From Opitutales bacterium (GTDB lineage Bacteria > Verrucomicrobiota > Verrucomicrobiia > Opitutales > Seribacteraceae), in NCBI GenBank assembly GCA_028042835.1, contig JAOFOL010000019.1, positions 1-35,173 on the forward strand: a stretch of 35,173 bases of DNA, written 5' to 3'. The notes under the pieces are model-generated. The model was not told where the DNA came from. It did no database searches and worked only from the letters and a program-made list of their open reading frames with translations. The position numbers were made by a program, and so were the translations under genes. Shown one piece after another: positions 1 to 35,173 of this stretch. How positions within the stretch are numbered: position 1 is the first letter of the stretch; the number at the start of each line of letters is the position of its first letter.

Positions 1-1152
1 ACACCTGATGAGTTCCAAGCAAAATGGGAGAATAGTCAAAAAGATATTAAAAAACATTGGTCAGTACAGAGCGGTGAGTTGGTCAATGATGGCAATGGAT
101 TGTTTCTAACATCTGAAAAAAACTACGGCGACTTTGAATTATTAGTCGATTACAAGACAGTTGCGGGTGCTGATAGTGGGATATATCTTAGAGGGGTTCC
201 ACAAATTCAAATTTGGGACACCACCAAGAAGGGTGGTAAGTGGAAACTCGGTGCAGACAAAGGATCTGGTGGATTATGGAATAATGGTAAGGCAGGTGCT
301 CCAGGCAGAGACCCTCTCGTTCTTGCTGATAATCCGTTTGGTCAATGGAATAAGTTCCATATTACAATGAAAGGAAATGTAGTTACGGTAATCTTAAATA
401 ATAAGCTAGTTGTAGATGAAGCTCCACTTATCAACTACTGGGATAGAAAAACTCCAATCGAGAAAAGAAAACCAATTATCTCCACAGGTCCAATTCAACT
501 TCAAACTCATGGTGGAGAAATTCGATGGAGGAATATATATATCAAGGAATTAAGTAAGAGTTGCTGTGCTGAAGACGACGAGACAGGTTATGTTTCATTA
601 TTTAATGGAGAAAATTTTGACGGTTGGAAGGGTCCAATCTCTAACTACGAAATACAAAATTATAGTATATCTTGCATTAAGGGAAAAGGCGGGACTATCT
701 TTACCGAGAGAACTTTTAAGGATTTTTCTGTTAAACTTGAATTTAAATTACCCGCGGGAGGAAATAATGGGCTTGCGATTCGCTACCCGGGTAAAGGTAA
801 CGCAGCCTATGATGGGATGTGTGAATTACAGGTTTTGGATAATACCCACCCTCGATATTCTAAACTTGATGCCCGGCAATTCCATGGCTCGGCATACGGC
901 ATTGCTGCTGCCCAGAAAGGGTTTTTAAAAGAAGTTGGTAAATGGAATCAACAAGAAGTTATCGTTCGAGGTTCCCAAATAACTGTTTTTTTAAACGATG
1001 AAATCATTCTCGATCAAGACCTTTTAAAGATTAATGAATTTATGGCAAAGAAGTCACACCCTGGATTGGCGCTTAAGGAAGGGCATTTTGGTTTTGCTGG
1101 ACATAATGACCCTGTTTCGTTTCGCAATATTCGTATCAAGGAACTCTATTAA
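1..1152 (+). CDS. DUF1080 (3-keto-disaccharide hydrolase-like) protein with two domains, 5' end missing
   Basis: The reading frame is open from base 1, so the true start and any signal peptide lie outside the window. Two DUF1080 (concanavalin-like jelly-roll) domains are visible. The first ends near the segment IRWRNIYIKEL. The second begins at SLFNGENFDGWKG and ends with SFRNIRIKEL. Each shows the family pattern: a FNGxxxxGW-type opening (second copy), a DF-x-L central strand, a GNNG/DSGI turn, and a closing FRNIxIKEL strand. Characterised family members hydrolyse 3-keto-glycosides; others may only bind glycans. The domains are divergent in sequence, so they may have different substrates. 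The gene is far from the other DUF1080 genes (15102-15740 and 28460-30649) but probably belongs to the same glycan metabolism. The family call is secure and the exact activity is not. Confidence 0.9.
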   Translation, partial: TPDEFQAKWENSQKDIKKHWSVQSGELVNDGNGLFLTSEKNYGDFELLVDYKTVAGADSGIYLRGVPQIQIWDTTKKGGKWKLGADKGSGGLWNNGKAGAPGRDPLVLADNPFGQWNKFHITMKGNVVTVILNNKLVVDEAPLINYWDRKTPIEKRKPIISTGPIQLQTHGGEIRWRNIYIKELSKSCCAEDDETGYVSLFNGENFDGWKGPISNYEIQNYSISCIKGKGGTIFTERTFKDFSVKLEFKLPAGGNNGLAIRYPGKGNAAYDGMCELQVLDNTHPRYSKLDARQFHGSAYGIAAAQKGFLKEVGKWNQQEVIVRGSQITVFLNDEIILDQDLLKINEFMAKKSHPGLALKEGHFGFAGHNDPVSFRNIRIKELY

Positions 1153-1202
1153 GTTAATCCTACTTCTATATTTGCTTTTATTTTAAGTCGTTATTAGCAA
1201 TT

Positions 1203-1412
1203 TTATTTGACGCTTATATTGAGCATCATCTGTACGAGCATAATCTCACTTGCTAAAAAAATAACGCCCACAAAGCATGAAACCCAAAAAAGCTTGCCAT
1301 ATAGCTGGTAGTTTTTGGCAAAAAAAATAACCGGGAGAATACCTAAGCGAAGGAGGCATAGGGTATTCACAAAAACTAGTGCCCACCCGAAAATATATTG
1401 CCACATTTCCAT
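1203..1412 (-). CDS. Possible small membrane protein, two helices
   Basis: A 69-residue frame starting at ATG (MEMWQYIFGW) with two hydrophobic segments, roughly residues 5-30 and 40-63, separated by a short polar stretch (AKNYQLYGK). No family is recognised. It lies between two plus-strand genes, is read convergently with the DUF1080 gene to its left, and nothing overlaps it. The composition is typical of a small inner-membrane protein and the two-helix pattern is unlikely in random AT-rich sequence, but no homology supports it. The upstream sequence has only a weak purine-rich stretch (ggggatgag). It could be a spurious frame. Confidence 0.4.
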   Translation of the reverse strand: MEMWQYIFGWALVFVNTLCLLRLGILPVIFFAKNYQLYGKLFWVSCFVGVIFLASEIMLVQMMLNISVK

Positions 1413-1537
1413 ACTATCTCATCCCCAATAGTGAAGTGATTGGCAATTTTATAAATTTGTATGGTTGCGTGTGAGAATATCTACTTTAGTAAATTTCTTT
1501 TTATTCTTAAATTTTGAAGGAAGCCCACCAACTAAAT

Positions 1538-2473
1538 ATGTTCAATGACATTAAAGTCGCCTGCGACCTCAATCTGGCCAAAATTGGCATCAAGGGGGAC
1601 TCATACCTTCTTCCTGGTGGTCTAGGGGTATCCCTGTATGAAGTAAGTGAGGAATGTTTGGGAAGTCTGTATTCGCTCCCTTTTATTGAATACAACTTCT
1701 CTTCGCTTAAATCTTCAGAGCTTTCATTTCTTAATAAACAAAAAGTTGTATCTCTTATCCTACCCAAGGGGAATTCGATTCCTTTTGATGCATTTCATGG
1801 ATTTGAACTTAAAAAATTAAGCTCTAGGGACTCCAAGTCATTAGACTTTAAAAGTTTAGAGGACCTAGCATTAGAAAACTTAAATTTATCTGGAACCAAG
1901 TTAAATGACCTTGGGTTCTGCCACCCAATGCCATTAAGAGAAATGGATATTTCCAATACAATCGTGACGGATCTAGGCCCGATTCATGGCAAGGCTATCA
2001 ATCAACTGAATATTTTTAAAACAAAAGTCACTGATTTATCACCTCTAGGAGATATGCCAATTGAAGAAATTAATTTATCTCTTACTGAGGTTTCTGATTT
2101 GGGGCCGATTGCAACTTCAGGGAAATTGAAATCTCTAGAAATCCGTTCGACTCAAGTACACGACTTAACTGCTTTATCTGATTGCCCAATCGAAAAGCTT
2201 ATTCTACCTGGTTCAAAAGTGACATCGATTGAGTGCCTAGCTTACTTACCAATCAAAATCCTTAATATTGTAGGATTAAAGTTGGATTCTCTGGATGTAC
2301 TGAAAAGTCTTCCTTTAAACGAACTTTCATTATCTCCAGAACTCATTCGATCGGATGAGTTAGAAATGTTGAAAGAATTGAAATTAAGCAACTTACGAGG
2401 CCCCAGTGATCATGAAAAGCAAACTCCTGAAGAATTCTTTTCGAAATATAAAATTAATAAATATGTTGAATAA
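1538..2473 (+). CDS. Leucine-rich-repeat protein
   Basis: About 310 residues with no signal peptide, so probably cytoplasmic. From about residue 110 it carries at least six repeats of about 22 residues with the pattern L-x-x-L-x-L-x-x-T-x-V-x-D-L-x-P/A-L, for example INLSLTEVSDLGPI and LEIRSTQVHDLTAL. This resembles the LRRs common in planctomycete and verrucomicrobial proteins, which usually mediate protein-protein contacts. The N-terminal 100 residues match no family I recognise. I chose ATG at 1538 because a purine run (GAAGGAAG, 1516-1523) lies upstream, although its spacing is long. A TTG at 1514, just after an in-frame stop, would add eight residues. It precedes the FAD oxidoreductase by 47 bases on the same strand, so cotranscription is possible. 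No partner or function can be named. Confidence 0.75.
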   Translation: MFNDIKVACDLNLAKIGIKGDSYLLPGGLGVSLYEVSEECLGSLYSLPFIEYNFSSLKSSELSFLNKQKVVSLILPKGNSIPFDAFHGFELKKLSSRDSKSLDFKSLEDLALENLNLSGTKLNDLGFCHPMPLREMDISNTIVTDLGPIHGKAINQLNIFKTKVTDLSPLGDMPIEEINLSLTEVSDLGPIATSGKLKSLEIRSTQVHDLTALSDCPIEKLILPGSKVTSIECLAYLPIKILNIVGLKLDSLDVLKSLPLNELSLSPELIRSDELEMLKELKLSNLRGPSDHEKQTPEEFFSKYKINKYVE

Positions 2474-2520
2474 AAGATTCCAATCTTGTCCAAGTTAAGG
2501 TACGCAGATAACATTGAAGT

Positions 2521-3951
2521 GTGGCAAGAGATTCTTTAGCAAATATAAAAGATTATTACGATGTGGTGGTGATCGGGAGCGGTCTGGGTGGACTCACCGG
2601 TGCAAACTGTTTGGCTAAACAAGGACATTCGGTCCTCCTGCTAGAACACCACTACCAGTTCGGCGGTCTGGCTACCTGGTTTAAGAGGGCAGGAGGTCAT
2701 ATATTCGATATCTCTCTTCATGGATTCCCTGTTGGCATGATTAAGTCATGCCGGCGTTACTGGACAAAAGAAATTGCCGATTCTATCGTGCAGTTAAAGA
2801 ATATACGTTTCATTAACCCTCAGTATGATTTAAAGACTACATTCGACAGATCGGACTTCACTAAAATCCTTCAAGGTACATTCCATATTGCTAAAAGTAA
2901 GATCGAAGAGTTTTACGACCATCTTTCAAATATGGACTATTTCGAGAATGATAAAAGGTCTATAGGTGATCTACTCGAAGAATTTTTCCCAGGACGGAAT
3001 GAAATTAAGAGACTTTTACTTGAGCCCATTTCTTATGCAAATGGATCTTCACTCCTAGACCCTGCAATTGCTTATGGCATTGTTTTTTCTAATTTCATGA
3101 GAAAAGGTATCTATACATTTAAAGATGGAACAGACTCCTTGGTCAAAAAAATGGTTAAAGAACTCAGGAGCAACGGAGCAGACTTGCGCAGGCAATGCTT
3201 AGTTGAAGAAGTAATGACTAGTCTCGAAGGAGAGCAGCATAAAGTTCAAGGGGTTAAAGTAAATGGAAAGACAATCAAATGTGGTGCAATTTTATCGAAC
3301 GCTAACCTTAAGAATACGGTTGAAAAATTATTCGGGTTAAGCAAGTTACCCAAAAAATTTGCTGAACAAGCTAAAGCAGTCAGATTAAATTCAACCTCTT
3401 GCCAGGTTTATATTGGTCTCAAAAAGGATGCACTTATACCTGATGTGGGAGACCTGATCTTCACCTCTGATGCTAAAACTTTCTCCACAGAAGAATTAAC
3501 CAGTCTTAATACCACAAGTCGAACATTCTCAGTTTACTACCCGGACACAAGACCAGATCGAAAAGAACCAAGATTTAGTATCGTTGCTTCGATCAATGCT
3601 AAATGGCAAGATTGGAAAAATTTATCAGATGAAGATTATACAAAGGAAAAAGCCAGACTCTGTGAAGAGTCTGTTGTCGCATTAGAGAAAATCATTCCAG
3701 ATGTACGTTCTAAAATAGATCATCTTGAAGCTGCAACTCCCCGAACAATCCAACATTACACCCACCATGCTTCAGGAGCTTCTTTTGGCACTAAGTTTGA
3801 AGGTTTGGATGTGTCAGCACAACTTCCTGATCACGCACCCGGTCTATACCATGCGGGTTCAGTGGGCATCATCATGTCAGGTTGGCTTGGCACGATAAAT
3901 TATGGTGTAATCACCGCAAATAAAATTGATCGCTTTTTACGAGGAAAATAA
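2521..3951 (+). CDS. CrtI/phytoene-desaturase-like FAD-dependent oxidoreductase
   Basis: The N-terminal Rossmann motif (G19-S-G21-L-G-G24, with acidic E42 ending the second strand) binds FAD. The segment [19 protein letters not shown] is typical of the amine-oxidase/CrtI superfamily, and the C-terminal [18 protein letters not shown] is the second FAD-contact region. Length (476 aa) fits phytoene desaturases, carotenoid isomerases and retinol saturases. No carotenoid synthase (crtB) is present. Downstream are FabZ-, FabI-, OleA- and OleB-like genes, so desaturation, isomerisation or saturation of a long acyl or polyene chain is more likely here than carotenoid work; this is inference from context. 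The start is GTG at 2521, closely preceded by an in-frame TGA. A 79-base gap separates it from the next gene, enough for a separate promoter. Confidence 0.85.
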
Positions 3952-4030
3952 TACTTAACCTAGAATTGCTATCCCTTGCTAATTCGGGCTAACTATCTAA
4001 TTCGTATGAATAACTTTAATTTACTATTTC

Positions 4031-4474
4031 ATGGATGACATAAAGCGTAGAATACCGCATCGACCACCTTTCCTTTTTGTGGATCGAATCATTGAAATAA
4101 ACCAAGGGGATGCTACGTGTGAGCTTACCATTCGTGAAGACTTGGATATTTTTAAAGGTCACTACCCCAATAACCCCATATTCCCCGGCGTCCTTACATG
4201 TGAGGCTGTCTTTCAAACAGGAGCTATTTTTCTTTCTGAGAAAATAGGAGAGGATGAATTAAATTCAAATAAGGTAACGCCAGTTCTTTCCAGGATAAGG
4301 GATGCACGATTCAAAAAAATGATCAAACCTGGTGACACTATAATAATCAAGGTTTTCCTGCAGGAACAAATCGGGCAGTTTTACAATCTACGAGGCGAGA
4401 TTCATCTAAACAATAAAGTTGCTAGTACTGTTTCATTTGCCTTGGCCTTAGTAAAAGATAACGAAGATTCATGA
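4031..4474 (+). CDS. fabZ: FabZ/FabA-like 3-hydroxyacyl-ACP dehydratase (hotdog fold)
   Basis: The 147-residue length equals the usual size of FabZ. The start IPHRPPFLFVDRI is the classic FabZ opening. The active site motif FKGHYPNNPIFPG supplies H44, and E58 in TCEAV is the catalytic acid. The enzyme dehydrates 3-hydroxyacyl-ACP to trans-2-enoyl-ACP. The stop codon overlaps the start of the FabI-like gene (ATGA), so the two are translationally coupled. Because the cluster continues with an OleA-type condensing enzyme rather than lpx, fabD, fabG or acpP genes, this copy is probably a pathway-specific paralogue and not the housekeeping fabZ. That is inference; finding a second copy elsewhere would settle it. 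Start ATG at 4031; no strong ribosome site is seen. Confidence 0.85.
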   Translation: MDDIKRRIPHRPPFLFVDRIIEINQGDATCELTIREDLDIFKGHYPNNPIFPGVLTCEAVFQTGAIFLSEKIGEDELNSNKVTPVLSRIRDARFKKMIKPGDTIIIKVFLQEQIGQFYNLRGEIHLNNKVASTVSFALALVKDNEDS

Positions 4475-5286
4475 TACCTGATTTCCTAGGTGTTAATAAG
4501 AAAAGATTTCTTATTACAGGCTTTGCTAACCGTAAAAGTGTAGCATGGCATGTGGCCCAAACCTTAGAGTCTAATGGAGCTGAAATTATTTTTACAGTTC
4601 GTTCAAAAAAGAGATACGAAGAACTAAAGAAATTGATCCCGAATGCACAAATTATTGTCTGTGATTTTGAGAAAAAAAAAGATTTAAATTCTCTACAAGC
4701 TTTTATTGATGACCTTGGAGAGAAAAAGTTGGACGGTATTCTTCATTCTATTGCTTTTGCTCAATATTCAGAGGGGTTAAAGCCATTTCATGAAACCAAG
4801 CTTGAGGACTTTCTGCAAGCGACTCAAATCTCTTCATTTTCACTTATTCAACTTGCGAATATCTGTAAGAAATCACTCACCAATGAAGCGTCAGTTGTAA
4901 CCATTGGTATATCTTCAACCGAAGTGACTGCAGAGAATTATGGATATATGGCACCTGTTAAAGCTTCACTTGAAGCCAATGTTCGGTACTTAGCAAAATC
5001 TTTTTCAGCCTTTAGTACTGTGCGTTTCAACTCAGTAAATGCCGGACCATTAAAAACTTCTGCCTCCGCTGGTATCCCGGGATACCTTGTTAATTATCTT
5101 TACGCTGAGAAATTAACTTATCGAAAAAAGGCATTAGATACAAAAGAAGTAACCAATACAGCTGTATTCCTCCTCGGTTCATGTTCATCAGGGATAAACG
5201 GGCAGGGTATAGTGGTAGATGCAGGAATGGGGCTCAACTATTTTGATAAAGAAGTTGTCGAGTCAGCCATGAAAGTTGCGCCATGA
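4471..5286 (+). CDS. fabI: FabI-like enoyl-ACP reductase (divergent SDR)
   Basis: A 271-residue short-chain dehydrogenase of the FabI type: nucleotide motif ITGFANRKSVAWHVAQ at residues 15-30, core SIAFA at 93-97, catalytic Y157 and K164 spaced as in FabI, followed by KASLEANVRYLA (164-175), and a C-terminal GINGQGIVVDAGMG segment. It would reduce trans-2-enoyl-ACP (or -CoA) with NAD(P)H. In E. coli FabI a further tyrosine (Y146) lies ten residues before the catalytic one; here that position is isoleucine (I147), and the loop ISSTEVTAENY is unusual, so this is a divergent copy that may use another acyl substrate. It overlaps both neighbours by 4 bases (ATGA at each end). Together with the FabZ-like gene it supplies the last two steps of a fatty-acid elongation cycle. 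Confidence 0.85.
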   Translation: MIPDFLGVNKKRFLITGFANRKSVAWHVAQTLESNGAEIIFTVRSKKRYEELKKLIPNAQIIVCDFEKKKDLNSLQAFIDDLGEKKLDGILHSIAFAQYSEGLKPFHETKLEDFLQATQISSFSLIQLANICKKSLTNEASVVTIGISSTEVTAENYGYMAPVKASLEANVRYLAKSFSAFSTVRFNSVNAGPLKTSASAGIPGYLVNYLYAEKLTYRKKALDTKEVTNTAVFLLGSCSSGINGQGIVVDAGMGLNYFDKEVVESAMKVAP

Positions 5287-6314
5287 GTTTTTCCAATGTT
5301 TTTATTGAAAAAATGGCATACTCACTGCCATCAAAAGTCGTAAGTTCTGAAGATTTAGAAACTCAATTATCTCCCCTCTACCAACGGATTAACTTACAAG
5401 TGGGAAGATTGGAATTAATGACCGGTATAAAGGAAAGAAGGTTTTGGGAAAGCAACTTCAAAGCCTCCATGGCTTCAGCCAATGCAGGGATAAACTTACT
5501 CAAAGACGGTGATATTGATCCAGATGAGGTAGACTTGCTTATACATGCTGCCGTGTGCCGCGATCGCCTTGAACCTGCGACCGCATCCTATGTACATAAT
5601 CTCATGGGATTAGGAGAAAAAACTCAAATCCTGGATATTTCGAATGCATGCTTAGGTTTTCTAAATGCATTGATTCTTGCCGGAAGTATGATTGAAAATG
5701 GCACAATAAATAGAGCTATCATTGTAGCTGGAGAGAATGGCAAGCCTCTCGTGGATGAGACTATCAAGTTACTCAATAATGGAAATATGGACCGCAAATC
5801 CATAAAGCCTTACTTTGCTAATCTTACTATTGGTGCCGCCGCCGTAGCATGGTCAATCACTAACAAAGAGAACTGCAATACTGATTCCCCACGCTTAGGT
5901 CAATTTACAGGTTCAACTGATACCACTCACAATAATCTTTGCGAAGGAGACCAATCTGTAGAAGGCATGGTCATGCAGACCGACTCTGAAGAGTTACTTC
6001 ATGCGGGGATTTCAGTAGCTAAAAAAGCCTGGGCTAAATTTCTTGCCAAAACTAGCTGGGCCCCAAGTGATCCACGACTACTAGTCACTCATCAAGTAGG
6101 GAAAGCTCACCAGCTTCAAATAGAAAGTGCTCTTGGCTATAATCCCGATAACAGCTTCAATACATTCCAAACTCTCGGCAATTGCGGGTCGGTATCTGTA
6201 CCTATAACCTACACTCTTGCCTGCGAGGGAAACCCAGACCTGCAAACTCAAAAATCAGCATTACTTGGAATAGGTAGCGGATTATCAAGTTTAATGCTCT
6301 CACTTAATAACTGA
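5283..6314 (+). CDS. oleA: OleA-like head-to-head acyl condensing enzyme (thiolase/FabH superfamily)
   Basis: At 343 residues it carries OleA signatures that set it apart from ordinary FabH: GRLELMTGIKERRFW (41-55), AVCRDRLEPATA (90-101) with E97, the residue that in OleA reaches across the dimer into the active site, and ISNACLGFLN (119-128) with nucleophile C123. H270 in THQVG and N300 in LGNCGSVSVP complete the Cys-His-Asn set, and GIGSGLSS (329-336) closes the fold. OleA joins two fatty acyl-CoAs head to head into a 2-alkyl-3-ketoacid, the first step to long-chain olefins or beta-lactones. The start overlaps the FabI-like stop (ATGA) and the stop overlaps the oleB-like start (TGATG). oleC and oleD, normally neighbours, are absent from the window. 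Acyl-ACP instead of acyl-CoA may be the donor here, judging from the FAS-type partners; this is inference. Confidence 0.88.
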   Translation: MSFSNVFIEKMAYSLPSKVVSSEDLETQLSPLYQRINLQVGRLELMTGIKERRFWESNFKASMASANAGINLLKDGDIDPDEVDLLIHAAVCRDRLEPATASYVHNLMGLGEKTQILDISNACLGFLNALILAGSMIENGTINRAIIVAGENGKPLVDETIKLLNNGNMDRKSIKPYFANLTIGAAAVAWSITNKENCNTDSPRLGQFTGSTDTTHNNLCEGDQSVEGMVMQTDSEELLHAGISVAKKAWAKFLAKTSWAPSDPRLLVTHQVGKAHQLQIESALGYNPDNSFNTFQTLGNCGSVSVPITYTLACEGNPDLQTQKSALLGIGSGLSSLMLSLNN

Positions 6315-7195
6315 TGGCACTTCCAGATTTAATCTACAAGGAATTCCCATTTAAACAGAATTTCTTCAAACAACATGCGGGTTTTCAAATTCATTATGTG
6401 GATGAAGGAAGCAAACAACATTTGCCAACCATCTTTCTTCATGGAAATCCAACCTGGTCTTTTTTTTACCGAAAACTAATTCTTTCTCTGAAAAGTCATT
6501 TTAGGTGCATCGCCCCAGATCATATTGGTTGCGGACTATCAGATAAACCTAGAATCGATAAATTTAAATATGATTTACAGAGTCATAGCGAAAACATTAA
6601 GGGTCTTCTTGATTATCTGAAAATAGAAAGATTTAACCTCGTCGTCCACGACTGGGGTGGTGCGATTGGACTGTCTGCGCTAAAAGATAATTTATCAAGA
6701 ATTAACAAACTAGTTCTGCTGAATACTGCGGCTTTTAATTCCGAAGATGTCCCCAAACGTATTCGCTTCTGCAGAATCCCCTTACTGGGCGAATTTTTTG
6801 TTCGAGGTCTGAATGGATTTGCTGGACCCGCAACTTGGATGGCTACAAAAAAAGGATTATCCAAATCGAGCAAAGCGGGTTTTTTATATCCTTATCAAAA
6901 CTGGAATGACCGAATTGCAGTTTGGAGATTTGTACGGGACATACCTCTAGAGAAGAATCACCCAACAAAAAGCTTCCTTCAATCCACTGAGGAACGCATT
7001 CCTGAATTAGCAAACACGGAGACCCTAGCATGCTGGGGAATGCAAGATTTCTGTTTCCATGGTGGCTTCCTGAATCAGTGGAAAAGCCGAATACCTAATT
7101 TACAAGTTAGTAAATTTCAGGATGCAGGTCATTATCTTTTAGAGGATAACCTTGAAGGTTGTGAAAAGATAATAAGGTCTTTTCTTACAACCTAA
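6314..7195 (+). CDS. oleB: OleB-like alpha/beta hydrolase (beta-lactone decarboxylase, haloalkane-dehalogenase family)
   Basis: A 293-residue alpha/beta hydrolase of the haloalkane-dehalogenase type. HGNPTWSF (43-50) forms the oxyanion region, DHIGCGLSDKP (69-79) is conserved, the nucleophile is D113 in VHDWGG, D245 in WGMQDFCF is the acid, and H273 in DAGHYLLED the base. The cap segment with VLLNTAAF and RGLNGFAGPA matches OleB rather than true dehalogenases. In known ole systems OleB decarboxylates the beta-lactone made by OleC, giving a cis-olefin. It is coupled to oleA by a 1-base TGATG overlap, which strongly supports the ole assignment of both. No beta-lactone synthetase (OleC) is in the window, so it is either encoded elsewhere or the substrate differs. 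Generic annotation as haloalkane dehalogenase would be misleading. Confidence 0.87.
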   Translation: MALPDLIYKEFPFKQNFFKQHAGFQIHYVDEGSKQHLPTIFLHGNPTWSFFYRKLILSLKSHFRCIAPDHIGCGLSDKPRIDKFKYDLQSHSENIKGLLDYLKIERFNLVVHDWGGAIGLSALKDNLSRINKLVLLNTAAFNSEDVPKRIRFCRIPLLGEFFVRGLNGFAGPATWMATKKGLSKSSKAGFLYPYQNWNDRIAVWRFVRDIPLEKNHPTKSFLQSTEERIPELANTETLACWGMQDFCFHGGFLNQWKSRIPNLQVSKFQDAGHYLLEDNLEGCEKIIRSFLTT

Positions 7196-7244
7196 AGGAT
7201 CACAATGCTTGCAATTCATTCATTGAATTGTTGATCTATATATA

Positions 7245-7466
7245 GTGCCTAACAAAAAGAACTTGAAGAGCAGGGAAGAGAGGGGAGGAAACCTTGTTTC
7301 TATTGAACCTTTTGATAATACCTCCCGTGCTTACAAAAAAGAAACCCCCAAAAGGGCAGAAACAAGTTTTGGGTTTTATCTAACAATTGCAATTTGGGTA
7401 TTTCTAGTAATTTTTCTATTTTTCATCTACGAAATGGCGATCGAAACATGGGAGAGACTCAAGTAA
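7245..7466 (+). CDS. Small single-helix membrane protein, unknown
   Basis: 73 residues from a GTG start. A basic, hydrophilic N-terminal 40 residues (many K, R and E) are followed by one strong hydrophobic segment at about 44-64 (YLTIAIWVFLVIFLFFIY) and a short charged tail (ETWERLK). Positive-inside reasoning places the N-terminus in the cytoplasm. It overlaps the start of the recombinase gene by 19 bases in another frame, which suggests translational coupling. No family is recognised. The hydrophobic segment argues that it is real; the GTG start and lack of homology leave doubt. Confidence 0.5.
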   Translation: MPNKKNLKSREERGGNLVSIEPFDNTSRAYKKETPKRAETSFGFYLTIAIWVFLVIFLFFIYEMAIETWERLK

Positions 7467-8404
7467 CTAAAGATGAGTCAGACCCAGTTCTGGCAAAAGA
7501 TCTACTACCAGATATTGCCCGGCGATTCCTTATATATATTTCTAAAGAAAGAAGGTTGTCGTCTCATACAACCCGAAATTATGAACATGCCATAAAAGCT
7601 TTTCTCTCATGGTATTCTAAATCTTCTGCTCCCAAGGGTTTAGAAGATGTAGACCGTCTAGATGCTCGCTCATATTTAATCGAAGCTCAATCAAGTCTTT
7701 CAAAAACAACCCTGCGTAATCATTTCTCAGCTTTAAAGGGTTTATTTCGCTTTGCTCAAGAAAGAGAGGGCTATAAAATAAATCCTTTTGCTAATTTAAC
7801 TCTACCTAAACTTGACAAACCTTTACCAAAATTTCTTACGGAAAAACAAGCCCAGACATTAATTCAGAATATCAAAATTTATGATGAAGGAGGTAAAAGT
7901 GGAGAGTTTTTACGAACAAGAGACCAAATTATCATTAAAATTTTATACTCAGGCGGTTTAAGGGTTAGTGAACTTGTCAGTTTAAATTACCAAGATATAG
8001 ATTTCGTAAATGCAACTCTTAAAATTGTGGGGAAAGGGCAAAAAGAAAGGATCACGCCAATCGGAAATAAAGTTTTGCAAGATGTCATTCACTTCAGAAA
8101 CAATCATGCAGTGGACGCATCCACGCAAGCACCTCTCATAATAGGTAAATCTGGCAAGCGTCTCACAACAAGATCTATTCAATTAATCCTGAAAAAAAGG
8201 CTTAAACAAGCAAATCTTCCAGAAGATTTATCCCCACATAAACTAAGGCATTCTTTTGCGACCCATTTACTTGATCGGGGGGCTGACCTTCGGGCAGTAC
8301 AGGATTTACTTGGTCACTCAAGCTTATCCACTACCCAGATATACACACACCTTTCCGTAGCTAGACTTAAGGAAGCACATAAGATTGCCCATCCACGCTC
8401 CTAA
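7448..8404 (+). CDS. xerC: Tyrosine recombinase XerC/XerD
   Basis: A 318-residue tyrosine recombinase with the full catalytic set: R172 (GGLRVSEL), K196 (VGKGQKER), H264 and R267 (PHKLRHSFATHLL), H290 (LLGHSSLSTTQ) and nucleophile Y299 (IYTHLS). An N-terminal SAM-like core-binding domain covers about residues 20-110. Length and the AHPRS tail match Xer recombinases that resolve chromosome dimers at dif with FtsK; XerC fits the ending slightly better than XerD, but I cannot separate them with certainty. I chose ATG at 7448 because Xer proteins begin close to this point. An upstream start at 7394 would add 18 residues lying over the preceding gene. No att-like repeats or phage genes lie nearby, so it is probably housekeeping and not a mobile-element integrase. 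Confidence 0.88.
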   Translation: MGETQVTKDESDPVLAKDLLPDIARRFLIYISKERRLSSHTTRNYEHAIKAFLSWYSKSSAPKGLEDVDRLDARSYLIEAQSSLSKTTLRNHFSALKGLFRFAQEREGYKINPFANLTLPKLDKPLPKFLTEKQAQTLIQNIKIYDEGGKSGEFLRTRDQIIIKILYSGGLRVSELVSLNYQDIDFVNATLKIVGKGQKERITPIGNKVLQDVIHFRNNHAVDASTQAPLIIGKSGKRLTTRSIQLILKKRLKQANLPEDLSPHKLRHSFATHLLDRGADLRAVQDLLGHSSLSTTQIYTHLSVARLKEAHKIAHPRS

Positions 8405-8506
8405 AGTTCAGACTTATAAAATGAGTGAGAAAAGTTTACATGATTTGATATTTTTTTGCTTGCCGAGTAGCATTACCTTTTCTTCAATTGTATTAATATA
8501 ACATTA

Positions 8507-9115
8507 ATGAAAATACTCACCCAGATCACTCTTATCATATCTTGCCTTAACTCTCAGATCGGTGCTACTGAAAGCGTCTTTGATTTTAAAGATCCAAAAA
8601 ATGTAAATAATATAATTTTTCAAATGGACGCCCCCCTTGAATCAATAAATGGTTCAGGTGATAAAATTAGTGGGAATGTAACTTTCAATCCAGAAAAACC
8701 AGAATTGACCAAAGGGAAAATCATCCTTGAATCAGCTAGCCTGCATGTAGGGAATCCTGTCCTGAAAGAGCATATGCATGGAAAGGATTGGTTAGAAGTT
8801 GATAAATATCCAACCATTAGCTTCTCACTTAATAAACTTCATGGAATAAAAAAAGAAGGGATCAATTATCACGCACAAGCTCATGGTAAGATGAATATTC
8901 GTAATGTTACGCTTGATATGAAGATCCCAGTTAAGATAACCTACCTCAAAGGTATGCTGGCCAAAAGGAACCGAGTCGAAGGAGATTTGTTAGTAATAAG
9001 ATCAAAGTTTTCTGTTAAAAGAGACGATTTTAATATTCAAGCAGGCAATAATCTTGAGAAGGTTGCGAACCAAATAGAAATATCTTTAAATGTTGCAGGG
9101 GCTCACCCATTTTAA
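8507..9115 (+). CDS. Secreted YceI-family lipid-binding protein
   Basis: 202 residues with an N-terminal signal peptide (about 1-20: charged start MKIL, hydrophobic core, ending near IGA). The rest is a YceI-like lipocalin-type barrel: FKDPKNVNNIIFQMDAPLE near the start, GNVTFNPE in an early strand, HMHGKDWLEVDKYPTISF as the conserved family motif, and FSVKRDDFNI near the end. YceI proteins bind isoprenoids or other amphiphilic molecules in the periplasm; substrate here is unknown. It stands alone: 102 bases after the recombinase and followed by a hairpin terminator at about 9166-9197. A link to the nearby ole-type lipid genes is possible but unsupported. Confidence 0.85.
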   Translation: MKILTQITLIISCLNSQIGATESVFDFKDPKNVNNIIFQMDAPLESINGSGDKISGNVTFNPEKPELTKGKIILESASLHVGNPVLKEHMHGKDWLEVDKYPTISFSLNKLHGIKKEGINYHAQAHGKMNIRNVTLDMKIPVKITYLKGMLAKRNRVEGDLLVIRSKFSVKRDDFNIQAGNNLEKVANQIEISLNVAGAHPF

Positions 9116-9137
9116 TATTTTAAATAACTTACCCCAC

Positions 9138-9157
9138 GGGAGAACCCCCATTCTCCC
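9138..9157 (+). other. Small GC-rich hairpin upstream of the terminator
   Basis: A 7-base perfect stem, gggagaa (9138-9144) with ttctccc (9151-9157), loop ccccca. It lies between the yceI stop and the stronger hairpin at 9166-9193, so the transcript has two adjacent stem-loops. It may add to termination or protect the 3' end. Confidence 0.4.
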
Positions 9158-9165
9158 ACCCCATT

Positions 9166-9197
9166 AAGCGGGAACGTTTACACGTTCTCGCTTTTTG
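9166..9197 (+). terminator. Rho-independent terminator after the YceI gene
   Basis: The stem agcgggaacgt (9167-9177) pairs with acgttctcgct (9182-9192), 11 pairs including one G-U, with a 4-base loop, followed by a run of T (9192-9196). This is a canonical intrinsic terminator. It ends the yceI transcript and stands about 26 bases before the cysC start at 9223, so the cys operon must either start from a promoter overlapping this region or be controlled by read-through. Confidence 0.75.
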
Positions 9198-9222
9198 GTT
9201 TAGTACTCAATTTCACATCAAA

Positions 9223-9831
9223 ATGTCCTCTCAGAATATATTTCCAATAAATGACCGCTTTGTGACCAGGCAAAAGAAAGAAATTTCTTTTGGTCACAGA
9301 GGTGGAGTCTATTGGTTGTGCGGCTTATCTGGATCAGGAAAAAGTACCCTTGCAATCTCATTGGAAAAATTCCTATTTGAAAAAAACTGCCATTCCATTG
9401 TTTTGGACGGAGATAACCTAAGAAGTGGTATTTGTAACGATCTGGGATTTTCAATGGAAGACCGTAAAGAGAATGTACGTAGGGTAAGTGAAGCGGCTAA
9501 ACTAATGGCAAGTAATGGGTATATTGCAATTGTTTCATTAATTTCACCAACAAAAGAAGTTCGAAGTCTCGCAAAAAAAATAATCGGTGAAGTAGATTAT
9601 TTTGAAATCTTTATAAAATCCACCTTTGAAAAATGCCATGAAAGAGACGTCAAAGGTCTTTATGCTGATTCTGAAAGCGGTAAGATTACCTCATTTACTG
9701 GTAAGGACTCAGTTTTCGAAGATCCAACCACCCCTTGGATGGTAATTGATACTGAGCATGAAACTATCGCCAATTCAGTATCAAAAATTTGTGATGCAGT
9801 TTATAATCAATGTTCAAAACCAAACACTTAG
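9223..9831 (+). CDS. cysC: Adenylyl-sulfate (APS) kinase
   Basis: 202 residues. The P-loop GLSGSGKST spans 34-42, DGDNLRSG (62-69) is the APS-binding signature, RKENVRRVSEAAKL is conserved in APS kinases, and SLISPTKEVR corresponds to the ISP motif. The product phosphorylates APS to PAPS. It is a stand-alone kinase, not fused to CysN as in many bacteria. The stop TAG directly abuts the cysD start codon with no spacer, and the order C-D-N within one transcript points to a single activation unit. No cysH, cysI or sulfotransferase gene follows, so whether PAPS feeds sulfur assimilation or sulfation is not shown by the sequence. Confidence 0.93.
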   Translation: MSSQNIFPINDRFVTRQKKEISFGHRGGVYWLCGLSGSGKSTLAISLEKFLFEKNCHSIVLDGDNLRSGICNDLGFSMEDRKENVRRVSEAAKLMASNGYIAIVSLISPTKEVRSLAKKIIGEVDYFEIFIKSTFEKCHERDVKGLYADSESGKITSFTGKDSVFEDPTTPWMVIDTEHETIANSVSKICDAVYNQCSKPNT

Positions 9832-10737
9832 ATGCGTAACTACAACTTGAACCATTTACAGCAAATCGAAGCGGAAGCCATATATGTGCTTCGTGAAACT
9901 GCTGCTCAATTTGAACGACCTGGCCTGCTTTTTTCAGGAGGCAAGGATTCGATCATCATGGCTCACCTTGCCTCTAAAGCATTTGCTCCAGCCAAGATTC
10001 CCTTTCCATTTGTTCATGTAGATACCGGACATAATTTCGAGGAAACAATAAAATTCAGAGACAAGTTTGTTGAATCCTATGGCGTTCAACTTATTGTTGG
10101 AAAAGTCCAAGAGTCTATAGATAGAGGCACAGCCACCGAGGAAACTGGAGCAAATGCGAGTCGCAATGCACTTCAATCCGTAACCCTGTTGGAAACAATT
10201 GATCGTGAGAATTTCGACGCCTGCTTAGGTGGTGGACGAAGGGACGAAGAAAAAGCGAGGGCGAAAGAACGATTTTTTTCTCACCGTGATGCATTTGGGC
10301 AATGGGACCCGAAGAACCAACGTCCAGAATTATGGAATCTTTTTAATGGTGGAAAAGGGCAGGGAGAAAACTTTCGTGTATTTCCATTAAGTAACTGGAC
10401 TGAGATGGATGTATGGCAATATGCCAAAATTGAAAATATTGAACTACCCAACATTTACTTCGCACACGAAAGAGAAGTCATTGAGAGAAACGGTTCCCTT
10501 TTGGCAGTAACAGATTTTGTAACCCCAACGGAAAATGAAGATATCCTGAAGCAAACAGTTCGCTTTCGCACAATTGGAGATGCTACTTGTACTGGAGCTG
10601 TCGTTTCTGATGCACAAAATATCGATGATGTCATTGCTGAAGTTGCTGCCTCAAGAATAACAGAAAGAGGGGCTCGGGCTGATGACAGGAGATCAGAGGC
10701 AGCAATGGAAGATCGTAAGAAACAAGGATATTTCTAA
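9832..10737 (+). CDS. cysD: Sulfate adenylyltransferase small subunit
   Basis: 301 residues, the normal CysD length. The PP-loop SGGKDS (35-40) binds ATP, FVHVDTGHNF and GGGRRDEEKARAKERFFS are CysD signatures, WTEMDVWQYAKIENIE is the conserved central helix, and the C-terminus RRSEAAMEDRKKQGYF is essentially invariant in the family. With CysN it forms the ATP sulfurylase that makes APS from sulfate and ATP in the cytoplasm. The start ATG follows the cysC stop with zero spacing, and nine bases separate its stop from cysN. Confidence 0.95.
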   Translation: MRNYNLNHLQQIEAEAIYVLRETAAQFERPGLLFSGGKDSIIMAHLASKAFAPAKIPFPFVHVDTGHNFEETIKFRDKFVESYGVQLIVGKVQESIDRGTATEETGANASRNALQSVTLLETIDRENFDACLGGGRRDEEKARAKERFFSHRDAFGQWDPKNQRPELWNLFNGGKGQGENFRVFPLSNWTEMDVWQYAKIENIELPNIYFAHEREVIERNGSLLAVTDFVTPTENEDILKQTVRFRTIGDATCTGAVVSDAQNIDDVIAEVAASRITERGARADDRRSEAAMEDRKKQGYF

Positions 10738-10746
10738 ACCATACTC

Positions 10747-12021
10747 ATGAGCAAAGAAAAAGATTACCTTAAAATGGATATGCTACGCTTCACGACCGCT
10801 GGAAGTGTGGACGATGGTAAAAGTACTTTAATAGGCAGATTGTTTCACGATACGAAATCAATTTTTGAAGATCAACTTGAAGCTATTGAGAAAAGCAGTC
10901 GAAGTCGAGGCGATGAAAACATCAACTTGGCACTACTTACAGATGGTCTGCGCGCTGAGAGAGAGCAAGGTATTACGATTGATGTTGCTTACCGCTATTT
11001 TGCTACTCCTAAGCGAAAATTTATTATAGCGGACACACCTGGTCATATCCAATACACAAGGAACATGGTTACAGGTGCATCAACTGCAAACCTTGCTCTT
11101 ATATTAGTTGACGCACGCAACGGAGTTGTTGAGCAGACTCGCAGGCATAGCTTTATTGCAGACCTTCTGGGAATTAAACATATCGCGGTATGTATTAATA
11201 AAATGGACTTGGTTGATTACCAAGAAGATGCTTATGAAAAAGTACTTCGACAATTTAGTGACTTTGCCAGTCGCCTTGAAAATGTTTCAGAATTAACTTT
11301 CATACCTTTAAGTGCATTACAGGGAGATAATGTTGTCGACCGTTCAGAAAATATGCCCTGGTACAAAGGTCCACCGCTACTTTACCACCTTGAGAATGTT
11401 TATGTAGGTTCTGATGCCAATCATGTTGATTCTCGCTTTCCAGTTCAATGGGTTATTCGACCTCATTCTGATAAATATCATGATTTCCGTGGATTTGCGG
11501 GACGAGTAGCAGGTGGTGTGTTTAAGGTAGGAGATGAAATCAGAGCTCTTCCATCTGGTTTCAGTTCAAGAATTTCTAAAATTTTTATGGGTGATAAAGG
11601 AATTGATGAAGCATTTTCTCCCCAATCTGTAACGATTCAACTAGAGGATGAGATTGATATCAGTAGAGGTGACATGTTAGTCAAACCAAATAATCAGCCT
11701 AAGGTATCCCAAGATTTAGATGCTAGAATCTGTTGGTTCTCTGGTTCAAAAAAATTGATCAAAGGAGGGAAATATCTCATCAAGCATACAACAAAATCTG
11801 CCCAGGCCATGATATCGGAAATATGCTACAAAGTGGATGTGAATACACTTAGGAAAAATGAAGGAGATCAAGAATTTGGCATGAATGATATAGGGAGGAT
11901 AAAATTCCGCACCTCAGAACCGCTTTTCTTTGATACATACAGGAGGAATCGAAATACAGGTAGTTTCATTCTTATTGACCCATTTACCCATCAAACCCTT
12001 GCAGCGGGAATGTTAAGGTGA
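10747..12021 (+). CDS. cysN: Sulfate adenylyltransferase large (GTPase) subunit
   Basis: 424 residues of the EF-Tu-like GTPase CysN: G1 GSVDDGKST at 19-27, switch segment EREQGITIDVAYRYF, G3 DTPGH at 96-100, and G4 NKMD at 151-154, followed by two beta-barrel domains. GTP hydrolysis drives APS formation by CysD. The protein ends soon after DPFTHQTLAAGM and has no C-terminal APS-kinase domain, agreeing with the separate cysC gene. Its TGA overlaps the ATG of the next gene (TGATG), so the downstream unknown gene is translationally coupled to sulfate activation. Confidence 0.95.
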   Translation: MSKEKDYLKMDMLRFTTAGSVDDGKSTLIGRLFHDTKSIFEDQLEAIEKSSRSRGDENINLALLTDGLRAEREQGITIDVAYRYFATPKRKFIIADTPGHIQYTRNMVTGASTANLALILVDARNGVVEQTRRHSFIADLLGIKHIAVCINKMDLVDYQEDAYEKVLRQFSDFASRLENVSELTFIPLSALQGDNVVDRSENMPWYKGPPLLYHLENVYVGSDANHVDSRFPVQWVIRPHSDKYHDFRGFAGRVAGGVFKVGDEIRALPSGFSSRISKIFMGDKGIDEAFSPQSVTIQLEDEIDISRGDMLVKPNNQPKVSQDLDARICWFSGSKKLIKGGKYLIKHTTKSAQAMISEICYKVDVNTLRKNEGDQEFGMNDIGRIKFRTSEPLFFDTYRRNRNTGSFILIDPFTHQTLAAGMLR

Positions 12022-13142
12022 TGAATTTACCGGGCGATTTGATCCAAAGACTTACTGAGCTTGGACAGAGATTACTTGATCAAAAAAATGCCCATATTAT
12101 AGTTGATGCACTGGGGGAATCGAGTGGATATTGGTTTGGTGGTGGAAATGTAATTTTAGACAGTTCTGGTAACATTCTTATTAGTGGGAGATACCGTAAT
12201 GAGGGGGATGCACGAACTGGAACGGGAGCAGGAGCAAGAGGTCTCGAATGTGCTGTGTTTTCATCGAAATCAACCCATTCTAAATTTGAAAAAATCTTAT
12301 CTTTTTCAAAAGATGATCTTTCTCATAGAGAAGAAGTTGTATCGATTGAGGGCGTCTCCTTATTGAAGAGTCCAAATCAAGATAATAAATTTGATTTCAT
12401 TATCTCCACCGAAAAAAAGATCGCATACCCAAAGACACTAATCAATTTCCAGAAACCAGGCACAGGAGTTTGGTCAATTGACATACTTTCTTCCGTAAAT
12501 GGATTAGCTTCATTCAAATTAAATGAAATGCAAACTATCGCATCTTCGGAAAAAGGCTCAACCTTACATGTAAAGGATCCGGTAGGGTTTAATGATTCAA
12601 AAGACAACACACATGTTTTGTTCTGCCACCATCCATTTTCATGGTCTAGTTCAAATACTGGACTCATTTCTAGAGAAGCCGGAAAAGATTCTTTCGAATT
12701 AAAATCCGAAAATATTTTAAACCGTGGCAATACTTGGGATGTCGCATGCTCAAGAATTACTGAAAAAATTTCAATTCCGAAACTCGGACAATTTGCAGAC
12801 ATCCCAGACCTTTCACTGTATTTCTATGATGGAGCTGAATGCTTACGTCCTCTTGATCAAAATCCTCAAGCAGCCAAAAGACCTAGGGGGTACTCTTGTG
12901 AAGAACTAGGTGGACTAGCATGGGGCTGGGATGATGAGTTCCCTGTACTCAACAAAATCTCAATAAACTTTCCATTATTCATATCTCCATTTGGCACAGG
13001 ATGCAGTCGTTATGCATCAGCAGTTAGATTTGATGACGATTCAATATTTGCAACATGGCAACAATCTCAATCAAATTACTCCCAACCACTTGTTGGAAAC
13101 CACCTTTCAAGTGCAGAAGTAAAGAGGATTCTAGTTTCCTAA
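12021..13142 (+). CDS. Unrecognised protein, possibly a beta-propeller glycosidase-like fold, coupled to cysN
   Basis: About 373 residues without a signal peptide. I cannot assign a family with confidence. Visible features include GYWFGGGNVILDSSGNILI, RYRNEGDARTG, GARGLECAVFSS, QKPGTGVWSID and SPFGTGCSRYASAVRF. Repeated short beta-rich blocks with G-N-I/V-x-x-D turns are reminiscent of five-bladed propellers of the GH43/32/117 or sialidase-like type, which would make it a cytoplasmic sugar-acting or binding protein. ATG at 12021 is chosen over GTG at 12018 because it forms the TGATG overlap with cysN. The coupling suggests that it acts on, or depends on, the APS/PAPS product, for example in making or sensing a sulfated metabolite. 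That is inference only. Confidence 0.75.
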   Translation: MNLPGDLIQRLTELGQRLLDQKNAHIIVDALGESSGYWFGGGNVILDSSGNILISGRYRNEGDARTGTGAGARGLECAVFSSKSTHSKFEKILSFSKDDLSHREEVVSIEGVSLLKSPNQDNKFDFIISTEKKIAYPKTLINFQKPGTGVWSIDILSSVNGLASFKLNEMQTIASSEKGSTLHVKDPVGFNDSKDNTHVLFCHHPFSWSSSNTGLISREAGKDSFELKSENILNRGNTWDVACSRITEKISIPKLGQFADIPDLSLYFYDGAECLRPLDQNPQAAKRPRGYSCEELGGLAWGWDDEFPVLNKISINFPLFISPFGTGCSRYASAVRFDDDSIFATWQQSQSNYSQPLVGNHLSSAEVKRILVS

Positions 13143-13207
13143 AGATAAACTCTTAACAATTAGCTGCAAAAAACTGTTCCCTGTATACGCTATAAGCCTT
13201 ACTTTTT

Positions 13208-14932
13208 ATGCTCAAGCTCCCAATTATTCTAAGTTCTATTCTCATCGGACTTTCCTTAAACGCTGATTCAAAAGAATCATACCAGTGGACAACAGATCAC
13301 ATGCATGTGGGTGTACGCTGGCAACCTTTTGGTTTCAAAAATTGTGAGGAGAATGATGCGAACCGTCCTTTGATTAACGAGCATAGCAGCTATGCTCAGT
13401 TCTGGGTCAGTTGGAATGCTGCGGAACCAAACCCTCAAAATACAGATTACAAAAATAATCTGTCTGGTTACTTACAGGCTATTGATCATGCAGTAAATCT
13501 TTGCGTAGAGCGTGGAGTTAAAGCGGAATTAGTTATGTGGCATTGCCCATCATGGGCCTCCGAAAGTGGCAAAGGTGGGGCATGGCGTCCAAGGCAAGGG
13601 GAGTACCCCAAATTTGTGGCACGCATGGCAAAACATTTTAAAGGAAGGGTCGGAGCGTACCAATTATACCATGAGGTTAATTTACAAGGCATGATGAATG
13701 GAGCAGATATAAGTTTCATCATGGATGAGGTTTTTACAAATGGGGCTAGATCAATCCGTGAAGTTTACGATGCCGAACCCAAAACACCGGTGATTGTTTC
13801 CACTTCGGGGATTTCCCCTTGTGAAGCCTGCGGGTCGCTAGAAGGGCTAAAGGGCAGTGGAGCTACTGCAGTGGACGACTTTTACACCCAGTTGGTAGGA
13901 AATAAAGTAATGATGAGTCAAGTAGATGCTTTAAATCTCAACATTTCAGATCACTTTAATGGATATGGTATGATGGATGGTAAATTGATACCTAACTGCT
14001 GGACACAATACGATCTTGCTCGCTCAAAACTGGATAAAGCTAATTATTCATCAAAAAAAATACTTTCAGCTGAATCATGGATCTGTTGGGATGGTTCAGG
14101 GAATAATCATGATGTTAATGCAGATGGAAAAAAAGATGAGAGAGATGCATTTGACAAAACAATTACCATCTTTGGTAAAGTCCTTGAACGGGGTTTAAAT
14201 ACAGTTAATTTACCTTGGTGTGATAATTCAAGCAGGTGGTCAATGGGGCTGACTAAACGAGTAGATTACAGCGGTAGAATTAAGCAATTGAAACCGGAGT
14301 GGGTTATACCATCTAATAATGGTGGACATGATATTGTGACTCGTAAGATTGGAGTACATGGTCCAGAGGATCGTCTCAATCCACATGAAGTTCCAGAAAG
14401 TGGACTTCGATTTACTGAACAAGATTACATTAACCCAGGAGACCCAAACCATCTTCACTACTACGCATGGCGTTGGTATTCCCAGATTGCGGGCGGGAGT
14501 GATGAAGTTATTCGCCACGCAATTGCTGGAGAACGTGGTAATAATATCACCGCTCTCGGAAATGGTATGACCGGAAATGAGCAGTATAAAATCTCATCCT
14601 ATAATCGGACAAAAAAATCATTCACAGTCCTATTATATGCCAATGGTGCAGCAGGAAATGGTTCTGTTGTAGTTTCTATCCCTGCTACTATTCAAGAGGG
14701 GCAGTACTATAATAATAAATTCTCAAAAGTTGATTTCCAAGGTGAAGGATTCAAGAATGGAACTAAATACAATGTCAGTACCATAACCAAGGAGATTAAC
14801 AATAGTACGGGTGAAGATGAAAATGTTTCCAATGGAGGCAGTAGGAACCAAATAGTTAGAGAGGGAATTTTAAAAGTAAGAGTCGGTAAACTTAGTAAGT
14901 TCACAAAAATTGTATTTTCAAAGGCCAAGTAA
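13208..14932 (+). CDS. Secreted TIM-barrel glycosidase-like protein
   Basis: 574 residues with a signal peptide (about 1-19). The N-terminal two thirds resemble clan GH-A barrels: FWVSWNAAEPNP (family-like strand 1/2), LVMWHCPSWAS, E156 in YQLYHEVNLQ at the position of the acid/base on strand 4, and E289 in ILSAESWICW as a candidate strand-7 nucleophile. GH39/GH5-like enzymes have this arrangement, but I cannot name the family. Residues 302-313 form an EF-hand/dockerin-type calcium loop (DVNADGKKDERD) just after the presumed nucleophile strand. The C-terminal 120 residues are beta-rich and may be an accessory domain. It lies between the cys operon and the minus-strand sulfatase locus, on the plus strand, and probably belongs functionally with glycan breakdown. 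Confidence 0.75.
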   Translation: MLKLPIILSSILIGLSLNADSKESYQWTTDHMHVGVRWQPFGFKNCEENDANRPLINEHSSYAQFWVSWNAAEPNPQNTDYKNNLSGYLQAIDHAVNLCVERGVKAELVMWHCPSWASESGKGGAWRPRQGEYPKFVARMAKHFKGRVGAYQLYHEVNLQGMMNGADISFIMDEVFTNGARSIREVYDAEPKTPVIVSTSGISPCEACGSLEGLKGSGATAVDDFYTQLVGNKVMMSQVDALNLNISDHFNGYGMMDGKLIPNCWTQYDLARSKLDKANYSSKKILSAESWICWDGSGNNHDVNADGKKDERDAFDKTITIFGKVLERGLNTVNLPWCDNSSRWSMGLTKRVDYSGRIKQLKPEWVIPSNNGGHDIVTRKIGVHGPEDRLNPHEVPESGLRFTEQDYINPGDPNHLHYYAWRWYSQIAGGSDEVIRHAIAGERGNNITALGNGMTGNEQYKISSYNRTKKSFTVLLYANGAAGNGSVVVSIPATIQEGQYYNNKFSKVDFQGEGFKNGTKYNVSTITKEINNSTGEDENVSNGGSRNQIVREGILKVRVGKLSKFTKIVFSKAK

Positions 14933-15101
14933 ATTTTAAATACCCAAGAAAATATCATCCATTCCTTTTAAAACTCACTACATTGATTTGCCAGCACGGA
15001 AATTACATAAGGATACAGGATCCCTGAAGCAATTTCTTGAAAGCTTATGCGAAAGAAATTTTACACTCAAGATCTTCGGTTATATTTAAGCCTCCCAGTT
15101 A

Positions 15102-15740
15102 TTAAAGTTTTCGGATTGTCAGATTTCGGTACCAAACTCGATCATTGTGATCCTGTAAGAGAATGGGACCTGCCCAACTACCAAATCCTTCATTTTTTCG
15201 ATATTTACTTTTTTGAAATCGTTTTTTCCAGTCATCTGAACCCCAGATAATCTCAACCACTTTCCCACCATTCAGCCAATGTTCTATTTTATGTCCATTG
15301 GCTACAATACGACCTGTATTCCATTTACCAACGGGTTTAAGAGTCTTTGAGTCAGGTGCGGCCACCAATTCATAGAGAGATCCTGCCCGATGGGTGGGGT
15401 TTTTATTATCCCGATGTTTTTGATCATCCAATACTTGGTACTCCAAACCAAGACTTCCCCGGGTCCGGTATTTGATTCCACTGTTCCCCGCCTCAGAAAT
15501 TTTCCATTCGAAAGTTAATTCAAAGTCTTTGAATTTTTCTTTGGTTATGATGTCCCCACTCAAACTTTTTCGGTGAATCACGCCATTATTTATTTCCCAA
15601 CCTTTCCCCACTGGCTTTCCTTTAACATTTGTCCATTGCGAAAAGTCATCTTTCTCAAAGAGATCATGCATTTTTTCCAGCTTTGCTGCATGAATATTCC
15701 CGATTATAAAAAAAGAAAATAGAATTTTATATAATTTCAT
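15102..15740 (-). CDS. Secreted DUF1080 (3-keto-disaccharide hydrolase-like) protein
   Basis: 212 residues with a signal peptide (about 1-18, ending near IHA). One complete DUF1080 domain: HDLFEKDDFSQWTN opening, GDIITKEKFKDFELTFEWK (central strands), NSGIKYRTRG, LEYQVLDDQKHRD, GKWNTGRIVANGHKIEHWLNG and the closing VWYRNLTIRKL. The LEYQVLDD and HRAGSLYELVA segments are typical of the members linked to 3-keto-glycoside cleavage. It is the last gene of the minus-strand run and follows the double esterase after 154 bases, so it may have its own promoter. Role: probably periplasmic hydrolysis of an oxidised sugar generated by upstream locus enzymes; this is inference. Confidence 0.9.
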   Translation of the reverse strand: MKLYKILFSFFIIGNIHAAKLEKMHDLFEKDDFSQWTNVKGKPVGKGWEINNGVIHRKSLSGDIITKEKFKDFELTFEWKISEAGNSGIKYRTRGSLGLEYQVLDDQKHRDNKNPTHRAGSLYELVAAPDSKTLKPVGKWNTGRIVANGHKIEHWLNGGKVVEIIWGSDDWKKRFQKSKYRKNEGFGSWAGPILLQDHNDRVWYRNLTIRKL

Positions 15741-15790
15741 ATAGTTGTTAATTAAAAATGATAAGTATGGTTCAATGGATTAAAATTTTT

Positions 15791-15814
15791 CAACCTTCAA
15801 CCTTCAACCATCAA
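15791..15814. repeat. Short tandem heptamer
   Basis: Three consecutive copies of caacctt / caacctt / caaccat in the intergenic stretch between the double-esterase gene and the DUF1080 gene. The rest of this 154-base gap is AT-rich with no other clear signal. It may be an operator-like repeat or chance slippage. Confidence 0.45.
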
Positions 15815-15894
15815 TTTTTTTCGATTTCATTTATTGCGTGAGTAATAAATTAAATGAACTTAAATCAAAGAATTTCATAGTTTCATAATGAATT

Positions 15895-17661
15895 CTATTT
15901 ATTAAAACCTTTATGATTCATAAATTCCCAGATTCGATTCATCCAAGTGAAACTACCGGTTCCCGGGGCAGCTTTGCGTTGGAAGCAGTGACCCCGTTTG
16001 GCCAATGTGTGGAGATCGGACTGGATACCCATTCGCCTAAGCTGTTCCCAGCATTTTACTGAATTCATTGGAGAATACCCATCGGCATCTCCATGAATAA
16101 AAAGCATGGGGCAGGTATCCAGATCAAATGCAAATTCGGGAACGATCCGGGCGTCGTCCGGATTGCCACCTTGGGAGTTGGTTCCATTGACCCCGTCTGT
16201 AAGAGCATAGGCTGGGTAGATCGCCACAGCCCATTGCACTTTGCAGGAGATTTTATGGAGATCATCGATTGCCCAGGATACTTTCTGTTTTGAGCTAGTC
16301 GCCCCCATAAGGGTTAAGTGTCCACCGGCGGATGATCCCATAATACCAATCCGATCGGGGTCGAGATTCTCTTTCTTCGCCTGATTACGAACCATACGGA
16401 TGGCCCGTTGTAAGTCTTGCCACGCGGTGGTGTGCTTGGCAAAACCACCCTGCGGACGCGGAGTGCGGTATTTCATTGTCACCACTGTCATCCCTTTTTC
16501 ATTGAGGTAACGCCGGGCGGGTGCGACTTCAAAACTATCTGGATTATTTCCACCGTAGCCTCCGCCTGAATAAATAATCTGTATAGCCTTGGTTGTTCGT
16601 TCCTTTGGGAAATGCCATTCGAGATAGGGCTGGCATTGCTTGGACTGTACATTGGGCATTCTCCCATTTGGCCAAATGGACTCCTTCCGGTATTTACCAC
16701 GTGAATCGTCCTTTTCATAGCGTGACATCAAATCGACCTCCTTACCGAGGCGCCCGTCAAAATTAATCTGTCGCATGAATTCGCATACTCGATCGAGCCA
16801 ATGATCGTAGGCGGTACCTTCCTCTCCTTTACTCGGATCGCCCATAAAGCCGTGTCCACGGTCGGCAAAGAGATGGACCTCGGCCGGTATTTTCATTCTC
16901 CGAAGCTGACGATAAATCTCAGTTGAACCAAGAGGGGAATAAGGATCCGTTCCCCCATGAAAGAGAGCCATGGGGCAGGTCTTGGAATCAAACTTAAATA
17001 CATCAGAAAGTTTTGCATCGATTGCATCACCACTCCGGGTGTTTGGTCCGGTCAGACCATCTGTTAAGGCATAGGCAACATAGATAGGAACTGCCAGGTT
17101 TACATGGCAGCGAATCTCATCGACTGCATCCACCGGATCGTATGCCGGGGTTAGGGCACTTGTACCGAGCAATACGGTGAGGTGTCCACCAGCAGAGAAT
17201 CCGAGGACTCCTATTTTTTCGGGGTCAAACCCACGCTGCTTGGCAGACTGGCGAACCAAACGTACCGCCCGTTGTCCATCCTGCCAGCCACTTTGATAAA
17301 TAGGTAATCCATGGGGCCTTGGAGTGCGGTAGGTCAGGCTGACGCACACATACCCAAGATCGGTAAACTTTTTTGCGACGCGATCAATCCACCACCAATC
17401 ACAGCAGTTCTTGTAACCGCCACCTGAAATGAGCAACATACAGGCACCATTTTTCTCAGTTGGAGCATCAAACCATTCGATGTAGGGCATAGTATGCTCC
17501 TCGCGATTAAAACCTGCTTGTTTTACCTCTTTGGTGGTGGCAGCGATTTGCTGGGGTTGGAAATTTGGAATGTTGCCTTCCGGCCATAGTGATACACGCT
17601 CTCCAGCACAAATGAGAGCGAATAGAAGAAAGCTGCAACTGTAAGTAAATTTATTTTTCAT
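15895..17661 (-). CDS. Secreted tandem alpha/beta hydrolase (two esterase domains)
   Basis: 588 residues from ATG at 17661, chosen because it places the signal peptide (MKNKF..., cleaved near residue 20) at the N-terminus; an upstream start would add nine residues. Two homologous alpha/beta-hydrolase domains of the BD-FAE/acetyl-xylan-esterase-like type lie in one chain. Domain 1 (about 55-300) has LLISGGGYKN, YRTPRPHG and S156 in GFSAGGH, with D239 and H270. Domain 2 (about 340-585) has IIYSGGGYGG, YRTPRPQG and S444 in GSSAGGH, with an Asp in the HGDADGYSP segment and H558. Both triads look intact. Such enzymes remove acetyl or feruloyl groups from polysaccharides. Position after the sulfatases fits removal of ester decorations. 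The repeated SxWPxGxxPN motif also precedes both domains. Confidence 0.88.
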   Translation of the reverse strand: MKNKFTYSCSFLLFALICAGERVSLWPEGNIPNFQPQQIAATTKEVKQAGFNREEHTMPYIEWFDAPTEKNGACMLLISGGGYKNCCDWWWIDRVAKKFTDLGYVCVSLTYRTPRPHGLPIYQSGWQDGQRAVRLVRQSAKQRGFDPEKIGVLGFSAGGHLTVLLGTSALTPAYDPVDAVDEIRCHVNLAVPIYVAYALTDGLTGPNTRSGDAIDAKLSDVFKFDSKTCPMALFHGGTDPYSPLGSTEIYRQLRRMKIPAEVHLFADRGHGFMGDPSKGEEGTAYDHWLDRVCEFMRQINFDGRLGKEVDLMSRYEKDDSRGKYRKESIWPNGRMPNVQSKQCQPYLEWHFPKERTTKAIQIIYSGGGYGGNNPDSFEVAPARRYLNEKGMTVVTMKYRTPRPQGGFAKHTTAWQDLQRAIRMVRNQAKKENLDPDRIGIMGSSAGGHLTLMGATSSKQKVSWAIDDLHKISCKVQWAVAIYPAYALTDGVNGTNSQGGNPDDARIVPEFAFDLDTCPMLFIHGDADGYSPMNSVKCWEQLRRMGIQSDLHTLAKRGHCFQRKAAPGTGSFTWMNRIWEFMNHKGFNK

Positions 17662-17756
17662 CGGACATATTGTATCGTTAGCCAGCAATTATTCTGACGG
17701 TAATTGCGATTAAAGGGAATGTTTGAATATAGTATAAGCGAATTGTGTTATCACGC

Positions 17757-19751
17757 TTATTTTTGTGTATCTTGGTTTTCCAATTCGATTGATTTATCAA
17801 TATCGGCCTGAAAGATTTTCTGAAATTCTTCGATCGATAATTTACCACCCGGGTAGAGCAGGGGAGATGAATATTTACCACCTGCCCATCGCAGGTTACG
17901 AAGTTCCCGCTTGCCCGGCCAGGTTCCTCCGCTGAGGATGGTTTTCTCTTCGCCCGGAATCCTATGCAATCCTGCCACAATTTGAAGATCGGTAATTCCC
18001 TGCCAACTTTTGGGACAGGGAGGAATACCTGAGCTTCTTGGCTTTAAATCGGAAAGGTGGATGGTGACGGTCTGCCAGTCCTTAGTTTTGGCGAGTGGTT
18101 TTACGCAATAGTACCCGCTCTTGGGTAAGCCTAGATAGGCACTCCAGTTGTTTACATAAAAGCCCATGAGGAAATTTCCTCCCTGCGGGTCTTTTACCTC
18201 TATGCTCAGGACTGCTCCATCGGGCCCGCGCCATTTGGGGTCCGTAAGTTTCCGGGTGCCGGCCACGGCGTGCTGGTTATTGCCCCAACCAATTTGATAC
18301 CAGTCCTCCCAATTCTCAAAGCTACGCTCGATGATCCGGTCGGGTCGGTCGATTGCCTTAACGCCGGCTTCCTTTAATGCTAGAGGATCTATAATTTCTG
18401 CCCAAGTACTAACCAGGAAATTGCTTGGTGCTTTCCCTGTATACTTGGATCCAACTAACCGCCTTGGTTGAGGATACTCCAAATTGGCCATTACAAATAG
18501 GGGCATATCTGTACTTAAAATGGGTAAATGTGCCACCCAATTATTTCCGTGCTTAGCAGTCGATGCACTTCTCCAAAAGCGGGTCAGGGAGTGAGGGTTG
18601 ATGCTGTAGTAGATCTGCACCTTTTTCACCTGTTCCACATCGTGCGGGGTGACCGTGGCAATGGGTATGCCATTGGATGTCTTTAAGTTTACCGACAACT
18701 CCGGTCTCTTCGGAAAGGTACCCTCTCCTTTGAGAAACACATCGAAGAATCGATAGCGGGCGAAGGTGGATTCCGGAATATGGCGGTGGTTGAGATGCGG
18801 GGAAATACTGAAGTGCACCAGAGAGGGGTCGGGGATCGCACTCCAGTTGTGGTTCAGATCATCGTATATACAGTTGAAATCATTTTGCGGGGTTTGGCCA
18901 AGGATTGGGTATTTTAAATTTTGGAGGGATGCGGATGAATCGATGGTTTTGGAGTACAGTTTGTCGCCCACTCGTCGGTCGGAGGATGCTCCTGGGCGGG
19001 CAATGTTTTCTGCCTGAGATATGCCTGCTCCACCGCAAGAGGGGACCGCTGCCTTGATTCGGTTGTCAAGGCCGGCTACCTGTCCAGTGATCGTACCTCC
19101 CATGGAATGTCCGTAGACTCCTAATTTATCCCTATCCACAATGGGTTGCTGTTCTAGAAAGGTCAGACCTCGACGAGTAGCGAGAGCAAGGATAAACCAA
19201 TTATTATTTCGTGGGCTGTAAATAGATTCTGCAGTTTTGTCGTCTGGAGTGAGCCTGAAGTAGTGGCTGACATGTTTTTGAGTCGGGTCAATTGCTCCCC
19301 AGTCCGTGCCCGGTTCGCCAGTTTTTTGATCTTCCAATTCACGTCCTCCCCAATTCAGGGATAGGCTTGCGTATCCATTAGCCGCATCCACGACTACAAT
19401 ATTTTTATCTGCCCGCTGACCTCCCCCGTGTATTTGAACAAGCCCGGGAACTGTGTCATTAATATTCTTTGGGTAACCATAGTAAGCAGAAATCCGAGAG
19501 ACCTCATTTTTGAATGTACCCACAGTAAAGGTGAGTATCTGAATTCTGATCTTATTTCCTTCATAACTCTCATCCCATTGACGGATCACCTTGATATCTA
19601 ATGGCTCAATTCGGGGATCATAGCCCTTCCATAATTCACTTACACTATGAGCCACTTTTCCTTTTTCAAGTGGAGATAGTGAATTTTTGGAAAGCAAAGC
19701 ATGACCAAGCGTGGTAAGTAAAAGTGAAAGGCTGAGAATTTTGATATTCAT
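17757..19751 (-). CDS. Secreted acetyl-xylan-esterase-like alpha/beta hydrolase with C-terminal beta domain
   Basis: 664 residues from ATG at 19751 (a TTG one codon earlier is less likely), with a signal peptide ending near residue 20. The catalytic domain shows PGLVQIHGGGQ (oxyanion loop), ASLSLNWGG, and nucleophile S216 in GVYGHSMGGT, all matching large carbohydrate esterases of the CE7/CE15-like or dipeptidyl-peptidase-like hydrolase group. The C-terminal roughly 200 residues (from about SFENWEDWYQIGW) are beta-rich and may bind carbohydrate. It lies 12 bases after the sulfatase gene and 95 bases before the double esterase. Substrate is unknown; ester removal from the same glycan is likely. 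Confidence 0.82.
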   Translation of the reverse strand: MNIKILSLSLLLTTLGHALLSKNSLSPLEKGKVAHSVSELWKGYDPRIEPLDIKVIRQWDESYEGNKIRIQILTFTVGTFKNEVSRISAYYGYPKNINDTVPGLVQIHGGGQRADKNIVVVDAANGYASLSLNWGGRELEDQKTGEPGTDWGAIDPTQKHVSHYFRLTPDDKTAESIYSPRNNNWFILALATRRGLTFLEQQPIVDRDKLGVYGHSMGGTITGQVAGLDNRIKAAVPSCGGAGISQAENIARPGASSDRRVGDKLYSKTIDSSASLQNLKYPILGQTPQNDFNCIYDDLNHNWSAIPDPSLVHFSISPHLNHRHIPESTFARYRFFDVFLKGEGTFPKRPELSVNLKTSNGIPIATVTPHDVEQVKKVQIYYSINPHSLTRFWRSASTAKHGNNWVAHLPILSTDMPLFVMANLEYPQPRRLVGSKYTGKAPSNFLVSTWAEIIDPLALKEAGVKAIDRPDRIIERSFENWEDWYQIGWGNNQHAVAGTRKLTDPKWRGPDGAVLSIEVKDPQGGNFLMGFYVNNWSAYLGLPKSGYYCVKPLAKTKDWQTVTIHLSDLKPRSSGIPPCPKSWQGITDLQIVAGLHRIPGEEKTILSGGTWPGKRELRNLRWAGGKYSSPLLYPGGKLSIEEFQKIFQADIDKSIELENQDTQK

Positions 19752-19763
19752 CAATTCTTTGGA

Positions 19764-21272
19764 TTATTTTGCCTTATAAATCAGGTTTGGTGCCTGGACT
19801 GGATCACCAACTTTTCTAATGAGGTTCCGTAATTGTTCACTCATATTTTCCCGTAGTTTTCTGTGTTTTGGTTGATGGTAGAGGTTGTTCATCTCATCAG
19901 GATCATTAAAGAGGTCGAACATTTCCCACTGGTATTTTCCCTTCATTCCTGGGTAATGGATTAGTTTATGGGTATCGGTGCGGATACCAATCATTTCCGG
20001 CAGAGTGGTTCCATGCTGATAAAAATGGTAGTAAGATTCATCCCGCACCCGATCCTTTTCATCTTCCAGAATGCCCTTTAGCGAATGGCCTTGAATGTCC
20101 TTAGGAATGGGCAGTCCGGCATAGTCGAGCAGGGTGGGGGCAAGGTCGATGTGATTGACCATGGATTGGTGGACCTGTCCCGGCTTGATTTTGCCGGGGA
20201 AGCGTACCAGCAGGGGTTGGTGCAACGGATTTTCGTACATCCATTGCTTGTTGTAAAACCCATGCTCGCCGAGGGAAAAACCTTGGTCCGATGTGTAAAT
20301 CACCAAGGTATTCTCACTTAGACCACTCTCATCGAGGTATAGGAGCACCCGGCCAACATTGTCATCCACTGATTTGACCAACCGGTAATATCCCTTGATG
20401 TAATGCTGATACATTTCGCGAGTCAGTTCATCCCTCGAAATACTGGGATTTTCTTTCTCAATTTCTTTACGCACGCCCTTCAGAGATGGGTGCAGAATGA
20501 TGCGGTTGTTACGCATGATATCAGCAATTGCTTCGGGAGTACGCCCTTTATAATCGTCCAACAAAGTGGATGGTTCGGGGATGGTCACATCTTTAAGGAA
20601 GTCCTCATATTCAGTGGGCGGAACATAGGGTTCATGAGGGGGCTTGGGGTGAAGCAATAGACAGAATGGCTGAGTGGTATCTCTTTTTTCTTTAAGCCAA
20701 TTGAGTGCCTCAGTAGTGATGACATCATTGTTATATCCTTTAATGATACGGCCACCCTGCAAAGCTTCCTTTTTCGTTTTTGGACTCCAGTCAATCCATG
20801 TGTGATGGGGCTCAAATACATTGGGGTTCCATGGCTTTCCCTGCATTTTTTGAACACAGAAATAATCAAATCCGGCGGGACGGGAGAGAAGGTGCCATTT
20901 GCCAAACAGGGTGGTCTCATATCCTGCTTTTTGCAGAAGCTTGGGGAATGTCTGCTGGCTCCCGTCAAAGCGTTGATTTAAGTGAGTTACTCCATTGCGG
21001 TGGGAATATTTCCCCGTCAGGGCAGCGGCCCGGGCAGGAGTGCAAAAGGAGTTCGGAGTAAGAGCATGCTCAAAGCGCATTCCTTCCTCGGCAATACGGT
21101 CAAGGGCAGGGGTTTGGATATCCGTGTTGCCATAGCAACTGAGTGCATGCTTGGCATGGTCATCGGAGAAGATCACTAAGATATTAGGCTTTTTTGCCAG
21201 CACGATTGTAGTTATGCTTAGCAAAACAACTTGTAGGATGGATTTAAAAGAAGAATGGGAGGTTAGCTTCAT
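19764..21272 (-). CDS. Secreted type I (formylglycine) sulfatase A
   Basis: 502 residues with a signal peptide (about 1-26). S1-family sulfatase: metal-binding D37 and D38 in IFSDDH, the activation motif C77-T-P-A-R81 within SFCTPARAAALTGKYSH, GKWHL, HPKPPHEPY, and YTSDQGFSLGEHGFYNKQWMYE near the C-terminal half. The cysteine must be converted to formylglycine; no maturase gene is in the window. The C-terminal block MFDLFNDPDEMNNLYH is typical of iduronate-/choline-type sulfatases in PVC bacteria. Five bases separate it from the previous sulfatase gene. It removes sulfate from a polysaccharide or oligosaccharide in the periplasm or outside. Confidence 0.93.
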   Translation of the reverse strand: MKLTSHSSFKSILQVVLLSITTIVLAKKPNILVIFSDDHAKHALSCYGNTDIQTPALDRIAEEGMRFEHALTPNSFCTPARAAALTGKYSHRNGVTHLNQRFDGSQQTFPKLLQKAGYETTLFGKWHLLSRPAGFDYFCVQKMQGKPWNPNVFEPHHTWIDWSPKTKKEALQGGRIIKGYNNDVITTEALNWLKEKRDTTQPFCLLLHPKPPHEPYVPPTEYEDFLKDVTIPEPSTLLDDYKGRTPEAIADIMRNNRIILHPSLKGVRKEIEKENPSISRDELTREMYQHYIKGYYRLVKSVDDNVGRVLLYLDESGLSENTLVIYTSDQGFSLGEHGFYNKQWMYENPLHQPLLVRFPGKIKPGQVHQSMVNHIDLAPTLLDYAGLPIPKDIQGHSLKGILEDEKDRVRDESYYHFYQHGTTLPEMIGIRTDTHKLIHYPGMKGKYQWEMFDLFNDPDEMNNLYHQPKHRKLRENMSEQLRNLIRKVGDPVQAPNLIYKAK

Positions 21273-21277
21273 TCGGT

Positions 21278-22699
21278 TTATTTTAACTTTATATTTTGGT
21301 TAAAGGTTTGGTAGATTTGAAAGAATTCTTGTGAAAGTTGAGGTTTTTTTCCAGCTAGGTTGGTTTGCTCCCTAGGGTCATTTTGTAAGTCGTATAATTC
21401 ATACTCGGTCATCTTAGTTTTTTCAAAGAGGGTTTTTCTTCCGGGATGAATCCATTTCCAGTCATCAACACGAAGGGCATTTAAACGGTGAACCATAGGT
21501 GGTCGTCGGAATCTTTTTCCAGGGGAATACAGAGCGGACAAAAAACTCTGACTGTCCACCGGACTGGGGAATTCTTTTTCAAAATCTGCTTTTAGTAATT
21601 CAGCAAAGGTTGCGAAGAAATCAGTAAAATTTATTGTTGATTCTGAAGTGGTCCCAGCCTCCAGTTTACCAGGCCATTTTACGATGAAAGGCACCCGGTG
21701 TCCGCCCTCGTAGCGAAATGCTTTCATACCGCGGAATTTTTCCGATGATTCATGCCCCTGCTTATGCATCATTTTATGAGCAACCGGGCTGACTCCATTA
21801 TCGCTGGTAAAAATCAACATTGTATTCTTATCGAGGCCGGTTTTTTTCAGGGAATCATTTATCTGTCCGACCACCCAATCCATCTGCATCACAAAATCTC
21901 CGTAGGGACCCAACCCGCTTTTACCTTCGAATTTACTCATTGGTACCCAAGGTTGATGGGGAATCGGTGAGGCGTAGTATAAAAAGAAAGGTCTACCTTC
22001 TTTTCTTTGGGCATGGTCTTTGATTAATGATAGGGCCCGTTTTAGAAGTATTGGGCTGGATTTTTCGATTGAGAAACCTTTAGCTGCATCGTTGGTAATG
22101 GATCTACTACCCCCCTTGATATCGAACTTCGGATAGACCAAAGGATTACTCGGTTTGGCTGTATAGCGGTCATTTTCAATAAAGCACAACGGGTCGGATC
22201 CGGAGGAGGAATGAAGTCCAAAAAAAGTGTCGAATCCATGGTCGACTGGACCTCCAGGAAGAGGTTCGCTGGTCCACTTGTTTTTCTTTTGATTTGGATA
22301 GTCAAAGCCCAGGTGCCATTTCCCAACCAAGTGGGTCGAGTAGCCTTTTGATCGGAAGAGATCAGCTAGAGTCTTTTCATCCTGGTCGATAATTGCCTTA
22401 CCACGGGCGAGCAGTGTATTGAGAACCCCAGTACGCGCTGGATTTATTCCGGTGAGAAGGCCATAGCGGGATGGGGTGCAGGTAGCAGATGCTGAATGGG
22501 AATCTGTAAAACGGATACCTTCGCTGGCCAGTTGGTTAAGGTTTGGGGTCTTGATCTTTGATTTGGGATTGAATGGCTCACAATCCCCGTAGCCAAGGTC
22601 ATCTGCTAGGATAATAATAACATTGGGTGTTTTACCGAAAACTAAAATAGTCGAAACGAATAAAACAATATGCAGCACAAATATTTTAAAAATTCTCAT
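21278..22699 (-). CDS. Secreted type I (formylglycine) sulfatase B
   Basis: 473 residues with a signal peptide (about 1-22). S1-family motifs: D33 and D34 in LADDLGYGD, activation motif C74-T-P-S-R78 in SATCTPSRYGLLTG, GKWHLGF, TSDNG, and the C-terminal ELYDLQNDPREQTNLA. It resembles arylsulfatase A/N-acetylgalactosamine-6-sulfatase types. It differs clearly from sulfatase A (CTPARAA versus CTPSRYG), so the two probably attack different sulfate positions. It begins 11 bases after the FecR-like gene and is coupled to it in one transcript, putting sulfatase expression directly downstream of a sigma/anti-sigma pair. Confidence 0.93.
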   Translation of the reverse strand: MRIFKIFVLHIVLFVSTILVFGKTPNVIIILADDLGYGDCEPFNPKSKIKTPNLNQLASEGIRFTDSHSASATCTPSRYGLLTGINPARTGVLNTLLARGKAIIDQDEKTLADLFRSKGYSTHLVGKWHLGFDYPNQKKNKWTSEPLPGGPVDHGFDTFFGLHSSSGSDPLCFIENDRYTAKPSNPLVYPKFDIKGGSRSITNDAAKGFSIEKSSPILLKRALSLIKDHAQRKEGRPFFLYYASPIPHQPWVPMSKFEGKSGLGPYGDFVMQMDWVVGQINDSLKKTGLDKNTMLIFTSDNGVSPVAHKMMHKQGHESSEKFRGMKAFRYEGGHRVPFIVKWPGKLEAGTTSESTINFTDFFATFAELLKADFEKEFPSPVDSQSFLSALYSPGKRFRRPPMVHRLNALRVDDWKWIHPGRKTLFEKTKMTEYELYDLQNDPREQTNLAGKKPQLSQEFFQIYQTFNQNIKLK

Positions 22700-22710
22700 C
22701 GGAGAAAAAC

Positions 22711-24063
22711 TTACGGATTCCCAAAAACATCAATTTCACCAAAAAAAGTGGGGCCGTGAACTTCAATTAATAAATATCTATAGTGACCAATCTGTCCCTT
22801 CGAAGCAAAAATAGAACAGGCTTGTTGAGCGGGTCGATCGATATCCTCATGGACATCAAAAAAACGGTCACTATTGACTCGGGCAATCCTGTCCCATCCC
22901 GTTTTGTTAGCAGGAAGATTTAAATCTGGGAGATCTTTATCCTTTAGCCCGTAAAGGGTAAATACCTGTTTGGCTCTATTTTTATGATCCTTGAATTTTT
23001 GGTGCTGATGCCAGGAATAGGAGTTTATCTTATCAATTCCTATTTCTTTTCCCAGATCAATGAGCAGATTTCCATAAGTTCCGTCTTGTCTTTCTAAAAA
23101 GACTGACTCTTTCGGGGAATCTGGTTCGGTCTGACCTTTTCCATCCAGTAGAGACATAGGATTGACTTCCCAGTTTGGTTGTTTGAGGATTTTTCCTTTG
23201 CCCACCGAAACGCTTGCCAACCCTCTTGATGCATCAGCATAATCATGGTCACTCGGTGGATGAATTGTGGGGAAAATAAACGACTTTGATTCATCTCCTG
23301 ATTCAATTTTAGTCAAATATTTTCGCGTACCCGGTTCCACAAATATCGCTTCACCAGCCTGAATAAGACGATGTTCATGGTCTTGCTCCACAATTAAATT
23401 AACTTTTCCTTGGGTTACATTGAGTCGACTTAATCCATCTGGACCTACACAGGCAGCAAAGGCGGTCCCTAGGTCAACAAAGGTAGAACTAGGAGTTTTA
23501 ATTGAAAAACCTTGCGATTCCTTTGTATCTGCTGTGACAGAAGCCCTACCTAGGGTGAGGAAAGCTGAGTTGGGAGAATTAAGCTCAACAATTGAAGGCC
23601 CAGTCAACATAATGATAGCTCCAGTATTAAAATGAATGTGGGCAGTTCCTGACGATAGTTCTATTCGGTCATTCACAAAAAGAGAATTGCCCTTAACTAC
23701 TTCATGGCCGGGGTTCATCCACCTGCAATTATCCAGTTGTTCAAAATGGGCAATGGCCTTTTTGAGCGGACCTTCACTGACCGATTTTACTGATTTGAAG
23801 TTTAAGGCAAAAAGAAAAATTAAAATCGCAGCAATCGATGTCCAGATAGGCCAATTGGAAATAAGGGAAGCTTCCTTCTTTTCCTTCTTTGTTGGAGTAA
23901 TGGAGTAAGGGAGTGCGGCATCAAGACGTGCGTAAGCGAGAAAATCTTTTCTAAGTTGATTATCTTTTTGCATCTTTTGTTCGAGAAGTTGGATATCATC
24001 CGTACTCGCTTGTGAATCAAGGTAAAGCCTGACGAGTTCCAAGTCTTCTTTAGATGATTTCAT
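22711..24063 (-). CDS. FecR-like membrane anti-sigma/sensor protein
   Basis: 450 residues. Cytoplasmic N-terminal helical segment (about 1-70, LVRLYLDSQASTDDIQLLE) typical of anti-sigma regions, one transmembrane helix at about 73-89 (IWTSIAAILIFLFALNF), a FecR domain (about 135-250: GTAHIHFNTGAIIMLTGP, FSIKTPSSTFVDLGTAFA, VTQGKVNLIVEQ), and a C-terminal beta domain (about 300-450) with discoidin/F5-8C character (LLIDLGKEIGIDKI, RYLLIEVHGPTFFGEIDVFG). The last domain could bind a glycan. The start codon overlaps the sigma gene stop (ATGA). Established pattern: the protein holds the ECF factor until an external ligand is bound. Ligand here is inferred to be a breakdown product of the locus substrate. 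Confidence 0.85.
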   Translation of the reverse strand: MKSSKEDLELVRLYLDSQASTDDIQLLEQKMQKDNQLRKDFLAYARLDAALPYSITPTKKEKKEASLISNWPIWTSIAAILIFLFALNFKSVKSVSEGPLKKAIAHFEQLDNCRWMNPGHEVVKGNSLFVNDRIELSSGTAHIHFNTGAIIMLTGPSIVELNSPNSAFLTLGRASVTADTKESQGFSIKTPSSTFVDLGTAFAACVGPDGLSRLNVTQGKVNLIVEQDHEHRLIQAGEAIFVEPGTRKYLTKIESGDESKSFIFPTIHPPSDHDYADASRGLASVSVGKGKILKQPNWEVNPMSLLDGKGQTEPDSPKESVFLERQDGTYGNLLIDLGKEIGIDKINSYSWHQHQKFKDHKNRAKQVFTLYGLKDKDLPDLNLPANKTGWDRIARVNSDRFFDVHEDIDRPAQQACSIFASKGQIGHYRYLLIEVHGPTFFGEIDVFGNP

Positions 24064-24596
24064 ACAATCCCCTCCTGTTTTTTTAAATCTGCACGAATAC
24101 AGTCTGCCAATGCAATCCGTATGCGGTGTAGTGCTTTGTAGAGAGACATGGGGGTTCGGCCCGCTCTTTCAGCCATCTTGTCGATTTTGGTACCCTTGGA
24201 ATAGGCCTGTTGAATTAGAGTTCTATGTTTTTCAGGTAACTTGGTTATACATTTCTCCAGAGCCTTTTCTTCCAATTCGCCTGAATCTACTTCATCTTCT
24301 GCTTCATTAGCTAACTGATTTACTAATTCCTCGCTAAAAACATGGCGATCGCGTGCTTTATCTCTGCGATAGGAGAGGGCTTCAAACCGGGCAACCCCAA
24401 AAGCCCAACGCCTGAAATTATCGGGCGAATCAAGCTGATCAAACTTTCGCCACAATACAGCAGCAGTTCCTTGCATCACTTCTTTTGCATCTTCCAAGCT
24501 TGGTACAAGTGAGCGTACAAAGCCTCGGAGGGAACCTTCTGTTTCAACATAAAGTCGCAGGAATTGATCGTGCTTTTCTTTTTCTTGCAGATTCAT
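24060..24596 (-). CDS. ECF sigma factor, Rhodopirellula/Verrucomicrobium type
   Basis: 178 residues. Sigma-70 region 2 spans about 15-80 (GSLRGFVRSLVPSLEDAKEVMQ, DNFRRWAFGVARFEALSYRR) and region 4 about 110-165 (ITKLPEKHRTLIQQAYSKGTKIDKMAERAGRTPMSLYKALHRIR, helix-turn-helix). This signature is typical of the ECF families expanded in planctomycetes and verrucomicrobia. It overlaps the FecR-like gene by 4 bases, so the two are a regulatory pair. They sit in the middle of the minus-strand run, 53 bases after the PVC cytochrome gene, which leaves room for an autoregulated promoter. It probably controls the sulfatases and esterases downstream and perhaps the whole locus. Confidence 0.92.
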   Translation of the reverse strand: MNLQEKEKHDQFLRLYVETEGSLRGFVRSLVPSLEDAKEVMQGTAAVLWRKFDQLDSPDNFRRWAFGVARFEALSYRRDKARDRHVFSEELVNQLANEAEDEVDSGELEEKALEKCITKLPEKHRTLIQQAYSKGTKIDKMAERAGRTPMSLYKALHRIRIALADCIRADLKKQEGIV

Positions 24597-24649
24597 TGTC
24601 TAATAAACACTCCACAAGAATTAATTTTTTGCCTACAAATTTATAAGCA

Positions 24650-27343
24650 CTATTCCCAGCCTTTCATGAAAGCTACAATGTCCGCAACATCTTGTGGGGA
24701 GAGGGCAAGTTGTTCCGCAGAGAGCATTAAAGAACGCTTCATACGCTTAGAACTCTTTACTTTGGATTTTGGAACCATTTGAGTAAGCCCGCCTTGAGAA
24801 AGAACAATAGCGGGATCACCCCGAGACTCAGTTATTCCATGAAGGGTAGTTCCATCCTTAAGTATGTATTCTGTCCCTTGAAATCCGTGGGCAATTCCCT
24901 GAGAAGGATTAACAATCGCGTGGATGATTGCGGAGGTGGATTGCTTGGCGGCCCACCCTTCAAGACGTGGTCCGTAATTTGCACCTATGCCGTTCACTTC
25001 GTGGCACATCGTGCATCGCATGATACTGGTCTTTCCTTTTACTGGATCTCCCCTGAGCTTTGCGATATTTTCCACCTTAAGACTTGATTTTTGAGGGGGC
25101 TCTGGAGTGCTCATGGGAACAAGTTGAATATTGTCCGGGTCGTAAATTCCGGAACTTTTGAGTCTTTTATTCAAGTCATATTGGTTCCACGCGGTAATAC
25201 TTCGTTTTAAAATCCATTGAGTAATCGCATTTTTAATTATGGTATCTTTTTCACTTTTACCCAGAGTAAATAGAGCACCGGGAGCCAGGGGGTGATTGAT
25301 GAAAGCGATCGATTCAATCGCAAAAAGCCTCTCTTCCATCGCGAGCTTCTGATTCTGAACTCTGGATGTTAAGTCTGTCAGTGCTTCTTTGGTGCCAAGA
25401 CGCCAAGTGATTCGGGCAAAAGCTTCATCCCATTTTGTGGAGTTTTGAAAACCAAGCTTATCTCGCAAGTAAATCCAGAGGGCACTTTCTTTTCCGCCAG
25501 CACCCAATCCAATGGATTCGACATAATTTTTATCCTGACCGTCATACCTTTTAGCTACTTCCAACAAGACTGGGTTTGCCTGTTCTGCAGAGAAGGCTCT
25601 CATGGAGAGTGCCACATCCCGACGGACTCCAGCAGATGAGTCCTTGGCCATTTTTTCAGCATAAGGAAAAAGCTTTTGCTCTGACCTACGAAGACTTCTG
25701 TAAGCCACGAGTCGATGCACAGATTTTTTTGAATCCAAAAGCTTATGGACTTCTTTTAATCCTTGATTACCCAGGTAGGGAAGTAACCAGATGGCTCGTG
25801 CCGCAATATAGGGATTTTTATGATTAAGCAGAACGGATACTTTCTTGTATGCTTTCGCTCCCTGTTTTTGCAAAGCGAGAAAACCCAGGTGCCTAACATT
25901 GGGGGTGGGGCTGAGTAAGGCTTTGATTTGACCATCTATGGAGTCCAAGTTCAATTCAGGAATTGAGGGAGCAAAGTTCTTAGGGGCAATTCGGTAGATG
26001 GCTCCTGAAGAAGATTCATCCCGGGTGGCGTGTCCACCAGATCCCGGGTCGTACCAATCCGCAACATAGACCGCACCGTCTGGTCCAATAGCTACATCGG
26101 ATGGTCTAAAGTGAACCCGTTCATCCCGATCCACATCACTAACGGAAGGTGAAGTGGAGCGGGTACTTACAAAGTTGAAGCGATTCATTGAATAAGTTGC
26201 ACCTTCAGGTTTGGGTTTGTACCCAAAAACTGTGTTCCGGGAAGCTTCACCAGAGAGGTAGGTACCGATCCATTTATCTCCCAAAGATCCATTTTCATAA
26301 AAAGTTACTCCAGTTGGTCCACCAGATCCATACACATCACCGGCATCAAATGTTCCGGGGTCGTCCTGTCGCCAATGAGCACGCGGAATTGCTTGGCCGG
26401 GTCGTTTGTCAGCCTGCCACTTGTGTTGTCCGTCCAGAGAATAATAACCGGCAGACCCGAATTCTAAAACATAAGAATTTCGACAACTTGAATAATCATC
26501 GTTATCGCTTTGGTACATATCACCCAAAGAATTGACCACCTGTTCGTAGCTGTTTCGATAGCCATGTCCAATAATTTCCGCCTGGGTGCCATCTGGGTTC
26601 ATGCGAACACTGAAACCGGAAGTCCACACATATCCATCATCACTCTTTGCACCTTTGAGCTCATGGGTTGGGGTATAAAAATATTTCTCGCTGGCTCCGC
26701 CCCGATAGTTGGTGTTCATTCGAAAGGTCTTGCCTGAATTATCGGTAAATATCGCTCCACAATTCCCGCTGTTAAAATACCATTTTCCATCTGGTCCTGA
26801 GGTTACTGAATGGAGAGAATGATCATGTTGGCGTCCGTTAAAACCGGTGAGTAGAACTTCTTTTTTGTCGACCTTTGGGTCAAACTTCAGATCCCGATTG
26901 ATATCGGTATAAACGACAATGTCAGGCGGTTGAGAAATTACTATTTGGTTATCAAAAACAGAAATACCCAGAGGCGACTCCAAATATGGGTCTTGAAGAA
27001 AGACTTTGGACTGGTCGGCTATGCCGTCGTTGTCAGAATCTATCAAGACTACTATCCGGTCACCCGCGTTTCGGCGAATGCCTAGTTTTTCCCGATAGTT
27101 TACCCCCTCGGTTATCCAAATTCTACCGTATGGGTCGATGTCCATATTCGTTGGATTATACAACATTGGGCTTTTTGCCCACATGGTTACCTTTAATGTT
27201 GGGTCCACAGTAAATTTATCAACGCTAACATGATTTGGTTTACTTGATGGGGGCCATGCCATGGCTGACTTTTTAGGAGGTACTGAAAAAGCAATACCTA
27301 CACTCAAACCAGTAAGCAAAAGGAAGGGGATAAAATGGTTCAT
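24650..27343 (-). CDS. PVC-type propeller / HEAT / cytochrome c protein
   Basis: 897 residues from ATG at 27343, chosen because it gives a good signal peptide (MNHFIPFLLLTGLSVGIAF); a start at 27418 would prepend 25 odd residues. The N-terminal half is a beta-propeller of the PVC membrane-bound dehydrogenase type (MDIDPYGRIWITEGVNYREKL, VVLIDSDNDGIAD, YHSVTSGPDGKWYF-like segment, DVAIGPDGAVYVADWYDPG). The middle has HEAT-like repeats (about 500-740). Near residue 777 is the heme motif CTMCHEVNGIGANYGP, followed by a cytochrome c domain to the end. The family is extremely common in Planctomycetes and Verrucomicrobia; no member is well characterised, but a periplasmic electron-donating sugar oxidation is the favoured idea. 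The neighbouring ThuA and DUF1080 genes support that idea. Confidence 0.9.
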   Translation of the reverse strand: MNHFIPFLLLTGLSVGIAFSVPPKKSAMAWPPSSKPNHVSVDKFTVDPTLKVTMWAKSPMLYNPTNMDIDPYGRIWITEGVNYREKLGIRRNAGDRIVVLIDSDNDGIADQSKVFLQDPYLESPLGISVFDNQIVISQPPDIVVYTDINRDLKFDPKVDKKEVLLTGFNGRQHDHSLHSVTSGPDGKWYFNSGNCGAIFTDNSGKTFRMNTNYRGGASEKYFYTPTHELKGAKSDDGYVWTSGFSVRMNPDGTQAEIIGHGYRNSYEQVVNSLGDMYQSDNDDYSSCRNSYVLEFGSAGYYSLDGQHKWQADKRPGQAIPRAHWRQDDPGTFDAGDVYGSGGPTGVTFYENGSLGDKWIGTYLSGEASRNTVFGYKPKPEGATYSMNRFNFVSTRSTSPSVSDVDRDERVHFRPSDVAIGPDGAVYVADWYDPGSGGHATRDESSSGAIYRIAPKNFAPSIPELNLDSIDGQIKALLSPTPNVRHLGFLALQKQGAKAYKKVSVLLNHKNPYIAARAIWLLPYLGNQGLKEVHKLLDSKKSVHRLVAYRSLRRSEQKLFPYAEKMAKDSSAGVRRDVALSMRAFSAEQANPVLLEVAKRYDGQDKNYVESIGLGAGGKESALWIYLRDKLGFQNSTKWDEAFARITWRLGTKEALTDLTSRVQNQKLAMEERLFAIESIAFINHPLAPGALFTLGKSEKDTIIKNAITQWILKRSITAWNQYDLNKRLKSSGIYDPDNIQLVPMSTPEPPQKSSLKVENIAKLRGDPVKGKTSIMRCTMCHEVNGIGANYGPRLEGWAAKQSTSAIIHAIVNPSQGIAHGFQGTEYILKDGTTLHGITESRGDPAIVLSQGGLTQMVPKSKVKSSKRMKRSLMLSAEQLALSPQDVADIVAFMKGWE

Positions 27344-27362
27344 TCGGAAGTGGAGCAGGGAT

Positions 27363-28400
27363 TTATTTTTTCTTAGGTTTTTTGGGAGCCCGCGGGGGCA
27401 TTCTTCCATCCGGTCCAAGAATCGGTTTTTTTCCTGGTTCTTGCGTTAACAAATCGGGAGTGGGCAATTCAATTTCCTCCGGAAAGTCTGGACGGTTTAA
27501 ATTTTGATTGAGCATGGCCTTGGTAACTTTTTGTGAGGGAATTCCACCTTGTGGCACATCCATACGGGCAACCCAGGCAATGGTATTAAGAATGAGTTTC
27601 CGATAGTTATCGAGTGCCCAGTTTCGATGATAATGCCCACCAACGAATCCGGCTCCTCTTGCTCCTTTTTCAGGATCTGAACACCAGAGTAATGCTTGGG
27701 GAGTGCCCAGCTTTTCTTCTGCCTGTTTGTTCCAAAACTTAGAACTGCCATAACGAATCATATTTTTTTCAGTCGGGACTGCAGTGGCAAGGGGATAGCA
27801 TTGCTTACATTTTTCGGGGTCAGGAAAATTTAAATTCCAGTAAAATTCATCGTATGCGGTTAACTCTTTTACTCCTCGACTCACTGGGTGTCCTTCTTTG
27901 GTTTGAATATCAGCAACCCAGGATGGATTAACCGAGAAGGCGTCGTCATAATAGCCCCCAATCCATTTATGATAATATTTTTCTGCCACTTCTTTGGTCG
28001 GATGAACACCATAGTGCATAAACATAATCCCCATACCGGCTTTTACTTTCTTGTCTAAGAATGCATACTTTTGGCCAAACTCTCCTCCGCCGTCTGCATA
28101 GATAATGCAGGCATCGACATCATTAAAGATAGTTTCATCTTCCGGCCATCCGTACCAGTGGACTTTAGTCTGAACAGGGAGTCCACTTTTATTAAGTGCG
28201 TCAGCAAGTAAAATGGAACCCGCCTTGTATTCATGAAATCCATGACGGTGCTTGGTGTCCCCGGCTATAAAGAGAATATTTTTTGTATCCTTTTGAGGAT
28301 GATCTTTGGCCTGAGTGGGTAGGGTGCAACATAGCACTATCACCACAAGTGAACTTGAATATTTAGTAATAAAGGAGAGGGCACGAATGAGAGAATTCAT
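27363..28400 (-). CDS. Secreted ThuA-like protein
   Basis: 345 residues with a signal peptide (about 1-31, ending near TQA). A ThuA domain (glutamine-amidotransferase-like flavodoxin fold) fills residues about 40-275: ILFIAGDTKHRHGFHEY, IIYADGGGEFG, GIMFMHYGVHP, GHPVSRGVKELTAYDEFYWNL and FVGGHYHRNW. The C-terminal tail is rich in K and P (PPRAPKKPKKK). ThuA is known from rhizobial trehalose use, where it acts with ThuB in 3-keto-disaccharide metabolism; the exact reaction is unsettled. Its position between two propeller proteins agrees with an oxidative sugar pathway. It is separated from the PVC cytochrome gene by 19 bases and from the upstream gene by a hairpin at 28440-28461. Confidence 0.88.
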   Translation of the reverse strand: MNSLIRALSFITKYSSSLVVIVLCCTLPTQAKDHPQKDTKNILFIAGDTKHRHGFHEYKAGSILLADALNKSGLPVQTKVHWYGWPEDETIFNDVDACIIYADGGGEFGQKYAFLDKKVKAGMGIMFMHYGVHPTKEVAEKYYHKWIGGYYDDAFSVNPSWVADIQTKEGHPVSRGVKELTAYDEFYWNLNFPDPEKCKQCYPLATAVPTEKNMIRYGSSKFWNKQAEEKLGTPQALLWCSDPEKGARGAGFVGGHYHRNWALDNYRKLILNTIAWVARMDVPQGGIPSQKVTKAMLNQNLNRPDFPEEIELPTPDLLTQEPGKKPILGPDGRMPPRAPKKPKKK

Positions 28401-28439
28401 ACAAACAGATCAACAAGATTACCCATAGAAGGCAATCCA

Positions 28440-28461
28440 AAGGAAGCGTTTAGGCTTCCTT
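28440..28461 (-). terminator. Intercistronic hairpin after the propeller-DUF1080 gene
   Basis: An 8-base perfect stem (aaggaagc at 28440-28447 with gcttcctt at 28454-28461), 6-base loop, immediately at the TAA of the upstream gene. In the minus-strand transcript it is followed by only a short T-poor run, so it is more likely a weak terminator or mRNA-stabilising stem than a complete stop. Confidence 0.45.
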
Positions 28462-30649
28462 AGATGGAAGAAGCCGAGGACCTTGGAAAGGTATTCCGAA
28501 AAGCGGGCAAGTTTAGATCGTAGGGGAAATCTTCGATAATCCAAAGATTGCGAAATGATACGCCGGTTCCCTTATGGTCCTGTATCATAAGAGATCTTTT
28601 ACCATGTTTCTTGTAGGGTCCTCCCACTTCTCCATACACCCATGTGTCATTATGGATTAAAATTCCATTATGAAATGCGGTGACACGGAGCGGCTGATCC
28701 ACATTTCCCTTTTCGGAAAAAACGGGAGCTTTCATGAGAATATCATAGGATTGCCACTCTCCAGGCTTACGGGAAGAGTTTACGCGGGGAGGGTGCTGTC
28801 CATAAATGGAACCGCATGTTCCGTCTGCAAAGGTTGGATTTTGAAAGCTGTTGACCACCTGCATTTCATAGCCTGACATGAGAAAGATTCCCGAATTTCC
28901 ATAAAGTTGTCCTTTCCAGTCTGGGTTATCCGATTGATCAAACCGAAATTCCAAATGGATTCGTGCATCTCCGTAAGCCTTTACTGTGGAGTTATTCCCT
29001 TTCCCTCGGGGCATAACCCCATTTTTATCTAATAGCCAGTTCGGGTTTGTCCATTGAGTGGAGTCCAATTGGGTAGCTTCTTTGGGTGCGGGAATAGCAC
29101 ATTTGTCAGCAGATAGCGGAGCAACCACAGGGGGAAGTGGACGGTTTTTATCATTTCGATTCCAACTGGAACCGGCAAGGGACCATCCAACATTTCTTCC
29201 TGGTCGGGGTTCACGAACAGGACGAGTTTGGTTGAGCGTGTAGTAGATGGTATCAAAATCCAGCATTTCGGCTTCTGTGTTTCTTTGCTCGGTAAAAGTA
29301 ATAGCGTAGATTTTCTTTTTGCTTAAAGGAACATCAAATGTGACCGTTTTACGGTCTTTAGAAAGTTGATAATTACTCACTTTTAACTCCTGTTGGTCAA
29401 CTGGGGGAGATCCATAGGTACTATAGTAATGATATCCCCAACTGGAAACTTTTGGGGTCATTTTCTTACCAATCCTTTCGGTGAACCGAACAGAAAATCC
29501 AGTCTTAGTGAGGCTTGCTGAATGGATGGCAAAAGGTGTGGTTTTCTTGTCCCACTCCACATATTGAATTGCGGTACGCTTACCTCCCTTACTAAACCAG
29601 CCTCTGCCCACTTGGGCAGACCAAAGACGACCTTGTGAATCGAAGGACATTTTGACTGGACCACTTTCTAAGCCACGCAAAAAATCAATGCACCAGCCTT
29701 GGTATTCTCCGTTAATTTTCTCAACACCGCTTCGAAAATAATTGGATTGCCTTTGGTCACCTATAAACATTTGTCCCTTGAAGGGTCCAAATTTACCATT
29801 CGTAGTATCCCAGATTGGACTGCCGGGAGAATTGGCAATTTCCTCGCGTACTAACCAAACTGCAGGAGATGTACGAATCTTCTCAAAATCCTCAGCGTTC
29901 ATGGATAGGACTTTTTCTTTGGTGAAATCCGGACGAGCTGGCAGGGATGCAGGGTGACCATAAAAATTACCTTCCCGTACATGATAGAGGGCACAATCTG
30001 CAACCCAGTCACCTTGATTGTCGGTAATGAAGAGTTCATCCTCAGGACTCATTCCGATTCCACATGGCGAGCGAAAACCACTGGCAAGAGGGTGGAAATG
30101 GCCTTTGCGGTCGGAGCGGTAAACCCAGCCGCGCCAGGGTGCGTTGTAGGACATATTCCCTCCACCTTTCCCAAATGGTTTGCCATCCGGTACAGTAAAC
30201 TCGCCTCGGGCCGCCAGATTAAGCGATGCATATTTTCTGCCTAATGAATCAACAACCGGGCCGAAATGATATTCATGGTATTCTCCGGATATTCCAAATG
30301 CATCGGTTATACACTCGTAACGATCGCAATCCCCGTCTTTATCGAGATCAATCAGTCTGGTTAACTCAGGTTTTTGTCCGACATAGTAAGCATCTTCTTT
30401 TTCGTCGAAATAGATTCCATTTGGTTCCATCAAGTTTTCGGCAAACTTTGTCCACACATCTCCCTTCCGTTCCCACACTTCACCTTCCCATGTGCAAATC
30501 GCAAGTGTACCATCAGGTTTGTGACATAATCCAAGAACCGAAACTGAACCACGGGGTAGGGAAATAGATTGGATTTTATATCCATCAGGTATCTGTGCAG
30601 ATAAAATGGAGAAACTGAATAAAAGAAGGAGTGCAGAAAGTATGTTCAT
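28460..30649 (-). CDS. Secreted beta-propeller fused to a DUF1080 domain
   Basis: 729 residues with a signal peptide (about 1-18). The N-terminal 400 residues are a propeller of the sorbosone/soluble glucose dehydrogenase-like kind (LGLCHKPDGTLAICTWEGEVW, MEPNGIYFDEKEDAYYVGQ, LIDLDKDGDCDRYE with a calcium-type loop, PCGIGMSPEDELFITDNQGDW, GQMFIGDQRQSN). About 515-715 is a DUF1080 domain (WLLDKNGVMPRGKGNN, NSGIFLMSGYEMQVVNSFQN, GEWQSYDI, SFRNLWI). The fusion puts a presumed sugar-oxidising or sensing propeller and a presumed 3-keto-glycoside hydrolase in one secreted chain. It starts 14 bases after the cytochrome/PA14 gene. Function of either half is inferred from family, not shown. Confidence 0.88.
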   Translation of the reverse strand: MNILSALLLLFSFSILSAQIPDGYKIQSISLPRGSVSVLGLCHKPDGTLAICTWEGEVWERKGDVWTKFAENLMEPNGIYFDEKEDAYYVGQKPELTRLIDLDKDGDCDRYECITDAFGISGEYHEYHFGPVVDSLGRKYASLNLAARGEFTVPDGKPFGKGGGNMSYNAPWRGWVYRSDRKGHFHPLASGFRSPCGIGMSPEDELFITDNQGDWVADCALYHVREGNFYGHPASLPARPDFTKEKVLSMNAEDFEKIRTSPAVWLVREEIANSPGSPIWDTTNGKFGPFKGQMFIGDQRQSNYFRSGVEKINGEYQGWCIDFLRGLESGPVKMSFDSQGRLWSAQVGRGWFSKGGKRTAIQYVEWDKKTTPFAIHSASLTKTGFSVRFTERIGKKMTPKVSSWGYHYYSTYGSPPVDQQELKVSNYQLSKDRKTVTFDVPLSKKKIYAITFTEQRNTEAEMLDFDTIYYTLNQTRPVREPRPGRNVGWSLAGSSWNRNDKNRPLPPVVAPLSADKCAIPAPKEATQLDSTQWTNPNWLLDKNGVMPRGKGNNSTVKAYGDARIHLEFRFDQSDNPDWKGQLYGNSGIFLMSGYEMQVVNSFQNPTFADGTCGSIYGQHPPRVNSSRKPGEWQSYDILMKAPVFSEKGNVDQPLRVTAFHNGILIHNDTWVYGEVGGPYKKHGKRSLMIQDHKGTGVSFRNLWIIEDFPYDLNLPAFRNTFPRSSASSI

Positions 30650-30663
30650 CGATTTAAAATAAA

Positions 30664-31788
30664 TTAGAAAGAGAGTTTGTAGGAATTTTTACCATCTGGG
30701 CTAATGCTGAATTCCTTCTGTTGCCCGTCCACAAGGGTGGCGATTATTACCGAGTCTCCAGAGGTTTCATAATGTAAAAGATTAAAACGATCACCTTCCA
30801 GTACCGTCTTTGCGATACCGGTTAATTCTATTCCTTTAACTTCAGATTTTTTTTGACTTCGACTGTCCAGAGAGGGGGTTTGATTAATAAATGCCGATTC
30901 CCAACCTTTAATAATTTTACCGCTTGCGGAGTCATAGGCCAATAAGACTCGATTGGGCAAAAGTAGAAGCAGGGTTCTTGGGGGTAAGCCATCAATCCAT
31001 TTTCGAATAACTTTTGCTTTTTCGCCTGAACGAACAACTTTGGGAACGCTTCCCTCTAAGCTTTTCCCCGTCAGCATCCAATGTTTCCCGTTCAATTTTT
31101 GCAACCTGACTCCGAACCTCATGGAATGGGAAGTGGGTTCTTCATGAAGGATTTCCAGGTCTTGGATGCCTGCCGATAATTCAAATTCATTAGTAAAGTA
31201 GGTATCTCTATTTTTTTTATCATTGCTGTAGTGAACTTCTTTCCCGTTCACCCAAATCGATGTTCGGCCTTTGCCATTAACATTAAAACGATACTTCCCG
31301 GGAGTCTTTATAAACAGTTTAGACTGACCACGTAGAACACCGTCAAACATTCTTCCCACATAATAGAAGTTTTCCGGCAATCGGGTTTGGGAAGTTGATT
31401 CAATCGAATCAAAAAGGTCGGGGTGTAATCTTTTTCCTACAAAATAGTCCCGAGCATAAGTCGAGCGTTGGGTCTGTCGGTTTCCTTCCTGTTTATCAAT
31501 AATAAATTCGGTGAGCGCATGGAGATCCTTTTCAGGATAGACTAATTCGTAAGCGATCATTTCGGTACCGGTTACACCCTTGGCTATGCTTCGGTATACA
31601 GCATCGTAGGAATCCCCATTTTTCCAGTATGAATCCACCAAACTCGGACCAATTCCACCGTCTAATTTGGGACCATGGCAATTAAAGCAAATTTGATTAT
31701 AGACTTCCTGTCCGCGTTTAATATCAGCAAAGCCAATATAAAGTCCAAAATTGAAAATGATTAGATACTTGAAAAGATAAAATTTCAT
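30664..31788 (-). CDS. Secreted cytochrome c fused to a PA14-like domain
   Basis: 374 residues with a signal peptide (about 1-21). A single heme motif, C34-F-N-C37-H38, begins a small cytochrome c domain (about 22-105); M77 in TGTEMIAY is a likely sixth ligand. Residues 120-235 look like PA14 (FDGVLRGQSKLFI, GKYRFNVNGKGRTSIWVNGK, ELSAGIQDLEILH), a fold often used for sugar binding. The last 140 residues are unassigned. It is the first gene of the long minus-strand run. Its likely role is to accept electrons from sugar oxidation by the propeller proteins and stay near the glycan. A 188-base divergent region separates it from the plus-strand TIM-barrel gene. Confidence 0.85.
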   Translation of the reverse strand: MKFYLFKYLIIFNFGLYIGFADIKRGQEVYNQICFNCHGPKLDGGIGPSLVDSYWKNGDSYDAVYRSIAKGVTGTEMIAYELVYPEKDLHALTEFIIDKQEGNRQTQRSTYARDYFVGKRLHPDLFDSIESTSQTRLPENFYYVGRMFDGVLRGQSKLFIKTPGKYRFNVNGKGRTSIWVNGKEVHYSNDKKNRDTYFTNEFELSAGIQDLEILHEEPTSHSMRFGVRLQKLNGKHWMLTGKSLEGSVPKVVRSGEKAKVIRKWIDGLPPRTLLLLLPNRVLLAYDSASGKIIKGWESAFINQTPSLDSRSQKKSEVKGIELTGIAKTVLEGDRFNLLHYETSGDSVIIATLVDGQQKEFSISPDGKNSYKLSF

Positions 31789-31976
31789 TAAGCTAAAAAA
31801 GAATTTTATTTATTGGGAGTTACTGTGAAGGTGATCCCGAAATAATCGAGAGTGGAGAAGGTTATAATGATGAGCAATCTATATTACACTCCAAAATTCC
31901 AAAGGCTTGCCAATTAAAGTTATTTAAAAACATAAAAAAAATTCGACACTCCCCATTTAAAAATGAAGAGTTATTT

Positions 31977-32813
31977 ATGAAAAGAAGAGAATTTTTGACC
32001 GCAAGTTCAGGTGCATTATGTTTTTCTCATCTGGTAAGGGCTGAAGAACACTCCTTTAAGGGAAAAATTAAAAAGGCGGTTAAATTCGGGACTAAACCCA
32101 ATGAAAAACAAATGCAAAAGTTGAAGGATTTAGGCTTTGATGGAATTGAGGGATCTGGACCAGGTTTGCAGATTGAACCGATGAAGAAAGCATGTGCAAA
32201 GCACGATTTGCCTATACATGGAGTGGTTTACAACAAACATTGGAAGGTTAGGTTGTCCGATCCAAATCCGGAGGTTCGAGAAAAAAGCAGAATCGGCCTA
32301 GCACAGGCCATGCGAGAGGCAAAGGGAGTCGGTGGAACATCCGTACTTTTGGTACCTGGTCGAGTTAAGGGCGATCAAGAAACTCATCAAAATGTATGGG
32401 ACCGGTCCATTGAACAAATTCGTAAATTGATTCCTTTGGCAAGCGAGCTAAAGATACATATTTTGATTGAAACTGTTTGGAACGGATTTTGTTATAAACC
32501 AGAGCAGTTTCGTGACTATATCGATGCAATCAACAGTCCATGGGTTCAGGCATATTATGACATTGGAAATATGCAGAAATATGGACCCAGTCACAAATGG
32601 ATCCGGATATTAGGTAAAAGAACCCTTAAATTGGATGTAAAAGATTGGGGGTCCAAGAATGGATTTTGTCCACTCGGGCAGGGAGATGTGGATTGGAAAA
32701 AAGTCCGCCACGAACTGGAACAAATAGAATTTAAAGGTTGGGCAACCCGAGAGGGTAATGATGGAGGAGTCGAAAAGACAGCCCAATTGATGAATCAAGT
32801 ACTAGGCCTTTAA
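31977..32813 (+). CDS. Tat-exported sugar isomerase/epimerase-like TIM barrel
   Basis: 278 residues. The N-terminus KRREFLTASSGALCFSH has a twin-arginine motif and a hydrophobic segment, so export by Tat (with a folded metal centre) is expected. The rest is a xylose-isomerase-like/AP-endonuclease-2 barrel: GFDGIEGSGPG near the start, ILIETVWNGF with a metal-type Glu, YYDIGNMQKYG with the conserved Asp, LKLDVKDWG (the usual His of this strand is absent), and GDVDWKKV, ending in ATREGN. Related proteins isomerise or epimerise sugars, and some cleave 3-keto glycosides. It is divergent from the minus-strand locus across 188 bases; a purine-rich stretch (gaagag) lies six bases before the ATG. Confidence 0.85.
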   Translation: MKRREFLTASSGALCFSHLVRAEEHSFKGKIKKAVKFGTKPNEKQMQKLKDLGFDGIEGSGPGLQIEPMKKACAKHDLPIHGVVYNKHWKVRLSDPNPEVREKSRIGLAQAMREAKGVGGTSVLLVPGRVKGDQETHQNVWDRSIEQIRKLIPLASELKIHILIETVWNGFCYKPEQFRDYIDAINSPWVQAYYDIGNMQKYGPSHKWIRILGKRTLKLDVKDWGSKNGFCPLGQGDVDWKKVRHELEQIEFKGWATREGNDGGVEKTAQLMNQVLGL

Positions 32814-32855
32814 TTGATCCTCAGGGATAATTCTTAAAAGGACAATTTATAGCAG

Positions 32856-33167
32856 CTAGAATGGAGCTACTTCAACGACAAGTCCATCCAGTTCATCTGT
32901 CATTTCAACTTGGCAGCTTAAACGGCTACGCTCATCCGTATCACTCTCTAAATCAATCAAATCTTGCTCAGCCTCAGTAGCACGCCCTGTTTTTTCTAAC
33001 CATTCCTGTTTAACCTTAATGTGACAGGTGGCACATGAGCAACAACCGCTACATGCTCCTTCAATTCCTTCAACATCATACTCTCTCGCTATCTCCATTA
33101 AGTTCCCGACCGCATCTGCGACCACGACTTCGTTTCCACTTGGGGTAATATAAGTAACTTTTGCCAT
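32856..33167 (-). CDS. [2Fe-2S] ferredoxin, adrenodoxin type
   Basis: 103 residues, the usual size. Cluster ligands are C39, C45, C48 (C-x5-C-x2-C in ACSGCCSCATCH) and C85 (RLSCQV). Two further cysteines, C42 and C43, lie inside the binding loop, which is unusual. The protein carries electrons from a ferredoxin reductase to an oxygenase or another redox enzyme, but no P450, Rieske oxygenase or reductase lies in the window. It follows the sugar epimerase gene after 39 bases on the same strand and may be cotranscribed or merely adjacent. Family assignment is firm and the partner is unknown. Confidence 0.92.
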   Translation of the reverse strand: MAKVTYITPSGNEVVVADAVGNLMEIAREYDVEGIEGACSGCCSCATCHIKVKQEWLEKTGRATEAEQDLIDLESDTDERSRLSCQVEMTDELDGLVVEVAPF

Positions 33168-33206
33168 TTTGAATATAATAGTTATCGAAGTAAGAAATTC
33201 AACAAT

Positions 33207-34097
33207 TTAGGGAAGGTACGCTTCATAATTGTAGCCGATAGAATCGAGCATTTCCATTAACCGCCTCCCATAGCGGACATAAATTTCCTTGGGGTCTTCA
33301 TCTGTCTTATTCATTGAATCAGTAGAATGAAATACAGCCGCTAAATGAGGTTCGATAGATATACCACCAGTGTATCCGCTATTTTTTAAGTCAGTCATAA
33401 TTTCCAACACGCGACCATCTCCATCTCCTGGGTATACATATAATTCTTGGTTATTATTATCAGCCGATGGATTGAGACAGTCTTTTACATGAACATAAGA
33501 AATATGTTGCTTAACTTTGTGATAAAACTCCAATGGATCCTGCCAAGGTTCCCCAACCTTTGAGCGATCGCGATTAAAAGCAGGATTAGCGGTATCAAAG
33601 ACAAGTTTCATGCCAGGAATAGCATCGATTAATTCGAGTGTATGCTGCCAACTCATACCACCATAGTTCATGCAGTTTTCATGAACCGCCGTAATACCTT
33701 CGGTGGAAAACGCTTCGACTATTAATCGAAGTCTTCGAATACGTTCTTCAACAAATTGTTCCTCTCCTTCAAGCACTTTGTAGCTCATTACCCGAACGAA
33801 CTTTGCACCCAATTTTTTCATTCGAGGTATTGCTCTATTGATCTCCTGTTCGGTAATTAAGAAATCATCCCTGACATCCTTACCCCAATTTCCAATCGCA
33901 GAACCAAATGCATTTATATAAACGCCTGAACCATCAAGTGCCGTAACCACTTCATCAAATTCTTCATCTGTAATGTCATGAATGTTTTTGCTATTTATGA
34001 AACGTGATTCTATTGCGTTCCATCCCAATTCTTTAGTCGCGTTAATTTGCTCAAAAATGTTTTGAGATGCTTCGTCTGCAATTCCAGTTAGGTACAT
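33207..34097 (-). CDS. Sugar phosphate isomerase/epimerase-like TIM barrel (cytoplasmic)
   Basis: 296 residues, no signal peptide. A xylose-isomerase-like TIM barrel (AP endonuclease family 2): the N-terminal strand with LTGIADEAS, then GWNAIESRF, GITAVHENCMNYGG (E metal ligand), GMKLVFDTANPAF (D ligand), ISYVHVKDC (H ligand) and GISIEPHL (E ligand). The full metal set makes it a likely active enzyme. Such proteins occur beside Gfo/Idh/MocA oxidoreductases in sugar pathways, and this one is 11 bases downstream of one. It probably acts on the keto-sugar product of that oxidoreductase, or did so before the oxidoreductase lost its N-terminus. Substrate not known. Confidence 0.9.
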   Translation of the reverse strand: MYLTGIADEASQNIFEQINATKELGWNAIESRFINSKNIHDITDEEFDEVVTALDGSGVYINAFGSAIGNWGKDVRDDFLITEQEINRAIPRMKKLGAKFVRVMSYKVLEGEEQFVEERIRRLRLIVEAFSTEGITAVHENCMNYGGMSWQHTLELIDAIPGMKLVFDTANPAFNRDRSKVGEPWQDPLEFYHKVKQHISYVHVKDCLNPSADNNNQELYVYPGDGDGRVLEIMTDLKNSGYTGGISIEPHLAAVFHSTDSMNKTDEDPKEIYVRYGRRLMEMLDSIGYNYEAYLP

Positions 34098-34108
34098 ATA
34101 ATATTTCT

Positions 34109-35035
34109 TTAAAGGTTTATTTTAAGTCCATTTTCTTTGATAGATTCGTAGATTGCACAAATTAATTCAACCGAACGGCGACCTTCGTTTCCATCTATCG
34201 TCGCTTTTTCCCCACAGGTTAATGCATTCAATGCATTTTCAAAGTTTCTTTGATGCCATTGAAAATCAATCGCTTTAGGGTCCGCGGCTCCCGCACCAGA
34301 TTTTGAGGATTTCATTCCGAATTTATCTAAAATTTCATCATCCTTTGAAGAAGAGTCTTTTAAATCCCATATACTAAATTTGTCGTCCACCATCATAATA
34401 GAGCCCTGGTCACCACAAATATGAATAGATGCAGGTAACCCGGTTTTTGAAAAACAAGCGGTAGAGGCCTGAATCACACCTCTGGCTCCAGACTTAAAAT
34501 CCACCATCGCGACCGCAACATCTTCAACTTCAATTCCTTCATGGGATTCTAAACCTCCCGATGCGGCAACAGACTTAACATCGCCCATGAGGTGAAGCAT
34601 TAGGTCGATGGTATGTATAGATTGATTCATTAAAGCACCACCACCATCCAATGACCATGTTCCACGCCATGCTCCACTGTCATAATACTCTTGGGTTCTC
34701 CACCACTTAATCGCTGTATCGCAAAGAACAACCTTCCCCAATCTGCCATGATCAATCGCATTTTTGAAAATAGCAGTTGAATCATTAAATCTTCTGGGAA
34801 AAATTCCAGATAATGAAACATTGTTTTCATCGCAGACTACCATCATTTCATCGATTCTTTCAGGTGTAACTTCCAGTGGTTTCTCGCAAATAATATGCTT
34901 GCCTGCACGAGCAGCTGCAGAGACATGCTCTAAGTGCACACCACTCACCGAACAAATAGTCACAACATCCATATCGGGGTGACTTAAAAACTCATCAATA
35001 TCTGAATAACTCTGACTCAAAGGTACGGGACCCAA
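34109..35035 (-). CDS. Gfo/Idh/MocA oxidoreductase lacking its NAD-binding N-terminus (truncated)
   Basis: Homology begins abruptly near YSDIDEFLSHPDMDVVT. The usual first 50-60 residues with the GxGxxG Rossmann motif are missing, and the open frame ends at an in-frame stop at 35102-35104. Later family features are intact: CEKPLEV (E51-K-P), RRFN, WWRTQEYYDSGAWRGTW, GGGALMNQSIHTIDLMLHL with the catalytic His/Asp, and the SIHICGDQGSIM strand. The only nearby start is a TTG at 35035. Without the dinucleotide fold the protein should not bind NAD(P), so this looks like a pseudogene or an assembly join; see the adjoining fragment. Otherwise it would oxidise a sugar hydroxyl and feed the epimerase-like protein downstream. 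Confidence 0.7.
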   Translation of the reverse strand: MGPVPLSQSYSDIDEFLSHPDMDVVTICSVSGVHLEHVSAAARAGKHIICEKPLEVTPERIDEMMVVCDENNVSLSGIFPRRFNDSTAIFKNAIDHGRLGKVVLCDTAIKWWRTQEYYDSGAWRGTWSLDGGGALMNQSIHTIDLMLHLMGDVKSVAASGGLESHEGIEVEDVAVAMVDFKSGARGVIQASTACFSKTGLPASIHICGDQGSIMMVDDKFSIWDLKDSSSKDDEILDKFGMKSSKSGAGAADPKAIDFQWHQRNFENALNALTCGEKATIDGNEGRRSVELICAIYESIKENGLKINL

Positions 35036-35173
35036 TATGCGGGGTAATGACCGTATTGGGTGCAGATAGTAACGGATGGTCAGATGGCGGTGGTTCGATA
35101 TCTAGTACATCCGTGCCGTAGCCTCCAACCTTTCCAGAATTTAATGCATTAACCATATCTTGGGTATTTACAA
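34995..35173 (-). pseudogene. C-terminal part of a D-3-phosphoglycerate dehydrogenase-like protein, truncated
   Basis: In a frame different from the Gfo gene, the right edge of the window reads VNTQDMVNALNSGKVGG, then YGTDVLDIEPPPSDHPLL and NTVITPHIGSRTFES, the standard C-terminal catalytic region of D-2-hydroxyacid dehydrogenases, with the conserved Glu of EP and the catalytic His of TPHIGS. Homology stops after about FES and the frame reaches a TGA at 34995-34997, inside the Gfo gene. The usual last 20 or so residues are missing. The gene begins outside the window. Confidence 0.7.

Follow-up and report, generated by a model that had tools for sequence, protein, structure and literature searches.

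Why do genes for fatty acid synthesis and a carotenoid-desaturase-like enzyme lie directly beside oleA and oleB? The question is raised by a stretch of 35,173 nucleotides from an Opitutales bacterium (contig JAOFOL010000019.1), here called the window, in which five genes follow each other on one strand:

2521..3951, + strand: CrtI-like FAD oxidoreductase (CrtI1), 476 aa, GTG start as listed
4031..4474, + strand: FabZ-like 3-hydroxyacyl-ACP dehydratase, a second copy (TIGR01750 match)
4471..5286, + strand: FabI-like enoyl-ACP reductase, present besides a FabV (PF13561, 173.5 bits)
5283..6314, + strand: OleA thiolase for head-to-head acyl condensation (NF006720, over the cut-off)
6314..7195, + strand: OleB-type alpha/beta hydrolase, by context a beta-lactone decarboxylase (haloalkane dehalogenase family matches)

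An earlier note on this DNA had described a CrtI-like FAD enzyme followed by an overlapping row FabZ-FabI-OleA-OleB. This arrangement is real: the ORFs were reproduced, their coordinates give exact overlaps of 4 bases (FabZ/FabI), 4 bases (FabI/OleA) and 1 base (OleA/OleB), and the OleA signature was confirmed. CrtI1 and FabZ are separated by 79 bases.

Against NF006720, with its cut-off of 285, OleA scores 364.6 bits. Among solved structures it is best matched by 3row, 3s21 and 3fk5, annotated as 3-oxoacyl-ACP synthase III, which we take to be the OleA of X. campestris. The catalytic residues of that enzyme, presumably Cys143, His285, Asn315 and the channel residue Glu117, correspond to C123, H270, N300 and E97 in an alignment of the window's OleA to 3row, and all four are invariant in 127/127 rows (short rows left out; some genomes twice). 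For such residue counts, rows had to reach at least 320, 260, 130, 240 and 420 aa for OleA, OleB, FabZ, FabI and CrtI, respectively, and several genomes are included twice through two locus entries. Ranges crossing a stop were left out (L119 and L087 from alignment A2, L080 and L119 from A3), and some ranges in A2 were shortened by one codon. The OleB-type protein is an alpha/beta hydrolase of the haloalkane dehalogenase type that keeps its N, D, W and H residues in 114/114 rows. These residues are presumably common to haloalkane dehalogenases; from sequence alone the two enzymes are indistinguishable, and the protein would be OleB by its context. Throughout, counts out of 80 refer to the best 80 of 577 relatives, in some of which contig ends cut the locus. 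OleB adjoins OleA in 74 of these 80 loci and does not do so in 6 of the 78 testable ones.

The earlier note had stated that OleC and OleD are missing. This holds for the locus itself, and among the best 80 of 577 relatives neither gene was found in the flanks of any OleA locus (0/80; flanks of about 8 kb per side, median). A neighbour of about 506-551 aa near OleB in five loci was considered as OleC and discarded, four of the sequences reading by eye as the 4-alpha-glucanotransferase MalQ. For the genome as a whole the statement does not hold, since a pair overlapping by 4 bases lies on another contig:

G000:C1:109891-110901: oleD, beside oleC (NF042422 OleD as best family)
G000:C1:110940-112529: oleC (NF006754, 473.5-473.9 bits, cut-off 478)

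Neither protein reaches the curated cut-off of its model. OleC falls short by 4.5 bits, where 73 of 92 genomes exceed the cut-off, and its next two best models are also olefin beta-lactone synthetases. OleD reaches 308.8 bits on NF042422 (cut-off 580) and 290.2 on the Shewanella model; its third-best model, an unrelated family, gives 118.7 bits. A similar separation is seen in G074, a single-contig genome with about 2 Mb between oleC-oleD and the OleA locus. Moreover, a strong OleC match was found in 44/44 genomes with OleA versus 8/13 without it, and in 23/23 versus 2/6 of the 29 genomes that are at least 90% complete (Fisher p 6e-4, uncorrected for kinship). OleC without an OleA match occurs in five genomes more than 60% complete and also in G016 and G053 (92 and 95% complete). 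Because of the pair elsewhere in the genome, the ole pathway appears to be split into two loci, both here and in the relatives. Ole genes lying apart in Verrucomicrobia may have been reported before, in the 2010 survey by Sukovich.

The pair also bears on the idea, put forward in the earlier note, that FabZ and FabI take the place of OleC and OleD and act on the condensed beta-keto chain to yield a ketone, a saturated hydrocarbon or a polyene. The four genes overlap as if co-translated and the flanks of the OleA loci hold no oleC or oleD, as one would expect of such a replacement. However, the genome does encode the pair, which accompanies OleA across the relatives, and FabZ and FabI use ACP thioesters, whereas the product of OleA is a beta-keto acid. 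We thus gave up the replacement, which we regard as very unlikely.

If OleC and OleD are present, are FabZ and FabI simply the housekeeping enzymes of the cell? The earlier note had named this as a finding that would speak against its reading, and it did not turn out so: with a larger protein that contains FabZ and with a FabV also encoded, both are second copies, which rules them out as sole housekeeping copies. The window's FabZ scores 100.5 bits on TIGR01750, below the equivalog cut-off of 155, and the other copy (G000:C23:5621-6037) reaches 172.3 bits; the active-site-type His and Glu are invariant in 99/99 rows. FabV is encoded in 49/57 genomes, the window's own included. By their sequences, the housekeeping counterparts look like a protein of the size of an LpxC-FabZ fusion and FabV. 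The window's FabI also matches its family below the equivalog cut-off. Its first Tyr is replaced by Ile in 101/101 rows, while the second Tyr and the Lys are kept. The structure model of FabI has a pLDDT of 75.2, falling below 50 at residues 194-219.

The distribution of FabI follows that of OleA. At E up to 1e-25 it is matched once each in 44/57 genomes, and these are the same 44 that carry OleA, including G043, G046 and G040, where FabI lies on another contig outside the OleA region that was read. Likewise, the gene order is widely kept: FabZ-FabI-OleA-OleB occurs in 59 of the best 80 loci and the five-gene order with CrtI1, whose conservation the earlier note had proposed to check, in 39. 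Restricted to loci with a flank long enough, CrtI1 is upstream in 33/57. Carriers recorded as strains rather than bins include two with the five-gene order, Verrucomicrobiae bacterium DG1235 (L107) and Puniceicoccaceae bacterium K14 (L106), and one with OleA-OleB only, Cerasicoccus maritimus NBRC 105382 (L085).

In 9 of the best 80 loci the row extends to eight genes, KS-ACP-CrtI2-CrtI1-FabZ-FabI-OleA-OleB. The same eight genes are found in G176 and in G074, which may duplicate some of the nine. Elsewhere KS-ACP-CrtI2 forms a cluster of its own, as in 19/20 regions sampled for their CrtI2; these were chosen among the 45 genomes in which CrtI2 matches strongly. CrtI2 was scored as present at E below 1e-40, a limit that admits a match of 31% in G055. 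In G062 the three genes follow OleA at a distance of 3.6 kb, and in L178 they lie near the housekeeping fabF. The KS keeps its catalytic Cys, His and His (7 rows). We did not find KS or CrtI2 in the window's genome, which is 63% complete, nor in G002, G003, G005, G006, G010, G013 and G025. These negatives need not mean that the window's lineage has truly lost KS-ACP-CrtI2: in G002, G003 and G025 the contig breaks off where the genes would be expected or shortly before.

These results allow us to weigh another account, an ordinary split ole pathway that makes olefins from normal fatty acids, with FabZ, FabI and the CrtI-like enzyme as neighbours serving general lipid metabolism or another product. 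The earlier note had reckoned with such a cluster should oleC and oleD lie elsewhere, and this came about in part, in that the genome holds OleA, OleB, OleC and OleD. OleA has no FabI next to it in 14 of the 72 testable loci among the best 80, and in other classes of the phylum OleA stands without FabZ or FabI in 15/15 regions. Against this stand the second copies of FabZ and FabI, the occurrence of FabI in exactly the genomes with OleA even when the two are on different contigs, and the joining of KS-ACP-CrtI2 to the locus in nine of the 80. We therefore consider the ordinary pathway unlikely, with perhaps a minor chance of being correct.

The CrtI-like enzyme might instead mark a carotenoid or isoprenoid locus, in which it acts on a carotenoid and the other genes are bystanders. 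CrtI1 matches PF01593 and families of carotenoid isomerases and desaturases, far below their equivalog cut-offs, and the first-ranked solved fold for its AlphaFold model (pLDDT 83.7) is 4rep, a gamma-carotenoid desaturase, with TM 0.73/0.71. The window's genome has one phytoene/squalene-synthase-type domain. However, no phytoene or squalene synthase was found in 31 of the 44 genomes with OleA, including 17 of the 23 that are at least 90% complete, and CrtI1 stays with FabZ-FabI-OleA-OleB in nearly half of the best 80 loci, so a carotenoid function is quite improbable. CrtI1 and CrtI2 are separated at 100/100 support. A plasmid collection searched with CrtI1 gave six records of 21.7-57.4% identity, which were uninformative.

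Taken together, the FASII and CrtI genes beside OleA-OleB in a split ole pathway suggest that a special, perhaps polyunsaturated, chain is built before two such chains are joined. We think it fairly probable that the locus covers one half of the pathway, the synthesis of the chain and its condensation, with a dedicated FASII/CrtI module supplying the acyl chain. The alternative offered in the earlier note, that a dedicated chain is made before condensation, thus became the best reading, given FabZ and FabI that are not the housekeeping copies, the conserved order, and KS, ACP and CrtI2 in the same row in nine of the best 80 loci. In the window the type-II module would comprise FabZ, FabI and a single CrtI-like flavoenzyme; most of the relatives sampled add a KS whose catalytic residues are intact, an ACP and another CrtI-like enzyme. 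The module would make the chain, most likely one in which the CrtI-like enzymes introduce or preserve several double bonds. OleA would join two of the chains head to head. The two enzymes encoded on the other contig would act next, OleD by reducing the beta-keto acid and OleC by closing the beta-lactone, from which OleB would produce a long-chain olefin by decarboxylation. We infer the supply of OleA by the module, the action of the CrtI-like enzymes on acyl chains and the polyunsaturated nature of the product. Against this reading, an enoyl reductase inside the module speaks for chains that are at least partly saturated, and a dedicated ketoreductase did not come to notice. The loci that lack CrtI1 upstream or FabI or OleB beside OleA, the scores of OleC and OleD under their cut-offs, the OleC matches in genomes without an OleA match, and the failure to find KS and CrtI2 in the window's genome also count against it. 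A Pfa synthase was rejected as the acyl source, since PfaA exceeded its cut-off in 0/57 genomes, with weaker matches in six. More tentatively, and with somewhat less than even confidence, we propose that Opitutae possess a new desaturation route, in which discrete FASII enzymes and two CrtI-type flavoenzymes without a Pfa synthase build a polyunsaturated acyl chain and are genetically joined to OleA-OleB, so that the hydrocarbon made would be polyunsaturated too, for example C31:8 or C31:9. In the literature searched (CC-licensed PMC papers) we found neither a product for any carrier nor an account of this gene set.

The role of phytoene-desaturase-like genes in the FASII clusters of anammox bacteria has been a standing question since 2009. 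Finding such genes in one row with OleA-OleB links them to hydrocarbons by genetics, beyond the lipid profile. If Opitutae do possess the desaturation route proposed above, its core would also yield the presumed precursors of ladderanes, and this in Verrucomicrobiota, some of which are cultured. The lipids of the strain carriers DG1235, K14 and NBRC 105382 are directly testable. Moreover, surveys that require oleBCD beside oleA can misjudge split pathways.

Compared with the OleABCD systems of Xanthomonas, Shewanella and Micrococcus, the window's genome has the same four catalytic residues in OleA, an adjacent OleB-type hydrolase, and OleC and OleD. It differs in having two loci instead of the usual single cluster and in the company of OleAB, namely FabZ, FabI and a CrtI-like enzyme, joined by KS, ACP and CrtI2 in nine of the best 80 loci.

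By gene content, ACP, FabF-type KS, FabZ and CrtI-like genes are shared with clusters in Kuenenia stuttgartiensis and Desulfotalea psychrophila that combine FASII and phytoene-desaturase-like genes (PMC2649909, PMC4790861). The four occur together in nine of the best 80 loci and in L207 and L217; the window itself has only FabZ and the CrtI-like gene. In contrast to those clusters, OleA-OleB is joined here, FabI lies inside the cluster (outside it in the other two organisms), and no radical SAM gene is among the window proteins scanned. The earlier note had been reminded of ladderane gene groups, and in gene content the likeness stands. Nothing indicates ladderanes, however, and a ladderane-like, ring-forming pathway is extremely improbable: a radical SAM domain is present in none of the eight window proteins (Pfam scan) and in none of the eight L102 genes as identified, and the KS keeps its Cys, His and His, unlike three Kuenenia paralogues. 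D. psychrophila with its similar clusters gave C31:8 and C31:9 hydrocarbons and no ladderanes, and the authors proposed a new PUFA route (PMC2649909). Heterologous expression of Kuenenia genes left the role of the phytoene-desaturase-like genes unsolved (PMC4790861). Finally, in the proposed pathway the Ole enzymes would draw on a special supply of acyl chains, as they do in Shewanella and other marine bacteria, where a Pfa synthase feeds OleA (PMC6463001), but here, where PfaA exceeds the cut-off in none of the 57 genomes, the source would be discrete FASII-type enzymes.

The five-gene locus proved to be as the earlier note had read it, with open reading frames, overlaps and family scans all in agreement:

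2521-3951, CrtI-like FAD enzyme (CrtI1); family scans agree
4031-4474, FabZ; family scans agree
4471-5286, FabI; family scans agree
5283-6314, OleA; above the family cut-off
6314-7195, OleB; family scans agree

FabZ and FabI overlap by 4 bases, FabI and OleA by 4 and OleA and OleB by 1. The window corresponds to contig 22 in a genome bin (G000) of 2.12 Mb that is 63% complete. The nearest solved chains to OleA were 3row and 3fk5, which we take to be OleA of X. campestris. At the positions presumably matching the catalytic Cys, His and Asn of that enzyme and the Glu contributed by its partner subunit, all 127 rows carry the same residues. In the window (7394-8404) and in most loci of its genus and family (L004-L032), a XerC-type recombinase comes after oleB; several other lineages have, at this position, a convergent gene reading as malQ. 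Further downstream (9223-12021), three genes read from their sequences as cysC, cysD and cysN of sulfate activation.

It had been proposed that FabZ and FabI replace OleC and OleD. This was not borne out, as a search of the same genome found both genes outside the locus, as a pair on contig 1. The oleC match (NF006754, 473.5 bits) is 4.5 bits under the cut-off of a family that scores above it in 73 of 92 genomes and gives some match in 89. The gene just downstream overlaps oleC by 4 bases and has OleD as its top family (NF042422, 308.8 bits, under the model cut-off of 580), followed by the Shewanella OleD model and then by an unrelated family at 118.7 bits. An OleD-type gene directly adjoins oleC in 9 of 16 regions; in G040, G043, G044, G046 and G047 the top OleD match lies away from oleC. 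The oleAB and oleCD pairs are separate throughout the sample, since neither oleC nor oleD occurred in the flanks (about 8 kb per side, median) of any of the best 80 of 577 relatives of the locus, and since in the single contig of genome G074 (4.32 Mb) the OleA locus lies at 2.0 Mb, with the oleC-oleD pair at 4.26 Mb.

Among 57 genomes, a strong OleC match was present in 44/44 genomes with OleA versus 8/13 others, OleD in 43/44 versus 7/13, and CrtI2, a second CrtI-like enzyme, in 40/44 versus 5/13. When the count was restricted to the 29 genomes of 90% completeness or more, each of the three was found in 23/23 genomes with OleA versus 2/6 without (Fisher p 6e-4 for each, kinship ignored). Both exceptions, G016 and G053, have OleC and OleD and no OleA match; on contig 29 of G053, CrtI1-type and FabZ matches stand side by side. 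At E up to 1e-25, all 44 genomes with OleA have a single FabI match, and the 13 others have none. Where the genes are linked, a missing contig would account for this trivially; in G043, G046 and G040, however, FabI is still present although it sits on another contig, outside the OleA region examined. G036 looks like a contig break.

The locus FabZ and FabI are not the housekeeping copies; that role appears to belong to a stronger second FabZ and to FabV. In most genomes a frame of about 430-480 aa holds the stronger FabZ match, by its size presumably an LpxC-FabZ fusion, a name supported by a PRK13188 match. Within G000, the copy at G000:C23:5621-6037 scores 172.3 bits versus 100.5 bits for the locus copy. 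FabV (PF12241) occurs in 49 of 57 genomes, with G000, G039, G041, G042 and G051 among them; the last four lack OleA, OleC and FabI matches. The locus FabI keeps Tyr157 and Lys164 and has Ile147 at the first Tyr of S. aureus FabI (101/101 rows). Many relatives carry an additional FabZ-type domain in frames of about 310-360 aa (e.g. G002:C83:2468-2875).

In 9 of the best 80 of 577 relatives (L098, L100-L103, L119, L121, L126 and L127), the locus is part of a larger order, KS, ACP, CrtI2, CrtI1, FabZ, FabI, OleA, OleB. The same order was found in G176 and G074, two genomes that may already be represented in the nine by differently named loci. The 90% consensus retains Cys, His and His in KS (7 rows) and Ser in ACP (9 rows); their families are FabF and ACP, both under the equivalog cut-offs. 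A tree of 39 rows splits CrtI1 from CrtI2 at 100/100 support. KS, ACP and CrtI2 stand together without OleA in 19 of 20 regions chosen for CrtI2, the exception being L186, and in G062 they follow OleA at 3.6 kb. KS and CrtI2 were not found in G000 (63% complete) and seven genomes of its genus; the contigs of G002, G003 and G025 stop at or just before the KS-CrtI2 site expected from L178. The gene before KS in L176, L178 and L204 reads as a putative NtrC-type regulator.

The CrtI1 model (pLDDT 83.7) has a carotenoid-desaturase fold, with 4rep first (TM 0.73) and amine oxidases next. A carotenoid is unlikely to be the substrate of CrtI1, because phytoene/squalene synthase was not found in 31 of the 44 OleA genomes. 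Domains of the phytoene/squalene-synthase type were seen at G000:C83:210-938, within a 791-aa frame, and in frames of 742-791 aa in several relatives.

Of the 194 genomes in the phylum sample, 48 have OleA. Among 15 OleA regions of other classes (L188-L202), OleB adjoins OleA in six (L189-L193, L201), and none holds a FabZ, FabI, OleC or OleD match. The set is not obligatory in the window's relatives, because the presence of CrtI1 and FabI beside OleA varies among the best 80 of 577 loci.

In the Ole route (PMC7064751), condensation of two acyl chains by OleA is followed by a reduction (OleD), closure of a beta-lactone (OleC) and decarboxylation (OleB). Here, the FASII-type genes of the locus and module would supply an acyl chain, two such chains would be joined by OleA, and OleD, OleC and OleB would then act in turn. 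With the oleC-oleD pair present, the replacement part of the earlier interpretation is not confirmed, and a dedicated acyl chain made before condensation is the best reading. The chain may be polyunsaturated or, in view of the FabI in the module, partly saturated. Rattray et al. (PMC2649909) described FASII clusters with phytoene-dehydrogenase-like genes in Kuenenia and Desulfotalea psychrophila; the authors measured C31:8 and C31:9 hydrocarbons in D. psychrophila and put forward a new PUFA route. In the Opitutae operon, such a module is coupled to OleA-OleB.
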